Source of the DNA: Daphnia pulex
Lineage: Eukaryota; Arthropoda; Branchiopoda; Diplostraca; Daphniidae
DNA: 64,000 bases
Direction of reading: 5' to 3'
Assembly (NCBI RefSeq): GCF_021134715.1
Contig: NC_060022.1
Location: 5,523,001 to 5,587,000 of the forward strand
This document shows, piece by piece, positions 1 to 64,000 of the stretch (the stretch's first letter is position 1; each line of letters opens with the position of its first letter). The notes under the pieces are model-generated. The model saw nothing but the letters and a program-made list of their open reading frames with translations. It was not told the origin of the DNA and ran no database searches. A program made the translations under genes and the position numbers.

Positions 1-252
1 CTTGTGTGTGTTGTGTCGTGCGTTTCACTCCCTTCCCCCGTTCACTTTGGCGTCGCATTCTTTGTTATTTACTGCTTCACCGGGAATTTTTAGTCATTCT
101 CTGCAGTTGCAACAGGCGAGGCAAGTCGTGCGCCAATCTGTGGTAAACTTTTCAGTTGATCTAAGATTTACAGTTTCTATTGCTGTTATCGTTCACTGAC
201 ATTTCAGCTTTGGTTTACAGGGTGTTGTTGGCATTTCTGAAGACGATCAAAG
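1..252 (+). promoter_or_regulatory. 5' flank and probable spliced leader region of the chitinase gene
   Basis: No ORF of this stretch resembles a protein. A pyrimidine-rich acceptor ending in AG at about 220-221, just upstream of the chitinase ATG at 253, suggests a 5'UTR intron, so the first non-coding exon probably lies in the first ~120 bases or outside the window. The promoter itself is not identified. Confidence 0.4.
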
Positions 253-2595
253 ATGATTAAATCCTTATTTCTGTGTGTTACTCTTGCGTTCGCCTACGCC
301 ACCGGTTTAGACCTTGATGCAAGTAAGTCAAGCCCATGTCTGTAACATTTTTTTCGGCTCCCCCATTTTAATAGTGGTCAAGGTGAATCAAAACATGTTC
401 CCTCAGGCAACACCTAGTGCCTTAAATGGCCATAAGGTCCTGTTAGTCAAACCTTCCCTCTCTCTTTCCTTATCTATCTCTTTCAAAAATCTGTCCTTGT
501 GCGAAAAAATGGGCTAACTAAATGCTGTACTATTTGACCTTTTTTAGATGTCAACTCCCACAACAAAGTTGTTGTTTGCTATGTAGCAGGATGGTCTGCA
601 TACCGGCCAAACAATGGTGCTTTTACTGTTGAAAATATTGACCCAATGCTTTGCACACACATCATCTACGCATTTGCTGGCCTGGATAATGCCACACATT
701 CAATTCAAACTCTAGACCCTTTCCTTGATACAGAAGATGGAGGTGGCAGAGGTAATGTGCACAACTTTCAAACATGACCTTAATTCTGCAAAACATTATA
801 ATAAAAAATATATTTTTTTTTTTTGCTTCTAAATACAGCCCAATACAAAAAAGTCATGGGCTTCAAGCAAAAACAGCCAAAACTTAAAGTTACTATTGCC
901 ATTGGTGGATGGAACGAAGGATCTGGGAAATATTCCAACATGGCCGAGACCCCTGCTAATCGCAAAGCTTTCATCGACAGCGTTTTGACTTTTATCAAGT
1001 AAGAATAATTTTTTCTTAAAAAGTCTGAATTATTATAACGACTTAATTTTGCTCTCTAGAAAACACGGCTTCGATGGCTTGGATATGGATTGGGAGTATC
1101 CCGGCAGCCGTGTTGGCTCTCGCCCAATCGATCGAGAGAATTTCGCACTCCTACTTAAGGTATAAATTATTTAAGAAGAAAAAGTAGATTTATTTTATTA
1201 ATAGAGCGCTTATTCTAATTAGGAAATGAGAGCTGAATTCGATAAAACTGGACTTATTTTGACAGCCGCAATCGGTGCTGCTCCTCAGACTATCAATCGG
1301 TATTATAAAAAAATATAATTTAAAAATCTACAAGGCTAATGTTTTATCAATTGTTAAGTGCTTACGATGTTCCAGCGATTAATCAACATCTGCATTTCAT
1401 TCACATCATGGCGTACGATTACCATGGATCATGGGATTTCCGTAATTCAAATTCCCTTGCTTATTTGGAACGAGTAAATTTATATTGTTTTGTGGTGGGG
1501 CATTTTACATTACAGAAATCGGACACAACGCCCCACTCAGGTTGCCAGTCAACAGCAGTATGATCGAACCCGAACTTCGTCTCAGTGTTGTAAGTATTGC
1601 TAGTTCTTAATGTTTTTTCCGTGCAAGGATTTTGTTTTTTTGGGCTTTTTCTTTTTCTTGTTAGTTTTCTTCTAAATTTGTTTTTCAACTTTCGCATTGC
1701 ACGGAAGCTATCAATTAATGTCTTAAGCTTTCTCGTGCGGGAAAGTTGCGCCCAACTAGTTGCACGCCAACATGCATAACGTGACAATGTACAAGGTGTC
1801 AATTTCACCACACTTATTAAAATGCAGGACGATACAATAACCTACCTGCTGAAACTTGGAGCATCACCGGCTAAACTGGTAGTCGGAGTTCCTTTTTACG
1901 GAAGAACATTCACCCTTGTTGATAAAAATTTGCGTCAAATCGGTTCTGCGTCGAATGGAACTGGATTTCCAGGACCGTACACTCGTGAGGATGGATTCCT
2001 TGGATATAATGAGGTATATCAGTTTGTGTCGTTAGTTTTTAAAGGTCTACATGTAATTAATTGAAACAAAACGACAGATTTGCAAAGAGCTAACCGCCAA
2101 AAACCAAGAGGGTGACAAATGGGTTGAACAATGGGACGAAATTGCTCAAGTCCCTTATATGTACAATGGTGAACGGTGGGTTTCTTACGACAATCAGCAA
2201 AGCGTTGCCATCAAAGTACGCTAATAATTTAATACAACATTCAAATAAAGAAATTCAAGCTAATGATATGTAACCTTGTTTAGGCTCGTTACGCATTTAA
2301 TCAAGGACTTGCCGGGCTTATGATTTGGGCCATAGACAACGATGACTTCATGGCCGAATGTTCCAACGTTCGATACCCATTATTGAGAGCCATCAATTCC
2401 GAATTTAAGGCAGCTTCCAGGGACGGTGCCGTAACTGACAAGACTCCCGTTACTCAAAAACCGAAGGATGATCAGGACCAACAAGGTGACAAAAAGGAAC
2501 CAACATCTGGCAATTCCGGTATCAAGGGATTTTCCATTAATATTCTCGTGTGTGTTTTAACACCTGTGATTTTCACGTTTTCTTTTTTACATTGA
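253..2595 (+). CDS. GH18 chitinase or chitinase-like protein, secreted, with hydrophobic C-terminal tail
   Basis: Family 18 glycoside hydrolase acting on chitin outside the cell. Ten exons join in frame: 253-322, 548-751, 839-998, 1060-1159, 1223-1299, 1359-1441, 1516-1589, 1828-2013, 2078-2215, 2284-2595, giving about 467 residues. Residues 1-17 form a signal peptide. The GH18 signature [11 protein letters not shown] is encoded near 1072-1104, with the catalytic acid Glu present, so activity is expected. [10 protein letters not shown] and the [22 protein letters not shown]-type C-terminal strand are also family features. There is no CBM14 chitin-binding domain. After a Lys/Asp/Gln-rich linker the protein ends in about 20 hydrophobic residues, which looks like a GPI-attachment signal or a membrane anchor (inference). 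It might serve in cuticle turnover or in the gut; the sequence alone does not decide. All signature residues are intact and no frameshift is seen. Confidence 0.9.
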
Positions 2596-2780
2596 GTAAA
2601 TGTTGAATGGGATGTATAATTCCTTCTAAAAAAATTTATCGTATGACATCTTTTAATACAATCTTTTAATGATAATAACAAAAAAAGTTTTAAAATTCAC
2701 AAAAACAAGTAGATTGTAAACATTCATACAGAAATCAATGTATGACAAATGAAATTCATTTTCTTTAAATTCAGTAGTCT

Positions 2781-3409
2781 TTACTCCCCTGATCTAAGGG
2801 ATCTTTTCCTTCTCTCTTCCATCTTCTGCTGTTTCAGTACTGCATTTATGTCTTCAGCATCAGCATCCCAACCAGTTGAAGTTGGGTCTTCATCTTCATC
2901 TACGATCTCACCAAGTCCAGGAGGTGACAATAACAGGCTGTCAAAATTTTCTTGAATATCAAAAGTTACTTTTTGCTGTTGCTGCTGATTAGGTAAAGGA
3001 CGGAAATTAAGCTTCAGGCTATTTGATGTTTTTATTTCAGGTGTCATGTCCTTCAAGAAAGAAAGAAAAAAATAATAAATGTTTTATACTAATGCCAACT
3101 ATATACACTTACATTGAAGAAGTCAGGTTCGTGAGCTATTTCTTCACTGGCTGAGCGTAGCTTAGTAAGTGATTTCCTGTACTGCTCTATATGATCTTCA
3201 ACTGTTGCTGGTTTTTCTTCCCAAGTATTCCAAGGTATCATTTTGTCTCGATTTTTATCAGTGCTACTTTCTGTTACAACACATTCCATTATGACGTCTC
3301 CACTGGGTTTACGTCTACGCTTGTTAAAAATGCACATGACACGTTTGAAAACGTTGAGGATGATCAAAATCAAACCTTTGATACGATTCACAAAATATGA
3401 AATTGGCAT
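2781..3409 (-). CDS. EBAG9: EBAG9/RCAS1 homologue (receptor-binding cancer antigen, Golgi membrane protein)
   Basis: Two exons on the minus strand, 3409-3113 and 3050-2781, join in frame to about 188 residues (human about 213). An N-terminal hydrophobic segment at about residues 5-28 is the Golgi/secretory membrane anchor, followed by a basic KRRRKPSGD stretch. The family hallmark, an acidic-aromatic PDFF next to DMTP, is split by the intron. A Trp-Asp rich acidic part and a charged C-terminal coiled coil (EDINAVLKQQKMEERRKR) close the protein. In vertebrates the family affects Golgi trafficking, vesicle exocytosis and O-glycan processing; no enzymatic activity is known. It is divergent from ADA, with start codons about 430 bases apart. 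The family assignment rests on remembered similarity of the anchor, DMTP and coiled-coil order. Confidence 0.82.
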
Positions 3410-3839
3410 TGTGCAAACACACTAAATACGAATTGTTTTTATGTATAGATAAATACTGAGGAATTTTTATTTATTACGAGACAGTTCGGCGCAAGTTTTT
3501 TTGACAGGTCAAAATGTGAACAGTCGTCTGCCTTGCCTAAGAGAGTTAGGCCCTTTCGGCGTTATCCATTTTCCACTACCACGGTTTAGTCGGAAGTGGA
3601 ACTTCAAAGTCATAGCAGACAACACAGCAGCAATGCAGCATGCTAGCTGGCGCTAGCCAACAATCAATGTTGTTGCCCTGCAAAAAAAAAAAAAAAAAGA
3701 ATTTGAAAGTAACCATATCTTGCCACCACGAAAAGTAGAGTTTATAGATAAATCTTTTCATTCTCGTCACGTGTCAGACCTTCTGACATCATCTTTGAAT
3801 CAAATTACTGCGTGAAGTCTCGAAGAAAGACCTACAAAC
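3410..3839. promoter_or_regulatory. Shared divergent promoter region, EBAG9 / ADA
   Basis: A 430-base gap between two divergent start codons. It holds a poly-A run at about 3681-3698 but no TATA box at a fitting distance. It presumably carries both promoters; this is inference from position only. Confidence 0.45.
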
Positions 3840-5266
3840 ATGGTTTTTTCACCCAAGGTTTTTAAAATCAAACTTTTTATTTCAATTTGTTTGTCTTACA
3901 ATCATTATTTTTATAGGTTGAACTGCATGTTCATTTAGATGGTGCCTTAAAACATGAAACAGCTTGGGAACTACTAAAGAAAAAGAACTTGCCGCTGCCT
4001 GGAAATGGTACTTACGAAGAATTTCTTGAGTCTGTAATAGTTAAAGAACCAGACAGCTTGATGACTTTTCTTCGGGGATTTGGCATCTTTCTCCCAGCAG
4101 TCATGTGAGTTTTATTCACTAAATTTTTAGGTATGAATAGCATTTATTATTACTATATTGTCACATTTAATTTGAAGAGGGGATTTGGAAGCCATTGAAA
4201 GAATGAGTTATGAATTTTGTGAATGCTCAGCTGAACAAGGGGTTATTTATGTAGAAGCAAGATACTGTCCCTTCCTGCTTATGCCAGATAGCTTCAACCA
4301 AGCCAATTTTCTAAGTCACAGCACTGGAAGTGAAGATTCTATTAACAGCAAACAAATTTCAGTACAAGAAGTAGTTGAAGCAACAATTAAAGGTTTTCAG
4401 AGAGGTGAAAAAGATTTTGGAATCATTGCCAGAACAATTTTGTGCTGCATTAGAGGTAAACCTGAATGGTCCCAAGATATTCTTGATCTTTGCATCCATT
4501 TCAAAGATCAAGGGGTTGTAGGAATTGATATAGCTGGTGACGAAGCAGGTGAAACTCCAATTGCAGGAGAGGAATCAGGTAAGCTCATTCGTCATAGTGA
4601 GATTACATATGGCTGTTTGTACTAACCATACTCGATTTTAAAAAATAGAGCTTCGAATGCTCGACAAAGAAGATATTGTTGTATTTGAAAAAGCAGCTGA
4701 GCTTGGCATACACCGAACGGTTCACGCTGGTGAAGCTGGTCCAGCACAAATGGTGTGGAAGGTAATATCTACTCAGTAATTTGACTGTGCGCTCTCATTT
4801 CAGTTTTAGATATAGGCATTGACTGTCATGAAAGCGGAAAGGATTGGCCACGGTTATCGTGTTTTGGAAGACGAGTCGATATATCGCCACTGCTTGGATA
4901 ATGACGTTCATTTCGAGTGCTGCCCAACGTCCAGTCTTCTGACAGGTAGTGTCTCGATGAATGGTGGAAAACCGCATCCTATAACGCGTTTTGCACAAGA
5001 CGGAGCCTCCTTTTCCATAAACACTGATGATCCCACAGTAACAAACACCAATTTAAGCGACGAATACGTACTGTGTGCACAGTGGGGATTAACTCTTGCA
5101 CAATTGCAAAAATCGGTAAGCCACGGACGCAGTTTGGAAGATAAACAATAATGACGCCTACATTTTCTGTTTACAGAATATCAACGCAATGAAAAATTCG
5201 TTTGCTGAGCCAGACGTAAAAAAAGCAGTTTTGGAGAAACTCTACAATGCATATGGTATAAATTAA
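3840..5266 (+). CDS. ADA: Adenosine deaminase (ADA1 type)
   Basis: Hydrolytic deamination of adenosine and deoxyadenosine to inosine, a zinc enzyme of purine salvage, usually cytosolic. Six exons: 3840-3857, 3917-4104, 4178-4578, 4649-4761, 4816-5115, 5177-5266, total 1110 bases and 369 residues, the usual ADA length. The first exon codes only six residues (MVFSPK). Zinc and catalytic motifs are all there: HVHLDGA at the start of exon 2, HAGEAG in exon 4 (zinc His and catalytic Glu), ERIGHGYR (catalytic His) and SINTDDP (the Asp pair) in exon 5. EARYCPFLL and FECCPTSS are further ADA blocks. There is no signal peptide, so it is not the secreted ADGF type. Every key residue is present and the frame is clean. 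Confidence 0.94.
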
Positions 5267-5383
5267 CTAATTTAAACATTTAAAGAAAAAAGGCTACAAT
5301 AATCCAAATTGAAACCAAATGTTATTCAGTGCAACAATACAAATTTTGGGTCAATTGTAATAACTTCTAATAGGATGCATTTG

Positions 5384-6338
5384 CTACAAATTTACTTTTG
5401 TCCAGTTGACTTCACAGTTACTTAGCTCATCAAAACTAATTTTGTCTAACGTTGCGATATTTTCTCTTACGTATTCGACTAACGCTTCCAGGTGACGTGG
5501 ATCAAAATCTTTTTGAAGAAGTAAGGTGCGCCAAATTGCACCGGCCAGTACTGTATCAGAACTCATAAGACCTTCGTCGTATGAAAATAAGCTTGCTTGA
5601 AACTCATCAGCTAGAGTTTGAATCTGTTTTCTTCTCAAGCTCGAAGCCGTATCCTATTTTTAAAAAAAATGTAAAGGCATATTCTATGTGAGCACATTTT
5701 TAATTTCTTACTCCAAGCCTTTTACTTTTGGCCTCAACATCTTCCCACATAGCTTCAACTACAGCATTACGAAGAAGTCTTCCTTTTTCTCCTTCATTCA
5801 TAAGTCTTGCCATCAGCATCCAAACATGGAGACCTCTCACTATGAACCAAGAGTGGAAAGTATCATCCATTTTCAATTCTAGAAATTAAAAAAATTCATC
5901 AAAATTTCATTCATCTCAAGTTTTAAAGTAAGATTCTATGCATTTGTAATAGGACTTACTTTTAAAGAAAATGTCATAATCCACTTGATCCAAGGACTGA
6001 TACAACTTGTATCCAACTGTGCGCAACATCTTTACAATGTAAGTATACAATATGTAAATTAAATTATGAATTGAATAATGCATTGATAAACTTACAGGTT
6101 TTGATAATCTGCTTAGCCCAATTGCATTTCTAAATCGTTGAAAAATGCCTTGATCTGATTGTGTAGCATACTGGTGACAAGTCAAATTTGAAGGTAAATG
6201 CTTCACTCCAGTCACTACTCTGTTACATAAGGAGGAATGTGCACCTCGAAGAACCGTAGCAAAAAGTCGTGTTGTAACACAGTGCTGACTGGTGAATTGC
6301 ACTCTTCGAAATAACTGGACAGGATACACGCGTTGCAT
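5384..6338 (-). CDS. UQCC1: Ubiquinol-cytochrome c reductase complex assembly factor 1 (CBP3 homologue)
   Basis: Mitochondrial chaperone that, with UQCC2 in animals (Cbp6 in yeast), handles newly made cytochrome b during complex III assembly. Four minus-strand exons run from the ATG at 6338 to the TAG at 5384-5386. The first about 65 residues are rich in Arg, Ser and Thr with few acids, as expected of a mitochondrial presequence. The family domain (Ubiq_cyt_C_chap) follows, with DTFHSWFIVRGLHVWMLMARL, a MWEDV element, YDEGL, an AGAIWRTLL segment and DPRHLEALVEYVR near the C-terminus, matching the order in the human protein. It lies tail-to-tail with ADA (118 bases apart) and head-to-head with the lectin. 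The match to the conserved blocks is strong. Confidence 0.9.
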
Positions 6339-7274
6339 TTTATCAATGTTATTCCGATATTGAAAAGGTAAAGTTTAAGGTTTTCGGGATGCAAATATTG
6401 GTACTAACTGCAATTAACTTGGATGATTAATATTGACTGAATTCTATTTTCAAAACGATATTTTTCATAACTAGCAGACGACTTTTCTGATGAGAAGCCT
6501 CTTCGTTTTGTTGGAAAGATGGCGATTTGGCGAATAAAATAAAAAAATTCCTAAAAACCGAAGGAAAAAAACAAAAACTGCAAAAACTCAAAACTGATGG
6601 GGAAATTGAATTAGACGTAAGGTCACAGAAGTTTTTACCATGATTTTGGTATCAAACGAATTTTAAATACGTAAAAATGGAGAAAAGGAAACAGGAAAAC
6701 ATAATTGTGTGTATATTCATAAGTATTTAGACCATTGCATGTCGGCTACAATACCTATCCAAGTAACGTGTCGAATCTGTATGCACACAGTAAAACGAGA
6801 AAAAAAAACTAATGAATTTTTTTATGAGGTTCTTCATGGAAAGATCTTTTTAGGTTATTCCATGCCTAAATCTAATTACACAAAATGTGTTACCAGGCCG
6901 GGTACTAGCCGTGTACCATCAACAGCAGCTAACTCCCCGGTCACGACTCGCCTTTACGTCCTTCATAAATTAACACATTCACAGGTAAGCATTCTTAAAT
7001 TCTAACGGACAGTTCAATTCGAGATGTGCACGCAACAATGTGTTAGCCGCTGGCACTTGCCTTCTTTTTAACCGACTGTTAAAAAACAATGGGGAGAATC
7101 TTAGGTTGAACGAACCTTTTCATCAGTTTCATCTACCATTCCGTAGCCAGTTGTACGCAGTATTTTTCGTGGGGCAAACTCAACTTGTGTTTTCCTAGAC
7201 CAACGTAGAAAATTTTTCTGTAGTTATTACATCTCTTTGCTATTAATATTTTTAAACGAATAATTTTTTTTAGG
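6339..7274. promoter_or_regulatory. Divergent spacer UQCC1 / lectin, with probable non-coding first exon of the lectin
   Basis: There is an acceptor TTTTTTTAG|G immediately before the lectin ATG at 7275, and a good donor (CAG|GTAAGC) at about 6983-6988. Together they imply a 5'UTR exon ending at about 6984 and an intron of roughly 290 bases. A 98-codon open frame at 6709-7005 overlaps this exon but resembles no known family and runs across the donor, so I treat it as leader sequence. UQCC1 transcription starts somewhere left of 6500. Confidence 0.4.
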
Positions 7275-9339
7275 ATGGGCAGAGAATTAAGCGGATGGCT
7301 ATTTATGGCGTCATTTATTATTGGATTTTTTTCCTGCGGTGCATCAGCGTCCGAGAAGGACAAGTTAATGACATGGATTCACGAGAACAGTGATATGTTC
7401 GTGATGTTGAAACACTGGAACGATTTGCCTCTCATTTCGACAGCTTGGAAAAGATTGAAAATGACTCCCCAAGTACAGGAGGATCGAAAAAACTTCGTGA
7501 AAAGTGTCGAAACTTTCTTAGAAATATTAGGAGATGATTTGCAAATCAAGCGACCCAATGTTAGTTCAAATTATGACAATCAGACTTTGGTCAATGGAAC
7601 TTTTGAAGTTGCTCCGTTACCCCAAATCCCATCGGGCATTGATTTCAAAGATAACACGGGGGCGTTGGTGAATGCCACTCTAGTACTGGAATCATCGAAA
7701 AAAGAAGTTGAACCAACCACCAACAGCAGTGCAAGCCAATTTTCGAAAGACGATAAAACCTTAATTGTCCAGACCCAGACTTCTTCAAATCCATGCAGTT
7801 GTAATAGTAATAACCAGAGTGTGATTATCATAAATTGTTTATAGTATAAATAATTAATCGATTGGATTTTCTTTTATGTTTCTAAACAGATTCTCTTCAG
7901 TTTGACTCGAAATCTTTTCTACGCGATTATGAGGAGGAAAAACGCTGGATGCGTAGTCAACTTATTCCTTTAAATTACCTTTTTGATAAACTTCGGGTAA
8001 TCGAAGACAGATTCACAAATTTGCAGGTAAATTTTACTTTAACTATAGTATCGTTGGTTCCATTATAAATATAGCTTATTCTTAAGTCATGGGTGTAGAG
8101 TTCTATGAGCTCTATGGTCATGCATACGTTAAATATCAAATTTACATACTGTATATTACATAATTTTTCTTCGCTTGTTGCGCTTTTTGATGAATATTAT
8201 TATCGCCAGCGAACTGCTTGGACGTGCCTGAATGCCAACGAGGCAAGGAATGAGACAACAAACAACGTGACCTCTAACACAAATGTAGCAACAAGTAATT
8301 TAGGTCTTCAAGAATTCCTTTCGCGGATTGAAAACCTTGAATCTCTGAGCAAGGTAGAGAAATTGATTTGTCTTTTTCTTATCGTAAAATAACATGCTCG
8401 ATTAGCCTTAAGTATTGAGCATATGTAATTTTCACTTAATCACTATACGTCTAGACATTTTCTGTTGAGCATCAAAACCTTACCGCTATGGTCATGTCAG
8501 TGCAAGAGACCGCTAAGGCAACAACGGAACATTTAGAAATTCTTTCCAGTCGCGGTAGGCTATCTATTTTTTTCCGGCGCACAATTAATTTTACATTTCT
8601 ATATATCTTTGTTTCGATTTAGTGTCGGATCTTGCTGTTTCCAAGTCTGCATTGTATGAACGCAATAATACGGAAGACGTAGGTATACAAAATCTACGAA
8701 ACCTTTTATTAATTTTTATGATACGGTATTATTCGTACTGAAATGATTATTATTATAATTGTTTTTACAACAAATTCAGAATACTGTCCAGAACATTTAG
8801 ACGAACGGGTTCCTTGTGCCGAAGTAGGCAATTCTTGTTATTGCTTTTCCAAATTGCAGGTAAGACAATTTTTATTTGTCTTTACCTTGAAATTTACATT
8901 TTGTTTTCTTAGAGAAATTGGACAGCCGCACAAGAATTTTGTCGAAAGAACGATATGTTTCTGTTGAGTCTTGAAACGCAAAATGAAACTGAACTTATTA
9001 ATAACCACATTAAAAATTCAGGTAAAAAAATCAACCTTTTTCGATATCTTTATAATATGACAATCGAAAATTGCTAATTGCACATACTGTAACAACTATT
9101 GATTTAACGTTTTAATAGGGTTACCAAAAGATTTCTATTGGACGTCAGGTAGTGACGAAGCTAATGAAGGCCAATGGATTTGGACTTCGACGCAAGAAAA
9201 TATAACGGTAACAAACTGGCGAAACAATCAACCCGATGGTGGAAAAAAAGAGAACTGTCTCTATCTTCACAGCAGAGATGAATTTAAATGGGGGGACTGG
9301 ATGTGCAATTTATCTCAGTATTTCATATGTGAATGGTAA
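7275..9339 (+). CDS. Secreted C-type lectin with long N-terminal stalk
   Basis: Extracellular carbohydrate-binding protein. The ATG at 7275 follows an acceptor by one base. Residues 1-25 form a signal peptide ending CGASA. The first exon (to about 7818) encodes a long Asn/Ser/Thr-rich region with several N-glycosylation sequons. Short exons at about 7892-8024, 8211-8353, 8456-8554, 8624-8679, 8780-8859, 8912-9021 and 9119-9339 complete it. The middle exons have heptad-like spacing and probably form a trimerising stalk. The lectin domain starts at about YCPEHLDERVPC and NSCYCFS, continues with RNWTAAQEFCRKN, and ends with NWRNNQPDGG, ENCLYL and WGDWMCN before FICEW. QPD instead of EPN predicts galactose-type specificity (known for the fold); WGD replaces the usual WND, which may weaken the calcium site. 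The stop TAA overlaps a GTAAGT donor-like string. The first donor is the least certain boundary. Confidence 0.82.
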
Positions 9340-9716
9340 GTCTGCGCAGTAATATTGGAATATATAAAACATTTATTAAATTAATTGCACGGAGTTTTCG
9401 TTAAAATGTGAACTAGGCTACTTTGCTGAAGAACTGTCCGTTTTTTAACATTCTGTTCACTTATGTACTATCATTGTTTAATTAATCAGAAAAATATTAG
9501 AATTTTCAATTTTATTTTATTTTAGAGCCCATTCCCATCCAACCCTCTTCTAAAAACTAAACCATCCCTGAAAATTTAAAAATAACGAATAATGCAGTTC
9601 TCTCCCTGTTTTGATTGAAATTTGCCAAAGGTAGTCTATAGTAATGCCGGCTATAATAGCCACCTGGCAAAAACCGTCCAACATCGAGAATTTTCCTGAA
9701 CAGAAATCAATTCAAT

Positions 9717-10040
9717 GGAGTTCTACTGTCGGGCATGAAAATAGTTTTGAAATCGTTGGAGTTCTATTGTCGGGCATTTAAAATATTTAAAGAAAAAAAT
9801 AATTGAAGAATTTACTGGAGTTATATTGTCGCGTAGTGGAGTTCTACTGTCAGGTACCGGAGTTCTATTGTCGGGAATTTTATAATATTTCAAAAAAAGA
9901 ATTCTTATGTCTTTGGATTTCTAGTTTTCTACTGTCGCTGGAGTTCTACTGTCGCATCCAAAGAAATTTTTAAAAATTAATTAAAATATTGGGGTTCTAT
10001 TGTCGGTGGAGTTCTTCTGTTTTTGGAGTTCTACTGTCAG
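9717..10040 (+). repeat. Cluster of ten ~16-bp motifs (consensus GGAGTTCTACTGTCGG), left arm
   Basis: Copies begin at about 9717, 9758, 9817, 9838, 9859, 9923, 9940, 9991, 10008 and 10025, all in one orientation, separated by variable AT-rich spacers of 0-45 bases. Differences are mostly C/T at the tenth base of the motif and changes in the last bases. They lie about 230-560 bases inside the outer end of the inverted repeat, the position of transposase-binding subterminal repeats in several DNA transposon families. Confidence 0.85.
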
Positions 10041-11715
10041 CAACCCCAATATAGGATAGCGCAACGTTAGTCTACAGCACCTAGCGGCCTGACGTAAGTT
10101 CAGCATATAGTCATAAAGAGAGGTTCAGTGGTAAAATTAGATTAAGATTAAAGATTCAGGTATAAGATAGCGATAATGGTTAAGGCTCTATCGCTTACTT
10201 CCGGTATACTTCCGGAAAATTAGCATGAAACTAGCAAGTGAGCTTTGTTCTCTGTCCAGTTCTAAGGATAGAATGCTAGGTTTTAGCAAACAAAAATGGG
10301 CTTTTCAAGTTTTGTGAGTGTCTTAAGACCAGAGTTCTGCAAATACTGAGTTTTGAGACGTGTCAAATAGATGGCGTTTTGATTGTGTCAGTTATGGGCC
10401 TATGGGCTTATGGCGATTTGCTGTCAACAGTTAAGCTATCTTTTCTTCGAAAATTACCAATGAATTCTTAGTTAAATTCGAGTGATTACGTATGTAAATT
10501 GTCGTTGGTGTGTTCTTATTCCGTGTGTATGTTCAATAACCTCAATGTTTTTTCTCATCAACTTACAGAAGGAAACGTGAAAGGGTCGTGCAGCCTACCG
10601 TCAACTATTTTGTTCAAAATCATTAATTGTATTTTACTGAATGTGCCATGAAAATGATACAGGTAACAACCAACACTAGATTTATTTTGTTGAAACATAA
10701 TTCTTCTCATCTTTTATTAGGATTCATCATTATCGGCTGTTTGTATTGGACTTGCTAGATAACCAATCCAGCATTAACTAATCTCTCATTCCTACTTCTT
10801 TTGGGAACCTTGGATAGCTGATCGATGGTTTCATGTGTAAGTTCGGTTGTAATGTCAATGAACTTTCTTTGTTGTAGTCTATAATGTATTTAAAATATTG
10901 ATCTCCACTTACGTCCATTTAATGTTTAAGAGACAATTTCAAGTTTAGCCTATACTGTAAACTGTTGTATAATTGTTCTTTTAAATTATAGACATCAAGC
11001 ACATTGATGACACACAAATGATAAACAAGGTGACTTATTGTTTATTTTTTTTTACAGGTTCGTCTAATTACACATTTCTAAATTGGCATGGCAGACTTTA
11101 TGAGAAGTCCCGTCCTTTCAAAAAAAAAAAGGACAATGACTATACAGACAGCAAGGTTCCTTGTTTGCTAACCATTGGCTGCTACCCTTGAATCTCCCTT
11201 TTTACTTCCTTACAAGGGCCCTCTTCATTTGAGGTACTGCTTTCTGTTGCTACAACCTTGTTTGAATATTATTGTCATCCAAATAAATGTTCATTCCGCT
11301 TTTACAGGGTAACTCTTTCGCTACTGATCACATCCACTGTTGTAAACTGACGAGAGAATGCTGCAATTCAAGACTGATACATTGTGTAGTGGTTAGATCA
11401 ATGACAAGTGCATATCTGGGCTCCCTTCTTTTCTGTGGCCCCGTTTCCCTAACTAACCACTAACCAACGCCCGCCGGTGGTCACTCACCCGCTGTGAAAC
11501 CAGGAGGAGGGGAGGGCTCTGGTCGAACGGGGACTTGGAAGGCGCATGATCCGATGAAAACTTTTGGAGGGTCATGATGAGTCTAACCCGGAAGCCTAGT
11601 ATGACTACATCTCCCCGGAAAAACTTGCCTCGTACTTCTCTCTTCTTCTCGGTCCAGATACTATCTCTGGGGGCCGTAGACAAAACCTACAACAGCATGT
11701 GCGAGTTAAAACAAT

Positions 11716-12110
11716 GCATCCACTACCCAATGAAACAAAAAGCCATGGTTTATTTTTTGTGGAAATCTGCATCAGTCAAGTTACAAATTTTTCTAATTCA
11801 ACAACTCGCGTAGAATTTTGCATCTAGTCTATTAGTGCAAATCGCGATTCCATGTGTTTGGTAGTTAAGAAAATGGTTTTTTAAAAAACAAACAATGGGG
11901 TGTTCTGAGTAGCCCAAAAACTCACCATTGTTTGTTTTTTAAACAACCATCTTCTTATCTACCACTACCAAACACAAAGGATCGCTATTTGCACCAGTAG
12001 ACTAGATGCAAAATTCGACAGAAGTTGTTGAGTTTGAAAAATTTGTAACTTGACTGACGCAGATTTCCGCAAAACTAAACATCGCTTTTTGTCTCATTGC
12101 CGCAGCGGTG
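11716..12110. repeat. Inner foldback: ~190-base imperfect inverted repeat within the loop
   Basis: Sequence from about 11716 to 11898 pairs with about 11928-12110. For example TTTTGCATCTAGTCTA (near 11816) matches TAGACTAGATGCAAAA (near 11998), and GTCAAGTTACAAATTTTTC matches GAAAAATTTGTAACTTGAC. The short centre includes TTTTTTAAAAAACAAACAATG paired with CATTGTTTGTTTTTTAAA. Roughly 85% of positions pair by eye. It is asymmetrically placed, next to the left arm of the large repeat, and may be a separate foldback MITE or the footprint of a nested insertion. Confidence 0.8.
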
Positions 12111-13426
12111 GTGGCGGGTTGCGTTTAAACTCGTGCAGAAGAAAAATGTTTTGAACCGGACGCTCTGTTTATTGAATTTTTTGTACGTTAAAAAAAAAAT
12201 AATTTTTTTTTAAATTTTGATGTATTAAATTTTTTATTTATTACAGACATAGGGTTTATCATTGGTTTATGTGGTTTAGGTTATAAATTTTAGGGTTGGT
12301 AGGTGTATGATTGTGAGGTCTGAAGAATTGGAAGGTATAAGTTTGTGGGGTTTGGAGATTAATTGGTAGGGATATGTTTGTAGGGTTATTAATTAACTGT
12401 TTTTTATCCAAACTTGAAATATTCCCCCATCAACATCCTCCACTTTCCTCTCCCAATCCCGAACACATGTTTATATTATTTGTTTGACATAAACATCCCC
12501 ATATTTCTTTTTGTTGCTTCCCGACTTATAAACGGTAAACTGCATAGTCACGATGACAATTTAACAAAATAATGATGTAACTACGGTAACATGACACCAG
12601 CACCAAGGAACGGCCAGTTTAATTTGATGCAGAAAGATCTATCACCAGCATAGGCTGCAACATCGTACCACAGCGGACAGCAACTACTCGAACATACACG
12701 ATAAACCTGTAACCGAAATTAAATGAATTAAATGCTGTCTGAAAAGACAAATTAATGACACTTTATTTGGTTTTAGTTAAACCAAATATTCTGAAAACAA
12801 TATCTGATAGCTATTGTTGAAACAAAAACAAAATGTGTGATTTAAACTACAACAAAGAAGAAAGAGAAGCTAAGACTTTAACTGATGTTAATCCTGCTTT
12901 AAAAAAATCAATTACTATCATAAGCAGTAAATTCTCATGCGATAATAACAAAAATGACACAATAATAGCTAAACTATGAAACCACTCAGTGTCAGTTATA
13001 GCAATCTTTTTGAATCAGCCAGACAATTAGAAAGTTGATTGAAATAATTACTTTAGTTGTTCATGTTTCTTCATTTGACGAAACAAACAGCAGTACAGGT
13101 AACAAGAGGAACGCCTTTACAAGCTAGCTGCATCAAATCCATGTGTTGGGTAGCAACGACGAAGCTCAGACTTTACAAGACTGTTTATAAAAAAAAAAAA
13201 AAACAATTACTATCAAGGGCACAGCGTCTCAAATGACAAAAACAAAAATGACAAAAGTTAAAGTTAACTACACAATCCTTTGGAATAAATGTTGCAAAGG
13301 ATCCTACAGCTAGCAAGCTTTTCCAAGGTAGATGCTATGACTCTACAACAGGCAAGTTAAGACATAGTCGCCAAATAACTAACTAAGTCTCAAAGTTAGA
13401 AAGTTGAACATATTTACCTGATGGTT
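12111..13426. other. Loop of the large inverted repeat, non-coding
   Basis: No plausible ORF. From about 12260 to 12410 one strand is G/T-rich (repeated GGTTTAGG, GTAGGG and TTGTGGGG words). The remainder is AT-rich with homopolymer A runs near 13190. Nothing here resembles a transposase, integrase or RNA gene. Confidence 0.6.
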
Positions 13427-15110
13427 TGAACTCGCACATGCAATTGTAGGTTTTGTCTACGGCCCCCAGAGATAGTATCTGGACCGAGTAGAAGAGAGAA
13501 GTACGAGGCCAGTTTTACTGGGGAGATGTAGTCATACTAGGCTTCCGGGTTAGACTCATCATGACCCTCCAAAAGTTTTCATCGGATCATGCGCCTTCCA
13601 AGTCCCCGTTCGACCAGAGCCCTCCCCTCCTCCTGGTTTCACAGCGGGTGAGTGACCACCGGCGAGCGTTGGTTAGTGGTCAATTAGGGAAACGGGGCCA
13701 CAGAAATGAAGGGAGCCCAGATATGCACTTGTAATTTAGCTAACTACACAATTTATAAGTCTTGAGTTACAGCATTCTATTGTTGATTTTCACCAGTGGA
13801 TAAAGTCCATGACAAGTATCAAAGGATTGCTAGTAGGATTACCCTGTAAGCAGAATGAACATTTTTTGGATGACAATAATTTTCAAACAAAATTGCAGCA
13901 ATAACAGAAAGCTATACCTCAAATGAAGAGGGCCCTTGTAAGGAAGTAAAAAGGGAGATTCAAGGGTAGCAGCCAATGGTTAGCAAACAAGGAACCTTGC
14001 TGTCTGTATAGTCATTGTCCTTTTTTTTTTTGAAAGGACGTGACTTCTCATAAAGTCTGCCATGCCAATTTAGAAATGTGTAATTAGACGAACCTGTAAA
14101 AAAAAATAAACAATAAGTCACCTTGTTTATCATTTGTGTGTCATCAATGTGCTTGATGTCTATAATTTAAAAGAACAATTATACAACAGTTTACAGTATA
14201 GGCTAAACTTGAAATTGTCTCTTAAACATTAAATGGACGTAAGTGGAGATCAATATTTTAAATACATTATAGACTACAACAAAGAAAGTTCATTGACATT
14301 ACAACCGAACTTACACATGAAACCATCGATCAGCTATCCAAGGTTCCCAAAAGAAGTAGGAATGAGAGATTAGTTAATGCTGGATTGGTTATCTAGCAAG
14401 TCCAATACAAACAGCCGATAATGATGAATCCTAATAAAAGATGAGAAGAATTATGTTTCAACAAAATAAATCTAGTGTTGGTTGTTACCTGTATCATTTT
14501 CATGGCACATTCAGTAAAATACAATTAATGATTTTGAACAAAATAGTTGACGGTAGGCTGCACGACCCTTTCACGTTTCCTTCTGTAAGTTGATGAGAAA
14601 AAACATTGAGGTTATTGAACATACACACGGAATAAGAACACACCAACGACAATTTACATACGTAATCACTCGAATTTAACTAAGAATTCATTGGTAATTT
14701 TCGAAGAAAAGATAGCTTAACTGTTGACAGCAAATCGCCATAAGCCCATAGGCCCATAACTGACACAATCAAAACGCCATCTATTTGACACGTCTCAAAA
14801 CTCAGTATTTGCAGAACTCTGGTCTTAAGACACTCACAAAACTTGAAAAGCCCATTTTTGTTTGCTAAAACCTAGCATTCTATCCTTAGAACTGGACAGA
14901 GAACAAAGCTCACTTGCTAGTTTCATGCTAATTTTCCGGAAGTATACCGGAAGTAAGCGATAGAGCCTTAACCATTATCGCTATCTTATACCTGAATCTT
15001 TAATCTTAATCTAATTTTACCACTGAACCTCTCTTTATGACTATATGCTGAACTTACGTCAGGCCGCTAGGTGCTGTAGACTAACGTTGCGCTATCCTAT
15101 ATTGGGGTTG

Positions 15111-15435
15111 CTGACAGTAGAACTCCAAAAACAGAAGAACTCCACCGACAATAGAACCCCAATATTTTAATTAATTTTTAAAAATTTCTTTGGATGCGAC
15201 AGTAGAACTCCAGCGACAGTAGAAAACTAGAAATCCAAAGACATAAGAATTCTTTTTTTGAAATATTATAAAATTCCCGACAATAGAACTCCGGTACCTG
15301 ACAGTAGAACTCCACTACGCGACAATATAACTCCAGTAAATTCTTCAATTATTTTTTTCTTTAAATATTTTAAATGCCCGACAATAGAACTCCAACGATT
15401 TCAAAACTATTTTCATGCCCGACAGTAGAACTCCA
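15111..15435 (-). repeat. Mirror cluster of the ~16-bp motifs, right arm
   Basis: Reads as the reverse complement of the left cluster (CAGTAGAACTCC and close variants), with the same number, order, spacers and variant bases. The perfect copying of even the variants shows that the two arms are recent copies or are being homogenised. Confidence 0.85.
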
Positions 15436-15904
15436 TTGAATTGATTTCTGTTCAGGAAAATTCTCGATGTTGGACGGTTTTTGCCAGGTGGCTATTATAG
15501 CCGGCATTACTATAGACTACCTTTGGCAAATTTCAATCAAAACAGGGAGAGAACTGCATTATTCGTTATTTTTAAATTTTCAGGGATGGTTTAGTTTTTA
15601 GAAGAGGGTTGGATGGGAATGGGCTCTCAAATAAAATAAAATTGAAAATGCTAATATTTTTCTGATTTAGTCTGCAACTGCAATTTTGACAGTAACCCTT
15701 CGGGTATTCTGGTAATTAAGTTTTTGTTTGGTCAAAACCTATTTTTAAAAAAATCTGCAGTTAATATTTCATTTTAAATATTTACGCTAAGTTAACGTAA
15801 GCTACTAACAGTGTTAATGCCTTTATTGTTCATGGTAACGGGAAAAGAAAACACTCCTAAAGTAAAAGGAATGAACATCAATAACTTCACCAATCATCAG
15901 AACG

Positions 15905-17616
15905 TCACAATATTTGAATTGGGAAGTCTGGACTTCGAGCAGCTCCGGCAGGTGGACTGAGAAGGCTCAAGGAATTCCATGTTCGACTCATGCAATTATT
16001 GCTGCTATGAGCCTGACCACTGGCTAGAGTGAACCAGAGTGTCTCGTCCATGCGGAACTGTGGTGAATTAGCCATCATGGTATCGGCGACTGAAAGGGCG
16101 GCACTGACTTGTGCGTAGTACGGGTCTTCTTCCAATTCTCCAACGTCCATGTAGATCCGTTGAGGAGCCCTCGATCCTAGGTTCGTCTCTTTGATTGTAT
16201 GGTTCAAAAAATAGAACCCGTTGTCAACGTTGATTTCAGTTGGCCACCAAAACGACGAGCTCTTACACCATCCCTATTGATCCGTGCCAAGAAAAACGTA
16301 ATTACAGTGATATTGTAACTTTTTTATAAGCAGAAAAACATAAAATATATTTGTAATACTGACCATTCCAAATGTATTGGGCCGTGTCCAAATAGCGTGA
16401 CAAGCTAACAGTCCACCCAAAGAGCATCCGCCAATACCCAAGTCATCGCGAAAGATGCGAAGTCGATCATTGGTTAACAGTTGAATGGCAGGTAAAACTT
16501 CGTTTACCATGTAGTTGACGTAGTCATCTCCTAGCCCGCCAATTTCGACTGGATAACCACAGCCATCTCGAAAATACTCCATGTATTCTCTACCGGACAC
16601 GTTCGGCGGAATGCAACCAGCACAATTGTCAGACCAATCACCGTTATAACAGTAATACTGAATGCCTGGCGTAGGTGTTAAAAATGCCACTCGGCCATCA
16701 GATACATTTGGCAAAGAGTAGTCATTGGAACCGATCAAAACTACTTCCTCCGCAACGGCTTTCTCAGCAAAAATTTCATCAAACGAAAAACGATACAGTT
16801 CCATGTAAACCGGACTCAGGTCGGGTACAAGGAACGTCTTGTAAGTCTTGTACGAATTTTCACTGTAACTCGGGGGCAAGTAGTATCCCCAGATTCGATT
16901 GTCGATTACCGCGCTGATTAAAGATTTGACCGAGGTAGCACGTACGGATCCCTGTCTGCTGAAGAAATATGGATATGAGATATGTTCCCGGATCGGGAAG
17001 TTGGCTTCGAGCTTTGAAATGTGAACGGCTGTTCCGTGATTAGGTCCAACCATGTCGGTCCTGTTACTCGTCAGGATCCGATACTCAAGTCGACCGTTGA
17101 CTGGTAGGGTGTTGTTGTGGATGCATTCTGCGCAGGCATATCCGTCGAGAAATCCAGAGAATTTCAAGTCGATCGACCAAGTGTCAATAGACCCTGGTCT
17201 CTCCAATAGTTTTAGATCGTCCCATGCTAATCCCAGTCCATTGCCAATTATGTATAAATCGGTAGACAGCGAGCGATTCTGCAAACAAAAGCGTCGTTAA
17301 TAAATACTGATGGATTTTAAACAATTGGTATGTGAAACTTTGAAGCATGTACTTACTATCAACTCTGATTCGGGATATCGGACGACAATTCTAAGCGTCA
17401 GGTTAGATCGAATATAAGACCTTTCGACCTGACCCTCAACACAGCGATGCCCCGTCGAATAGAAACAAGCGACAATAACTACCGCAATCGCCTTCACAAC
17501 CTAACATACGTCAAATTAGGATGTGTCAGGATTAAGCACAGAATTATTCAGACTATTTAAAAAAAAAATAAGAAAAGATACAGTAGTAAAGGACTGTTTA
17601 CCAGTTTAATTTCCAT
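15905..17616 (-). CDS. Secreted alpha/beta-hydrolase esterase (PF00756-like, esterase D/enterochelin-esterase fold)
   Basis: Four exons, 17616-17602, 17500-17357, 17278-16364 and 16273-15905, join in phase 0 throughout to 480 residues. Exon 1 plus the start of exon 2 encode a signal peptide (MEIKLVVKAIAVVIVACFYS). The N-terminal about 160 residues look like a beta-sandwich domain (WSIDLKFSG, NGRLEYRIL), as precedes the catalytic domain in enterochelin-esterase-like proteins. The catalytic domain has VLIGSNDY, GDDYVNYMVNEVLPAI and the nucleophile elbow GGCSLGGLL (Ser). YMDVGELEEDP and SGQAHSSNNCMSRTW carry candidate Asp/Glu and His of the triad. Several N-X-S/T sequons and many Cys fit secretion. 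The substrate is unknown. The transcript ends beside the large inverted repeat and has a TATA box upstream. Confidence 0.8.
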
Positions 17617-17692
17617 GGTCGAGAACGGAGAAGTAATGAGTAGACAGGATCACACAGCGATCTTGATTGATTTCCCTAGTTAATGTTTCAAT

Positions 17693-17700
17693 CTTTTATA
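17693..17700 (-). promoter_or_regulatory. TATA box of the esterase gene
   Basis: TATAAAAG on the minus strand, about 77 bases upstream of the ATG at 17616. That leaves room for a transcription start near 17660-17670 and a short 5'UTR. A TATA box fits a regulated, tissue-restricted gene, in contrast to the TATA-less divergent housekeeping pairs. Confidence 0.6.
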
Positions 17701-18816
17701 GAGACGGAACTCTGCCGATAACCTTCCATTATTGATAACCACTGTCGCACCAGAGCAAGTATCTGAAATAGTAGTGTTAGTCCTATTGAACTATCTATGA
17801 ACGATGATTCATCTCAACCTACGATTTTTTAAAAAGATTGACATGTTGACACAAAGGAAATCGACTGAAATGTTGAAATATTGGGACCTGTAGCGCAACA
17901 ACGTTTTATCAACTTCCCTAGACAGTAGACACATTATGCAAGGTGATCAACGGAGTTGTACACCAGTGCATCTTGATCAGCTACTATAGAAACCATTCTT
18001 AAATAGTCTTTGGGTTGATCTGGGCGGACAAAACATAAGATATTGAAAAAAAAATTTCCTGCAACAGAAAATAACGGAAAATAACAACTGCGATTTTATA
18101 TCCTTCACAATTCACTGATCTTAAAAATAAAATGAATCTGTTAGCCTTTCGTTTGAAATTTCTTATAAAAAACCTATAAGTTGAAAAGTGATTAGACTAA
18201 TTACCAAATAAAAAAATTGCGAAGTAAATGGTTAACTCAACCAGGATGGCAATGTAAACACAAAGATGCAGCACGCATGACCACGTTCCATTCAAAAACA
18301 AAATGTGATACAGTACCCTTTCAATGATTTCTTTTGAAATCATTATTTCGTAATCAGATTACTCGCATGGCCAACCCTACCTATAAGCCATTTATGCATT
18401 ATTTCATGGAAAAAATACGGTAAAAAGGAATGTTCAATTAATCTTGTTCTTTTAATTAATCTTGTTAAGGGAGCATGTTCTATTTCCAGCCGTCCATCAC
18501 GAGGTACTATTCGCACTCGCCGTGAAAGAGGCTTACACACACATACATACACTTGCATATTTACCTTCTTAGACGCATGGATTCCTGCATGTGTGCTATT
18601 TTAAGCAGAAGCACATCAACCGATTTACCGCCGAATGTAAGCGCACTGTATAGTCACTGTAGCAATGGGTTCAATCTAATCACATTTCGAGAGCTAAGAC
18701 TAGCTAACGCGATTATGACAGTCAGTCTTGATTCCAAAAAGATTTCTGGTGGAATTCCAAACAGGATATATTCGACGTCAAGGGAGTAGGGAAAAAGAAT
18801 AATCAACGTCAATTAT
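17701..18816. other. Intergenic spacer, esterase 5' flank to UTP14 3' end
   Basis: About 1.1 kb of AT-rich DNA. Open frames at 18343-18558 and 18553-18789 have no domain character. An AATTAATCTTGTT direct repeat lies at about 18436-18467. Otherwise I see nothing definable. Confidence 0.5.
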
Positions 18817-21505
18817 TTATTTCTTTAATGATTTGGCTGCAGGCTTGTCAGTTATCTTCCATTCGTTTTTCCGCACTTTGCGCTTGTTAGGTGGAGTGGC
18901 GGTCAACTCAGATCTTTTTCTTTTCTTATCTTTAACCTGCGATGATTTCTTCACATTTTCAAGTTCCATTTTATCGGCTGATTCTTTGTTTCGATTGGTC
19001 GTCGAGATGAGGACCTCGTCGGTCATGGGAGCAATTACAGTACCAATTTTGGTTCTGACCTTAGGCGCTGCCAATTTACGAACGGCAGTTTCGGGAATAA
19101 ATGTCGATGTCACCGGCGCTCGAATAGTGGTTTCAAAGGCAGCAGCAGAGCGGAACGGGAAAGGCAAGTCATCAACCTGAGATTAAACAAAAGTTAGGTT
19201 ATATTCAAATGATTCAACATTCAACCGAAGCGATTACCTGTTGACGACGCATGTTAGTATTCTTATCCTCGTTGATGATAAGATTTCCCTGATTTTCATC
19301 TCTTCGTTTAGGGGCGGGTGGGGCTTTGATGATAAATTGCCTCCTCTTACGTTTGGAGATTTTTACACCAGAACCACCCCATTCTCCCCATCCAGGTAAA
19401 GTCAAATCAATATCTTTAGGAGCGGATGCACTAACAACTCGTTTTTTCTCCTCCTTGAACTGTTCGATCACATCATCATCAGCAAATGCTTCCGCCAACG
19501 TCATCCGTCGTTGTTCTTCTTCGTCTTCTTCTTCATTTCCTTCTTCTGTCACAGGAACTGAGGAGTTTATTATTGTGGTGTCTGGCATCGAAATAAACTT
19601 GAATGGATCAATGTCTGTGACCAATTTCGTTTTATTTTTAGTTGTTTCGGAGACTTTTTCTTCTATCGGTATGCTTTTTGTTTTCTTCGGCCGATGGATT
19701 TGGTCGATTTCGATGTCTTCATCCCGTTGTTCGAAATCTTCCATTGTGCTTTTTCGAACTAAACCTTCGTTCAGTTCTTCTGAAAACTCTTCCTGCATTT
19801 CTGGAGACTCTGAAGTGATGCTCTCATTGTCATCCGATGCAGATAAGTCACTAACATTGACTTCACGATCAACTGATTGTTTCTTCTTTTTTGGCTTGCT
19901 TTTAGCTTTGATGGGGATTTCGTTTATAATTTTCTTTATCTCTTTATTCTTGTTGACGGTGTCCCAGAGTTTTCGATATCCTGAAGTGATCTCTGAAGTC
20001 GGATGAGCTGATTCTGTGCCGCCTAACCACGGGTTGTCGCTTTTTTCCAGAGGAATCGGAGGAATATCTTCATCAGATTCATCGTCTGATTTTTTTACTT
20101 TCCTTGTCACTTCCTTGCCAATACGCAGTTGATCTGCCAATGATTCTCTTGCCTACGTCGTAAAATATATATGCTATTAAAACTTGTGAAAAAAAAAAAT
20201 TAAATTACAAAAACTTGATTACATTTTCGTCGTATTTTGAACGAATGGCTTGCAATTTGGCCCACTTGCCGGCGCCTTTGTGCTTTAATGTCATACGCTC
20301 CTCGATTCTCTTTTTATCCAACTGCTCGAGTTTTTCTAATGCCTTCTCGGGATCATTTTCTTTAAGAGCCTCAAATTCTTTGACGTGATTTTTCATTTTC
20401 TCTCTCTTAAGCAGCCGATGATACCTAAAGATGATTTTTTTTACATAAAGCGTGAATGAAACATATGAAATGATTAGAAATGAAAACAGTAATTACGTAC
20501 GTTTTGCTCTTGATTTTATTTTGCCGTCTAGCTTTTGCTTCTTGATATGACTGAAGAGCTCTGCTTTTGGCCAGTTCTTTACGTCTCTCTAAAGCTTCTT
20601 TCAGAGACATAGAAGTTAATGCCTCTTGCTCAGCAGGGGTAAGTTCCTAAACATATACAAATAATATGATTAGAAAATTTGAAACATACTTTCCTGGAAT
20701 TTCTTTACCTGATCTTCAGCTTGAACATTTTTGTTTCCTCGTAAAAGCTCGCTAATTTGTTGTTCCAAAGGAGTTTTGGGCTAGCAAAAGAACATCAAAT
20801 TTTGTGTTGAGTCATTTGACTCAACTAAAAACTTTGAAGAAGATACCTTGAATTTTGATGTAAACTCCTTTGAGGAACACATTTTTAAAGAGGGTTGGTT
20901 CAAAGGAAAAATCAGTTGTTCAGCATTTCGATTCCCTTTCACAGTGTCATCCCATCTTGATATTTCATCTTTAACTTTTTCATAGCCAGCTGCACGCTCA
21001 ACCTAGTGTTAGATGAGAAAAAAAATTTGAAATAAATCTCAGTACATTGTTGGCAACGGTTCTGTTTGTGCAAACCCTTAATGCTTGAGGTTTTTCTAGA
21101 GGGACTTTTAGAGTTTGGGTTCTTGATTTTGCTTGCTTGACAGTTTTTGAAAGTGCTCCCAAACGAGTTTTCTTTGCAATAACACTAAGTAAATCATCAA
21201 CTTGAATTTTTTTAGCCTTCGAGTCTCCATCCCCAGTACCAATTTGAACTAAAGCATGTTCATTGATTTTAGAAACTGGTTCAGTTCTCTGGGTTATTTT
21301 CATCCTGTAAAACAACATTTTGGGTTAAAAAGTTGTGGCTTGATAATAAGAGTTATACTTGCTTCTTATTTCTTCCTAGTTTCGATATGGCATTAAGCAA
21401 CTTTTCGTGTTTCTGTTCATCGTCTCCATCGTTACTCGCAGTTTCATCGATGTCGAGAAACTCTTGCTTTTCTTCAGCAGGTTGAAGGGTTTTCAATTTA
21501 GACAT
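18817..21505 (-). CDS. UTP14: U3 small nucleolar RNA-associated protein 14 (UTP14)
   Basis: Nucleolar component of the small-subunit processome needed for 18S rRNA maturation; UTP14 activates the helicase Dhr1/DHX37. About nine exons run from the ATG at 21505 to the stop at 18817. Family blocks appear in order: KHEKLLNAISKLGRNKK, RTPLEQ-like KPKTPLEQQISELLRGN, MSLKEALERRKELAKSRALQSY, KARRQNKIKSK, YHRLLKREK, LEQLDKKRIEERMTLKHK and GKWAKLQAIRSKYD. The C-terminal half has acidic low-complexity sequence, then LAEAFADDDVIEQFKEEK, DLTLPGWGEWGGSGVK and LPFPFRSAAAFETTIRAPV near the end. The protein finishes with a Lys/Arg-rich tail typical of a nucleolar protein. The first intron only works as a GC-AG intron. 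It is divergent with the USP16/45 gene. Confidence 0.93.
21305..21362 (-). other. GC-AG intron (first intron of UTP14)
   Basis: Exon 1 is in phase 0 up to its only GT (CAA|GTATAA), but exon 2 after its only acceptor (TTTTACAG|G) is open in the UTP14 frame only if exon 1 ends two bases into a codon. A GC donor, AAGAA|GCAAGT, restores the frame as ...GRNKK-MKITQRTE. GCAAGT is the typical donor string of the rare GC-AG introns. Intron 21362-21305, 58 bases. Confidence 0.75.
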
Positions 21506-22056
21506 GTTTCCGAATGTTAAATTAACTTGTTAAATTCTTTACACTTCTAAAATAGGCTGAAGCCGGTTGGCATGCACACGGTAAGTATCTGACAGAACAC
21601 GTGCTTACAAACTAAAGCAAAATGATACAGGAAATAATTTGTCTGCTAGTGCTACACCAGCGATGTTACAGTAAACAGGGCTAATCGGTAAACGTTGGCA
21701 GGTAATAGCCACCTAGCGAATTATTGCGATACCATAATATATGAAAACAAAAATTTCTGCCGTAGAAAAATTGTAAAACAAAAACTCAAATAAATATTTA
21801 ACTTGAATTAATTTTCACCAAGTTTTAACCTCTTTGGAGAAATATTACAACAGAATATTTGGGAACTGAGCCAAGAAACATTCCTTCTAACCCAACCGAC
21901 AGGGGCGCATATTGCTTTTTCACTGTCTGCTCGTAGACGTCATATCTTCACTGCTAGGTTGGGAAAATCTCTTCGCGCACGGGATTTATGGAATACAGGA
22001 CTAGGGTAAATGAATGACTGTTACTGTGTTTAATCTACATACAGACGGCCTTGGTC
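21506..22056. promoter_or_regulatory. Shared divergent promoter region, UTP14 / USP16-45
   Basis: 551 bases between divergent start codons. A donor-like GGGTAAAT at about 22004-22011 and an acceptor-like CATACAG at 22038-22044 suggest a spliced 5'UTR for the deubiquitinase. No zinc-finger coding exon is visible in this stretch. Confidence 0.45.
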
Positions 22057-24472
22057 ATGGCCGATTCCACGCGATTAGCCCACACGGTTGACTTTACAAG
22101 AAAACAAACTGGAAAATCACCCAAGAGTAAATCACATATGAAAAGAAGTCAAAGCCATTTCGACGCCAAAGAACTATCGAAAAATGGATATTCCAGCACC
22201 CTGAGTGTAAATATAGTTTGTCTGTATTCATTTAGTAATAATGTGACTTTAATTTCATCATTTTTATCTGTAGTTGGACGCTAAAGGAAAGGATATAAAT
22301 GGAAAAGATAGTGTTAGTGAGAGCCTACCTTCAGTTAAAGGTCTCTCGAATTTGGGGAACACATGCTTCTTCAATTCAGTAATGCAAGTGTTGAGCCAAA
22401 CACATTGGTTGACACAATTACTAGACATGGAAGTTCGTGATGGCCATGTTGTGCAGCTGAAAGGTTCAGATGGAAATTCCTCCTGCAGCAGTTCCTGTTC
22501 AGCCTTTCAAGAGCTTGAAAACTGCAGTCCCTTAGTGAATTCATCAGAAAATACAAGTGTAGAGGAACCGTTAGTTGCTGAGCCAATCAGTGTAACCCTT
22601 GGTTCAGGTAGATATATTTCGTAAAATAATCATTCAAACTGTTTTTAATAAATTCAATCGTCTTCTAGGTAAACCCCTAACACTTACATTGGCATCCTTT
22701 CTCAAGGATATGCATTGTCCAGCTATAACAGGAGGAACAGGAAAACGAAGGCAATCATTATCCACAGTAACTCCTTCATCTCTTTTTAACCAAGTCTGTA
22801 AAAAGAGTCCCCAATTTAGAGGATTTCAGCAGCAAGATGCCCATGAGTAGGTTGCAGTTGTATGAGTTATATTACTCTCCTAATCGTAATCCATCGACTA
22901 ATTACTAAAAAAATTAGGCTTCTACGTCACCTGCTGGATGGTATCCGGACTGAAGAAATTACACGGCGGCGCCACGCAATTATGAGCCATTTCAATTTAC
23001 CTCTCACTATTGTGAAAAACCAGCCGACAGAAGTTGATCCATTGCTAAAGCGAAAATTGAAAGTCTATGGGAAAGAATCCGCCCACACTTTTGTGGATCA
23101 ATTATTTGGTGGTCAACTTCTCAGCACGGTGATCTGTGATTCTTGCCATCACTCGTATCAAATCCTTGAGCCATTTATGGATCTTAGCCTGCCAGTGTCA
23201 GAAGATAAATCACCACCGACCAGCCACAAGCGCAAGACCAATGTCGTTGACTCACTGTCGTGCTTAGGCTCGTCCACACCAGTAACCCCATCGAAACATC
23301 AGCGTAAAAAAGAACGTAAAGCTGGGCGTCGAGGCAAAGGGAGAAAATTTGATAAGGAAGAAGAAGAGGATTTGGGGCCAGTTACCAACACTCAAGTGGA
23401 TGAAAATCCTCCAGCTGTGGACGAACCTGCTTCTTCGGGTGTCGAAGATGATTCTACGAGTATGAAAACAGAAGATACTGCTAGTATGAAAACTGCTGAT
23501 AAGGAAACCGATAAAGGGGAAGGAGACGACGAAGAAGAAGAAAGTCTTGTCTCGAGCGGAAGAGAAGATGAAGAGGATGATGATGTGGGCGGTGATGTTG
23601 AGGACAACAACGAGGAAGTAAACGAGCTAGTGTCAAGAATAGAACAGGTTCGCGTTGATTCAGCAAATGAAGAAGATGGAATCGAGCAGCTCAAAATGGA
23701 CAGCCCTCCTTCGACTCCAACTGCAAAGAAAATTCGCAGCGAGTGGATTGCCAAGAGTCTCTGTTCCTTGGCCGTCCGTTATCATGCCACCAATCAAGAA
23801 TGTTCAGTCCAATCGTGCCTTAATCTTTTTACTGCCCCAGAGCTACTTACTGGCTCAAACAAATACGGCTGCGAAAACTGCACTAAACGAAAAGCGGCAG
23901 CAGCTGTAGCTGAAGGGGCAGATGAAAATACTAAAATACCAACCGTTTACAGTGTGGCTAGCAAACAATTGCTCATTTTCGCTCCGCCAGCCTTATTAAC
24001 ACTTCACTTAAAACGTTTCACGCAAAATGGAATAGCTCTCCGTAAAGCCCAGAAACACGTCGATTTCCCACTTCGTTTTGACCTCGCTCCGTTTTGCAGC
24101 GCAGCAGCTGCTGGTGTTAGCTCAATACCGGCCGACCAAAAAGAAGTCATCTACTCATTATATGGAGTAATTGAGCACAGCGGTCGACTTAGTAGTGGCC
24201 ACTACACAGCTTTCGTAAAAGTACGACCAGTGACATCTCATCCACTAACCCAGTTTCTTCAACGAGAACCAATGCAGACAGAAGATCTTCTTCGTCTTAG
24301 GGATCAACTTAGTGAACGCTTGCTTGCTGAACGATCGACCGTTGAAGATTCGTCTGAATATTCATCTGAAGGGACTTGGTACTATTGTAGCGACTCCCAC
24401 GTAATAGCTGTCAGCGAAGAAAAAGTCTTGAAAAGCCAAGCGTTTCTCCTTTTCTACGAAAGGGTACTGTGA
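22057..24472 (+). CDS. Ubiquitin carboxyl-terminal hydrolase, USP16/USP45 type
   Basis: Cysteine protease removing ubiquitin from proteins; human USP16 acts on histone H2A and ribosomal protein RPS27A, USP45 on ERCC1. Exons 22057-22206, 22274-22607, 22669-22846 and 22918-24472 give 2217 bases and 738 residues. The Cys box is [16 protein letters not shown] (exon 2), the QQQDAHE block ends exon 3, [13 protein letters not shown] starts exon 4, the zinc CxxC pairs are CDSCH and CENC, and the His box is [17 protein letters not shown]. Between the Cys and His boxes sits an about 130-residue acidic, disordered insert, as in USP16. The N-terminal ZnF-UBP domain of USP16/45 is absent: only about 70 residues, basic and Ser-rich, precede the Cys box. 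Either the gene starts farther upstream in a way I cannot see or this orthologue lost the domain. All catalytic residues are present. Confidence 0.88.
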
Positions 24473-24592
24473 ATTGCAAATGATAATTTGAATTGTTTAA
24501 ATTTGCCGCCACTATACAAATATGTCACTTAATACAAAATTTCATCGTGAAAATGATGATTTGGAAAGAAATATTTTGTTACAAAAGTTTTG

Positions 24593-27500
24593 CTATCGCG
24601 CTAGAATGAGAATGACTAACAAAAATATACTCATTGTCCCTTCGTAGAGAAGTTTGGGAGAAAAAACGGTCCAAACAAACAGGTGGTAGCGAAGAGATGT
24701 GACAATCACAAAAAGAAACGCCATGATAAGCATTCTAGAATAAATAAAGCCATACATCTGCGTATTGTCTTTAGAATGCAACTTTTGTCTGTGGATATCC
24801 AACAGCAATGCAAGAACAGGACCCGAAAAGGTTGCACAGCTTAGCAAGAAACCTTTGAAATAAAAAGATAAAATAAGTTAATGCACGCAGAGAATTCAAA
24901 GATAGGTTTTCCGTACCGACTGCAAACACATTGTAGCTTGACAATCCAACGTAGCCAGAAGCAAGATCGATCCTGGCCAAATTATTGCCGTTTCCCTATT
25001 AAGAAATATCACATTGAGACCAGATTCTATTTTAATGGTGAGATATAACACATTTTGCGCTACCTCTTGAAAGTACCAAGCCATTCCAATCCAGTAATGT
25101 GCCAGGTTGTTGTAAAAAGGGTTAAGCTGCGCAGTTAGATGGGGGCTTATCAAGGAGTACTGCAGCAAATGTATCCAAGTAAGGATAAGATTGTGAGGTC
25201 GTTTCAGTAGAGAAGTCAGAACAGTCCACATCGTAATCAATGTGGAAGAACGTTCACGTGAAAAAACACCGATCACAATCACAGACAAATAGGCAACGCT
25301 AGCTTCCACAAGACCCCTGTGGTAACGAAGATGTGATATGTTAATAACTTTCTTTTACAAAAAAAAATTAACGCTTACGTTGACTGAGGATAGTAAAGGC
25401 TGAAAAAACCCAAAGCCGAACGATGAGAAAGATTTGCGACCAGGCTTGCAAATGTGGCCATCACCTGCAAGGTTCTAAGTTTAAGATTGCTGTGAATCCA
25501 ATGCAAAATTCCCATCGCTCCAATCACGGAAGAAACAGTAAGATAAGGCTGATTGCCTGGAGTGTTAAGCCATTCTTTAACGTCGGGTTCGTTGATCCAT
25601 TTGTCTCCGGTTTGATTCCAACAACGAGCAATCCGAACGAGTCCCATAAAACCAATCAGTGAAAGTGCACTTTCTTTTCGCCTTTTGCTTCCGAAAATCA
25701 TAAGTAACGCAAGCGTATTGACGAAGTAATAATACGTTTGGTGTTCTTCTTCGACAAAGCTACTCGCACCCAAACTGAATGCATGTAACAACGACCCGAG
25801 TAAAAGAAAAACTTCAGGGGCGCATCCTAATTTCTACAAATAATAATAACTAAATTTGTAGTGAAAAAAGTAATGAATAATTTTAAAAAAATACCTTGAA
25901 GCGAAACCATGAACGATTCCAAATTAATTGGCAATTTATAACAAAAAAACAAATGATGCAGATGCTGAGTCCTAAGCAGTAGATGGCTGGAACACGCCCA
26001 TTAATACAAATGCTGCTTTCGTTGTCAATCGACATGCAATTCAGGACATGGAGAAATATTGAAAACAGACTGATTCCAATGATAAGGGAATAAACAGGAC
26101 GGATAGTTGACCAGTCAGTAAATCTGTGGCATTCTAAAACTGTAATAAGAAGAAGCTAAAAAAAATGTGTGTGAGAAAGAAAATGTTAAATGTGTACATC
26201 AACACACACATACCTGGAATGAAATGACGATGCCCACTATCATTAAATAAAGATCGAATTCCACGAGGTTCTTGATAGAAAGACTGCTCATTTCTGCGGC
26301 AGCTTTCACGAAGAGGTTTGCGATGTAATCTCCTTTTCCTGATGCGTCGTTAGTTAACCAATCTTGATACAGCTTAACAGCTCGCTGAAATTCTACATTT
26401 TCATTGTTTCTTTCGGATTGGAGAAAAATATTCCGGGCGTTTACGTAGGCTGCATAGAGCTTATGTTTAAGCTCAAAATCATGAGTGACACCAAGAAGTA
26501 GGGAGCCCAAATTGTTAGTTGGAATTGGGACTCCCATTAAAACAGCCATTGTTGGAGCTAAATCAATCTGAAGGTGATTTGAAAAATCGGAATCTGATTC
26601 AGGATCGGGTTGGCAGCCTTCCATCACAAAAGTGAGGGGGATTTCAACTTCAGACTTTGAAGATCCCCCATGACTGCCAGAATCACTCATTCCTGGTTAA
26701 AGGAAAGGTTGTTAAGTAAAGACATTATCGTAATTATATTTAGAAAAATATGTTACGATACCGTGATCACCGCAGATAATAATGGCAGTGTCGTTAGTAC
26801 TGAACTGTTGGTGAATCTTTCTTATAACCTCATCCATTTCTTTTAATTTTTGTGGAATCAATGGACTTCTTGGTCCACTGACATGCCCAATGTGATCCAG
26901 CCCCAAATAGTGAAGAATCATCACAGACCAATCCGTTTGGCTCAATTCAAAATCTAAATGCCTGGTAACATTGTCATCGACCTAATGTTAAAAATTACAA
27001 AAACACTAAAAAGAAATGCTAGTAGGTAACAAATTATTTTATCAAACCTCTTTGAAATCATTTACAAAGAAAGATGTGGTGCCTTCACTACGGAGAAATT
27101 TTCCAGGGAAGAGCTTCAGCCACGTATCATCACCATAAAAAACCATTTTGTGGCTGTGTGCAGCGAATTGACTAAGGATATTATCTTCATCAAGTTGTGG
27201 ACTACCCAAGTTGAAAATGACATCAGCAAATCCTGGCACACTACCTGTTACCAGAGCCTTTATTCTAGGTAAGGTGACTGTTGGTGTATGGGCATGGGCA
27301 AGATAGGAGCAAGCTTGACCATTATGATGAAGCTTGGAAAGAAAAGGCATGGAATTAAGATTTTCTCCAATTATGAAATCTGCTCTCAAAGCATCAATCA
27401 CAATCAACACTAATTTTGTTAATTTGGGAGTGTACAGCTGTTCAGGATTCAACCTGTCAAACAATTCAAATTTAATTTGAGTATGAGTATAACTCACTGT

Positions 27501-27673
27501 TAAACCCGCCATAATACTTACACTAAACCATTTAATTCTTTTGGGAAACTGTCATCCCAACTTGCAAAAGTCTGGTTTCTGGTTCTGACAGGCAGGAACC
27601 CAGCTAAAAATATGAAAATTGCAGCAACATGGGAAAATATTATGTAAAGGAACCACAAATTTTTCAACTTCAT
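24593..27673 (-). CDS. PIGG: GPI ethanolamine phosphate transferase 2 (PIGG/GPI7)
   Basis: ER membrane enzyme that adds ethanolamine phosphate to the second mannose of GPI anchors. The ATG at 27673 opens with KLKNLWFLYIIFSHVAAIFIFLAGF, a signal-anchor helix, then a lumenal alkaline-phosphatase-like domain. The metal and nucleophile motifs are VIDALRADF, AHTPTVTLPRIKALVTGS (Thr nucleophile), FYGDDTWLKLFP, GLDHIGHVSGP and GDHGM followed by DSGSHGGSS. The C-terminal half, encoded in exons from about 26.7 kb down to the TAG at 24593, has about a dozen hydrophobic segments, and it ends with RYHLFVWTVFSPKLLYEG, a PIGG-like C-terminus. The order and the DSGSHG block favour PIGG over PIGN or PIGO. 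The gene is intact; exact exon edges in the membrane part are approximate. Confidence 0.92.
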
Positions 27674-28045
27674 TATTTAATGATGCATGTGGAGCAACAA
27701 CAAAACATGTAATAGGCCTACACAAAAAACACAAACAATGAGACACGACTCCAGCAAAAAATTTCAATTTTTATTCAAGGAAATTGTAATGCTAATGTTT
27801 AGAAGTTGCTCCAATGCTCCAACAACAAAGTGACCGACTGAGTTGGGCGCAACCAATTTTTTAGAAGTATTTAGAACAGAGCTCTGTTTAGAGACTTTTA
27901 TTACCACAATAAATAATAATGGCCTATAAATAAATTTAGATAATAGATTTTTTATAGTCTACCATACTACCATAGTTGCATAGTCTAACATTTCAACTGT
28001 TGGTACTTGGTACCAGACGACATAGACATCTAGCGGCTTTACATT
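27674..28045. other. PIGG 5' flank, no further feature seen
   Basis: About 370 AT-rich bases upstream of the PIGG start codon. No TATA box at a suitable distance and no coding character. It must contain the PIGG promoter, which I cannot localise. Confidence 0.4.
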
Positions 28046-28137
28046 TAAATAAGGTGACGGGTGGGCGAGTTGGATGAGGCGTCAGTTGATGTGTATACTG
28101 ACTACTTGACCCCGAGTTCGATTCCACACCCGGGTAC
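28046..28137 (+). repeat. tRNA-like Pol III promoter (SINE head or tRNA pseudogene)
   Basis: An A-box-like TGGGCGAGTTGG at 28062-28073 and a B-box-like GAGTTCGATTC at 28114-28124 are 40 bases apart, which is normal for type 2 Pol III promoters. A GTCAG/CTGAC pair between them could be an anticodon-type stem, but its loop is 12 bases and the T-arm and acceptor stem do not pair, so it is not a functional tRNA. It is most likely the 5' end of a tRNA-derived SINE, later split by the MITE that follows. Confidence 0.55.
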
Positions 28138-28632
28138 TAGTGATGTGCTCGTTTAAATAACGACAACGAAAATAACGTATTAACGAGCCTCGTTATCGAC
28201 TTTTTTGAAAAATGCTCGTTTTTTTCGTTAACGATAACGAAATGGCTGTTTTTTTCGTTGTTTTCGTTATTTTCTTGCTAAATTTTTCGTATCAAAACCG
28301 TAGAGATTTCAAATTTTTTGACCATCAGGGGGAACTTTTTTTCCCCTCAAAATTTGGAATTTTCAATTTTGGGATGACCACCTACTAGCGACTTAGCGAT
28401 CCCCTAGCGAGGAATTAGGTAATTATTTTCGCTATATCATTTGGCCTAACAGGCCTACTCATTACTTCATTAGAAAAAAAAAATTGTAAGGTAAACGAAA
28501 ACGGGTCGCAAAAAAAGAAAAATGCGACACGTTTAAATTAACGAAACGAAGAACGAAACGAATGAAAAATTGAAAAAATAACGATTAACGATAACGATAA
28601 CGAATTCAAAAAAGCACAACGGAACAACACTA
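28138..28632. mobile_element. hAT-type MITE with 8-bp target-site duplication
   Basis: A 495-base AT-rich element begins TAGTGATGTGC and ends with the complement of TAGTGTTGTTCCG, imperfect terminal inverted repeats of the hAT kind. It is flanked by the perfect 8-bp direct repeat CCGGGTAC at 28130-28137 and 28633-28640; eight bases is the hAT duplication length. Internally, CGTTATCG/CGATAACG words recur near both ends. There is no transposase ORF, so it moved in trans. Removing it together with one duplication copy rejoins the flanking tRNA-like sequence. Confidence 0.82.
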
Positions 28633-28690
28633 CCGGGTACTACCAATATTAATAAGAAAAAATCTAGTTATTGATATGTGCTAGTGAACA

Positions 28691-29058
28691 AGAAGTGTAA
28701 ACTTCTTTCCAAAGAGGCGAGACTATCTTAGGCGGTGATACCGTAAAGGTATATCTCGCAATACTCGACTTCATTCAACAGTAGATCCCATCCTTAGGGA
28801 TGGGTGTGTAGATCCGAGTCTGAGAGAACTCGATTTAGGATTGAAGCACTTCAAAACTGAAAGTGTGTTTACCACACTGGGTTGCTGGACAACGAATATA
28901 GTTTGAAGTGTACAAGTGTACAATGTTTGGGTGTATCGCTCTAAGCTGCCCGGGCAGGTTGTATTACTCTCCCTTCCTAAGTTGATGTATGCCTGTGAAG
29001 TGTACCGGCTCAGCTGAGGTCAGGGATTGATTGTCAGACTATTGACCCACCTGACCTC
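28691..29058 (+). other. Chain of perfect stem-loops, candidate structured RNA or SINE body
   Basis: Successive perfect stems: AGAAGT/ACTTCT around GTAA (28691-28706, a GNRA-type loop); GCGAGA/TCTCGC (28717-28722 with 28754-28759) enclosing ATACC/GGTAT; CCCATCC/GGATGGG around TTAG (28787-28804); CGAGT/ACTCG (28815-28832); AGTGTG/CACACT (28862-28878); TGTACA/TGTACA (28909-28922); the self-complementary CTGCCCGGGCAG (28946-28957); and GAGGTCAGG/CCTGACCTC (29016-29058). No ORF crosses the region. It lies about 50 bases after the MITE and downstream of the Pol III-like boxes, so it may be the body of the same SINE. Confidence 0.5.
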
Positions 29059-29936
29059 GTACCTCGTAGGGTTGTTGAAGTTTGGCATTAGAGATATCAA
29101 TGTAGGACAAGTAATTTTTTTGTTTTTTCTAAAATTCTAGTCATATAGTTTTAGGAAGTAACAGAATTCTTTCAGTGTAGTGGATCTGTCTGATTATCAA
29201 TGTAGCGAAACAGCAAAGAAGAAGAGAAAGTACACGGTATTCAATTACCTTGTGGTACCTTCCATATGGAGATTCATTTTTTTTTTTTTTCGAAAGAATC
29301 GAAGGTCAGATTAGACAGCTGACAGATACTAAGAGTGTGTTTTTCAAAGAAATTCTATTAGCACATCGAAGACCGAAAAGTATCATAGTCTAGAAGGTTT
29401 AAGGGAAAATAATGTGCGCGGTCAATAAACTCCGTTTTCAAATTTGTTAGAAATTTTCTCGTTAAAGAAGACGAAAAAGCCGAGTTAATAAGTCACACAA
29501 GGGTTTTCAAGGAAAGTTTACTCGCACATGTTAATGGAAGAGTTTTAAGGCATAAAGGCCCACTTTTCAGAATACTATTTCAGAAACAAGAGATAATAAA
29601 TATACAGATTTACCTAAGCTGGAAGGATATGCCGTGGTTATTTCCCTACGGGTTCCAGCCGGATTTCGATTGGCTGCGTATTGGGCAGAATTTTGGCAAC
29701 CAATTGACGGTTATCGGCCCACGCAGACCGACTTTTGACGAAATTTGAATAAATCCTAGCGGCTGCACCACTGGATCTAAAAGCGATGTAATTTGGGCAA
29801 CTAAATTTGGTGAACAATAATTTATTTGAGAGAAACATTTCCCAAAACACAGACACAGTTTATACTTGAGACTACGGAAACTATATATATTGTGAGATCG
29901 TTATGATGGGCTTTAGAACGGAGAATTACTTAGAAT
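29059..29936. other. SOBP 3' flank, no further gene seen
   Basis: About 880 bases between the hairpin block and the SOBP stop, with a poly-T run near 29278-29291. A 72-codon minus-strand frame at 29638-29856 has no recognisable domain and lies where the SOBP 3'UTR would be. Nothing else is evident. Confidence 0.45.
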
Positions 29937-32900
29937 TCACGTTAAGACGTGTTTAAGATACTTTTCGTGTATGTTCAAAGGGATAGGTATGGGAACAGGA
30001 ATGGGTAGCGGGATCAGATACGGGATTCGCAGAACAACAAAATCTGGAGGAATCTCTGGAGTCAACAATTTTGTATGATTTATTTCTTGTTTATTTTCAG
30101 TAGATTCATTGATGGCTTCTGCCGTCCTCTCATCAGGCGGTTTGGTGACTTTCGTCGATGATTGCTCTATGACAGGTTCGGATGGCATTTTGTTGGATTC
30201 GATTACGGGCGTGAATGAAATTTGGTCTTCGCGATCAGTAGAACGCACGCAGGGATTCTTTGGTGGTTTAAGTGAACGATTTAAAGCCAAGAATTGTGAC
30301 TGTAGAATGTACGATGGGACCATATGTGGTGGATAAGGAAAAGATGGCCATGTTGTTGCTGGGCATGGCAGAGTCGGCGGGGGTGGTGGAATCAGGTTCC
30401 GCGTGTAAATCGACGTTTTATGTTGATGACTACTCGAATGATGTTTTCGGTGACTCTTACCTTTTTTCGACAAAGGAATTTCGACTAGATTCGGTTTTCT
30501 TTTGACTGGTTGGTCACTGCGACGTGAAGAGTGGACTAGATTCAGCGGGATTTCACAGTTTTGTTCTTCAGGTTCAGAGTCAAATGAAGCTAATTCGGTC
30601 TCTTCATTGCATTCAAGTTTAACGTTGATCGGATTATCGAGCTGGCAGTCCGAGAGCCACAAATCGGGCGTGATTAATATACCTGTCGACTGTTTTTTTA
30701 GATCGATCGAGGTACCGGGCGAAGTCTCACCCTTTGAGCCGGGTGTGGCACAACTTTGTACGCCCAATGAGCTGGCCTCGGCAACAAAAAGCCTCATTTT
30801 ATATTGGTTACGGCACTTGTCGGTGCAGAATTGCAATTGGCGCTGGCCGTCGTGGAGATCGACATAGCTGACGGTATGTCGAACGTGTTTGCACCAATCG
30901 CAGACCTTTGCCCGCTTAAAGGCCGCCCGTCGACATTGTGAAAAGCAAATATCTGAACAAAACACTTTTGCAGGACCAGATCCCTGGGTTTCGACGTGTC
31001 CTCGAACACCGCCATCTCCGATCTCGCTCGATCCACACCAGGAACAATTCCCATCTGAATTTATTGATACAAATACAATTATGGATCATTTTATGGAATT
31101 TATATAAATTGGTATACCAGGGTGAACGACTTCGATAGCTGATGGAGTGATTGGGCGTTCCGTTGGACTGCTGGATGGCTGGTTAGTGCTACTGCTGCTG
31201 TTACTTCCATCCCAGCTCAAAAGTTCCCGTCGACCTCTTATACCCTTTAATAATAAAAAAACAATTCAGTGATTACCTAACCTGATTTATGAGGTAGCCT
31301 AATAATTTCGAAATAAATTCTGACATAACCAATTTGTAATAGACCTAATGATTAGGTACACCGTTACTGCTAAGGTTGGGCTTCTCTCCATGGAAACGAG
31401 TAAACTGAGCTGCAAGAAGCATCCAATCACTGTAACCGAATATATATGCGGACCTGGTGACCGATACGCATCCAGTGTCACAAGATTTCTTTTATTTCTC
31501 GTACCAAAATAAGTCAATACTTAGTCAGTAAAACAACAAGAAAGGAATGTTTTTTTTAGCAAGATGGTGCTGATTTGAATAATAACAGCCGCCGCTACTA
31601 TACTATATACCAGATGATTAAGATTGTGATTAAGATCCCCGGTACCACTAGCTACACATACATTGGCTGAATTGTTCAATGAAACTAATTTCGCAGATCT
31701 TAATTAAATAATCTTGACAATAATCTACAGCCGTAACAAACTGAGTCTAAGAATGATGACAGGGGAGTTCAACAGAGGCCTATAATCTGTGTACTCTTAT
31801 GGATATACGTATTAGGCAAGTCGGAAACAAAGAAACGAAATACGAGTAAACATTCCATCAATTCTAAAAAGGTTTCAAGTTCCGTTACACGACCGGTATA
31901 TAATAAAAACAGCAAGGAAACTGGAGCGCAGCATCCGTACGGATGCCTAGTGCAAGTTTCCACTACATACGAACGACGTGAACTCCTCTCTCTCATTCTG
32001 CGATGCACCTCTCTCCCCTGAAGAAAACTTTGTCACATTATCCGATGTAAAGCAGGCTTTCGACAGCGTACGTCTCTCTAAGTCCGCCGGTTCTGACTGC
32101 ATTTCATCCGTCTGGCTTAGCCACTGCTTCGAATCTATTAAATACCATCTGGTGGCCCTTTTTTCCTCCTGCCTTAGGCTTAGCCATTTTCCAACGTGCT
32201 GGAAAACGGCATCTATCGTCATCCTAAAAAAGAGCAACAAACCAAACTACCTTCATCCAAACTGCTTCCGCCCAATCAGTATTCTAAATAGTCTCTCCAA
32301 GATTCTCGAAAAAGTCATTCTCGCTAAATTAAAGTGTTTGGCCGCTGCGCAAAACTGGTTCAGCCCATGTCAACATGGCTTTAGGGCAGGCCTGTCTACT
32401 GAATCAGCATCTCTCTCTCTCGTCAAACTAATTGAAGATAACAAAAAAAAAAAACTGATCACTTGCTGCGCATTCTTAGACATAAAATCAGCCTTTGACG
32501 CAGCCTGGCACCCGGCAATTCTAAACAGCCTAATAAAAAAAGGCTGCCCTCGTTTTTTAGTAAAGATTTTGGGCGACTTCCTCAGCTCTCGCTCTAGTAC
32601 GCTGACAAATGCTTCGTCCTCCTTCACTGCTAATACTGAGCTTGGCTGTCCACAAGGCAGTGTGCTATCGCCTTTTCTATGGAACATTCTTATAGAGGAG
32701 CTGTTAAGTCTTAGTTTCCCCTTTCCCTTCTTTATTTTAGCGTACGCCGACGATATTGTTCTCTGTGCTATGGACAAAAACTTTGAAACTGCTCTGGCCA
32801 ACCTTCAATCAATGTGTGATTCTGCTGTTGCTTGGGGTCGTTCGGTCAAGCTAACTTTCAATGGCCTAAAATCAGTTTTCATGGTCTTCTCCTCAAAAAA

Positions 32901-35900
32901 AAACTTACCGTCTTTGCACTTGAAAGTAGACAACGTATGCGTGTCTCGCTCACACTCGTGCCTATACCTTGGTCTTACCATTGACGACAAGCTCAGTTGG
33001 AACATCCATATAGCAAACAAATGCTCTGCGGTAAAAAAACTCTTATTCCTCATTCTAAAATGTTGTCGGCTGTCTTGGGGACTCTCGCGCAATGCAATCT
33101 CTCTTCTGTACAAAACAACGGTGATTCCAACCATACTTTACAACTGTTCTGTTTGGGCTTCGGCCATCCGCAGGAAACGTGTGGTTGCAGCCCTGAAATC
33201 CGCCCAACGCCCCTTTGCGTTATCAATTGGCCGACTGTTCAAGTCCACGTCCACTGACGCGGCTCTCATCCTCGCCAACATCTTCCCTCTGCACCTCAAA
33301 ATAATCGAAACGGTTCTAAAGAGATCCTTTTCTGCCCTTGCTGCTCTTCTTCCTCCCTCGTCATTACAAGTTGCCGGCGAAACTTCGGCCAAAATTCTGG
33401 CGTCTGAAACTCCAGCAGGCATACCTGTTGGTCTGCACAGAAAAAGAGTGTTGCGCTCAGAAATGCTTTCCTTTTGGAACTCAGCCTGGCAAAACGCTAG
33501 TACGGGTGCCCAGACCCGCTTGTTTTTTCCCTCAGTGGAATCAGCCTTGATTTTGTCTTCTTCGGAATTACCGTTCTTTCTCTGCAGCTTTCTCTCGGGC
33601 CACTGCGGCCTAAACAATTTTCTCTTTAAAATCAAAAAGTCTCCGTCACCGCTCTGTCCCTGCCTGTCAGGGGAAGTGGAAGATGTGGCTCATATTTTGT
33701 TTGTCTGTACCAGCCACGCCGTACACAGAGTCAGCCTTATTAATTCTGCGGCTGAGTTAAAGCTGTCGTGGCCAGTCCCATTAGACGCTTTCGCCCAATC
33801 AAAAACTCTTTGGTCTGCGCTTGTTAAATTCCTATGTTCTATCAAAAGACTTTAACCTCCACCACCTTTTCCCTGTTCTTTATATTTTATTTCTTCTCTT
33901 AGTTGCGTTTTGGTACTCTGTACATTTTTGCATGGGTCCCTCGTGCCCTAATTTCGGGCGCTTTTAACCCTGCTTTCATCCTCAGGCTCTAGCGGGCGCC
34001 TTAACCGGACCGTGGCCGTAAGAGTCGTCCGTTGCTTCGCGGTGCTGGTGACATCCAAATCAGCATCTCGTCGCTCCGGACTATCTGGGGGGTTGGCAGC
34101 GGCGTCTTTTTATTCTTTTTAGTCTTCTTATTCTTTTTACTCGTGCTCTTAGTTGCATTTTGGCCGCTCTTTTGTTTCGCATGAGTCCCTCGTGCCCTAA
34201 TTTCTGGCGCTTTTAACCCTGCTTTCATCCTCAGGCTCTAGCGGGCGCCTTAACCGGACCGTGGCCGTAAGAGTCGTCCGTTGCTTCGCGGTGCTGGTGA
34301 CATCCATATCAGCATCTCGTCGCTCCGGACTATCTGGGGGGTCGGCAGCGGCGTCTTTTTATTCTTTTTAGTCTTCTTATTCTTTTTTACTCAGTTTTTC
34401 AATCGCGTGCCTCTCCGCTTCACTTTCCAGAATTCCAGTTCTACTTTCGATCTTCTGCCTAATCTTTCTTCTCGGTTCCCTCTCTCTTCTCCCATCCTCC
34501 TCTCTTATCCTTATTTTATCTCTATTTCATAATAATGTGACTCTTGTATTTTACCATGCCTATGACAATAAATTGGTAACATTCGCCTTCGGCGAATACA
34601 CACCTCATTTAAAATACGAACGACGTCTTAATCAAATTGGTCTCTTTTTCTTTGACGTCTTACATGCAGATAAGTTACATAGTCCTTTTGGCTGTTTGAT
34701 ACAAGAGTCAACCGTGGGCATACTATTACCAGTTTCCCTGACCGGACTTGGGTAGTACGGGGATCGAATGTTACGTGCCCGTCAGAACATCAGCAGGTAA
34801 ACGTATATGCGCATTCACTTAAAAAACTAAAGCAACAGTTTGACTGTGAAACCATACACTTTTAAACATTGCAATATACGTAGTACAGTATATACACTAG
34901 TGTACATACACCGGTGTATTACGTGCTCACAATGATATCAAATTACGCAAATGACTCCAGCCTGCAGAAATGTAAGTATATTATTACAAATTCATTACCC
35001 TGGCTATTATAATAATACGCTTGCACCAATTGAATTGGACAATTGCACTCGGAATCTGAGGAATTTTCCTCCCGGAATAGGCCTAGATTTTGAAAATACT
35101 ACTCAGTTGCGACCTTTTTAAAAAAAATTTGACTACATCTTACTTTGTTTAAAACGTAAAAGATTACATTCAGGAAATGAATATTGAGTGCATGCATGGG
35201 TATTTTTAGATGGAATTGAGGAGTCCATGAAAAATGATGCGTCTGTGACTAGACAGCAGCAAGCTACTAGAGAAATGGTGCCAAGAAGGGCCGAAGGGCC
35301 CATCCAAGTTTAGAATTGCTCGATCTTTGTGGCGCATCCTCTTCTAGTGAGCGCGGTTATATAGCAAAAAAAAAATGGTTCGGTTGAGAGGGAAAGTTCT
35401 ACAGTGGAAACTGATCTATCCCGATTGAATTACATCCACACGTATTTCCAGCAACACACTCGCTAGCGCAATAACAGTATACAGTCTAGCCATAGTGGAC
35501 TTTAAAAATAGCATCCAAATGGCTTTCTCGAACCGGTACTACAGGACATTGAAGAAATCCCAACTCTTTTAAAAGTCCGTATACAGTACAGAGTGTGAAA
35601 AACTGCTTTGACATTGATAGTTGTCTGTTATGAGAGTAATCGGCCCATAGTAATGGTTAATCAAAGCCCTCGAGTCCTTTCCAAGGTAATTAAAAGTGCA
35701 CTAGGAACTTGTAAACTCAGCAGATACGGTAACGTTGATTCACAAGTTTCATTGACAAGGAAAAAGCAAAAAAAATAGCAGGCAAATGAAACAAAAGGAA
35801 AAACAATAACAGAAAGAGGGACGGACTCTGTTTGATATTAGTCTTCCACTTACTCCTCACATGGAAACGCTAGCAACGCGGTTACAAGGTATATATTGTA

Positions 35901-36293
35901 TATTATACAACAGGTATACCAACATCCTGATCACAAAATCGACTCTGTAGTCGTGAGTGCGTGCCCTGCAGCCGCTGCAATTCAATCCGAGGTGATCTGG
36001 TGTCATTACGCAGCGAATTCGGCCTCTCGCCTTTCACTCGTAACGAGATCTCAGACCTGGAAACCCGAATAAACTTCCCTACTCCCACACGTTTCGTATA
36101 CCGGAGTACACTGCCGAATTCACCCTAATATACTTTCTGTACTTAGCTCTAACAAAAAAACTATGCCCTGCAAAAACTTTCGTTTGCATCGCTCGGCAAT
36201 ATTTTGTCTTACAGAAACTGGTATGCCATTGTTTAAAAAAATTTCAAATGAAAGTGACACATCACTTACCCAGGACGTATGCGATTGGGCCAT
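29937..36293 (-). CDS. SOBP: Sine oculis-binding protein homologue (SOBP / Jackson circler family)
   Basis: Nuclear protein with FCS-type zinc fingers that binds Six-family (sine oculis) transcription factors. Three coding exons: 36293-36270 (MAQSHTSW), 31244-31118 and 31054-29937, joining in phases 0 and 1 to about 422 residues. Zinc-binding pairs are NCSWCG...VFCSDICFSQCRR and VCDWCKHVRHTV...QFCTDKCRNQYKM; the second block is the best-conserved part of the family. After a disordered Ser/Lys/His-rich stretch comes a Pro-rich segment and a C-terminal run of alternating Pro-Ile/Val (LIPLPIPVPIPIPL), which vertebrate SOBP also has. The 5.0 kb first intron carries an antisense non-LTR retrotransposon. 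Exon 1 is inferred from position, a strong GTAAGT donor and phase; additional small exons in the intron cannot be excluded. Confidence 0.8.
31980..33855 (+). pseudogene. LINE ORF2 fragment: reverse transcriptase, endonuclease lost
   Basis: An uninterrupted frame of about 625 codons. Reverse transcriptase blocks are in order: SAGSDCISSVWL, FRPISILNSLSKILEKV, QHGFRAGLSTESA, LDIKSAFDAAWH, GCPQGSVLSPFLWN, the catalytic YADD at about 32743-32754, and YLGLTIDDKLSW. Near the C-terminus CPCLSGEVEDVAHILFVC resembles the Cys/His finger that ends ORF2 in R1/Jockey/I-group elements. There is no RNase H domain, and the N-terminal APE endonuclease is missing because of 5' truncation, so this copy cannot move by itself. 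The frame being fully open with no stop codon points to a recent insertion. It lacks its own start codon. Confidence 0.88.
33899..34397 (+). repeat. Two-copy tandem repeat, ~249-bp unit, in the LINE 3'UTR
   Basis: Both units contain the same CCCTCGTGCCCTAATTTC, CTAGCGGGCGCCTTAACC and GGTGCTGGTGACATCC strings, offset by 249 bases, and both end in a T-rich stretch with TTATTCTTTTTAGTC. Identity is high, with differences concentrated at the unit starts. It may be a feature of the element family or a duplication made at insertion. Confidence 0.85.
34581..34597 (+). repeat. Perfect hairpin near the LINE 3' end
   Basis: ATTCGCC-TTC-GGCGAAT is a perfect 7-bp stem with a three-base loop, 16 bases from the end of the element. 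Stem-loops at this place are recognised by the reverse transcriptase in several LINE lineages (established for the eel UnaL2 element); here the role is inference. Confidence 0.7.
34627..36269. other. Remainder of SOBP intron 1, non-coding
   Basis: AT-rich sequence with no supported ORF; a minus-strand frame at 35903-36088 has no domain character. A GTGTACATACACCGGTGTATTAC near-palindrome occurs at about 34902-34924. No further transposon ends were recognised. Confidence 0.45.
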
Positions 36294-37683
36294 TTTAAGC
36301 TTGTACTTTTGGGATGAATGAAGATCGTGGAATTCAAATTATGGCTAAGTGAAAAGAAAATCAAATTAAATACGAATCACAAATGCTCCAGAAAGCGAAA
36401 CGTGTACATACGTTTTAAGAAAAGAGCGGAGAAAGTTACATCTGGCTCGTGTTGGACAACCGCTCCAACATCACTGACTGACGGCGTCGAATAGGGAAAG
36501 GATCTCTTGTGCGCGGTGTGTTAACCTACTTGGAGTATTCGTCCTGCATCGGTTGGGCGCAGGGTGCACCAAAAGCCTAGTAGGAGCTTCTCAAATGATG
36601 TTTAATTTTTGTCGTTGAACTATAACACCTTGGAATAAACCATTAATCTGGATAGAGGAAAGGGGAGGGATTAACTGCTATGAAAGAAACGAAAACGAAC
36701 CACCTAAATAATAGAAAGGGAGGGGACTGCGGAATTCTCGGAAAAAAGGGTAGGGCGCTCCAGGTGGGGGGTGTCAGACATGTGTGCCTTCATTGTTATA
36801 ACTGAAACGAAGCAAAAGAGTTAAAGGGGAGGGCGGAAGGATGTGTGTAGGTAGGCGTGTTGAATTCCTGGAAACAGGGCTCTATCATCAATTGCCTTTT
36901 TGGACTGGTACTCACCTGTCGTCCCTTTTGCCCAATGACACCACGGGGTTTTTTCCCCCCTTTCTTCATCCGCTAGCAAATGGGTTCCGATTCTTGCAGC
37001 ACGATTGTGGTTTAAACTTATCTCCATTTACCTTTCCTCGATGTTGTTACGCGACGCATTTTAATGATGTTTAAAAATTGCGATTCTACTCTTCTAACTA
37101 CACAAATCATGTTACCAACTGTTGCCGTCAATTAATTTCTTCTGGTGACTCAAGAGGAAGGTATGTTCTCATGTTATCAAAACATTAAAGAGGCACAGAT
37201 GAGATGAATCGGCGTCTCTAGCACCACCGACGTATTACTTACCATCTCTCGACAGCTGGATAGGCCTAAAGGAAAATTAAGAAGGATGCCGACTATAAAC
37301 CAGTTGACATGTTTTCAAGACGCGCGTATTCATTACATAGAGAACACAGCAGCGTATAAGTTTGATCAATCTTAATTGCAGCGTTTTATAACTAGCGTAC
37401 AATGGCAAGATTTCAATCCTTCGCTTTCACAACAAATATAGACTCTAGCGTTTCCTTCTATATATATAAAGTAATTAAACATCGTCAAAACTATTTTGAA
37501 ACATGAAACTGAAACTTGTTTGGAAATACTCAGAATATCGCAAAATTATTCTTCTGGATTGCGACAAACGTCAAAGAGATAAAGCTATTAATGTAATATA
37601 ATAGGCAATTAACCCAACTCTATTAACTGTATTTACCCATGATCTGCTAACAAGATGTGGAAAATTCTTTAATAACAGCACAT
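36294..37683. other. SOBP 5' flank to CLPP 3' end, no gene seen
   Basis: 1.4 kb of non-coding sequence, presumably with the SOBP 5'UTR and promoter. G-rich runs occur at 36700-36770. Frames at 36821-37074 on both strands are short and low in coding character. Confidence 0.45.
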
Positions 37684-38627
37684 TTACAACTTTGGTTCAG
37701 TCTTTTCATCCTTATTAGCAGCCAAGTGTTCATGTTTTGGTGGATGTTCTAAGATCTTATCAATCAAGCCAAATTCTTTGGCTTCTGCTGGTGACATGAA
37801 CTTGTCACGCTCCATGTTGCTCTCTATTACAGACAACTGCAAGCCAGTATGTTTGCCATATAGCTGATTTATCTGCTTTTTCAGTTTCATAATTTCTTCT
37901 GCTTGGATTTGAATATCTGTTGCTTGTCCCTAAAACATTAATTTGATCTTAAATTGGAAACAAATATGAAAAAATATTAATATCAAGTACTTGAACACCA
38001 CCAGATGGTTGATGGATCATGATTCGAGAATTTGGCAGTGAGTATCTCATTCCTGGGGATCCTGACGCTAACAGAAGGCTGGCCATACTACAAGCTTGCC
38101 CAACACACCAGGTGGCAATTGGTGGAAGAACATATTGCATTGTATCATAAATACCCAATCCTGCTGTTACTGAACCACCTGGACTATATATGTTAAATGT
38201 TATCAACTCGTCTACAAAATCCATAATAACATAGATATTTGAATACCTGTTTATGTACATGTGAACTGGCTTTTTGTTGCTTTCTGACTGAAGGAACAGT
38301 AACTGAGCAACAACTAGACTAGACAAATCATCTGTTATCTAAAAAAAAAAAAAAATAGTAAATTGTGCATTGTTTGAAAGACTAATTCGATTACCGGCCC
38401 CATAACGCATATGATTCTTTCTTTTAGCAACCTAGAATAAATGTCATAAGCCCGTTCTCCTCGTCCAGTTTGTTCAATGACAATGGGTACTAAAGGATAC
38501 GTGAGCTGTGCACTGGCATGAAATAAACGAGTACTTCCCTACACAACAGATAAATAAAATCAGAGGGTATATTCAAATTTAAAAATATTTCTACCGTCAC
38601 GCATTTTATTAAAGATTTAGTCAGCAT
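37684..38627 (-). CDS. CLPP: ATP-dependent Clp protease proteolytic subunit, mitochondrial
   Basis: Serine peptidase of the mitochondrial matrix forming a tetradecamer that works with ClpX. The ATG at 38627 starts a basic presequence ([11 protein letters not shown]), then exons at about 38539-38403, 38338-38249, 38190-37991 and 37930-37684. Mature-region motifs are [51 protein letters not shown] (the NSPGG strand is split by a 58-base intron), [14 protein letters not shown] with the catalytic Ser, and [10 protein letters not shown] with the catalytic His. The catalytic Asp lies in the helix region after ERDKFMSP. A short Lys/His/Glu tail ([17 protein letters not shown]) is typical of animal ClpP C-terminal extensions. 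It is divergent from CLYBL with only 194 bases between start codons. Confidence 0.94.
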
Positions 38628-38821
38628 TGTAGGTTGGAAGTCTTCCTTGTTGTTTTGATAGATCTTAAAATGTTACAAAACGAAAACTACAAGTGGTTGA
38701 AATTTTCACGCTAGATGGCTAGAACATCTGGCGGCCATCAATAGCAGATCAAAATGTAAACAAACAATCAAAATTTTGTATGTAAGTGATCAGTAATCAT
38801 AAGCAAATAAGATCAATCAAC
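38628..38821. promoter_or_regulatory. Compact bidirectional promoter, CLPP / CLYBL
   Basis: 194 bases between divergent start codons of two mitochondrial matrix proteins, with no TATA box seen. It is the shortest shared promoter in the window and the best candidate for true co-regulation. Confidence 0.55.
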
Positions 38822-40127
38822 ATGCTCAGAACTAATACTGTTGTTAAAACCATGTCTTCAATGCGTCGGTGTTTGGCCCAAAGTCAATGGTATACTAGAT
38901 CATATGCGGACGGAAACGTAAATGTTATAAAGGTAAACCGATAGACTATATCCCGTGAATTTTCTGTAACTTTTTACCTATTCGTTTGCGTATTTTTTCC
39001 TCTCGCAATATACATACATTAAGAAATATACACCTCGTCGTGCAATGATGTATGTTCCTGGGAATGACTGGAAAAAGATTAATAAGATTCCTTCCTTGAA
39101 AGCTGATAGTTTTATCCTGGACTGTGAAGATGGTGTAGCTTTGAACCGGAAAGTAAGTTGGTATGGGGTATGTCTGACTGTTTACCTCATCTGTTAGTCT
39201 AACTGTACTTTTTCAGGAAGAAGCCAGAAACAACATTAAGAAAATTTTCCAAGAACAAATGTTTCCAGAAGGGAAATCTGAATTGTCTGTAAGAGTGAAT
39301 TCAATAGACAGTGGTCTTTGCAAAGCAGATTTAGAAGCTGTTCTGAAGGGCCCAAATTTCCCATCAACACTTCATCTCCCCAAGATGGAATCGAAAAATC
39401 AGCTTGACTGGCTTGCTCAAGAACTAGAGTCCCTTCTGGGCAAGGAACATAATATCAAATTGATTGTGTTTGTAGAGTCAGCCAGATCTTTACTTGATAT
39501 GAAGGAGCTCATTCAACACAGTTTTACTTTGATGAATCAAGGAGCACCATTTACTCTAGAAGCTGCAATATTTGGTTCAGATGACTTCTGTGCTGATATT
39601 GGTAATAATTGGGGAAATTTACCAAAGATGTAAAAAATATACGAAGTTTTTTTGCTAGGTGCCACAAGAACACCAGAAGCCAAGGAACTTCTATACTCCC
39701 GTCAGTATTTTGTCACTTGTGCCAAAGCCTACCGTCTACAAGCGATTGACTTGGTGTACATCAATTTCAAGGTTAGACGCACTATAGAAATCTGTTGCTC
39801 AAATAAAAAAAATTTTGCTATATAACTCGCTGTTGATTACCTTTTTCCTTGTAGAATATCGACGGTCTATTCCGTCAGTCATTGGAAGGTGCTCAAATGG
39901 GTTTCACGGGGAAACAGGTGATACATCCAAGCCAAATTGAAGTGGTACAGCAGGCCTTTAGTCCATCGATTGAGAAGATGCAATGGGCTCGCGAACTCAT
40001 TCAATCCTTTGAAGCACATCAGCAGTCTGGAAAGGGCGCATTCACCTTTCATGGACACATGATCGACATGCCTTTACTTCTACAAGCCAGAAACATTCTT
40101 CAAATGGCAGAAAATCTCAACCAGTAA
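38822..40127 (+). CDS. CLYBL: Citramalyl-CoA lyase, mitochondrial (citrate lyase beta-like)
   Basis: HpcH/HpaI-superfamily TIM-barrel lyase cleaving citramalyl-CoA, part of itaconate (C5-dicarboxylate) disposal and of vitamin B12 protection in mammals. Five exons: 38822-38932, about 39021-39151, 39218-39599, 39659-39770 and 39855-40127. The start has a presequence rich in Arg/Ser (MLRTNTVVKTMSSMRRCLAQSQ). Family blocks are PRRAMMYVPGNDWKK, DSFILDCEDGVALNRK, SVRVNSIDSGL, LHLPKMES, KLIVFVESARSLLDM, EAAIFGSDDFCADIG with the Mg-binding acidic residues, and MGFTGKQVIHPSQI. Length is about 335 residues, as in the human protein. It is tail-to-tail with RTN4IP1 (126 bases). Confidence 0.93.
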
Positions 40128-40253
40128 TATACTAATATTAATAAACAATTTATGTTTCATAGTCTGAAAATGTATATTATCTTATTAGACTTCACCCTAA
40201 AATTATTTTTACCTTGATCACTAAATTACAAAAAAAGATACTAAATTCCTGCT

Positions 40254-41662
40254 TTACATTTGAACAATAATTTTACCGTGCTTATGCCCTCCTTTCATTT
40301 TGGCGTAAGCTTCTGGTAGTTGATCGTAGGAGAACACACTATCGATGGACGGTTGCAACTTTTAGAATCCAAAACAATTTTTCAGAAAAAATCATAAAGA
40401 AACGAATAGATGATCTAAATTATTAATACCTTCTTCTGTCGGGCTAAATCAACTAGTTGCGTGAGTGCAGCTGAGCTTGGGATAAAATAAGCCCATCGCA
40501 ATGTTTTACCCTCTATTATGGCTGTAGAGTTTGCAGCCAGTAAATCCAAACCATTCTTCATCAATCCTCCAATCATTCCGTGTTCGTCAAAATTTCGCAA
40601 TGTAGGCGGAGATAAAGTTACGTACTTAGCGTTTGCCCAGGGTTTCAACAGACTGTACGAGAACTTCTCAGTTCGACCAGAACAATCCAATATCACATCA
40701 AACCTAAGCAAACAAAATTGAAGGAATTGTCAAGAGCAAATAAACCTATAAATGTGGTACTAACCCCCCAAACTGTTGTAACTCAGAATCTGCTTCAGGA
40801 GAAGTGTAGTCAACTGCAAAATCAGATCCTAATTGCAAAAGAAAGGGAATTGCTTCTGAGGACCCTGTTGAAACAACCTATGCCAGAGACCAAATGAGAG
40901 GGATAATAGAGCATGAATTATATTTCAATAAATAATATATATCTTATACCAATGTGCCCCAATTTTTCAAAAGCTGTATAGCTATTGTGCCAACTCCTCC
41001 AGCTGCTCCAAGCACAAGCACCCTTTTACCTTTAGAGCCAATACATAGCTCAGCAGTGATACTTAATGCTGACCAAGCAGTGAGGCCAGCATAAGGAATA
41101 GAAGCTGCTTCTTCCATGGTCAAGTTTTCTGGTTTGTGTTTCATGTTGCATGCTGAAGCTACAAGATATTCAGCATGGGATCCTGGTAAGGGAGGTTGAA
41201 TAACCCCCATGACTTCATCACCAGGTTTAATTCCTGTGACACTTCCACCCACAGCTTGAACAACACCTGCAAAGTCTCTTCCAGGGTACGTTAATGAAAG
41301 ATCCTGATTATTTGCCATTTGTCTGAATACACTTGATTTCAGTTTATTAAATTTTTCAAAAACCTGGTGGCCGTAACCCTCTGTAAAAAAAGAAGATAAC
41401 TGGACATAAGTTTGAATACAATGATAAAAAGTGATTTACCTGTCATCATTACATCAAGTGCATTTACTGATGCTGCATTCACTTTAACTAAGACATCATT
41501 TGGGCGTGAAAGAGGAGGTACTTCCACAGTATTGATCAACTTTAAAGATTCCAATCCACTGTACCCACAAATTTGCCAAGCTGACATGGTATTTGGCAAA
41601 TCTGTGAATTCATTTGGTTTCACAAATGAACTGAGTCTTCGAATAGATGATTTTAAGAACAT
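40254..41662 (-). CDS. RTN4IP1: Reticulon-4-interacting protein 1 homologue, mitochondrial (quinone-oxidoreductase-like)
   Basis: Medium-chain dehydrogenase/reductase of mitochondria; the human protein (OPA10) is an NADPH-dependent enzyme implicated in coenzyme Q synthesis. The chosen start at 41662 (MFLKSSIRRLSSFVK) gives a good presequence; an in-frame ATG at 41695 is possible. Five exons follow, ending at the TAA at 40254. Motifs are DVLVKVNAASVNALDVMMTEGYGHQVF, YPGRDFAGVV, GDEVMG, the nucleotide-binding VLVLGAAGGVGTIAIQLL, FDVILDCSG, and GGHKHGKIIVQM at the C-terminus. No structural or catalytic zinc Cys cluster is present, consistent with the zinc-free family. It is divergent from QRSL1. 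Confidence 0.92.
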
Positions 41663-42117
41663 TATGTCAAGTCCCAAATGGTACGAGTGAATCAACGTTT
41701 TGCTATCGCTTCATAACAAATACACGTGTGGAACATGGAACGTTACTGTCTTGTGTCTATTATTACATAACAAATGGCTTAGGTTCTCTTACCACACAGC
41801 GCTCCGAGTGGAAAGTTATTCAACTATATTTTTACAAATTTCATATAGTTGAATTCAATTTGATGAAAAAATTTGAAGAATTATGGCGTTATTTTGCGAG
41901 AAATTCTCGTTATTTTTGGTCTTTATCTGTGCTTACTGCTTAGAGCCTTGATTTTAGTATATTTGAATTCAAAGAAAGCAGCACTGGCAACCCGCAACCG
42001 GGGAAGAATTCAAAACAATTTTTGTTTTGAGACGTCTGCTGGTGTGCAAAACCAAAACCAGGCAACTTTTAACAATATTACACGGGAATCGGGGAATAAA
42101 TCTAATAAATCCCATAA
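41663..42117. promoter_or_regulatory. Shared divergent promoter region, RTN4IP1 / QRSL1
   Basis: 455 bases between divergent start codons. Open frames on the plus strand (41647-41943 and 41873-42133) cross it but are AT-rich and domain-free. I see no TATA box. Confidence 0.5.
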
Positions 42118-44114
42118 ATGTTGCATCAGTTAAAAAATGGAAGCTGCACTGTGCAAGAACTTTATGCGCAATGTGCAAATCGTGTGCAAGTGATTAAGAG
42201 TTTAAACGCTTACATAAGAGTGACAGATGAAGTTAGTCAAGTACAGCTTCAGGAATCTACTACGAGATATTTGAAAGGTATTACAAAATTATGTTGATTT
42301 CTTTAGTCCCCAGCTAAAAAATAGTAATTGTAGGAACAACCAGACCGATGGAAGGAATTCCAATTGCTATAAAAGATAATTTTTGCACAAAGAACATTGC
42401 AACTACATGTGCTTCAAAAATGTTGGAAAACTTTGTTCCAACTTACAATGCAACTGTTGTTGAAAGATTACTTGATTCAGGAGCTATATTGATGGGGAAA
42501 ACAAATTTGGATGAATTTGGAATGGGGTACATACATTTTCTACAGCATTTTTAATACAAGTTCTCACTGAATCTATATGATATGCTGTTACAGATCAGGA
42601 ACAACTGAGAGCATATTTGGACCAACAAAAAATATTTGGGGGTCCAATTTAATTAGCAAGGCAAATGATATTGATAATAAGGTATCAGGATCTCAATCAG
42701 ATGATTTTTGTATTGCTGGTGGTAGCTCAGGTGGTAGTGCTGTTGCTGTTGCTGCTGGATCATGTTCAGTGTAAGTATTCATTTTTTAAATGTATAATGA
42801 TAAGATAGACTTTATTATACAAGTTTTAATGTAATTTTGTTGTCCCACATGACAGAGCTTTAGGGTCCGATACTGGCGGCTCAGTTCGTAACCCTGCTAG
42901 TTATTGCGGCGTCGTCGGATTTAAACCGAGTTATGGGTCCATTTCTAGATACGGTCTAATTCCCTTGGTTAACTCCATGGATGTTCCGGGGATTTTAGCA
43001 CGCACCGTTGGCGATTGTCGGTCTGTTTTTGGTATGCTATTAGCTGTAAGTAATTATTTTGTGAATTCGTTTCACCGTTCTTTCATTGGTTGAACAGAAG
43101 TTATAAAAGGTTGTGATCCCAAAGACTCGACGACACTCCAACGGCCGTTAAATAAGAGTAAAACGAAAAGAAGCTCCAATAAGTTCGATAAATTATGTGT
43201 GGGGATTCCAAAAGAATTCTACTGCCCCGGATTATCATCTGAAGTTATTGACGGTAACTTTTTGTTTAGAAAATTACACGAGTTGTCACTAACTATTTAA
43301 AATTTCTTCTTTGCTGGGCGGTTGTTGCTTCGGAATTACCTTTAAATACTCAGCGTGGAAGGATGTAGCTGATCTGTTAGAAAACAGCGGATTTCGTGTA
43401 ATTCAGGTAAATACAAGTGCTTATTTCTACTCTAACAGATTCTGATCCGACTTGTTCTAGGTGTCACTTCCTCACACTTCGTATTCTATTGCCTGCTATT
43501 CTGTACTCAATCCTTGTGAAGTAGCTTCGAATATGGCACGGTATGATGGACTACGATATGGCTATCGTGCAACTGGAAAGGACTTGAACAGCACTGAAAG
43601 TCTTTACGCGGCCAATCGATCACATGCCCTCAATCAAATTGTGCGCGGACGGATTTTGGCAGGAAACTACTTTCTTTTAAAAGAGTAAGTTCCCCGTCTT
43701 GTTTTTGTGAAGACCGCTATGCTATATTTACTGGTGAATTTTTCTAGGAATTACGATAAATATTTCGTGCAAGCTCTAAAGCTACGTAGATTGATTTATG
43801 ACGATTACATTAAAATGTGGAGTACTGGTGTCGACATACTGTTGACGCCCGTCACCTTGTCCGATGCGCCATTGTTTTCAGAATTCACCGAAAAGGATTC
43901 TCGTGCTCAATCTGCAGATCAAGATTATTGTACGCAACCTGCAAACATGGCTGGAATACCAGCATTGAGCCTACCCGTCAGATTATCGAAGCGAAATTTA
44001 CCTCTAAGTCTTCAACTAATGGCTCCTCATTTCGACGATGAAACGCTGCTAGACGTTGCTCATCTGCTCGAAAAAGAACTAAATTTTACCCATCCAACAG
44101 TTAAAGTAGCATAA
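42118..44114 (+). CDS. QRSL1: Glutamyl-tRNA(Gln) amidotransferase subunit A, mitochondrial (GatA)
   Basis: Amidase subunit of the mitochondrial GatCAB complex, which converts Glu-tRNA(Gln) to Gln-tRNA(Gln). The ATG at 42118 is chosen because [19 protein letters not shown] aligns with the family start; a long presequence is not evident, as in human QRSL1. About eight exons carry [12 protein letters not shown] with the catalytic Lys, [29 protein letters not shown] and [13 protein letters not shown] with the cis-Ser and nucleophile Ser, [52 protein letters not shown] and [11 protein letters not shown]. All triad residues are intact. It is tail-to-tail with POLR3B, the stops being 201 bases apart. 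Confidence 0.94.
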
Positions 44115-44314
44115 GATCATGTTTCACTAGGTTAAATAAATTATCAATACAATTTATAAAGTCAGATTAGCGCCATAATGAAGTTTAGATTACATTTTCT
44201 TACCTGCTGCTAACCTATCCAGTACACAATTTTTTTAATTATACACAATAATAATCAAATCTAATTTCATTGATGAGTTGTAATGTTCAGCAAATTTGAG
44301 ATATCACAACATCT

Positions 44315-47300
44315 TCAGTCAAAGTACTTATCCAATTTGAGTCGTGGAACTATGTTCATTGCCTGAAGCTCCTGAAATAAAAGTTTACAAGCATAGGGAA
44401 TACGGATAGAAGAGACGGAGACGCTTGACTTGCAATAATGGCACCAACCAAAATAGCCCATCAGTCCGCACTGGTTGCAAACATCGACATCAAAGGCGTC
44501 ACTAGATATCATTAATCGCTCCAAGATCAACATGCTAAAAACAAATTCAATACCAACTTTAAAAAATTCTCTTTGAAGAGCACGAAATATTTATCAAACC
44601 TGGATCCGTATGCGATAAGGCAATCTCGTTCCATCTCGCCAAGACGTAAACCACCTTCACGGGCCCGACCTTCTGTCGGCTGCCGTGTGAGTACAGCTCT
44701 TGGTCCACGGGATCGTGCGTGCATCTTATCCATCACCATGTGCTTCAATTTTTGATAGTATACCTAGAAAATTACAAGGAGGCACATAGACGAATTAAGT
44801 GGCAATTCAATTAAGGTCGCTAGTCGTTTAATTACCGGCCCGAAATAAATATAAGCAGACAGTTGTTCCCCTGTTGTACCAGACGTCATACACTCTTTGC
44901 CTTGGTAGTTGTATCCATGCTTAATCAATTCTTCACTAACATCTTGTACCTAACACAATATTGGAATCAAATGATTGTAAAAAAACGAAGATTCAAATTT
45001 AGTGAACCTTAGACCCTCCAAACGCAGTGCCGTAGTGGAATTTGCCTTCCAAAACTCCGGCCTTTCCCGCAAGCAGTTCAATCAGCTTTCCGACCGTCAT
45101 ACGTGATGGAAATCCGTGGGGATTCATAATGACATCTGGGCAAATTCCTAGCTCCGTAAATGGTAGATCTTCTTGTTCAGCAATAAGTGCTGGAGAGAGA
45201 GAGAGAGAGAGAAAATATAATTAAACGGACACACACAAAACATACAACAGACACTTACCAGTGACTCCTTTCTGTCCATGTCGACTACTGAATTTGTCGC
45301 CAATCTCAGGACGACGAGTCTGTCGTAACTGGATTTTTATTATGTGTGATTCTTCTGCATTGGAAGAAAACATGACTTTTTCCACGTATGACGGAATTGC
45401 GCCTTTATAACTGAAAATAAGATTTAAAAAAATTATGAAATCTAAAGAGTTTTAAAACAGTAAAATGCATTACGTGATAGGGACATCGCGATATTCGGGC
45501 AGAGGAACAGCCGCAGGCGCTCCAGCAGCGACAGTGACCACGGGAGCTGTAGGCATAGCTTTGTTGATCAAAACCTAATGCAAAAAAGTTTAACATAGTT
45601 CGGTTTGGTGAATTTTTTTCTCTTTATACCTGCTTAGGTTCAACAGGTTGACCGACTGCTGCGAAACCATCCGCATCTAGAATGTCGTGCTTCCATATGG
45701 GCTTTTTAGATGCTGCATCAAGTATTGGACCATTTACACGATCAGAGCTCTGATTGTTGTATCGCTTCAAAGCGCATTTAGCATTTTTGTAAACCAGACA
45801 GCGTCCATAACCTATAGCGAACATAAAAAATGTAATTGCATTTAGAAAAATAATGTAACTAAGTAATTTTAGAGCATAAGTAAGTACCTCGATCCAATGA
45901 TGCTTTGTTCAAAACAGTAGCGTCCTCAATATCGAAACCTGAGTAGCTCATCACTGCAACCATAGCATTTTGTCCAGCAGGGAGATTCTCAAAGTTAATG
46001 AGTTCAATCGTTCGAGTTTTGACCATTGGCTTGTGGGGGTACACCAAATTGTAGAGAAGCGTATCAATGCGATTTCGTTGATTGCAGGCAATAGTTCCCA
46101 TTGCTTGTTTTCCCATGGCACATTGATAAGTGTTACGCGGACTTTGGTTGTGATGGGGATACGGGATCAATCCGGCGCATACGCCTAGCAAGGTAAACGG
46201 TTCAATTTCAAGGTGAGTGGTTTCTTCGTTGATGTCGGATTCGTATACAGCAATGTTGCTGTCATTCTCCTCATTCACGTCCAAGTATTCAATCAATCCA
46301 TCGTGAATAAAGTCTTCAAAGGTTCGAAAGCTATCTGCCAATTCTTGCATGTGTTTATCGGTTAGGGCTGCTTTCCCTTTTCGGACGATTATATAAGGTC
46401 TACAAAATGTTAAATATTAGGAATCAACTTACAAAGAAATTTGAAAGGAATAATAATTACCGGCACAAACGACCGCCATCGGAACTTATATAAACAGAAC
46501 GCGTTTGGAAATGCGGGTAGATCGACACGAATGCATTGATGAAGCCATGGCGTCGAGCCAGTTTGAAATACCGGATCAACCGCAGGTAGTCCTTGACCAA
46601 CCCGAGAATATTACCTAAAATGACAAAAATGTAACAAATAATTCTTTTAAAAAGGGCGATTGCGTACCATTAAGGAAAACTGTGTAGATGCTTGGGTCAC
46701 TAATTTCCTCGCCACTGAAAAGGTTAATATCTTCGACACCCATATTTTGAGCGATCCGGCTGATGGGTTCTTCCTCGGCTTCAGTTGTGATATGGGTCAT
46801 AAGTGCGAGATTTTTCACGAGCCCACATCCCTAAGAACAATTAATAATTAATATCACGCCGATTGAACAATATTTCCAGGTGTAAGAAACAAATAACAAT
46901 CATTACCTCCCCTTCTGGAGTATCTGACGGGCAAAGCATACCTTAACGAACAACAACAAAAAAGGATTTTTTTTTTTTAAATGCTGACAACGACTAAAGA
47001 GTTCAAGTAAAAAGTTTTACCCCATTGAGAAGGTTGTAAAGAACGCGGTCCCGACACCTTTCGCGTCTTTTCGAACTGAGAATTTACACGTGTCATCATC
47101 CCAAGTCCGGAAATATACGACAATCGACAGAGCATTTGAGTTACACCTTGCCGATCCATGCGAAAACGTTTGATGGTCCAATTTCCCTAAAAAAATCGAA
47201 ATGAATTCTGTGACGAATGAAAACCAAAGAAGGAGAAATATTACAGTGGATATGGCATTTTCCAATCCATTTGTTATGTGGTCTGTCCGTATGTGTTTGA

Positions 47301-48883
47301 TAACATCAAACTGAGCTGCTTTAATCTTCGGAATGTTTTTGTCCGCAATTTGTTTCAATTCAAAGTTCATTCGCTTAAACAAATCCTCGAACAGTAGGGA
47401 GAGAAGTGAGCCGGCTAACTCCAAGCGCTTGTTACCGTAATAATCACGATCATCAACAGAAGTTGGGTCATTTTCAGCTTGAATAACTCGACGAATCATT
47501 AATGCGAGATACATAGCCTTTGCTTTGAAATTAAAGTTTTCCACCTATAAGCGGTTGAGATTGCATTAAATATAGTTCATTTTTAGCTAGAAAAAATTGT
47601 CTTACTGGAACATGGGCTAAAATAGTCGTAGCAAGGGTCTCCCTGGCTTCTTCTGTTGCTGTTTTCTTCGGACCTCCAAAAAACCGTTTCTGGCGCAATT
47701 TGTTACCCAGATGTCTATTAAAATCGGAGAAAGAGCAAGAGAATATATAGTTATCTAAACTATTGTGGCTGACAACATGGCTAATTTCTTCGTTTACCCT
47801 AGAGCTTGCTGTTGAGTGAAGATGGAAGCTCGAACGCACTCTTCTAGTGAAGGGGCGAATGACGTCATCACACGATCATCAGTACCGATCATTTGGACTA
47901 TTTCTTGATCAGACACAATCCCCATGGCTTTAAACACTATAGCAACCGGTATATCCTAGAGGAACGGTTTCGTTATTTTTGAAAAATTGAAGCTTATGAA
48001 CGTTTTAACTTACATCTTGGAAACTATTTTGTTTCAGATAGTATTTCCCTTTGTTAACAACGACGTTGGTACGCGTCTTCGTACCATGGGTACTGCTGGT
48101 GACTTGACAAGACATATTTCCTTTCCTATCCTGCTCGACGATCATGCGATTTTTTGACATTTGCTCTTGAATTAAAATTACCTACAACAAACGTTATAAG
48201 ACAAAATACAAAAAAACTAAAGAATATTACTGAATACTTTTTCATTTCCGCGAACAATAAAATATCCTCCACAATCATATGGGCATTCATTCTTTTTCGC
48301 CATCTCCGCGGGTGAAATACCAGCTAGTGTGCAATTTGAGCTCCTGAGCATGATGGGCATCCTCCCAATTGGAATTCCATTACGAACAATCCTTTGTTGC
48401 CCTCTGGTATATTCAATATCCACAGTAACTGGTGCTGAATATGTCATATCTCTCAATCTGCACTCATGTGGTGTGGTCAGCCGCGACTACAGTCACAAAA
48501 AGAAGTTAGCAAAATAAGAAATGGTTTCTTAAAACATTGAGTAGCTTCACATGGTTCATATCTTCAATCGAGTCTGGCTTCCCCACATGAATATCCAAAT
48601 ATTTGATGTAGAAGGTTTGGTCAGCATGACTTACAACTTTTTCATTGGCTTTCACAATCTTCTTAATATCTACATTTATAAAATAGTTGTAGGAATCAAT
48701 GTGCTGTTTTACAAGACCTTTGGTCTTGAGAAATGCTGGAACAAGCTTCCATTTTTCCTGAAAACACAAAGAAATCAGGTTCAATGTTCATGATACAAGA
48801 AAGAATTTTGGTACCTCAACAGCCTTTATTGGTTCCAATAGTTTTTCCAAATCCGCACACACATCCCTGCTCGCTTCTCCCAT
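44315..48883 (-). CDS. POLR3B: DNA-directed RNA polymerase III subunit RPC2
   Basis: Second-largest subunit of RNA polymerase III, which makes tRNAs, 5S rRNA and U6. The ATG at 48883 ([16 protein letters not shown]) and about 16 short exons end at the TGA at 44315. Blocks in order include [56 protein letters not shown]-type fork loop, [24 protein letters not shown] in the exon near 46.9 kb, [13 protein letters not shown], the catalytic-region signature [36 protein letters not shown], and [18 protein letters not shown]. The C-terminal zinc site is [16 protein letters not shown]. The C-terminal sequence and the P-S-Y-I/V-E-K-V region match Pol III rather than Pol I or II. The gene looks complete at about 1130 residues. 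Confidence 0.95.
45193..45212 (+). repeat. (GA)10 microsatellite in a POLR3B intron
   Basis: An uninterrupted GA dinucleotide run inside a short intron of the minus-strand gene, forming a TC-rich tract in the transcript beside the exon; it may serve as part of the polypyrimidine signal. Confidence 0.85.
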
Positions 48884-49083
48884 TTCCCCCAAATATAAAA
48901 CAATTAAGTTCTGATAAAAACCCTCACAGAATTTTCACTGGTAAAATGGTGAAATAATATTTGTTAAAACGTTGAGCTCCTGGTGCTGGTGTGTCTATTC
49001 TACGTTGATAAAAATGTGTTTTGCTAAAATGTGAGCTAGTACTAAAGTACCAAGTGCCCGGTGAGACAGGCTGAGGCTAACGA
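48884..49083. promoter_or_regulatory. Shared divergent promoter region, POLR3B / small ORF and PSMG4
   Basis: 200 bases lie between the POLR3B start codon and the first plus-strand ATG (49084), 446 to the PSMG4 ATG. No TATA box is seen. The short distance suggests one bidirectional promoter. Confidence 0.45.
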
Positions 49084-49284
49084 ATGACATGTGATGATCT
49101 GAATTATATTCTAGCAGACGCACTGACCATCGAATTAAAGCGCCAATACTACCGCACTGTCATCTATCGGATTGGTTTTTCACCAGCAGTTGCTTTGCTA
49201 GGGCCTAAAAACGTAGAGATCCTACCAGCTGATCGACCACAATTTGAACTCCTGTCAAATTCTTCAGTAGTTCTAGACTTCTAG
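49084..49284 (+). CDS. Small 66-residue ORF upstream of PSMG4, unknown
   Basis: Opens at the first ATG downstream of the divergent promoter and closes 45 bases before the PSMG4 ATG. The residue composition (MTCDDLNYILADALTIE, RQYYRTVIYRIGFSPAVALLGP) looks like a folded protein, with no low complexity, but I do not recognise a family. Two readings are possible. It may be the first cistron of a dicistronic mRNA. Or a 45-base intron (49268-49312, GTAGTT...TTAG with a good pyrimidine tract) removes its stop, making about 61 residues of it, plus IKPRDK, an N-terminal extension in frame with PSMG4. The intron would be at the lower size limit for this genome. It could also be a chance frame. Confidence 0.4.
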   Translation: MTCDDLNYILADALTIELKRQYYRTVIYRIGFSPAVALLGPKNVEILPADRPQFELLSNSSVVLDF

Positions 49285-49329
49285 TTCAGTTGTCTTTTTT
49301 TCACCAATTAGATAAAACCAAGGGATAAA

Positions 49330-49683
49330 ATGTCTCCCATTGGAATTCACCAATTTTCCGGAAAAGTTCTAGACAAAAATGTTTGCTTTCAGGCATTAAA
49401 GTTAACAGATCAGCTATTGCTTTGGATCGGCATGGAAAGCGACCCATCTTTCAAAGATTTTGCCGTAGCAATGAGCACGCCGTACGAAAAATCACCCACA
49501 ACAGTCAAGATCTTAGGCGATCCATCTTCTCTTACGTCTTCAACACTTGCCAGCCGCTTATCCAAGAGATGCAAGAAACCTGTTTTTGTCAGCTTCAACA
49601 TTTCAGAAACTAATCAAGAACTGTTCACCAAGATTGAAGAACGATTATTAGAAGAAATTATGATCTCCCCAGAATTGTTCTGA
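49330..49683 (+). CDS. PSMG4: Proteasome assembly chaperone 4
   Basis: Small chaperone which with PSMG3 helps assemble the 20S proteasome alpha ring in the cytosol. Single exon, 117 residues, close to the human length of 123. Matching features in order: IHQFSGKVLDKNVCFQALKL near the start, the LLLWIG strand, FAVAMSTPYEK, the Thr/Ser-rich KILGDPSSLTSSTLASRL loop, and KPVFVSFNISETNQEL before an ERLLEEI helix and a PELF C-terminus. The ATG at 49330 follows an acceptor-like TTAG by 17 bases. No frameshift; the only oddity is the ORF just upstream. Confidence 0.88.
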   Translation: MSPIGIHQFSGKVLDKNVCFQALKLTDQLLLWIGMESDPSFKDFAVAMSTPYEKSPTTVKILGDPSSLTSSTLASRLSKRCKKPVFVSFNISETNQELFTKIEERLLEEIMISPELF

Positions 49684-52600
49684 TGAATTCAACTGTGAAA
49701 TCTAGCTCAATACAAGCATATTGTCTTTGTATCTATTTTTGTTACACAGATTCTTTTAAGATTTGAACAAAAACAGTATAGTAATAATCAAGCAAAGCAG
49801 TATTTAGGTTTTTATGTGTCAGTGAATTTAAGGAAATGAGTTAATCTAACAATCCGTAACTCGATGTAAAATAACTTCCTACTACGACACATGTGGTATT
49901 CAATTAACAGCCGTTTCCGTTTGACTCTTTACCTTTCTTTTCTTACAGGGAAAATGAGAAACGACAGGCGTAATACGACAAAGAGAGCAACAAACAATTG
50001 TGACAATATTTTCTACATAAAATCTGGTACTCCACAATCTGATCAGACGGAACAAGACTAGGTGGGCGCGTGAGACTCTTTTTTAATGTGCAACTCTGTA
50101 TGTAAACTGTGCAGTTTTACCTTGTCTCATCGTCAATTTTTTCTAGGTTTTACGATCTTTTTTTTTTGTAGGTAAGAAATATGAAAATGGCCCAGAACAA
50201 GTTTCCGCCTCCTGCTAAATATGTAGACGGTTGCGTAATGTTAAGCGACGTTCACAGTGCGCCAAGATATTATTTGTATAACGGTTGAAGGAAAACTATC
50301 TTTAAGCAACAAAGGGTCTTGATGGGATTTTAACGGCGGTACAAGAAAATAGATCGAAGAAAAAGAAACAGCTAAACGGACAAAACCGATTATCTGCCGA
50401 TCGACCATTTCTAGGTAAGTCGGCCATGAATCACTCAAACTTGACCACCTGTTTTTTTTTTTTGTTTTGCTTATGCTCGTAGCCTATAGAATGTAGTGAT
50501 ATAGAACGCTACTCTTTCGTGTTTACAAAGAGCCCGCAAAACCAACCGATTGCAAATACAATACCGCGAATGAAAAATAAAATGCCTTGGTTGAATGATG
50601 GATTTTTTGGAAACCCCTAGTTTGACCACGAATAAGTTGCTGTATATTGTCATGAATGCCAAAAAAAATTGCCAACGGAAAGGTGAAACACTGGGATATT
50701 ATTATTAAAAGTTTTAGTGGTTGGAAAGCTGAGTGGATGTGCTGGCGAAATTGGGGGGACGAACTGGATCGAATAAACTGATATATGAAAAGAAGATTAA
50801 TATTCTCACCGGCCTAGATATTTGCCAACAGAGAAAGATGTAAAGGATGGGTTAAAATTCACCGTTAATCAGTAGCCGGACGGCTATTTGTCCACCTGTT
50901 ATTCTGTCTGAAGGTGTATGCTTCAGGGTGTGTGACATCACAAGCACAGCTGCAAGCTAGGCAGACACATGATGAGACCTCATTTCCGAGTTGCGCTTTT
51001 TTCCCCGTCTTTCACATTTCAAAATGACAGATAGTATTTATATCTAGGCTATATAGTGCTATCGCATCAACCGGTTGCGTGCGTCCGTAATGAATTGTTG
51101 AGCGCTATTGATACGTTGTTGCGTCACGCTCGCCAACCATCAAATGGTCAGTTCCGAATTCAAATACTTCAATAAGTAGTTCACCGACTTGACAGGTGGT
51201 TTTCGCGTCGACGATTAGATGGATGTAGTATATTATCACATAAAATTATACTGCAAGGTAATGGGTTTACTTTGGTGCGTTGCACATCCGTCTCTGCATC
51301 CGTTACAAGTATTGAGGTGAATGAGATAAAAATGATTTATGACTAGTACTTACTGAATGTCCGACTCGAAATGATTGCCCTCTAATAGATCATAATCAAA
51401 TATAAGTAACAAAATAAAGGATTGTTATTTTATTTGAACGTGAAGATTGCCATTTGGTTCAACTAGAGCGATAAATTCCATTTCCCAAAAATTACAACCA
51501 AGGCATCAGAAATGGAGAAAACTGTGAGCACTTCGTTACAGTTGAACGACTCATCTTTGGAAATTCTCGCGTGCTTCAAATAAAATTCTGATCCGACGAT
51601 TGGAATAAAGTGAAATGAACGCATCCTTGACATGCTCTGATTTGTCAGACGTAGGCAGCCCTACATCTCTGACCCATCGAATCCTCAACATTTTAAAAAG
51701 TGGAGAAGAAAGAAAGCTGGAAGACGGATGAGCCACAAACCATGGAAAAACAAAGGAGGAAATGTTTTCCTCACATTTAATTCTGGGAGGAGGAAAAACA
51801 TCCGAAGCATTCTGTAGCCCTCCTAAATGGTGTCACCACGCACCAACAGCGAATAAGGTCGCACTGGCTTAGCCCTTGGAGGATCACCGATTCACTATCG
51901 GACCTCATCGCACCTGAACGCAAGTGATCGTTAAGAGAGGTTTGATCTGTTTCATCAAGACATTTGATGGCGCATCGCGCTGCGTTGAAAATTCTGAAAT
52001 ATCTTTAGTTCACTATCTACGTACCAGCAGAAATGCGATGGGCCAGAATGGCTGACGTGCTGGGGAAAACAAGGCCGTGTCGCTCCCGCAAGCGCCCTTA
52101 ATTGGATCTCCTTCCCGGGACACATGCGTATGATTAATCAAAAATGCTGTAAAAAGAAACGACAGAAAGAGAAGAAAAACGACTTTCTCCAATATAAGAC
52201 GCCTGGATGGTATATAGCCCCAGAGCCCGTCCCGCTTTTCTTCGGCCAAACCAACACGTACTGCACATTACGGCGCAACGGTCAATTGCTGCTGGAACAA
52301 TTTGGGTTTCCTAAAATCTTCCAACGGTAAAAGATGGCCTCCTGTCAGCTTTCGAGACTGTCTCGCCATGACGTGGTATTGTCCTTCTAGTGAAAGTTGG
52401 GTACATTTTTAAGTACGCAAGCAATTTCATTTAGTTGCTCCATTGGGCAATAAGTACCACGTTAACTTGTCTGGCCCAAAGGATAAGCCAACGGCTTATG
52501 ATGAACTACTAGATGATACCTGTTCGCCTTGTCAGCTTTCCTTTCCACGCTATCTTTTATTTGGTGTAAAATACTGAAACATTCTGGGAAAGTAAAAGTC

Positions 52601-53632
52601 CATTTCTTATTATAACTAGAGTTGATTTTCTCCCCCCAAGCTAAGAGTCTCAAAAAAGTAGCTGCCAGATGTATAGCCTCGATCGCTCATTTTTGGTCAT
52701 ATGGTAACACACATTTGATTTGGGGTAAAGCAATGTTATAAGCTATTTGGTGAGCCGTCGGGAGAGAAAGAAGAAAAAAAAAACAATTATGAGGAAGAAA
52801 GAAGGAAGTCTAATGAACTACCCCGAAAAATAAGCCGCTGAACTTGAGTAGCATAGCGGTAGCAGCTGCTACCCCGATGTTAAATCACCATCCAATATTA
52901 CAAGCTATTTTGCGGAGTAGCAAAGAGAAAGTCAGGAAAGATTTGAGTGTTTTCCCAACTGAAATTAGCTAACCATTTCTGTAACAGAAATCGTTTTTCG
53001 ATATAAGCCAATTTCATAATCTCTCACGCGCGCAATACCAACAAACGATGCAAATGTAAGCAGTTTTCAATTCTTTTGTTCGGTAGTCATTGTGGGTAAA
53101 CAGGGAAGAACCCCCTATGGAAATCCCTTGTCAACGATCGTAAAAAGTTTTCATAGTTTTCTCCGCAGTTTATAGGGCATCACTTTGAGTTTTTTTTTTT
53201 TTTTTTTTAAATTAACAAATAGACTTAGTTGGATTGTAAAGGCGTTACATACCGCTTGGTGTCCATCCTATTTACGGCGCGTGGTACTTTCTCTTCGTCG
53301 ACGAAGTGATTACACTCATTCTTGCAGCCTAAGGAAAGAAGAACATACTAGACGCCGATCTCTAGATAGTAGGAAGCATTTCTTTTTTCTTTCTCTCACT
53401 GATCGTTTTATTGTATTTTCCCCTCTGGTCTTTTCTTTCGTGTGCCGGCTGTCCACAAGAGATCCCCGACCACCAGACCATCGCCAAGTAACCAGATGGA
53501 AAAAGGAGGAAGAAAAGAAGAAGAAGGAGAAGAACAGGAGAAAGAAAACACCTTTGGCTGCCGTGACGTATACAGAGTGAAAACCAAAGGATGGTCCAGT
53601 AAGGTGTGGGCGGAGTTATCGGGCGATAGTTG
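49684..53632. other. 4 kb intergenic region, no gene recognised
   Basis: Downstream of PSMG4 and upstream of the cuticular protein. Scattered open frames under about 80 codons on both strands have no domain character and lack splice continuity. There is a poly-T run at 53190-53209 and a purine-rich block at 53500-53545. It probably contains distant regulatory DNA of the cuticle gene. I saw no tRNA, rRNA or transposon termini. Confidence 0.45.
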
Positions 53633-53640
53633 TATAAATA
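53633..53640 (+). promoter_or_regulatory. TATA box of the cuticular protein gene
   Basis: TATAAATA, followed about 27 bases downstream by CCAGTAT (about 53657-53663), an arthropod-like initiator. The ATG is at 53738, giving a 5'UTR of roughly 78 bases. A focused TATA-Inr promoter suits a gene expressed in pulses at moulting. Confidence 0.7.
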
Positions 53641-53737
53641 TGCCTGCACCGTGAATCCAGTATCATTCTCAAAACGAGTGTGCAGTGTACTCCATTTGAT
53701 CCTATTTCGCCTGCAAGTTCCAAACATTTCCAGGAAT

Positions 53738-54861
53738 ATGAAGATTTCCGTCGCGGTAACTATTCTTTTTCAAAAAATAATTCCCTGTTCACTAAATCAC
53801 CTGGAAAAAAAATTGTTAAGTTTATTTCCTTAGATTAAAATTAAAAAATAAAAAAAAAAAGTCTAAATAAATAGTACGTACCATTTAGGTCAAAAGGGGA
53901 AACATGTGTGTCAAATCTGGAACACCATACGTGTACAGTATTCCAAAGGAATAATTTTTTTAACGACTGTGAAACTAGGCCGTTCTGGACTTGGAGACGA
54001 TCTGTCGCCTGTGCCGAAAATAATCTAAATAACGGATTTCATTTTTGTCGTGTGTGCTGACTTCCAGGTTGGATTATTGTGCCTGGTCGGTCTGTCGGTC
54101 TGTTATCCGGCACAGCCCAATGAAGGTCCCTTTGAACGACGCAACTTGCGGAAGAAGAATGTGGTTAGCGGACCTCGTGAAGATTTCCGCAGCCGCCAGT
54201 CTGAGCCACTTCAACCAGAGTACCTGACATCCAAACCCAAGAAAACCAGCCAATACACTCCTCTAGGCCCCAGTGTCCTCGACCGCGAGTCCTCCCCTCA
54301 GGAGAGCTTCGTCAGACCCGTTTTAACGCAAAAACGCAAGCCTATCAGTCCAGTTAGACCAGCAGCCGAGAAGTACGTCGCCGAGGCCAGCAACACCTAC
54401 GGTGACAGCAGTTACGACGATTCCCATCTTAAATTCGAACAGGGAGTTCAGAATAGCGCCGCTTCTTACAACAGTGATCAGGTCTTTTGCATATGCTGAC
54501 ACACCTTTGTGGAACGTGGGAACTAACTGTAACACACCTTGTTTTGTTTTACTACAGGGAGTGAAGGATGGCCGCGTCCAATTCTCCATCGCCGGCCAAC
54601 AGGGACCCAACAGCTACCGTTTCGGTTACGACACCGGCAAAGGGTATGTAAAATAATGGATGGGAATCTCATTTGTAAATTCAGAACAGAATTACTTACC
54701 CGTTTGTTGGTTTGCTGTCTAGACCCGATCGTACTTTCCGTATCGAAGAACGTGACGCTGCTGGTATCATCCATGGTCGCTACGGATTCTACGATCCATC
54801 TGGCAAATTCCGCATCGTCAACTATTCGGCTCATCCTGAGCACGGATTCGCTATCGTTTAA
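53738..54861 (+). CDS. Cuticular protein with Rebers-Riddiford type chitin-binding domain
   Basis: Structural protein of the exoskeleton. Exons 53738-53755, 54068-54481, 54558-54643 and 54723-54861 join in frame to 218 residues. The first exon codes only MKISVA, the short-first-exon pattern usual in arthropod cuticle genes, splitting the signal peptide (MKISVAVGLLCLVGLSVCYP). The middle is a Pro/Ser/Lys-rich low-complexity region. The C-terminal about 65 residues hold the chitin-binding domain: SYRFGYDTGKGPDRTFRIEE, AAGIIHGRYGFYDPSGKFR and VNYSAHPEHGF, the RR pattern of spaced aromatic residues and G-x-Y/F. The protein ends soon after the domain. It is not clear whether it should be called RR-1 or RR-2. 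Confidence 0.87.
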
Positions 54862-55166
54862 ACGTGTTTAGCAAAACTTCCCGGCCGGAGGGTAACTACA
54901 TCGACGTCTGCTGAATTTCTTATAAGTTACTCGTTTTCTTCATTAAATGTTTGTTGTCGTTGGTATAGCTGTGCTACGCCAATCGAATTTTTGTTTTTCG
55001 AATACACCCTTCTCTTGATGAGAAGTTAAAAACCTAATTTCGGGAAATCAAAATTTTGTGGCACGTGTATTGAACACGTATCCTCAGTGGTCAAATATCC
55101 CATGGTTCCTTCAAAAATAATTGAAAATAAAGTGGCTGGCGAGTTGGTTGGGATTTCTGGTTCTTT

Positions 55167-57207
55167 TCACTTTTTCTCGGCTGCGATGGTAACTCCACGA
55201 CGAATCTGACCCCATCCAATCAATCTACACGCGAAAAGATAAATTCAGCAACGAAGAACAACTAGAACAGCAACAGAACTCAAACTCACCTCCAGTGTTT
55301 CTCAACTCGGCGACTGAGAGCGATCTTCTCTCCCACATCAGTGCACACGGGATTTGTCAAGCTAATTTTTGCCAAATCGGCCTTAACAGCTAAGACGCGA
55401 CCACCAGTAGACAAAGAGCCAATGTTGACCATCAGAACTTCGTTTTTAGAAAGTTTCTGGACCTTGGCTCCTTTCTTGTCTCCTTCAGTCCTAACACCCA
55501 GCAAGCGACGAAGTAAGAAATAGGAAATCTCAAGCTCAGTGAAAATCTCTGGCAGGGCATTAATAGATCCCAGAACTTGTCCGACCATTCGATCCGCTCG
55601 GCTTAAAGTTGGGTCAATCATAGTACCGACACCTGCCAAAACAATCAGACCACTAAATTTAGTCAACTGAATAAGACATAAAATAACCAAATACTATTAC
55701 CAATCAAACCACCCGGAACGGCATACATCAGCTCATTTTGTTCGGCATACAAAGAGACGATCCGGGAAAAGATGGGATTGCATGTTAGCTTTCCTTCAGA
55801 ATCTTTAGACACCAATCCAGGCCGCACTTCAATCTCTTGTCCCACCTTGAAGATGCGAGGAAAGAATAATAACAATATAAAGGTAATATTGTAATATTCT
55901 TTTATGACAAAATTGTGAGGTTTACCTTGAGAACACCCTTCAAAATACTGCCTCCAGCAACTCCTCCCTTAAGGTCGTCTACTTCGCAACCGGGTTTATT
56001 GACATCGAACGAACGAATAATAATCAACCGGGGTTCTGCAGTAAAATCGCGCAACGGAATGGGAATCTTGTTAACGACGTACTCGCAGATAACTTCAATA
56101 TTATATTTCAGCTGAGCTGAAATCGGGATAACGGGAGCTCCTTCGGCCACGGTACCTGTGAACAAACAAACAAAAAGTCACGTCACCATTCAGATACCGT
56201 TTAACCGCTAGCAAATGACGCACCTTGAACGAACTTCAAAATCTGTTCGTATTGATCCTTGGCTTGACTCTCTTTCACCAAGTCAATCTTGTTTTGAAGG
56301 ATCAAAATGTGCTTGAGCTTCATGATTTCAATAGCAGCTAAATGCTCTGAAGTTTGGGGCTGTGGACAGGATTCATTCCCAGCTAGCAAGTCATTAGAAA
56401 ACTTTTAGAAAATAGAAAGTTGAACAATGATGTAACTATTACCAATAAGAAGGAGAGCCGCGTCCATGACGGCAGCACCGTTCAACATGGTGGCCATGAG
56501 AATGTCGTGGCCAGGACAATCCACAAAGGATACATGTCGAACTAACTTGAATTTTCCTAAGGGGCCCATGAAGGAGTCATCCTGTAAACATAAAAGCATT
56601 AGATTTCCATCAAACCAAGCAATGTAAACTCAATGTACCTTTGATGAGCTTCCAGACATGTAACAGATAGGTCTGGGGCATTTTTCATTGTCACACTTGA
56701 AGATCTTGGCATTAGCATAACCTAACTTGATGGTGATGTTGCGTTCCAACTCATTCTTGAAACGCACAGTCTGCACACCTGACAGGGCCTTTACCACTGT
56801 TGACTTTCCATGGGCCACATGTCCAATCGTACCTGTGAAAATTTTCGTGACATTTTACAGTGGCGAACAACACTTTATTAACAGTTTTTCAATTTGCTTA
56901 CCAATATTGATGGTGGCCTGCCGACTGATGACTTCAGGAGAAAGAGCATTCAATTTAGAAACATCCTGCGAGGAAAAAAATCAATTACTAACATAAGAAG
57001 AAAACTGATGCACATTTGCTGATGCAATCACAACACCCCGAGCCGGGTAACCAATCGTCAATCCATTTCGTATACGATCCGACATATTTTAGGTTTTATG
57101 AGTTCTATTTTTCAAAATGCAATTTTCCTTACTAATTTAGAAAGATCTTGTTTTGCCAAATGAGGCTGTCCAGTAGTCACAGTAGGAAATTCTTCAGCCG
57201 CCGACAT
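55167..57207 (-). CDS. EIF2S3: Eukaryotic translation initiation factor 2 subunit gamma
   Basis: GTPase subunit of eIF2, which brings Met-tRNAi to the 40S ribosome. The ATG at 57207 ([20 protein letters not shown]) and about eight exons end at the TGA at 55167. GTPase motifs are [14 protein letters not shown] (G1), the DCPGH G3 motif in [27 protein letters not shown] (G4) and SAQLKYN (G5). The zinc knuckle region reads [17 protein letters not shown]; the fourth Cys of the vertebrate knuckle seems absent. Later blocks are [65 protein letters not shown] and [16 protein letters not shown]. The protein ends [20 protein letters not shown]. Length is about 470, as usual. Confidence 0.95.
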
Positions 57208-59577
57208 TTTTAACGTGGAAGCTGAAAGGTAGAGGAATAGCAGACGGGAAAGGTGCGTTCATAAAACTTGGTAACCAAGTTGTTGTTGCCAGTTTGACAT
57301 ATGAAACTCGCGAAAATGTGAAAAGAAATTGTTTCGATTTTAAAATGTTCAATATAAGTTGTCAACAATCTGGCCAACACAAAAATTACAGTGTCAACCC
57401 AAACGCTTTACTCAGCAGTCGTGCTTTTACGACCCTAACTTTATTTTGCAAGAAATTACTTTCTGAGGAACTTTTACAATTGAACGATAGATGGCGTCTA
57501 AAGCTTTATTTCAAACAATTTTCAAATTTCAAACTGATTCCGCTTTGGAAGGGATCGTGAATTCGTGAGTGACTTGGGTCTAGATCTCGATAGTACAATG
57601 ATAAAGGTTTATACATCAAGTGTTCCTTGTATTTCTTTTGAAAAAATAAACATCAGTCCTCTCATGATACAAAAAAGGATTATTCTGGGATGACGGGTTA
57701 TTTTTTTAATTGTCATGTGAAAATCGAGATTGACGTGACAAAAGAAGAGGCGAAAAGAGCAGTTTCGTGCCTCTTCAACCCGGCCCCCGAAAAAATGCGG
57801 ACGTGAAATCGTGATCCGGGAACGATTTCGTGAGGATAAATGCAGCGCGGATCAAAAATCAAATCAAAAGAGAGAAATACATGCACACAAGATAGACAGA
57901 AGAAAACAACATTTCAAATCGAGTTGATGCCTCTCAGAATATTAAATCAGGTGTACGGTCAATCATTGACAGGTTGGTATAAATAATAAAAGAAAAAAAA
58001 GGTGGATCAGGTGGATGCCTGGAATTGATGGAAGCGCACCCAACGTATATTTTTCCCCCCTTCCATCTGTTTGTTTGGGCAAAAGGAAAACCAATAGATC
58101 CATCCATATAAGGTGAGCGTATGCCAATCAAGAAGAGGGGGGGATATAGGCTAACGGGATAAGGACGAGCTAGACAAGATGCATGGAACCTTGTATAATA
58201 CATAGCCCTGCGGCTCTCCACGAAATGACATTGATTTACAGGCGGGATCGAAGAAGCGCACACAGCACCAAGTCTGGAGAGAAATGAAATCGAAAGAACG
58301 AAGAAGAAGAAGAAAAAAAATGGGGTTCTTCTTCTTATAAAATACACGAAACGATAGTATAGATGCTGCTGCGGCTATGGCATCCGTCAATTAAACACAG
58401 GATGAATTTCTTTATTCTTCTTTTTCCTCTCCCCAAATAGAAGAAGCCAGAGGACCCATAAGTTATCAATTAATGTCGACCTCTATATCGCTGGGATCTC
58501 TATGCACAGCAGACCACGGGCTTGTTAAATTATTCGATGACGCAGGCCATAAAACCCATCATTTTTTTACGGCTTCTGAAATTCGTTTGCATATCATATT
58601 TTCCCCGTCACTTTCTCTCTTTTTTGATTCTCCTGCGCAGGTGTGCACCCATTATAAACTTCTCCGATCTAAGACAATTTGTTCTCTCCCACCGAATCTG
58701 GACGGATATTCAAGAAATTCTATATTCTCTGCGATGATAATAAGTAAATTGATCAAAGGTTCTTCGTCTTGGCGATGGCGTCCCCACAATTGACAATTTC
58801 CGATTCGCTTCATCAGCTTTATATAAAAGATGAAAACGTGATAATGGGGAGGCAACTTGAGACGTCAAGTTGCCGGGGCTGACAAGATCACTTAAAAGAA
58901 TCTAAAAAAAGAAGAGGAGAGGGTCCAGCACCAGCAGCCACCGCACATCTCTCTCTATTTTATATGCACTAGAGAAAAAGTCAAATCTATTCCATTATAT
59001 CGTTTCGAAATCTCTCACACACTTTTGTGTGCCGTATATAGTCGAAGTGTGCCGAGCACTTGTCTCATTCTGTCAATCGGTCTTGTGTTTAAGCTGCTGC
59101 GTCGGATATTATTCAGTTGTAGACGAGAGAGAGAGAGAGTCATGTGTGTGTGTGTCGCCATCAATTCGATCATGAATTGAGTCAATAGATTCAAGTGCTG
59201 GTGCTCGGCCAAGTGAGAAAATCAGGAGGGTGTGCGTCGTCGCCTTCTTTTTGGCGCCTGTGTGATGCAACGGACCCAGTGTCAGTCAGGGGCGCCCGGC
59301 GGCTTTTGATCAATCGGCGCGCCACTCCCGAATCAAAAAGATGTCGCACCCACTGTCATAGTATATATATACCCCGGCGTGTCGATTGAAGAATAAGAAG
59401 ACGCCGCGTAACATATATAAAAGGAAAAGAGAAAAGAAGTAGCCCGAGTATAGTCGACACAGCCTACACACACAACACGTCGATTGTGCGTGCGCGATGT
59501 GGCGCGGCACGAGCGTGTTGGATCGACTGCTGGAAGGGGGACCGGGGTAGGTGATGGGGGTGTGTTTTCAGGGGGTA

Positions 59578-59591
59578 GGGGGGGGGGGGGG
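59578..59591 (+). repeat. G14 homopolymer
   Basis: An uninterrupted run of 14 G, preceded by several shorter G runs (59536-59577). Rare in an AT-rich genome, with potential to form a G-quadruplex. Confidence 0.8.
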
Positions 59592-61122
59592 TGCGGATGG
59601 ATTTATCCATCAAGTGATCAGCTGATGGATGTAGAGAGGAAATAGAATGAAGAACGAAGAAGAAGAAGAAAAAAGGGAACTATAGACCAGAGAAAAGGCC
59701 CTGGAGTGCAGCCGACGATGTGATTCAATCGCTCGATCCAATCCTCCTGAATATCCCAAATCCTCCCGCCCCCACCTCAGCTCGGGAGAGTAAAGACGAT
59801 AGAGAGAAGAGAGACGAGAGAGAAAAAAAAAATAAAAGGGAATAAAAGAAGAAGAAGAAGAAGCTGATGGAACGTGGCGATAGGCTATTGAATCCCTCCC
59901 TTTACCCAAGCTATAGCACTGCCTCAATCTAACGTATCGATTCATTATTTATTTCTTTTTTTCTTTTTGGCCTCCCCTTTCACTCTTTTATTCTCTATCT
60001 CTTTATTTGACTTGATTCGACAGCTATATATGTATGTATGTAGTATATAGGCGCAGCGTGATGTGATGCTGGTGGGGCCCTTCCCAGTTGTCTCTATTGA
60101 CACTCCCCTCGGTGGCGTCGCGGTTCAGTTCATTTTCACGATTCCGAAATCGATATCGAATCGCATCGTTTTTTTTCCCCTCCTCTCTCTTTTTTGCTTC
60201 CTCTCTTTAGACACGCCAAAAAGAGAAGGACATCCTTCCCTCTTCTTCTTTTTTCCAACCAACAACCCCCCCGTTTTGATGTAACATCAATACATTAAAG
60301 TCGGAAATGCTGTTGACGCGTGAGCTGGTGTCCGCGTTGACATACAGCTCGGGCAAGAGGCTCATAGATGCATATACACAGCAGGGCCGGCTACTGTTCA
60401 TACGATCCTCTTGTATATATGGACTCTATATAGGCTAGATGGGGCGCGCTTTTATTTTTATTTTCCCCCAGGATGGGCTATAAAATCAACAAGGAAATTG
60501 ATTGATTCATATAAAAGATCGGACGGACGGGACCCGTCGACCGAAAAACAAAAATAAAAATATAGTATAGTGAAAAACAAAGTTGGATGCAATAATCCAT
60601 CAAGTCTGGCAGCGCGCACGATGATGACTATACACTGATGCCTATCGCCCAGTTTGAACGCGGGGCGGCCTTCAGCTCGTGCCGCACGAGAAAGAAAAGG
60701 AAACCCTCCCGACCGACAACAGCACACACACACACGGATCATATAAAAGCCGCGATTGTAAAATCCATAAAGTCAACTGCTTTTTTCGCCCATCTATAGA
60801 GTTGCAATTAAAATCAAATTTCCCGCCGCCGCCCGTGTCTGAAGAAAAACATATCGAACGCGGGCGCGGAGAGAGAGAGACGCAATGAATTGATGTTGAC
60901 TCGACGGATGTTGTCGATGGAGCGGGCGCGTCTATCCTTTTGAAGGAATTCTATACCCACACAGCAGCCAGCCCAGCAAATATGGGAGAGAGAGAATATG
61001 AGAGTGCGCAGCTGGTCGAGATTCCGAGGGACTAAACAGGAGAGAGGACGGAGGAAAAGAGCAGATCTAGCAGCCCAGCAGCAGCACTTAGTCAGATGAC
61101 TTGACGCACACATGAATTCAAC

Positions 61123-61146
61123 AGAGAGAGAGAGAGAGAGAGAGAG
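61123..61146 (+). repeat. (AG)12 microsatellite
   Basis: A perfect dinucleotide run inside the purine-rich region. Confidence 0.9.
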
Positions 61147-62429
61147 TCGATGCCTATACACACGACAGTCAGAGTGAATAAATATATGCATTCACAATGT
61201 GTATAGTAGAAGTAGAGGGAGGACTCCGGACGCTAGTAGAACCACACACGGTTTCCTCCCGTGACTCCCATTTGCTCTGCTCCTATTTCTGACGAAATGG
61301 ACAAGCTGGGCCTGCGTTTTCCCTCTTCAAATGGAATCGTGAGAATAGGTTGTTCGATTTTTATATAAACAAGGCTCGGGTTAAATAAAAGACCGAACTC
61401 TGTAAACCCTCTTTAGAAAGGAAAGGAAAACTTTTTTTTACGGTGTCGACGAATGACTGAAACTTTTTCATCCCCTCAACACAATATCTCTTCCGTGAGT
61501 TATTTTTGTAACCAAAAGTAAAGGACTCGACATAAACGGACACACGTTGTCCCGTCTAGACTGCGTAACAGACGTAACATCAAATGAATGAAATTGAATT
61601 CCTTCCGACTTTTACAGTTTTGTTCGGATTTTTTTCAATTTCATAAGTCTGAAAGTGTCACTTTGAGATAATGAACTGTGTTCTTCTATAGTATGTCATG
61701 TTAGATATATAAACAAATTTTCCCTTTAGAATATACGTGATGAAATTACAGTGAGGTAATAGATTGCGTTTATGCCATCACACAACACTAGTAACCATAC
61801 GATAAAGTTCAATTATTTCTTTGTGTCATTATCGTTTTCGAGAAAGCTAGTGTGTGACGAAAGGCCTTGAAAGGAAACCTGAACACAACTATCGGATCTC
61901 TTATCGAAATGACGTCACACTACCTTATTGACTACCAAGGTCAAATAAGCTAGAGTCGTCACATAGCGAATAATATAAGAAAAACGACCTCAATATAAAT
62001 CATACATCCCACTCAATCGAGATGATTATCTTGGATCTATTACGCGCTTAAAGATATTTAAAGGGCTCACAATTTTTCATTTAATTCTGCGTCATTCTAC
62101 GGTTAGAAAAGTAAAGAATAATGTTCATTTCTAATAAATTTGAAAATATAACTCCCATTATTATTACCGAGATTAAACAGAAGTCGTTGAAAACGCCGTC
62201 ATTGAAACGGATTCCAAATAAGTATCATTTCCATTCAACTCTTGATGCGTTCCAAATGTCCGTTCTGACGTCATCCCTTATTTATAACCATTAACCAATT
62301 GCTACAAGGATCGAGTACCCTACAGCAATGAAATGCGCATCGAGTTAAGTATTTATTCGTCCGTCAGAATCTGCTATGCAACTTTGCCGTAAATTCGACC
62401 TAGACAAGGATCTAGACGGATATCGCCTT

Positions 62430-63167
62430 GTCATGTTATTACAATTGAAAAAAAGAAAAACAGATTACAACAAGGACTTGTAGGAGATTCCATTTGATTT
62501 CATCATTGTCATACTAAATATGGAGTTGTGGACTTGTAGATTTACACAGACCAATAGAATAATGAAGTCAAAGAGAAAATTGAACGATGCACCGGCTGAT
62601 GTAATCATCGGTAACCCGTAGAGGGGTGCGGCCTAGCCGGAGGGCAATATAGCGTGTGCGTCGGTTATTCGGTTATTCATTTATTGTTACACAACTATAT
62701 TCGCCGATTAAATTGCTTTCATATTGAAAATCAATCTTAATTACCATAAATGGTTTAATTTTATTTTAAAACCAGACTCTGCTCGATGAAGACCCATGTT
62801 TTTTCGTCTTGATAGTTCAACAGTGACGTTATACTGGAACCACATTATCAAGAGATATCACGATAGAAAGGTTTCTACATCATATCATTGATACAACAGT
62901 TGCCAGTCGGGATAGTAGAGTCATCCGTGAAATATTACACGAAATTCTAGAAAATTAAGAGGGAATGAAATTTTTCCTGCCTGATCTTGTTGCTCAACAA
63001 CATCTGTTTGTATCATATGAAACAGCTAAATATTATGATTCATTCAGACCTCAATCGAAGCGCAAAATTGCGTCGATTAAAGTTCATGAATAGAATCAGC
63101 GAAACAAAATCAACGATTAGGTAGATAAGGGGAAAAAAATGAAAAGTTGAAAAGATGCTGCAGCCGT
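62430..63167 (+). repeat. Diverged tandem repeat, copy A
   Basis: Shares ordered blocks with copy B: TGTCATGTTATTA, GGACTTGTAGGAGATTCC, AGATTTACACA, AATAGAATAATGAAG, GATGCACCGGCTGA, GAGGGGTG.GGCCTA, and near its end TCAATCGAAGCGCAAAATTG and AAAGTTCATGAAT. Identity is perhaps 75-80% by eye. No coding capacity. Confidence 0.75.
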
Positions 63168-63965
63168 GTCATGTTATTAATATTTAAAACTCCTTTTTTT
63201 TTTCAAAAAAAGAAAAGAGAAACAATTACATCAGGGACTTGTAGGAGATTCCCTTTGATTATATCATCGTCACTCCTAAATTTGGATTTATAGATTTACA
63301 CATAGCAATAGAATAATGAAGAAGAGAATATTGGACGATGCACCGGCTGAAGTGATCATCGATAACCCGAGAGGGGTGGGGCCTAACCGGTGGCTAATAT
63401 AGCATGTGCACCGGGTTATTCGATTACACATTCCCTGCTACGCAACAATTTTCACCGATTAAATTGCTTACCAATTGAAGATTTGAAATTTCTTATCAAT
63501 GAACATTTTGTTCGGTAGTTCCATGAATAATAAAATGTAATTTGTTTCTATTTGATGGTAATAATAACGATTGTTGATACCGTTCAGACTTCCCAATATA
63601 GCTGTCGGACGTAACCGGGTACTAGAGAATTTATTCCTTCCATTTTAATTTAATATTAGATATTTTCTTGTGATATATAAAATTTGAAACAGTAGTAGAA
63701 ATGGATTGTTTTCCTACTCGTATCAAATGATAAAATCACAAGTTAATCCAAGCCTAAATTGTTAAAAACAATTCTAGAAGATAAGGGGTGAACGACGTTG
63801 TTGCCAGCTGATGATACTACCAAACAATATAATGCTAAAAAATTCGATTAAATTTAAAATTATGTATCATTTGTACCTCAATCGAAGGGCAAAATTGCTT
63901 AAATTAAAGTTCATGAATGGAATTAGCGAAACAATATCAACACAAGTTGATTAAAGGTAAAAGTC
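63168..63965 (+). repeat. Diverged tandem repeat, copy B
   Basis: Second copy of the preceding unit, offset about 740-830 bases because of small insertions. It contains the same landmarks in the same order, ending with CCTCAATCGAAGGGCAAAATT and AAAGTTCATGAATGG at about 63877-63920. The duplication may continue past the window. Confidence 0.75.
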
Positions 63966-64000
63966 CATCATGTGTGGGACTATTCCAATATTTATTAACC

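What the first reader, a model, noticed from the sequence alone, without database searches (positions are those of the whole stretch)
9484..15667. A 6.2 kb near-perfect inverted repeat between two convergent genes: possible hairpin-RNA locus
Two arms of about 2.2 kb are virtually identical in inverse orientation, with a 1.7 kb loop and no protein-coding capacity. The lectin (+) and the esterase (-) both transcribe into it, so read-through from either side would make a long foldback RNA, a natural Dicer substrate (established for hpRNA loci in flies). Either an endogenous siRNA source, an unusual foldback transposon, or both.
Basis: partly seen in the sequence, partly recalled or inferred. Interest (0 to 1): 0.78.

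Follow-up and report, generated by a model that had tools for sequence, protein, structure and literature searches.

The report
Dispersed noncoding DNA palindrome family
This mirror-image stretch of water-flea DNA is not a lone oddity: it belongs to a family of large noncoding palindromes scattered through the genome and concentrated on one 7-million-base piece of it, whose two halves look as if they are kept nearly identical by copying each other.

Summary
The inverted repeat is real. The outer 1,765 bp of the arms differ at 5 sites; over 2,253 aligned columns they are 97.1% identical. The "1.7 kb loop" is left-arm and spacer sequence whose right-arm partner is missing. The genome (133 Mb; a Daphnia close to D. 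pulex) holds 169 sites of a conserved arm 36-mer. Of 25 listed neighbour pairs under 15 kb, 24 face inward. Contig C6, 5.4% of the assembly, holds 37 of 60 sites of a hairpin-loop 28-mer. Centres are homologous between several loci, while both arms match their own partner best at 8 of 10 palindromes. So the palindromes share ancestry and were most likely homogenised by arm-to-arm gene conversion. At one locus the palindrome includes flanking DNA with the start of an open frame. No target-site duplication, common terminus or transposase was found in what I read. A conserved 372-nt hairpin in many arms is a better Dicer substrate on paper than the whole repeat, but its stem shows no sign of pairing selection, and no RNA data were available. 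A 21-bp motif (ETS-like, recalled) in most sampled loci has 534 genome sites and hints at wider palindrome families. Observation confirmed; hairpin-RNA reading untested.

The parts
9484..9708 (+). Outermost left arm; in the hits listed it occurs only here and in the right arm
   Evidence: every listed hit other than the two arms starts at query 310 (window 9709) or later; 40 of 260 candidates were scored
9709..10170 (+). Left arm, dispersed repeat with TGGAGTTCTACTGTCG motif; many genomic copies
   Evidence: 5 of 19 places on C1-C5 lie within 5 kb of an exact 21-bp motif, random mean 0.29 with some contig lengths guessed
10175..13422 (+). Left core unit of the family (arm plus part of the spacer), reading outer to inner
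10197..10217 (+). 21-bp motif ACTTCCGGTATACTTCCGGAA, left arm
11403..11715 (+). Near-invariant block, left arm (284 of 310 scored columns invariant among 11 loci)
11728..12099 (+). Nested 372-nt hairpin, left arm only at this locus; folds at -204 kcal/mol, z -28.75
11716..13420 (.). The 1.7 kb 'loop': left-arm and spacer sequence with no counterpart in the right arm
   Evidence: (left core 1-3248, right core 1-1541) compared with loci A and B
13421..14976 (-). Right core unit, truncated (core positions 1541 to 1)
13421..13744 (-). Near-invariant block, right arm
14934..14954 (-). 21-bp motif, right arm
14977..15667 (-). Outer right arm, copy of 9484-10174
9121..9339 (+). Last coding exon of the C-type lectin gene (exon start read by eye); poly(A)-like ATTAAA at 9375
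15905..17296 (-). Esterase-like gene, two ORF pieces; poly(A)-like AATAAA on - strand at 15822

Best explanation
This is one member of a dispersed, chromosome-biased family of large noncoding palindromes in a Daphnia genome. SHOWN: two inward-facing copies of a unit of about 3 kb flank an asymmetric spacer; spacers are homologous between several loci, so those palindromes share ancestry and were not each made afresh; arms within most sampled loci are more alike than arms of different loci; at several loci identity changes in abrupt steps; at this locus the inner right arm and part of the spacer are missing. INFERRED: the arms are kept alike by arm-to-arm gene conversion or break-induced copying inside the palindrome, and such copying can overrun the end of the unit into neighbouring DNA, so each palindrome ends at its own place and flank is carried to the other side (clearest at locus H on C10, where the start of a 262-aa open frame was copied). 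How units reached new sites is unknown; an old transposition or segmental duplication fits. If transcribed, inward-facing promoters would give convergent, double-stranded RNA; this last step is speculative.
For: Copies: 36-mer 88 + / 81 - at up to 3 mismatches, reversed control 0. Inward pairing: 24 of 25 neighbours under 15 kb among the 100 places listed of 169, none outward; hairpin-loop 28-mer 15 of 16 neighbours in the full list of 60. C6 enrichment: 37 of 60 against 3.3 expected; 44 of the 100 listed 36-mer places. Shared centres: A-B 95.7% over 807 bp, F-G 91.8% over 1,064 bp, B-G 85.9% over 1,962 bp; D and H match each other (86.4% over 486 bp). Both arms match their own partner best in 8 of 10 loci; own-arm identity over the core 91.5-100% against 83-98% between left arms of different loci. 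Identity steps in W, F, G, H. Flank copying at H: the 640 bp of outer arm that I searched occur on both arms (89%) and otherwise only as two shorter related stretches 4-5 kb away (479 bp at 72%, 51 bp at 92%); the open frame is whole only on the left. Precedent: human Y palindrome P8 expanded by inverted duplication of flanking sequence, by NAHR or BIR (PMC6790999, passages read).
Against: Loci C and I break the rule: their arms match other loci better than each other. Locus J showed no inverted arm. The sampled loci were picked mostly from paired hits. Many copies look single in the listing (75 clusters for 100 places), although partners with more mismatches were not listed. The centres of D and H match each other but not those of the other loci, so one ancestor for all is not shown. 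No second haplotype or related species was available, so conversion is inferred from one assembly. For W itself the overrun is less certain than for H: 9709-10170 is a dispersed repeat that also sits near related motifs elsewhere, so only 9484-9708 looks locus-specific.
Confidence: 0.75

Rival explanations
1. Hairpin-RNA locus: read-through or an own promoter makes a foldback or double-stranded RNA that Dicer cuts into siRNAs. Either the whole palindrome or, more likely, the conserved 372-nt hairpin in the arm is the source. Not exclusive with the best explanation.
For: The 372-nt hairpin folds at -204 kcal/mol, z -28.75. Hairpin region and block are the most conserved parts of the unit (84% and 92% invariant columns against 54-60% in the flanking core). 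Arm pairs face inward, and most sampled loci carry the 21-bp motif near the outer end.
Against: Stem changes look unconstrained: 17 pair-keeping one-sided variant types, 36 breaking, 13.5 keeping expected from transitions alone; 1 of 144 pairs compensatory. Neighbouring genes have poly(A)-like signals before the arms. The hairpin is shortened in both arms of G and one arm of I, and not detected in H. No target gene was found, but hits were unannotated and only the best 40 candidates per search are scored. No RNA data.
Confidence: 0.3
2. Non-autonomous foldback-like DNA transposon with very long terminal inverted repeats, moved by a transposase encoded elsewhere.
For: Dispersed copies with a shared unit and, at several loci, a shared centre; subfamilies with different outer extensions beyond a common limit about 400 bp outside core position 1. 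Overrun copying would erase target-site duplications, so their absence is weak evidence.
Against: No target-site duplication or common terminal motif at the outer ends of 9 loci aligned and read by eye; no transposase domain in the 16 ORFs scanned; no P-element or MULE domain match on C6 (0 of 5 and 0 of 55 matches), though only about 3 of 55 would be expected there by size.
Confidence: 0.35
3. Single recent inverted duplication at this locus only.
For: The outermost 225 bp look locus-specific and the outer arms are nearly identical.
Against: The core is repeated genome-wide, pairs face inward, and centres of several other loci are homologous.
Confidence: 0.03
4. Assembly artefact (missed adapter or foldback reads).
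For: Very high arm identity; no reads were available to me.
Against: Arms differ at 5 sites plus a diverged inner part; centres are asymmetric and shared between several loci; arms at other loci range down to 91.5%.
Confidence: 0.03

Closest known systems
Human and ape sex-chromosome palindromes with arm-to-arm gene conversion (P8 and others)
   Same: Inverted arms kept nearly identical; palindromes can grow by inverted duplication of flanking sequence (PMC6790999, passages read).
   Different: P8 arms are 37-38 kb and carry genes; here arms are about 2-7 kb, without recognised genes in what I scanned, and belong to one repeat family at many sites.
Palindromes reported in parthenogenetic animals (Adineta vaga, Folsomia candida)
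   Same: Palindromes in asexual invertebrates, conversion proposed.
   Different: Those were found by gene collinearity; D. pulex was left out of that survey for lack of annotation (PMC7953838, passages read).
Drosophila hairpin-RNA (hpRNA) loci
   Same: Long inverted repeats that could make double-stranded RNA.
   Different: hpRNAs are recognised by Dcr-2-dependent 21-22 nt siRNAs, and examples have homology to target genes (PMC10317233, passages read); neither is shown here.
Foldback-like transposons such as Galileo
   Same: Dispersed elements with long inverted repeats and variable structure.
   Different: Most Galileo copies of D. willistoni have 7-bp target-site duplications, and Galileo is placed by its P-type transposase (PMC4168063, passages read); neither was found here.

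Membership tests
Palindromes with arm-to-arm gene conversion | Two inverted arms on one chromosome around a spacer | tested here: met
   the window locus and 9 of 10 other loci; those loci were chosen mostly from paired hits, so this is no random sample
Palindromes with arm-to-arm gene conversion | Arms of one palindrome more alike than arms of different palindromes | tested here: met
   8 of 10 loci; exceptions C and I
Palindromes with arm-to-arm gene conversion | Conversion seen between individuals or species | not testable with these tools
   one assembly, no relatives held
hpRNA locus | Long inverted repeat able to form a duplex | tested here: met
hpRNA locus | Dicer-dependent 21-22 nt siRNAs from the duplex | not testable with these tools
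   no small-RNA data
hpRNA locus | Homology of arms to a target gene | tested here: inconclusive
   hits are unannotated and only the best 40 candidates of each search are scored
Foldback or long-TIR DNA transposon | Common termini flanked by target-site duplications | tested here: not met
   outer ends of 9 loci aligned and read by eye; could be masked by overrun copying
Foldback or long-TIR DNA transposon | Transposase in at least one copy | tested here: inconclusive
   16 ORFs without a transposase domain; most copies were not read

The most novel reading that the evidence does not exclude
The palindromes may be functional chromosome-scale elements: chromosome-biased families of inward- or outward-paired units that share a 21-bp motif (534 sites at up to 2 mismatches; found in 8 of the 11 loci I read) and, in the C6-rich family, a near-invariant 0.75-kb module that usually includes a long hairpin. 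They would be held uniform within each site by conversion and used to mark or regulate one chromosome (for instance pairing, insulation or a dsRNA-based control).
Probability: 0.12. Interest if true: 0.85.

Novelty: new variant of a known kind. Interest (0 to 1): 0.6.

Why it matters
Large palindromes whose arms look homogenised are best known from sex chromosomes and a few asexual animals. A dispersed noncoding family of them, with many loci to compare in one small genome, would let conversion tracts, overrun into flanks and palindrome growth be measured directly in an animal that can be bred with or without sex. The near-invariant module and long hairpin, inside a unit that otherwise differs by about 2-17% between loci, also call for a functional test.

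Tried and rejected
Single inverted duplication: rejected, the core is a family. Structured RNA in the conserved block: no, it folds no better than shuffles on either strand (z +1.04 and +1.36), and Rfam at gathering scores finds nothing in the window and six loci; weak miRNA-family hits to the hairpin lie far below the gathering scores and reflect its self-complementarity. Protein in the block: a reading frame of 95-106 aa is open in 27 of 33 aligned rows (two rows are second fetches of the same copy; two further hits under 250 bp were dropped) and shorter in both window copies (77 and 80 aa). Related pieces occur in 8 database proteins at E up to 10, two of them labelled Daphnia pulex, the others unnamed, with differing flanks, and there is no Pfam hit. 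I count this as an open frame in a conserved DNA block, not as a proven protein. Transposon ends: none seen. tRNA-derived origin: no tRNA found in 9000-16000. Viral origin: no exact match of the 36-mer or the 21-mer in viral contigs. Regular spacing on C6: not shown, coefficient of variation 0.93 over the loci listed. Pairing selection on the hairpin: not supported. I first took the whole outer 690 bp of this locus as captured flank; one search made that doubtful for 9709-10170.
Full report
OBSERVATION. The inverted repeat at 9484-15667 is real. The outer 1,765 bp of the two arms differ at 5 positions; further in, identity drops abruptly (28 mismatches and 29 gap columns in one 250-bp bin). 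The region has no ORF of 90 aa or more. It lies between a C-type lectin gene and an esterase-like gene that converge on it, each with a poly(A)-like hexamer 109-155 bp before the repeat.

ORGANISM. The genome holds 133.2 Mb in 13 contigs. A frame in the arm matches proteins labelled Daphnia pulex at 95% and 75% identity, and the only named cladoceran hit of a neighbouring gene is Sida crystallina at 40%, below unnamed hits of up to 98%. I therefore take it as a Daphnia, close to D. pulex; the strain is not established.

A FAMILY, NOT A SINGLE LOCUS. From 10175 inward the arm recurs throughout the genome. A conserved 36-mer has 169 sites at up to 3 mismatches (88 + and 81 -), with 0 in the reversed control. 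Only 100 of these places are listed; 44 of them lie on C6, which is 5.4% of the assembly. Among the 100, 24 of 25 neighbours closer than 15 kb point inward (+ then -), one is same-strand and none outward; the 100 places form 75 clusters, so many look single there. A hairpin-loop 28-mer has 60 sites, all listed: 37 on C6 against 3.3 expected, and 15 of 16 neighbours point inward.

ANATOMY. I read the window locus (W) and ten others (A to J, 20 kb each), picked mostly from paired hits. W and nine of ten others (A-I) are palindromes; J is single-armed. The main arm alignments run from 2.3 kb (W) to 7.3 kb (A); in I the arms match in three pieces of 0.7-1.3 kb. A near-invariant block (W 11403-11715) is present in both arms of W and A-I and in J. 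A 372-bp hairpin (W 11728-12099) is whole in both arms of A-F, in J, in one arm of I and in the left arm of W, shortened in G and in the other arm of I, and not detected in H. The 21-bp motif lies near the outer end in 8 of 11 loci (both arms of W, A, B, C, E, G; one arm of D and I; none in F, H, J).

ARMS ARE ALIKE WITHIN A LOCUS. Own-arm identity over the core is 91.5-100%, while left arms of different loci are 83-98% identical. In 8 of 10 palindromes both arms match their own partner best; in C and I they match other loci better. Spacers are homologous between several loci; those of D and H match each other but not the rest. So palindromes that share a centre share ancestry, and their within-locus likeness must have arisen later. 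Identity along the arms changes in steps in W, F, G and H; A and B are almost uniform, D and E nearly so, and C is evenly diverged. This fits arm-to-arm gene conversion; it is inference from one assembly.

OVERRUN INTO FLANKS. The palindromes end at different places and in different sequence, without target-site duplications or a common terminus at nine loci aligned and read by eye. At H (C10) I searched 640 bp of the outer arm: they occur on the two arms (89% identical) and otherwise only as two shorter related stretches 4-5 kb away (479 bp at 72% and 51 bp at 92%); all 4 candidates of that search were scored. A 262-aa open frame is whole on the left, and only its first part lies within the arm and so recurs on the right; that it is a host gene is inferred. 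At W the outermost 225 bp appear nowhere else in the hits listed, but 9709-10170 is a dispersed repeat. Of its 19 places on contigs C1-C5, 5 lie within 5 kb of an exact 21-bp motif (5,000 random placements: mean 0.29, largest 3, with the lengths of C1, C2, C4 and C5 guessed), so that part may be a family module rather than host flank. Beyond core position 1 the sampled subfamilies share about 300-450 bp and then differ. Expansion of a palindrome by inverted duplication of flanking DNA is known from human Y palindrome P8 (PMC6790999, passages read).

CONSERVED MODULE. Among 11 loci (left arms, columns with at least 9 letters), 284 of 310 columns of the block and 361 of 431 of the hairpin region are invariant, against 565 of 1,043 and 470 of 778 in the flanking core. 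The block is not a stable RNA fold on either strand. The hairpin folds at -204 kcal/mol (z -28.75), but among 18 copies from 16 loci only 1 of 144 pairs shows a kept double change, and one-sided variant types keep the pair in 17 cases and break it in 36, close to the 13.5 keeping expected without constraint. So the sequence is conserved but pairing is not shown to be selected.

A WIDER MOTIF. ACTTCCGGTATACTTCCGGAA, present once in each arm of W, has 534 sites at up to 2 mismatches and 0 in the reversed control. Only 100 places, all exact and on C1 to the start of C6, were listed. On C2, 8 pairs under 15 kb point outward (- then +), six of them 2.99-3.19 kb apart. That the motif resembles tandem ETS factor sites is recalled, not tested.

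WHAT IT IS. Best reading: a dispersed, chromosome-biased family of noncoding palindromes, most likely homogenised by arm-to-arm copying that can overrun into flanks. Origin by an old foldback-like transposon is possible. No P-element or MULE transposase domain matches on C6 (0 of 5; 0 of 55, about 3 expected by size), and there is no transposase domain in 16 ORFs scanned, but most copies were not read. Double-stranded RNA production is open.

LITERATURE. Searches for Daphnia with palindromes, inverted repeats, hairpin RNA, foldback elements, the KAP4 assembly and chromosome-specific repeats listed no paper whose title or abstract start describes this family; some listings were cut (15 of 20, 12 of 503, 8 of 280). 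I read passages of PMC2884549 (D. pulex DNA transposons; 'foldback' 0 occurrences), PMC7953838 (palindrome survey that left D. pulex out), PMC6790999, PMC10317233 and PMC4168063. Absence from these searches is not proof that it is unpublished.

Noticed in passing
33926-34392: GC-rich 249-bp unit repeated 1.9 times at 97% match (letters), away from the palindrome; identity not worked out.
   Followed up: no
9709-10170 and its genomic copies: The dispersed repeat in the outer arm is often found as adjacent inverted pairs elsewhere (for example C12:2417882 - and 2418151 +; C1:5238635 - and 5238741 +), and it also matches a stretch just outside the arm end at locus D.
   Followed up: partly
G000 C2, 0.27-13.0 Mb: Eight outward-facing pairs of the 21-bp motif, six spaced 2.99-3.19 kb, suggest a different palindrome family on C2.
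   Followed up: partly
G000 C6: No MULE (0 of 55, about 3 expected by size) or P-element (0 of 5) transposase domain match falls on this 7.26 Mb contig, although it is richest in the palindromes.
   Followed up: no
L013 5020-5454 and the centre of L023/L024: Two palindrome centres on C6 hold a similar 144-aa open frame; the L013 copy has no Pfam match.
   Followed up: no
L025 4724-4955 and L026 6076-6315 (locus E, C8): A second, 80% identical copy of the near-invariant block lies further out in both arms of locus E.
   Followed up: no
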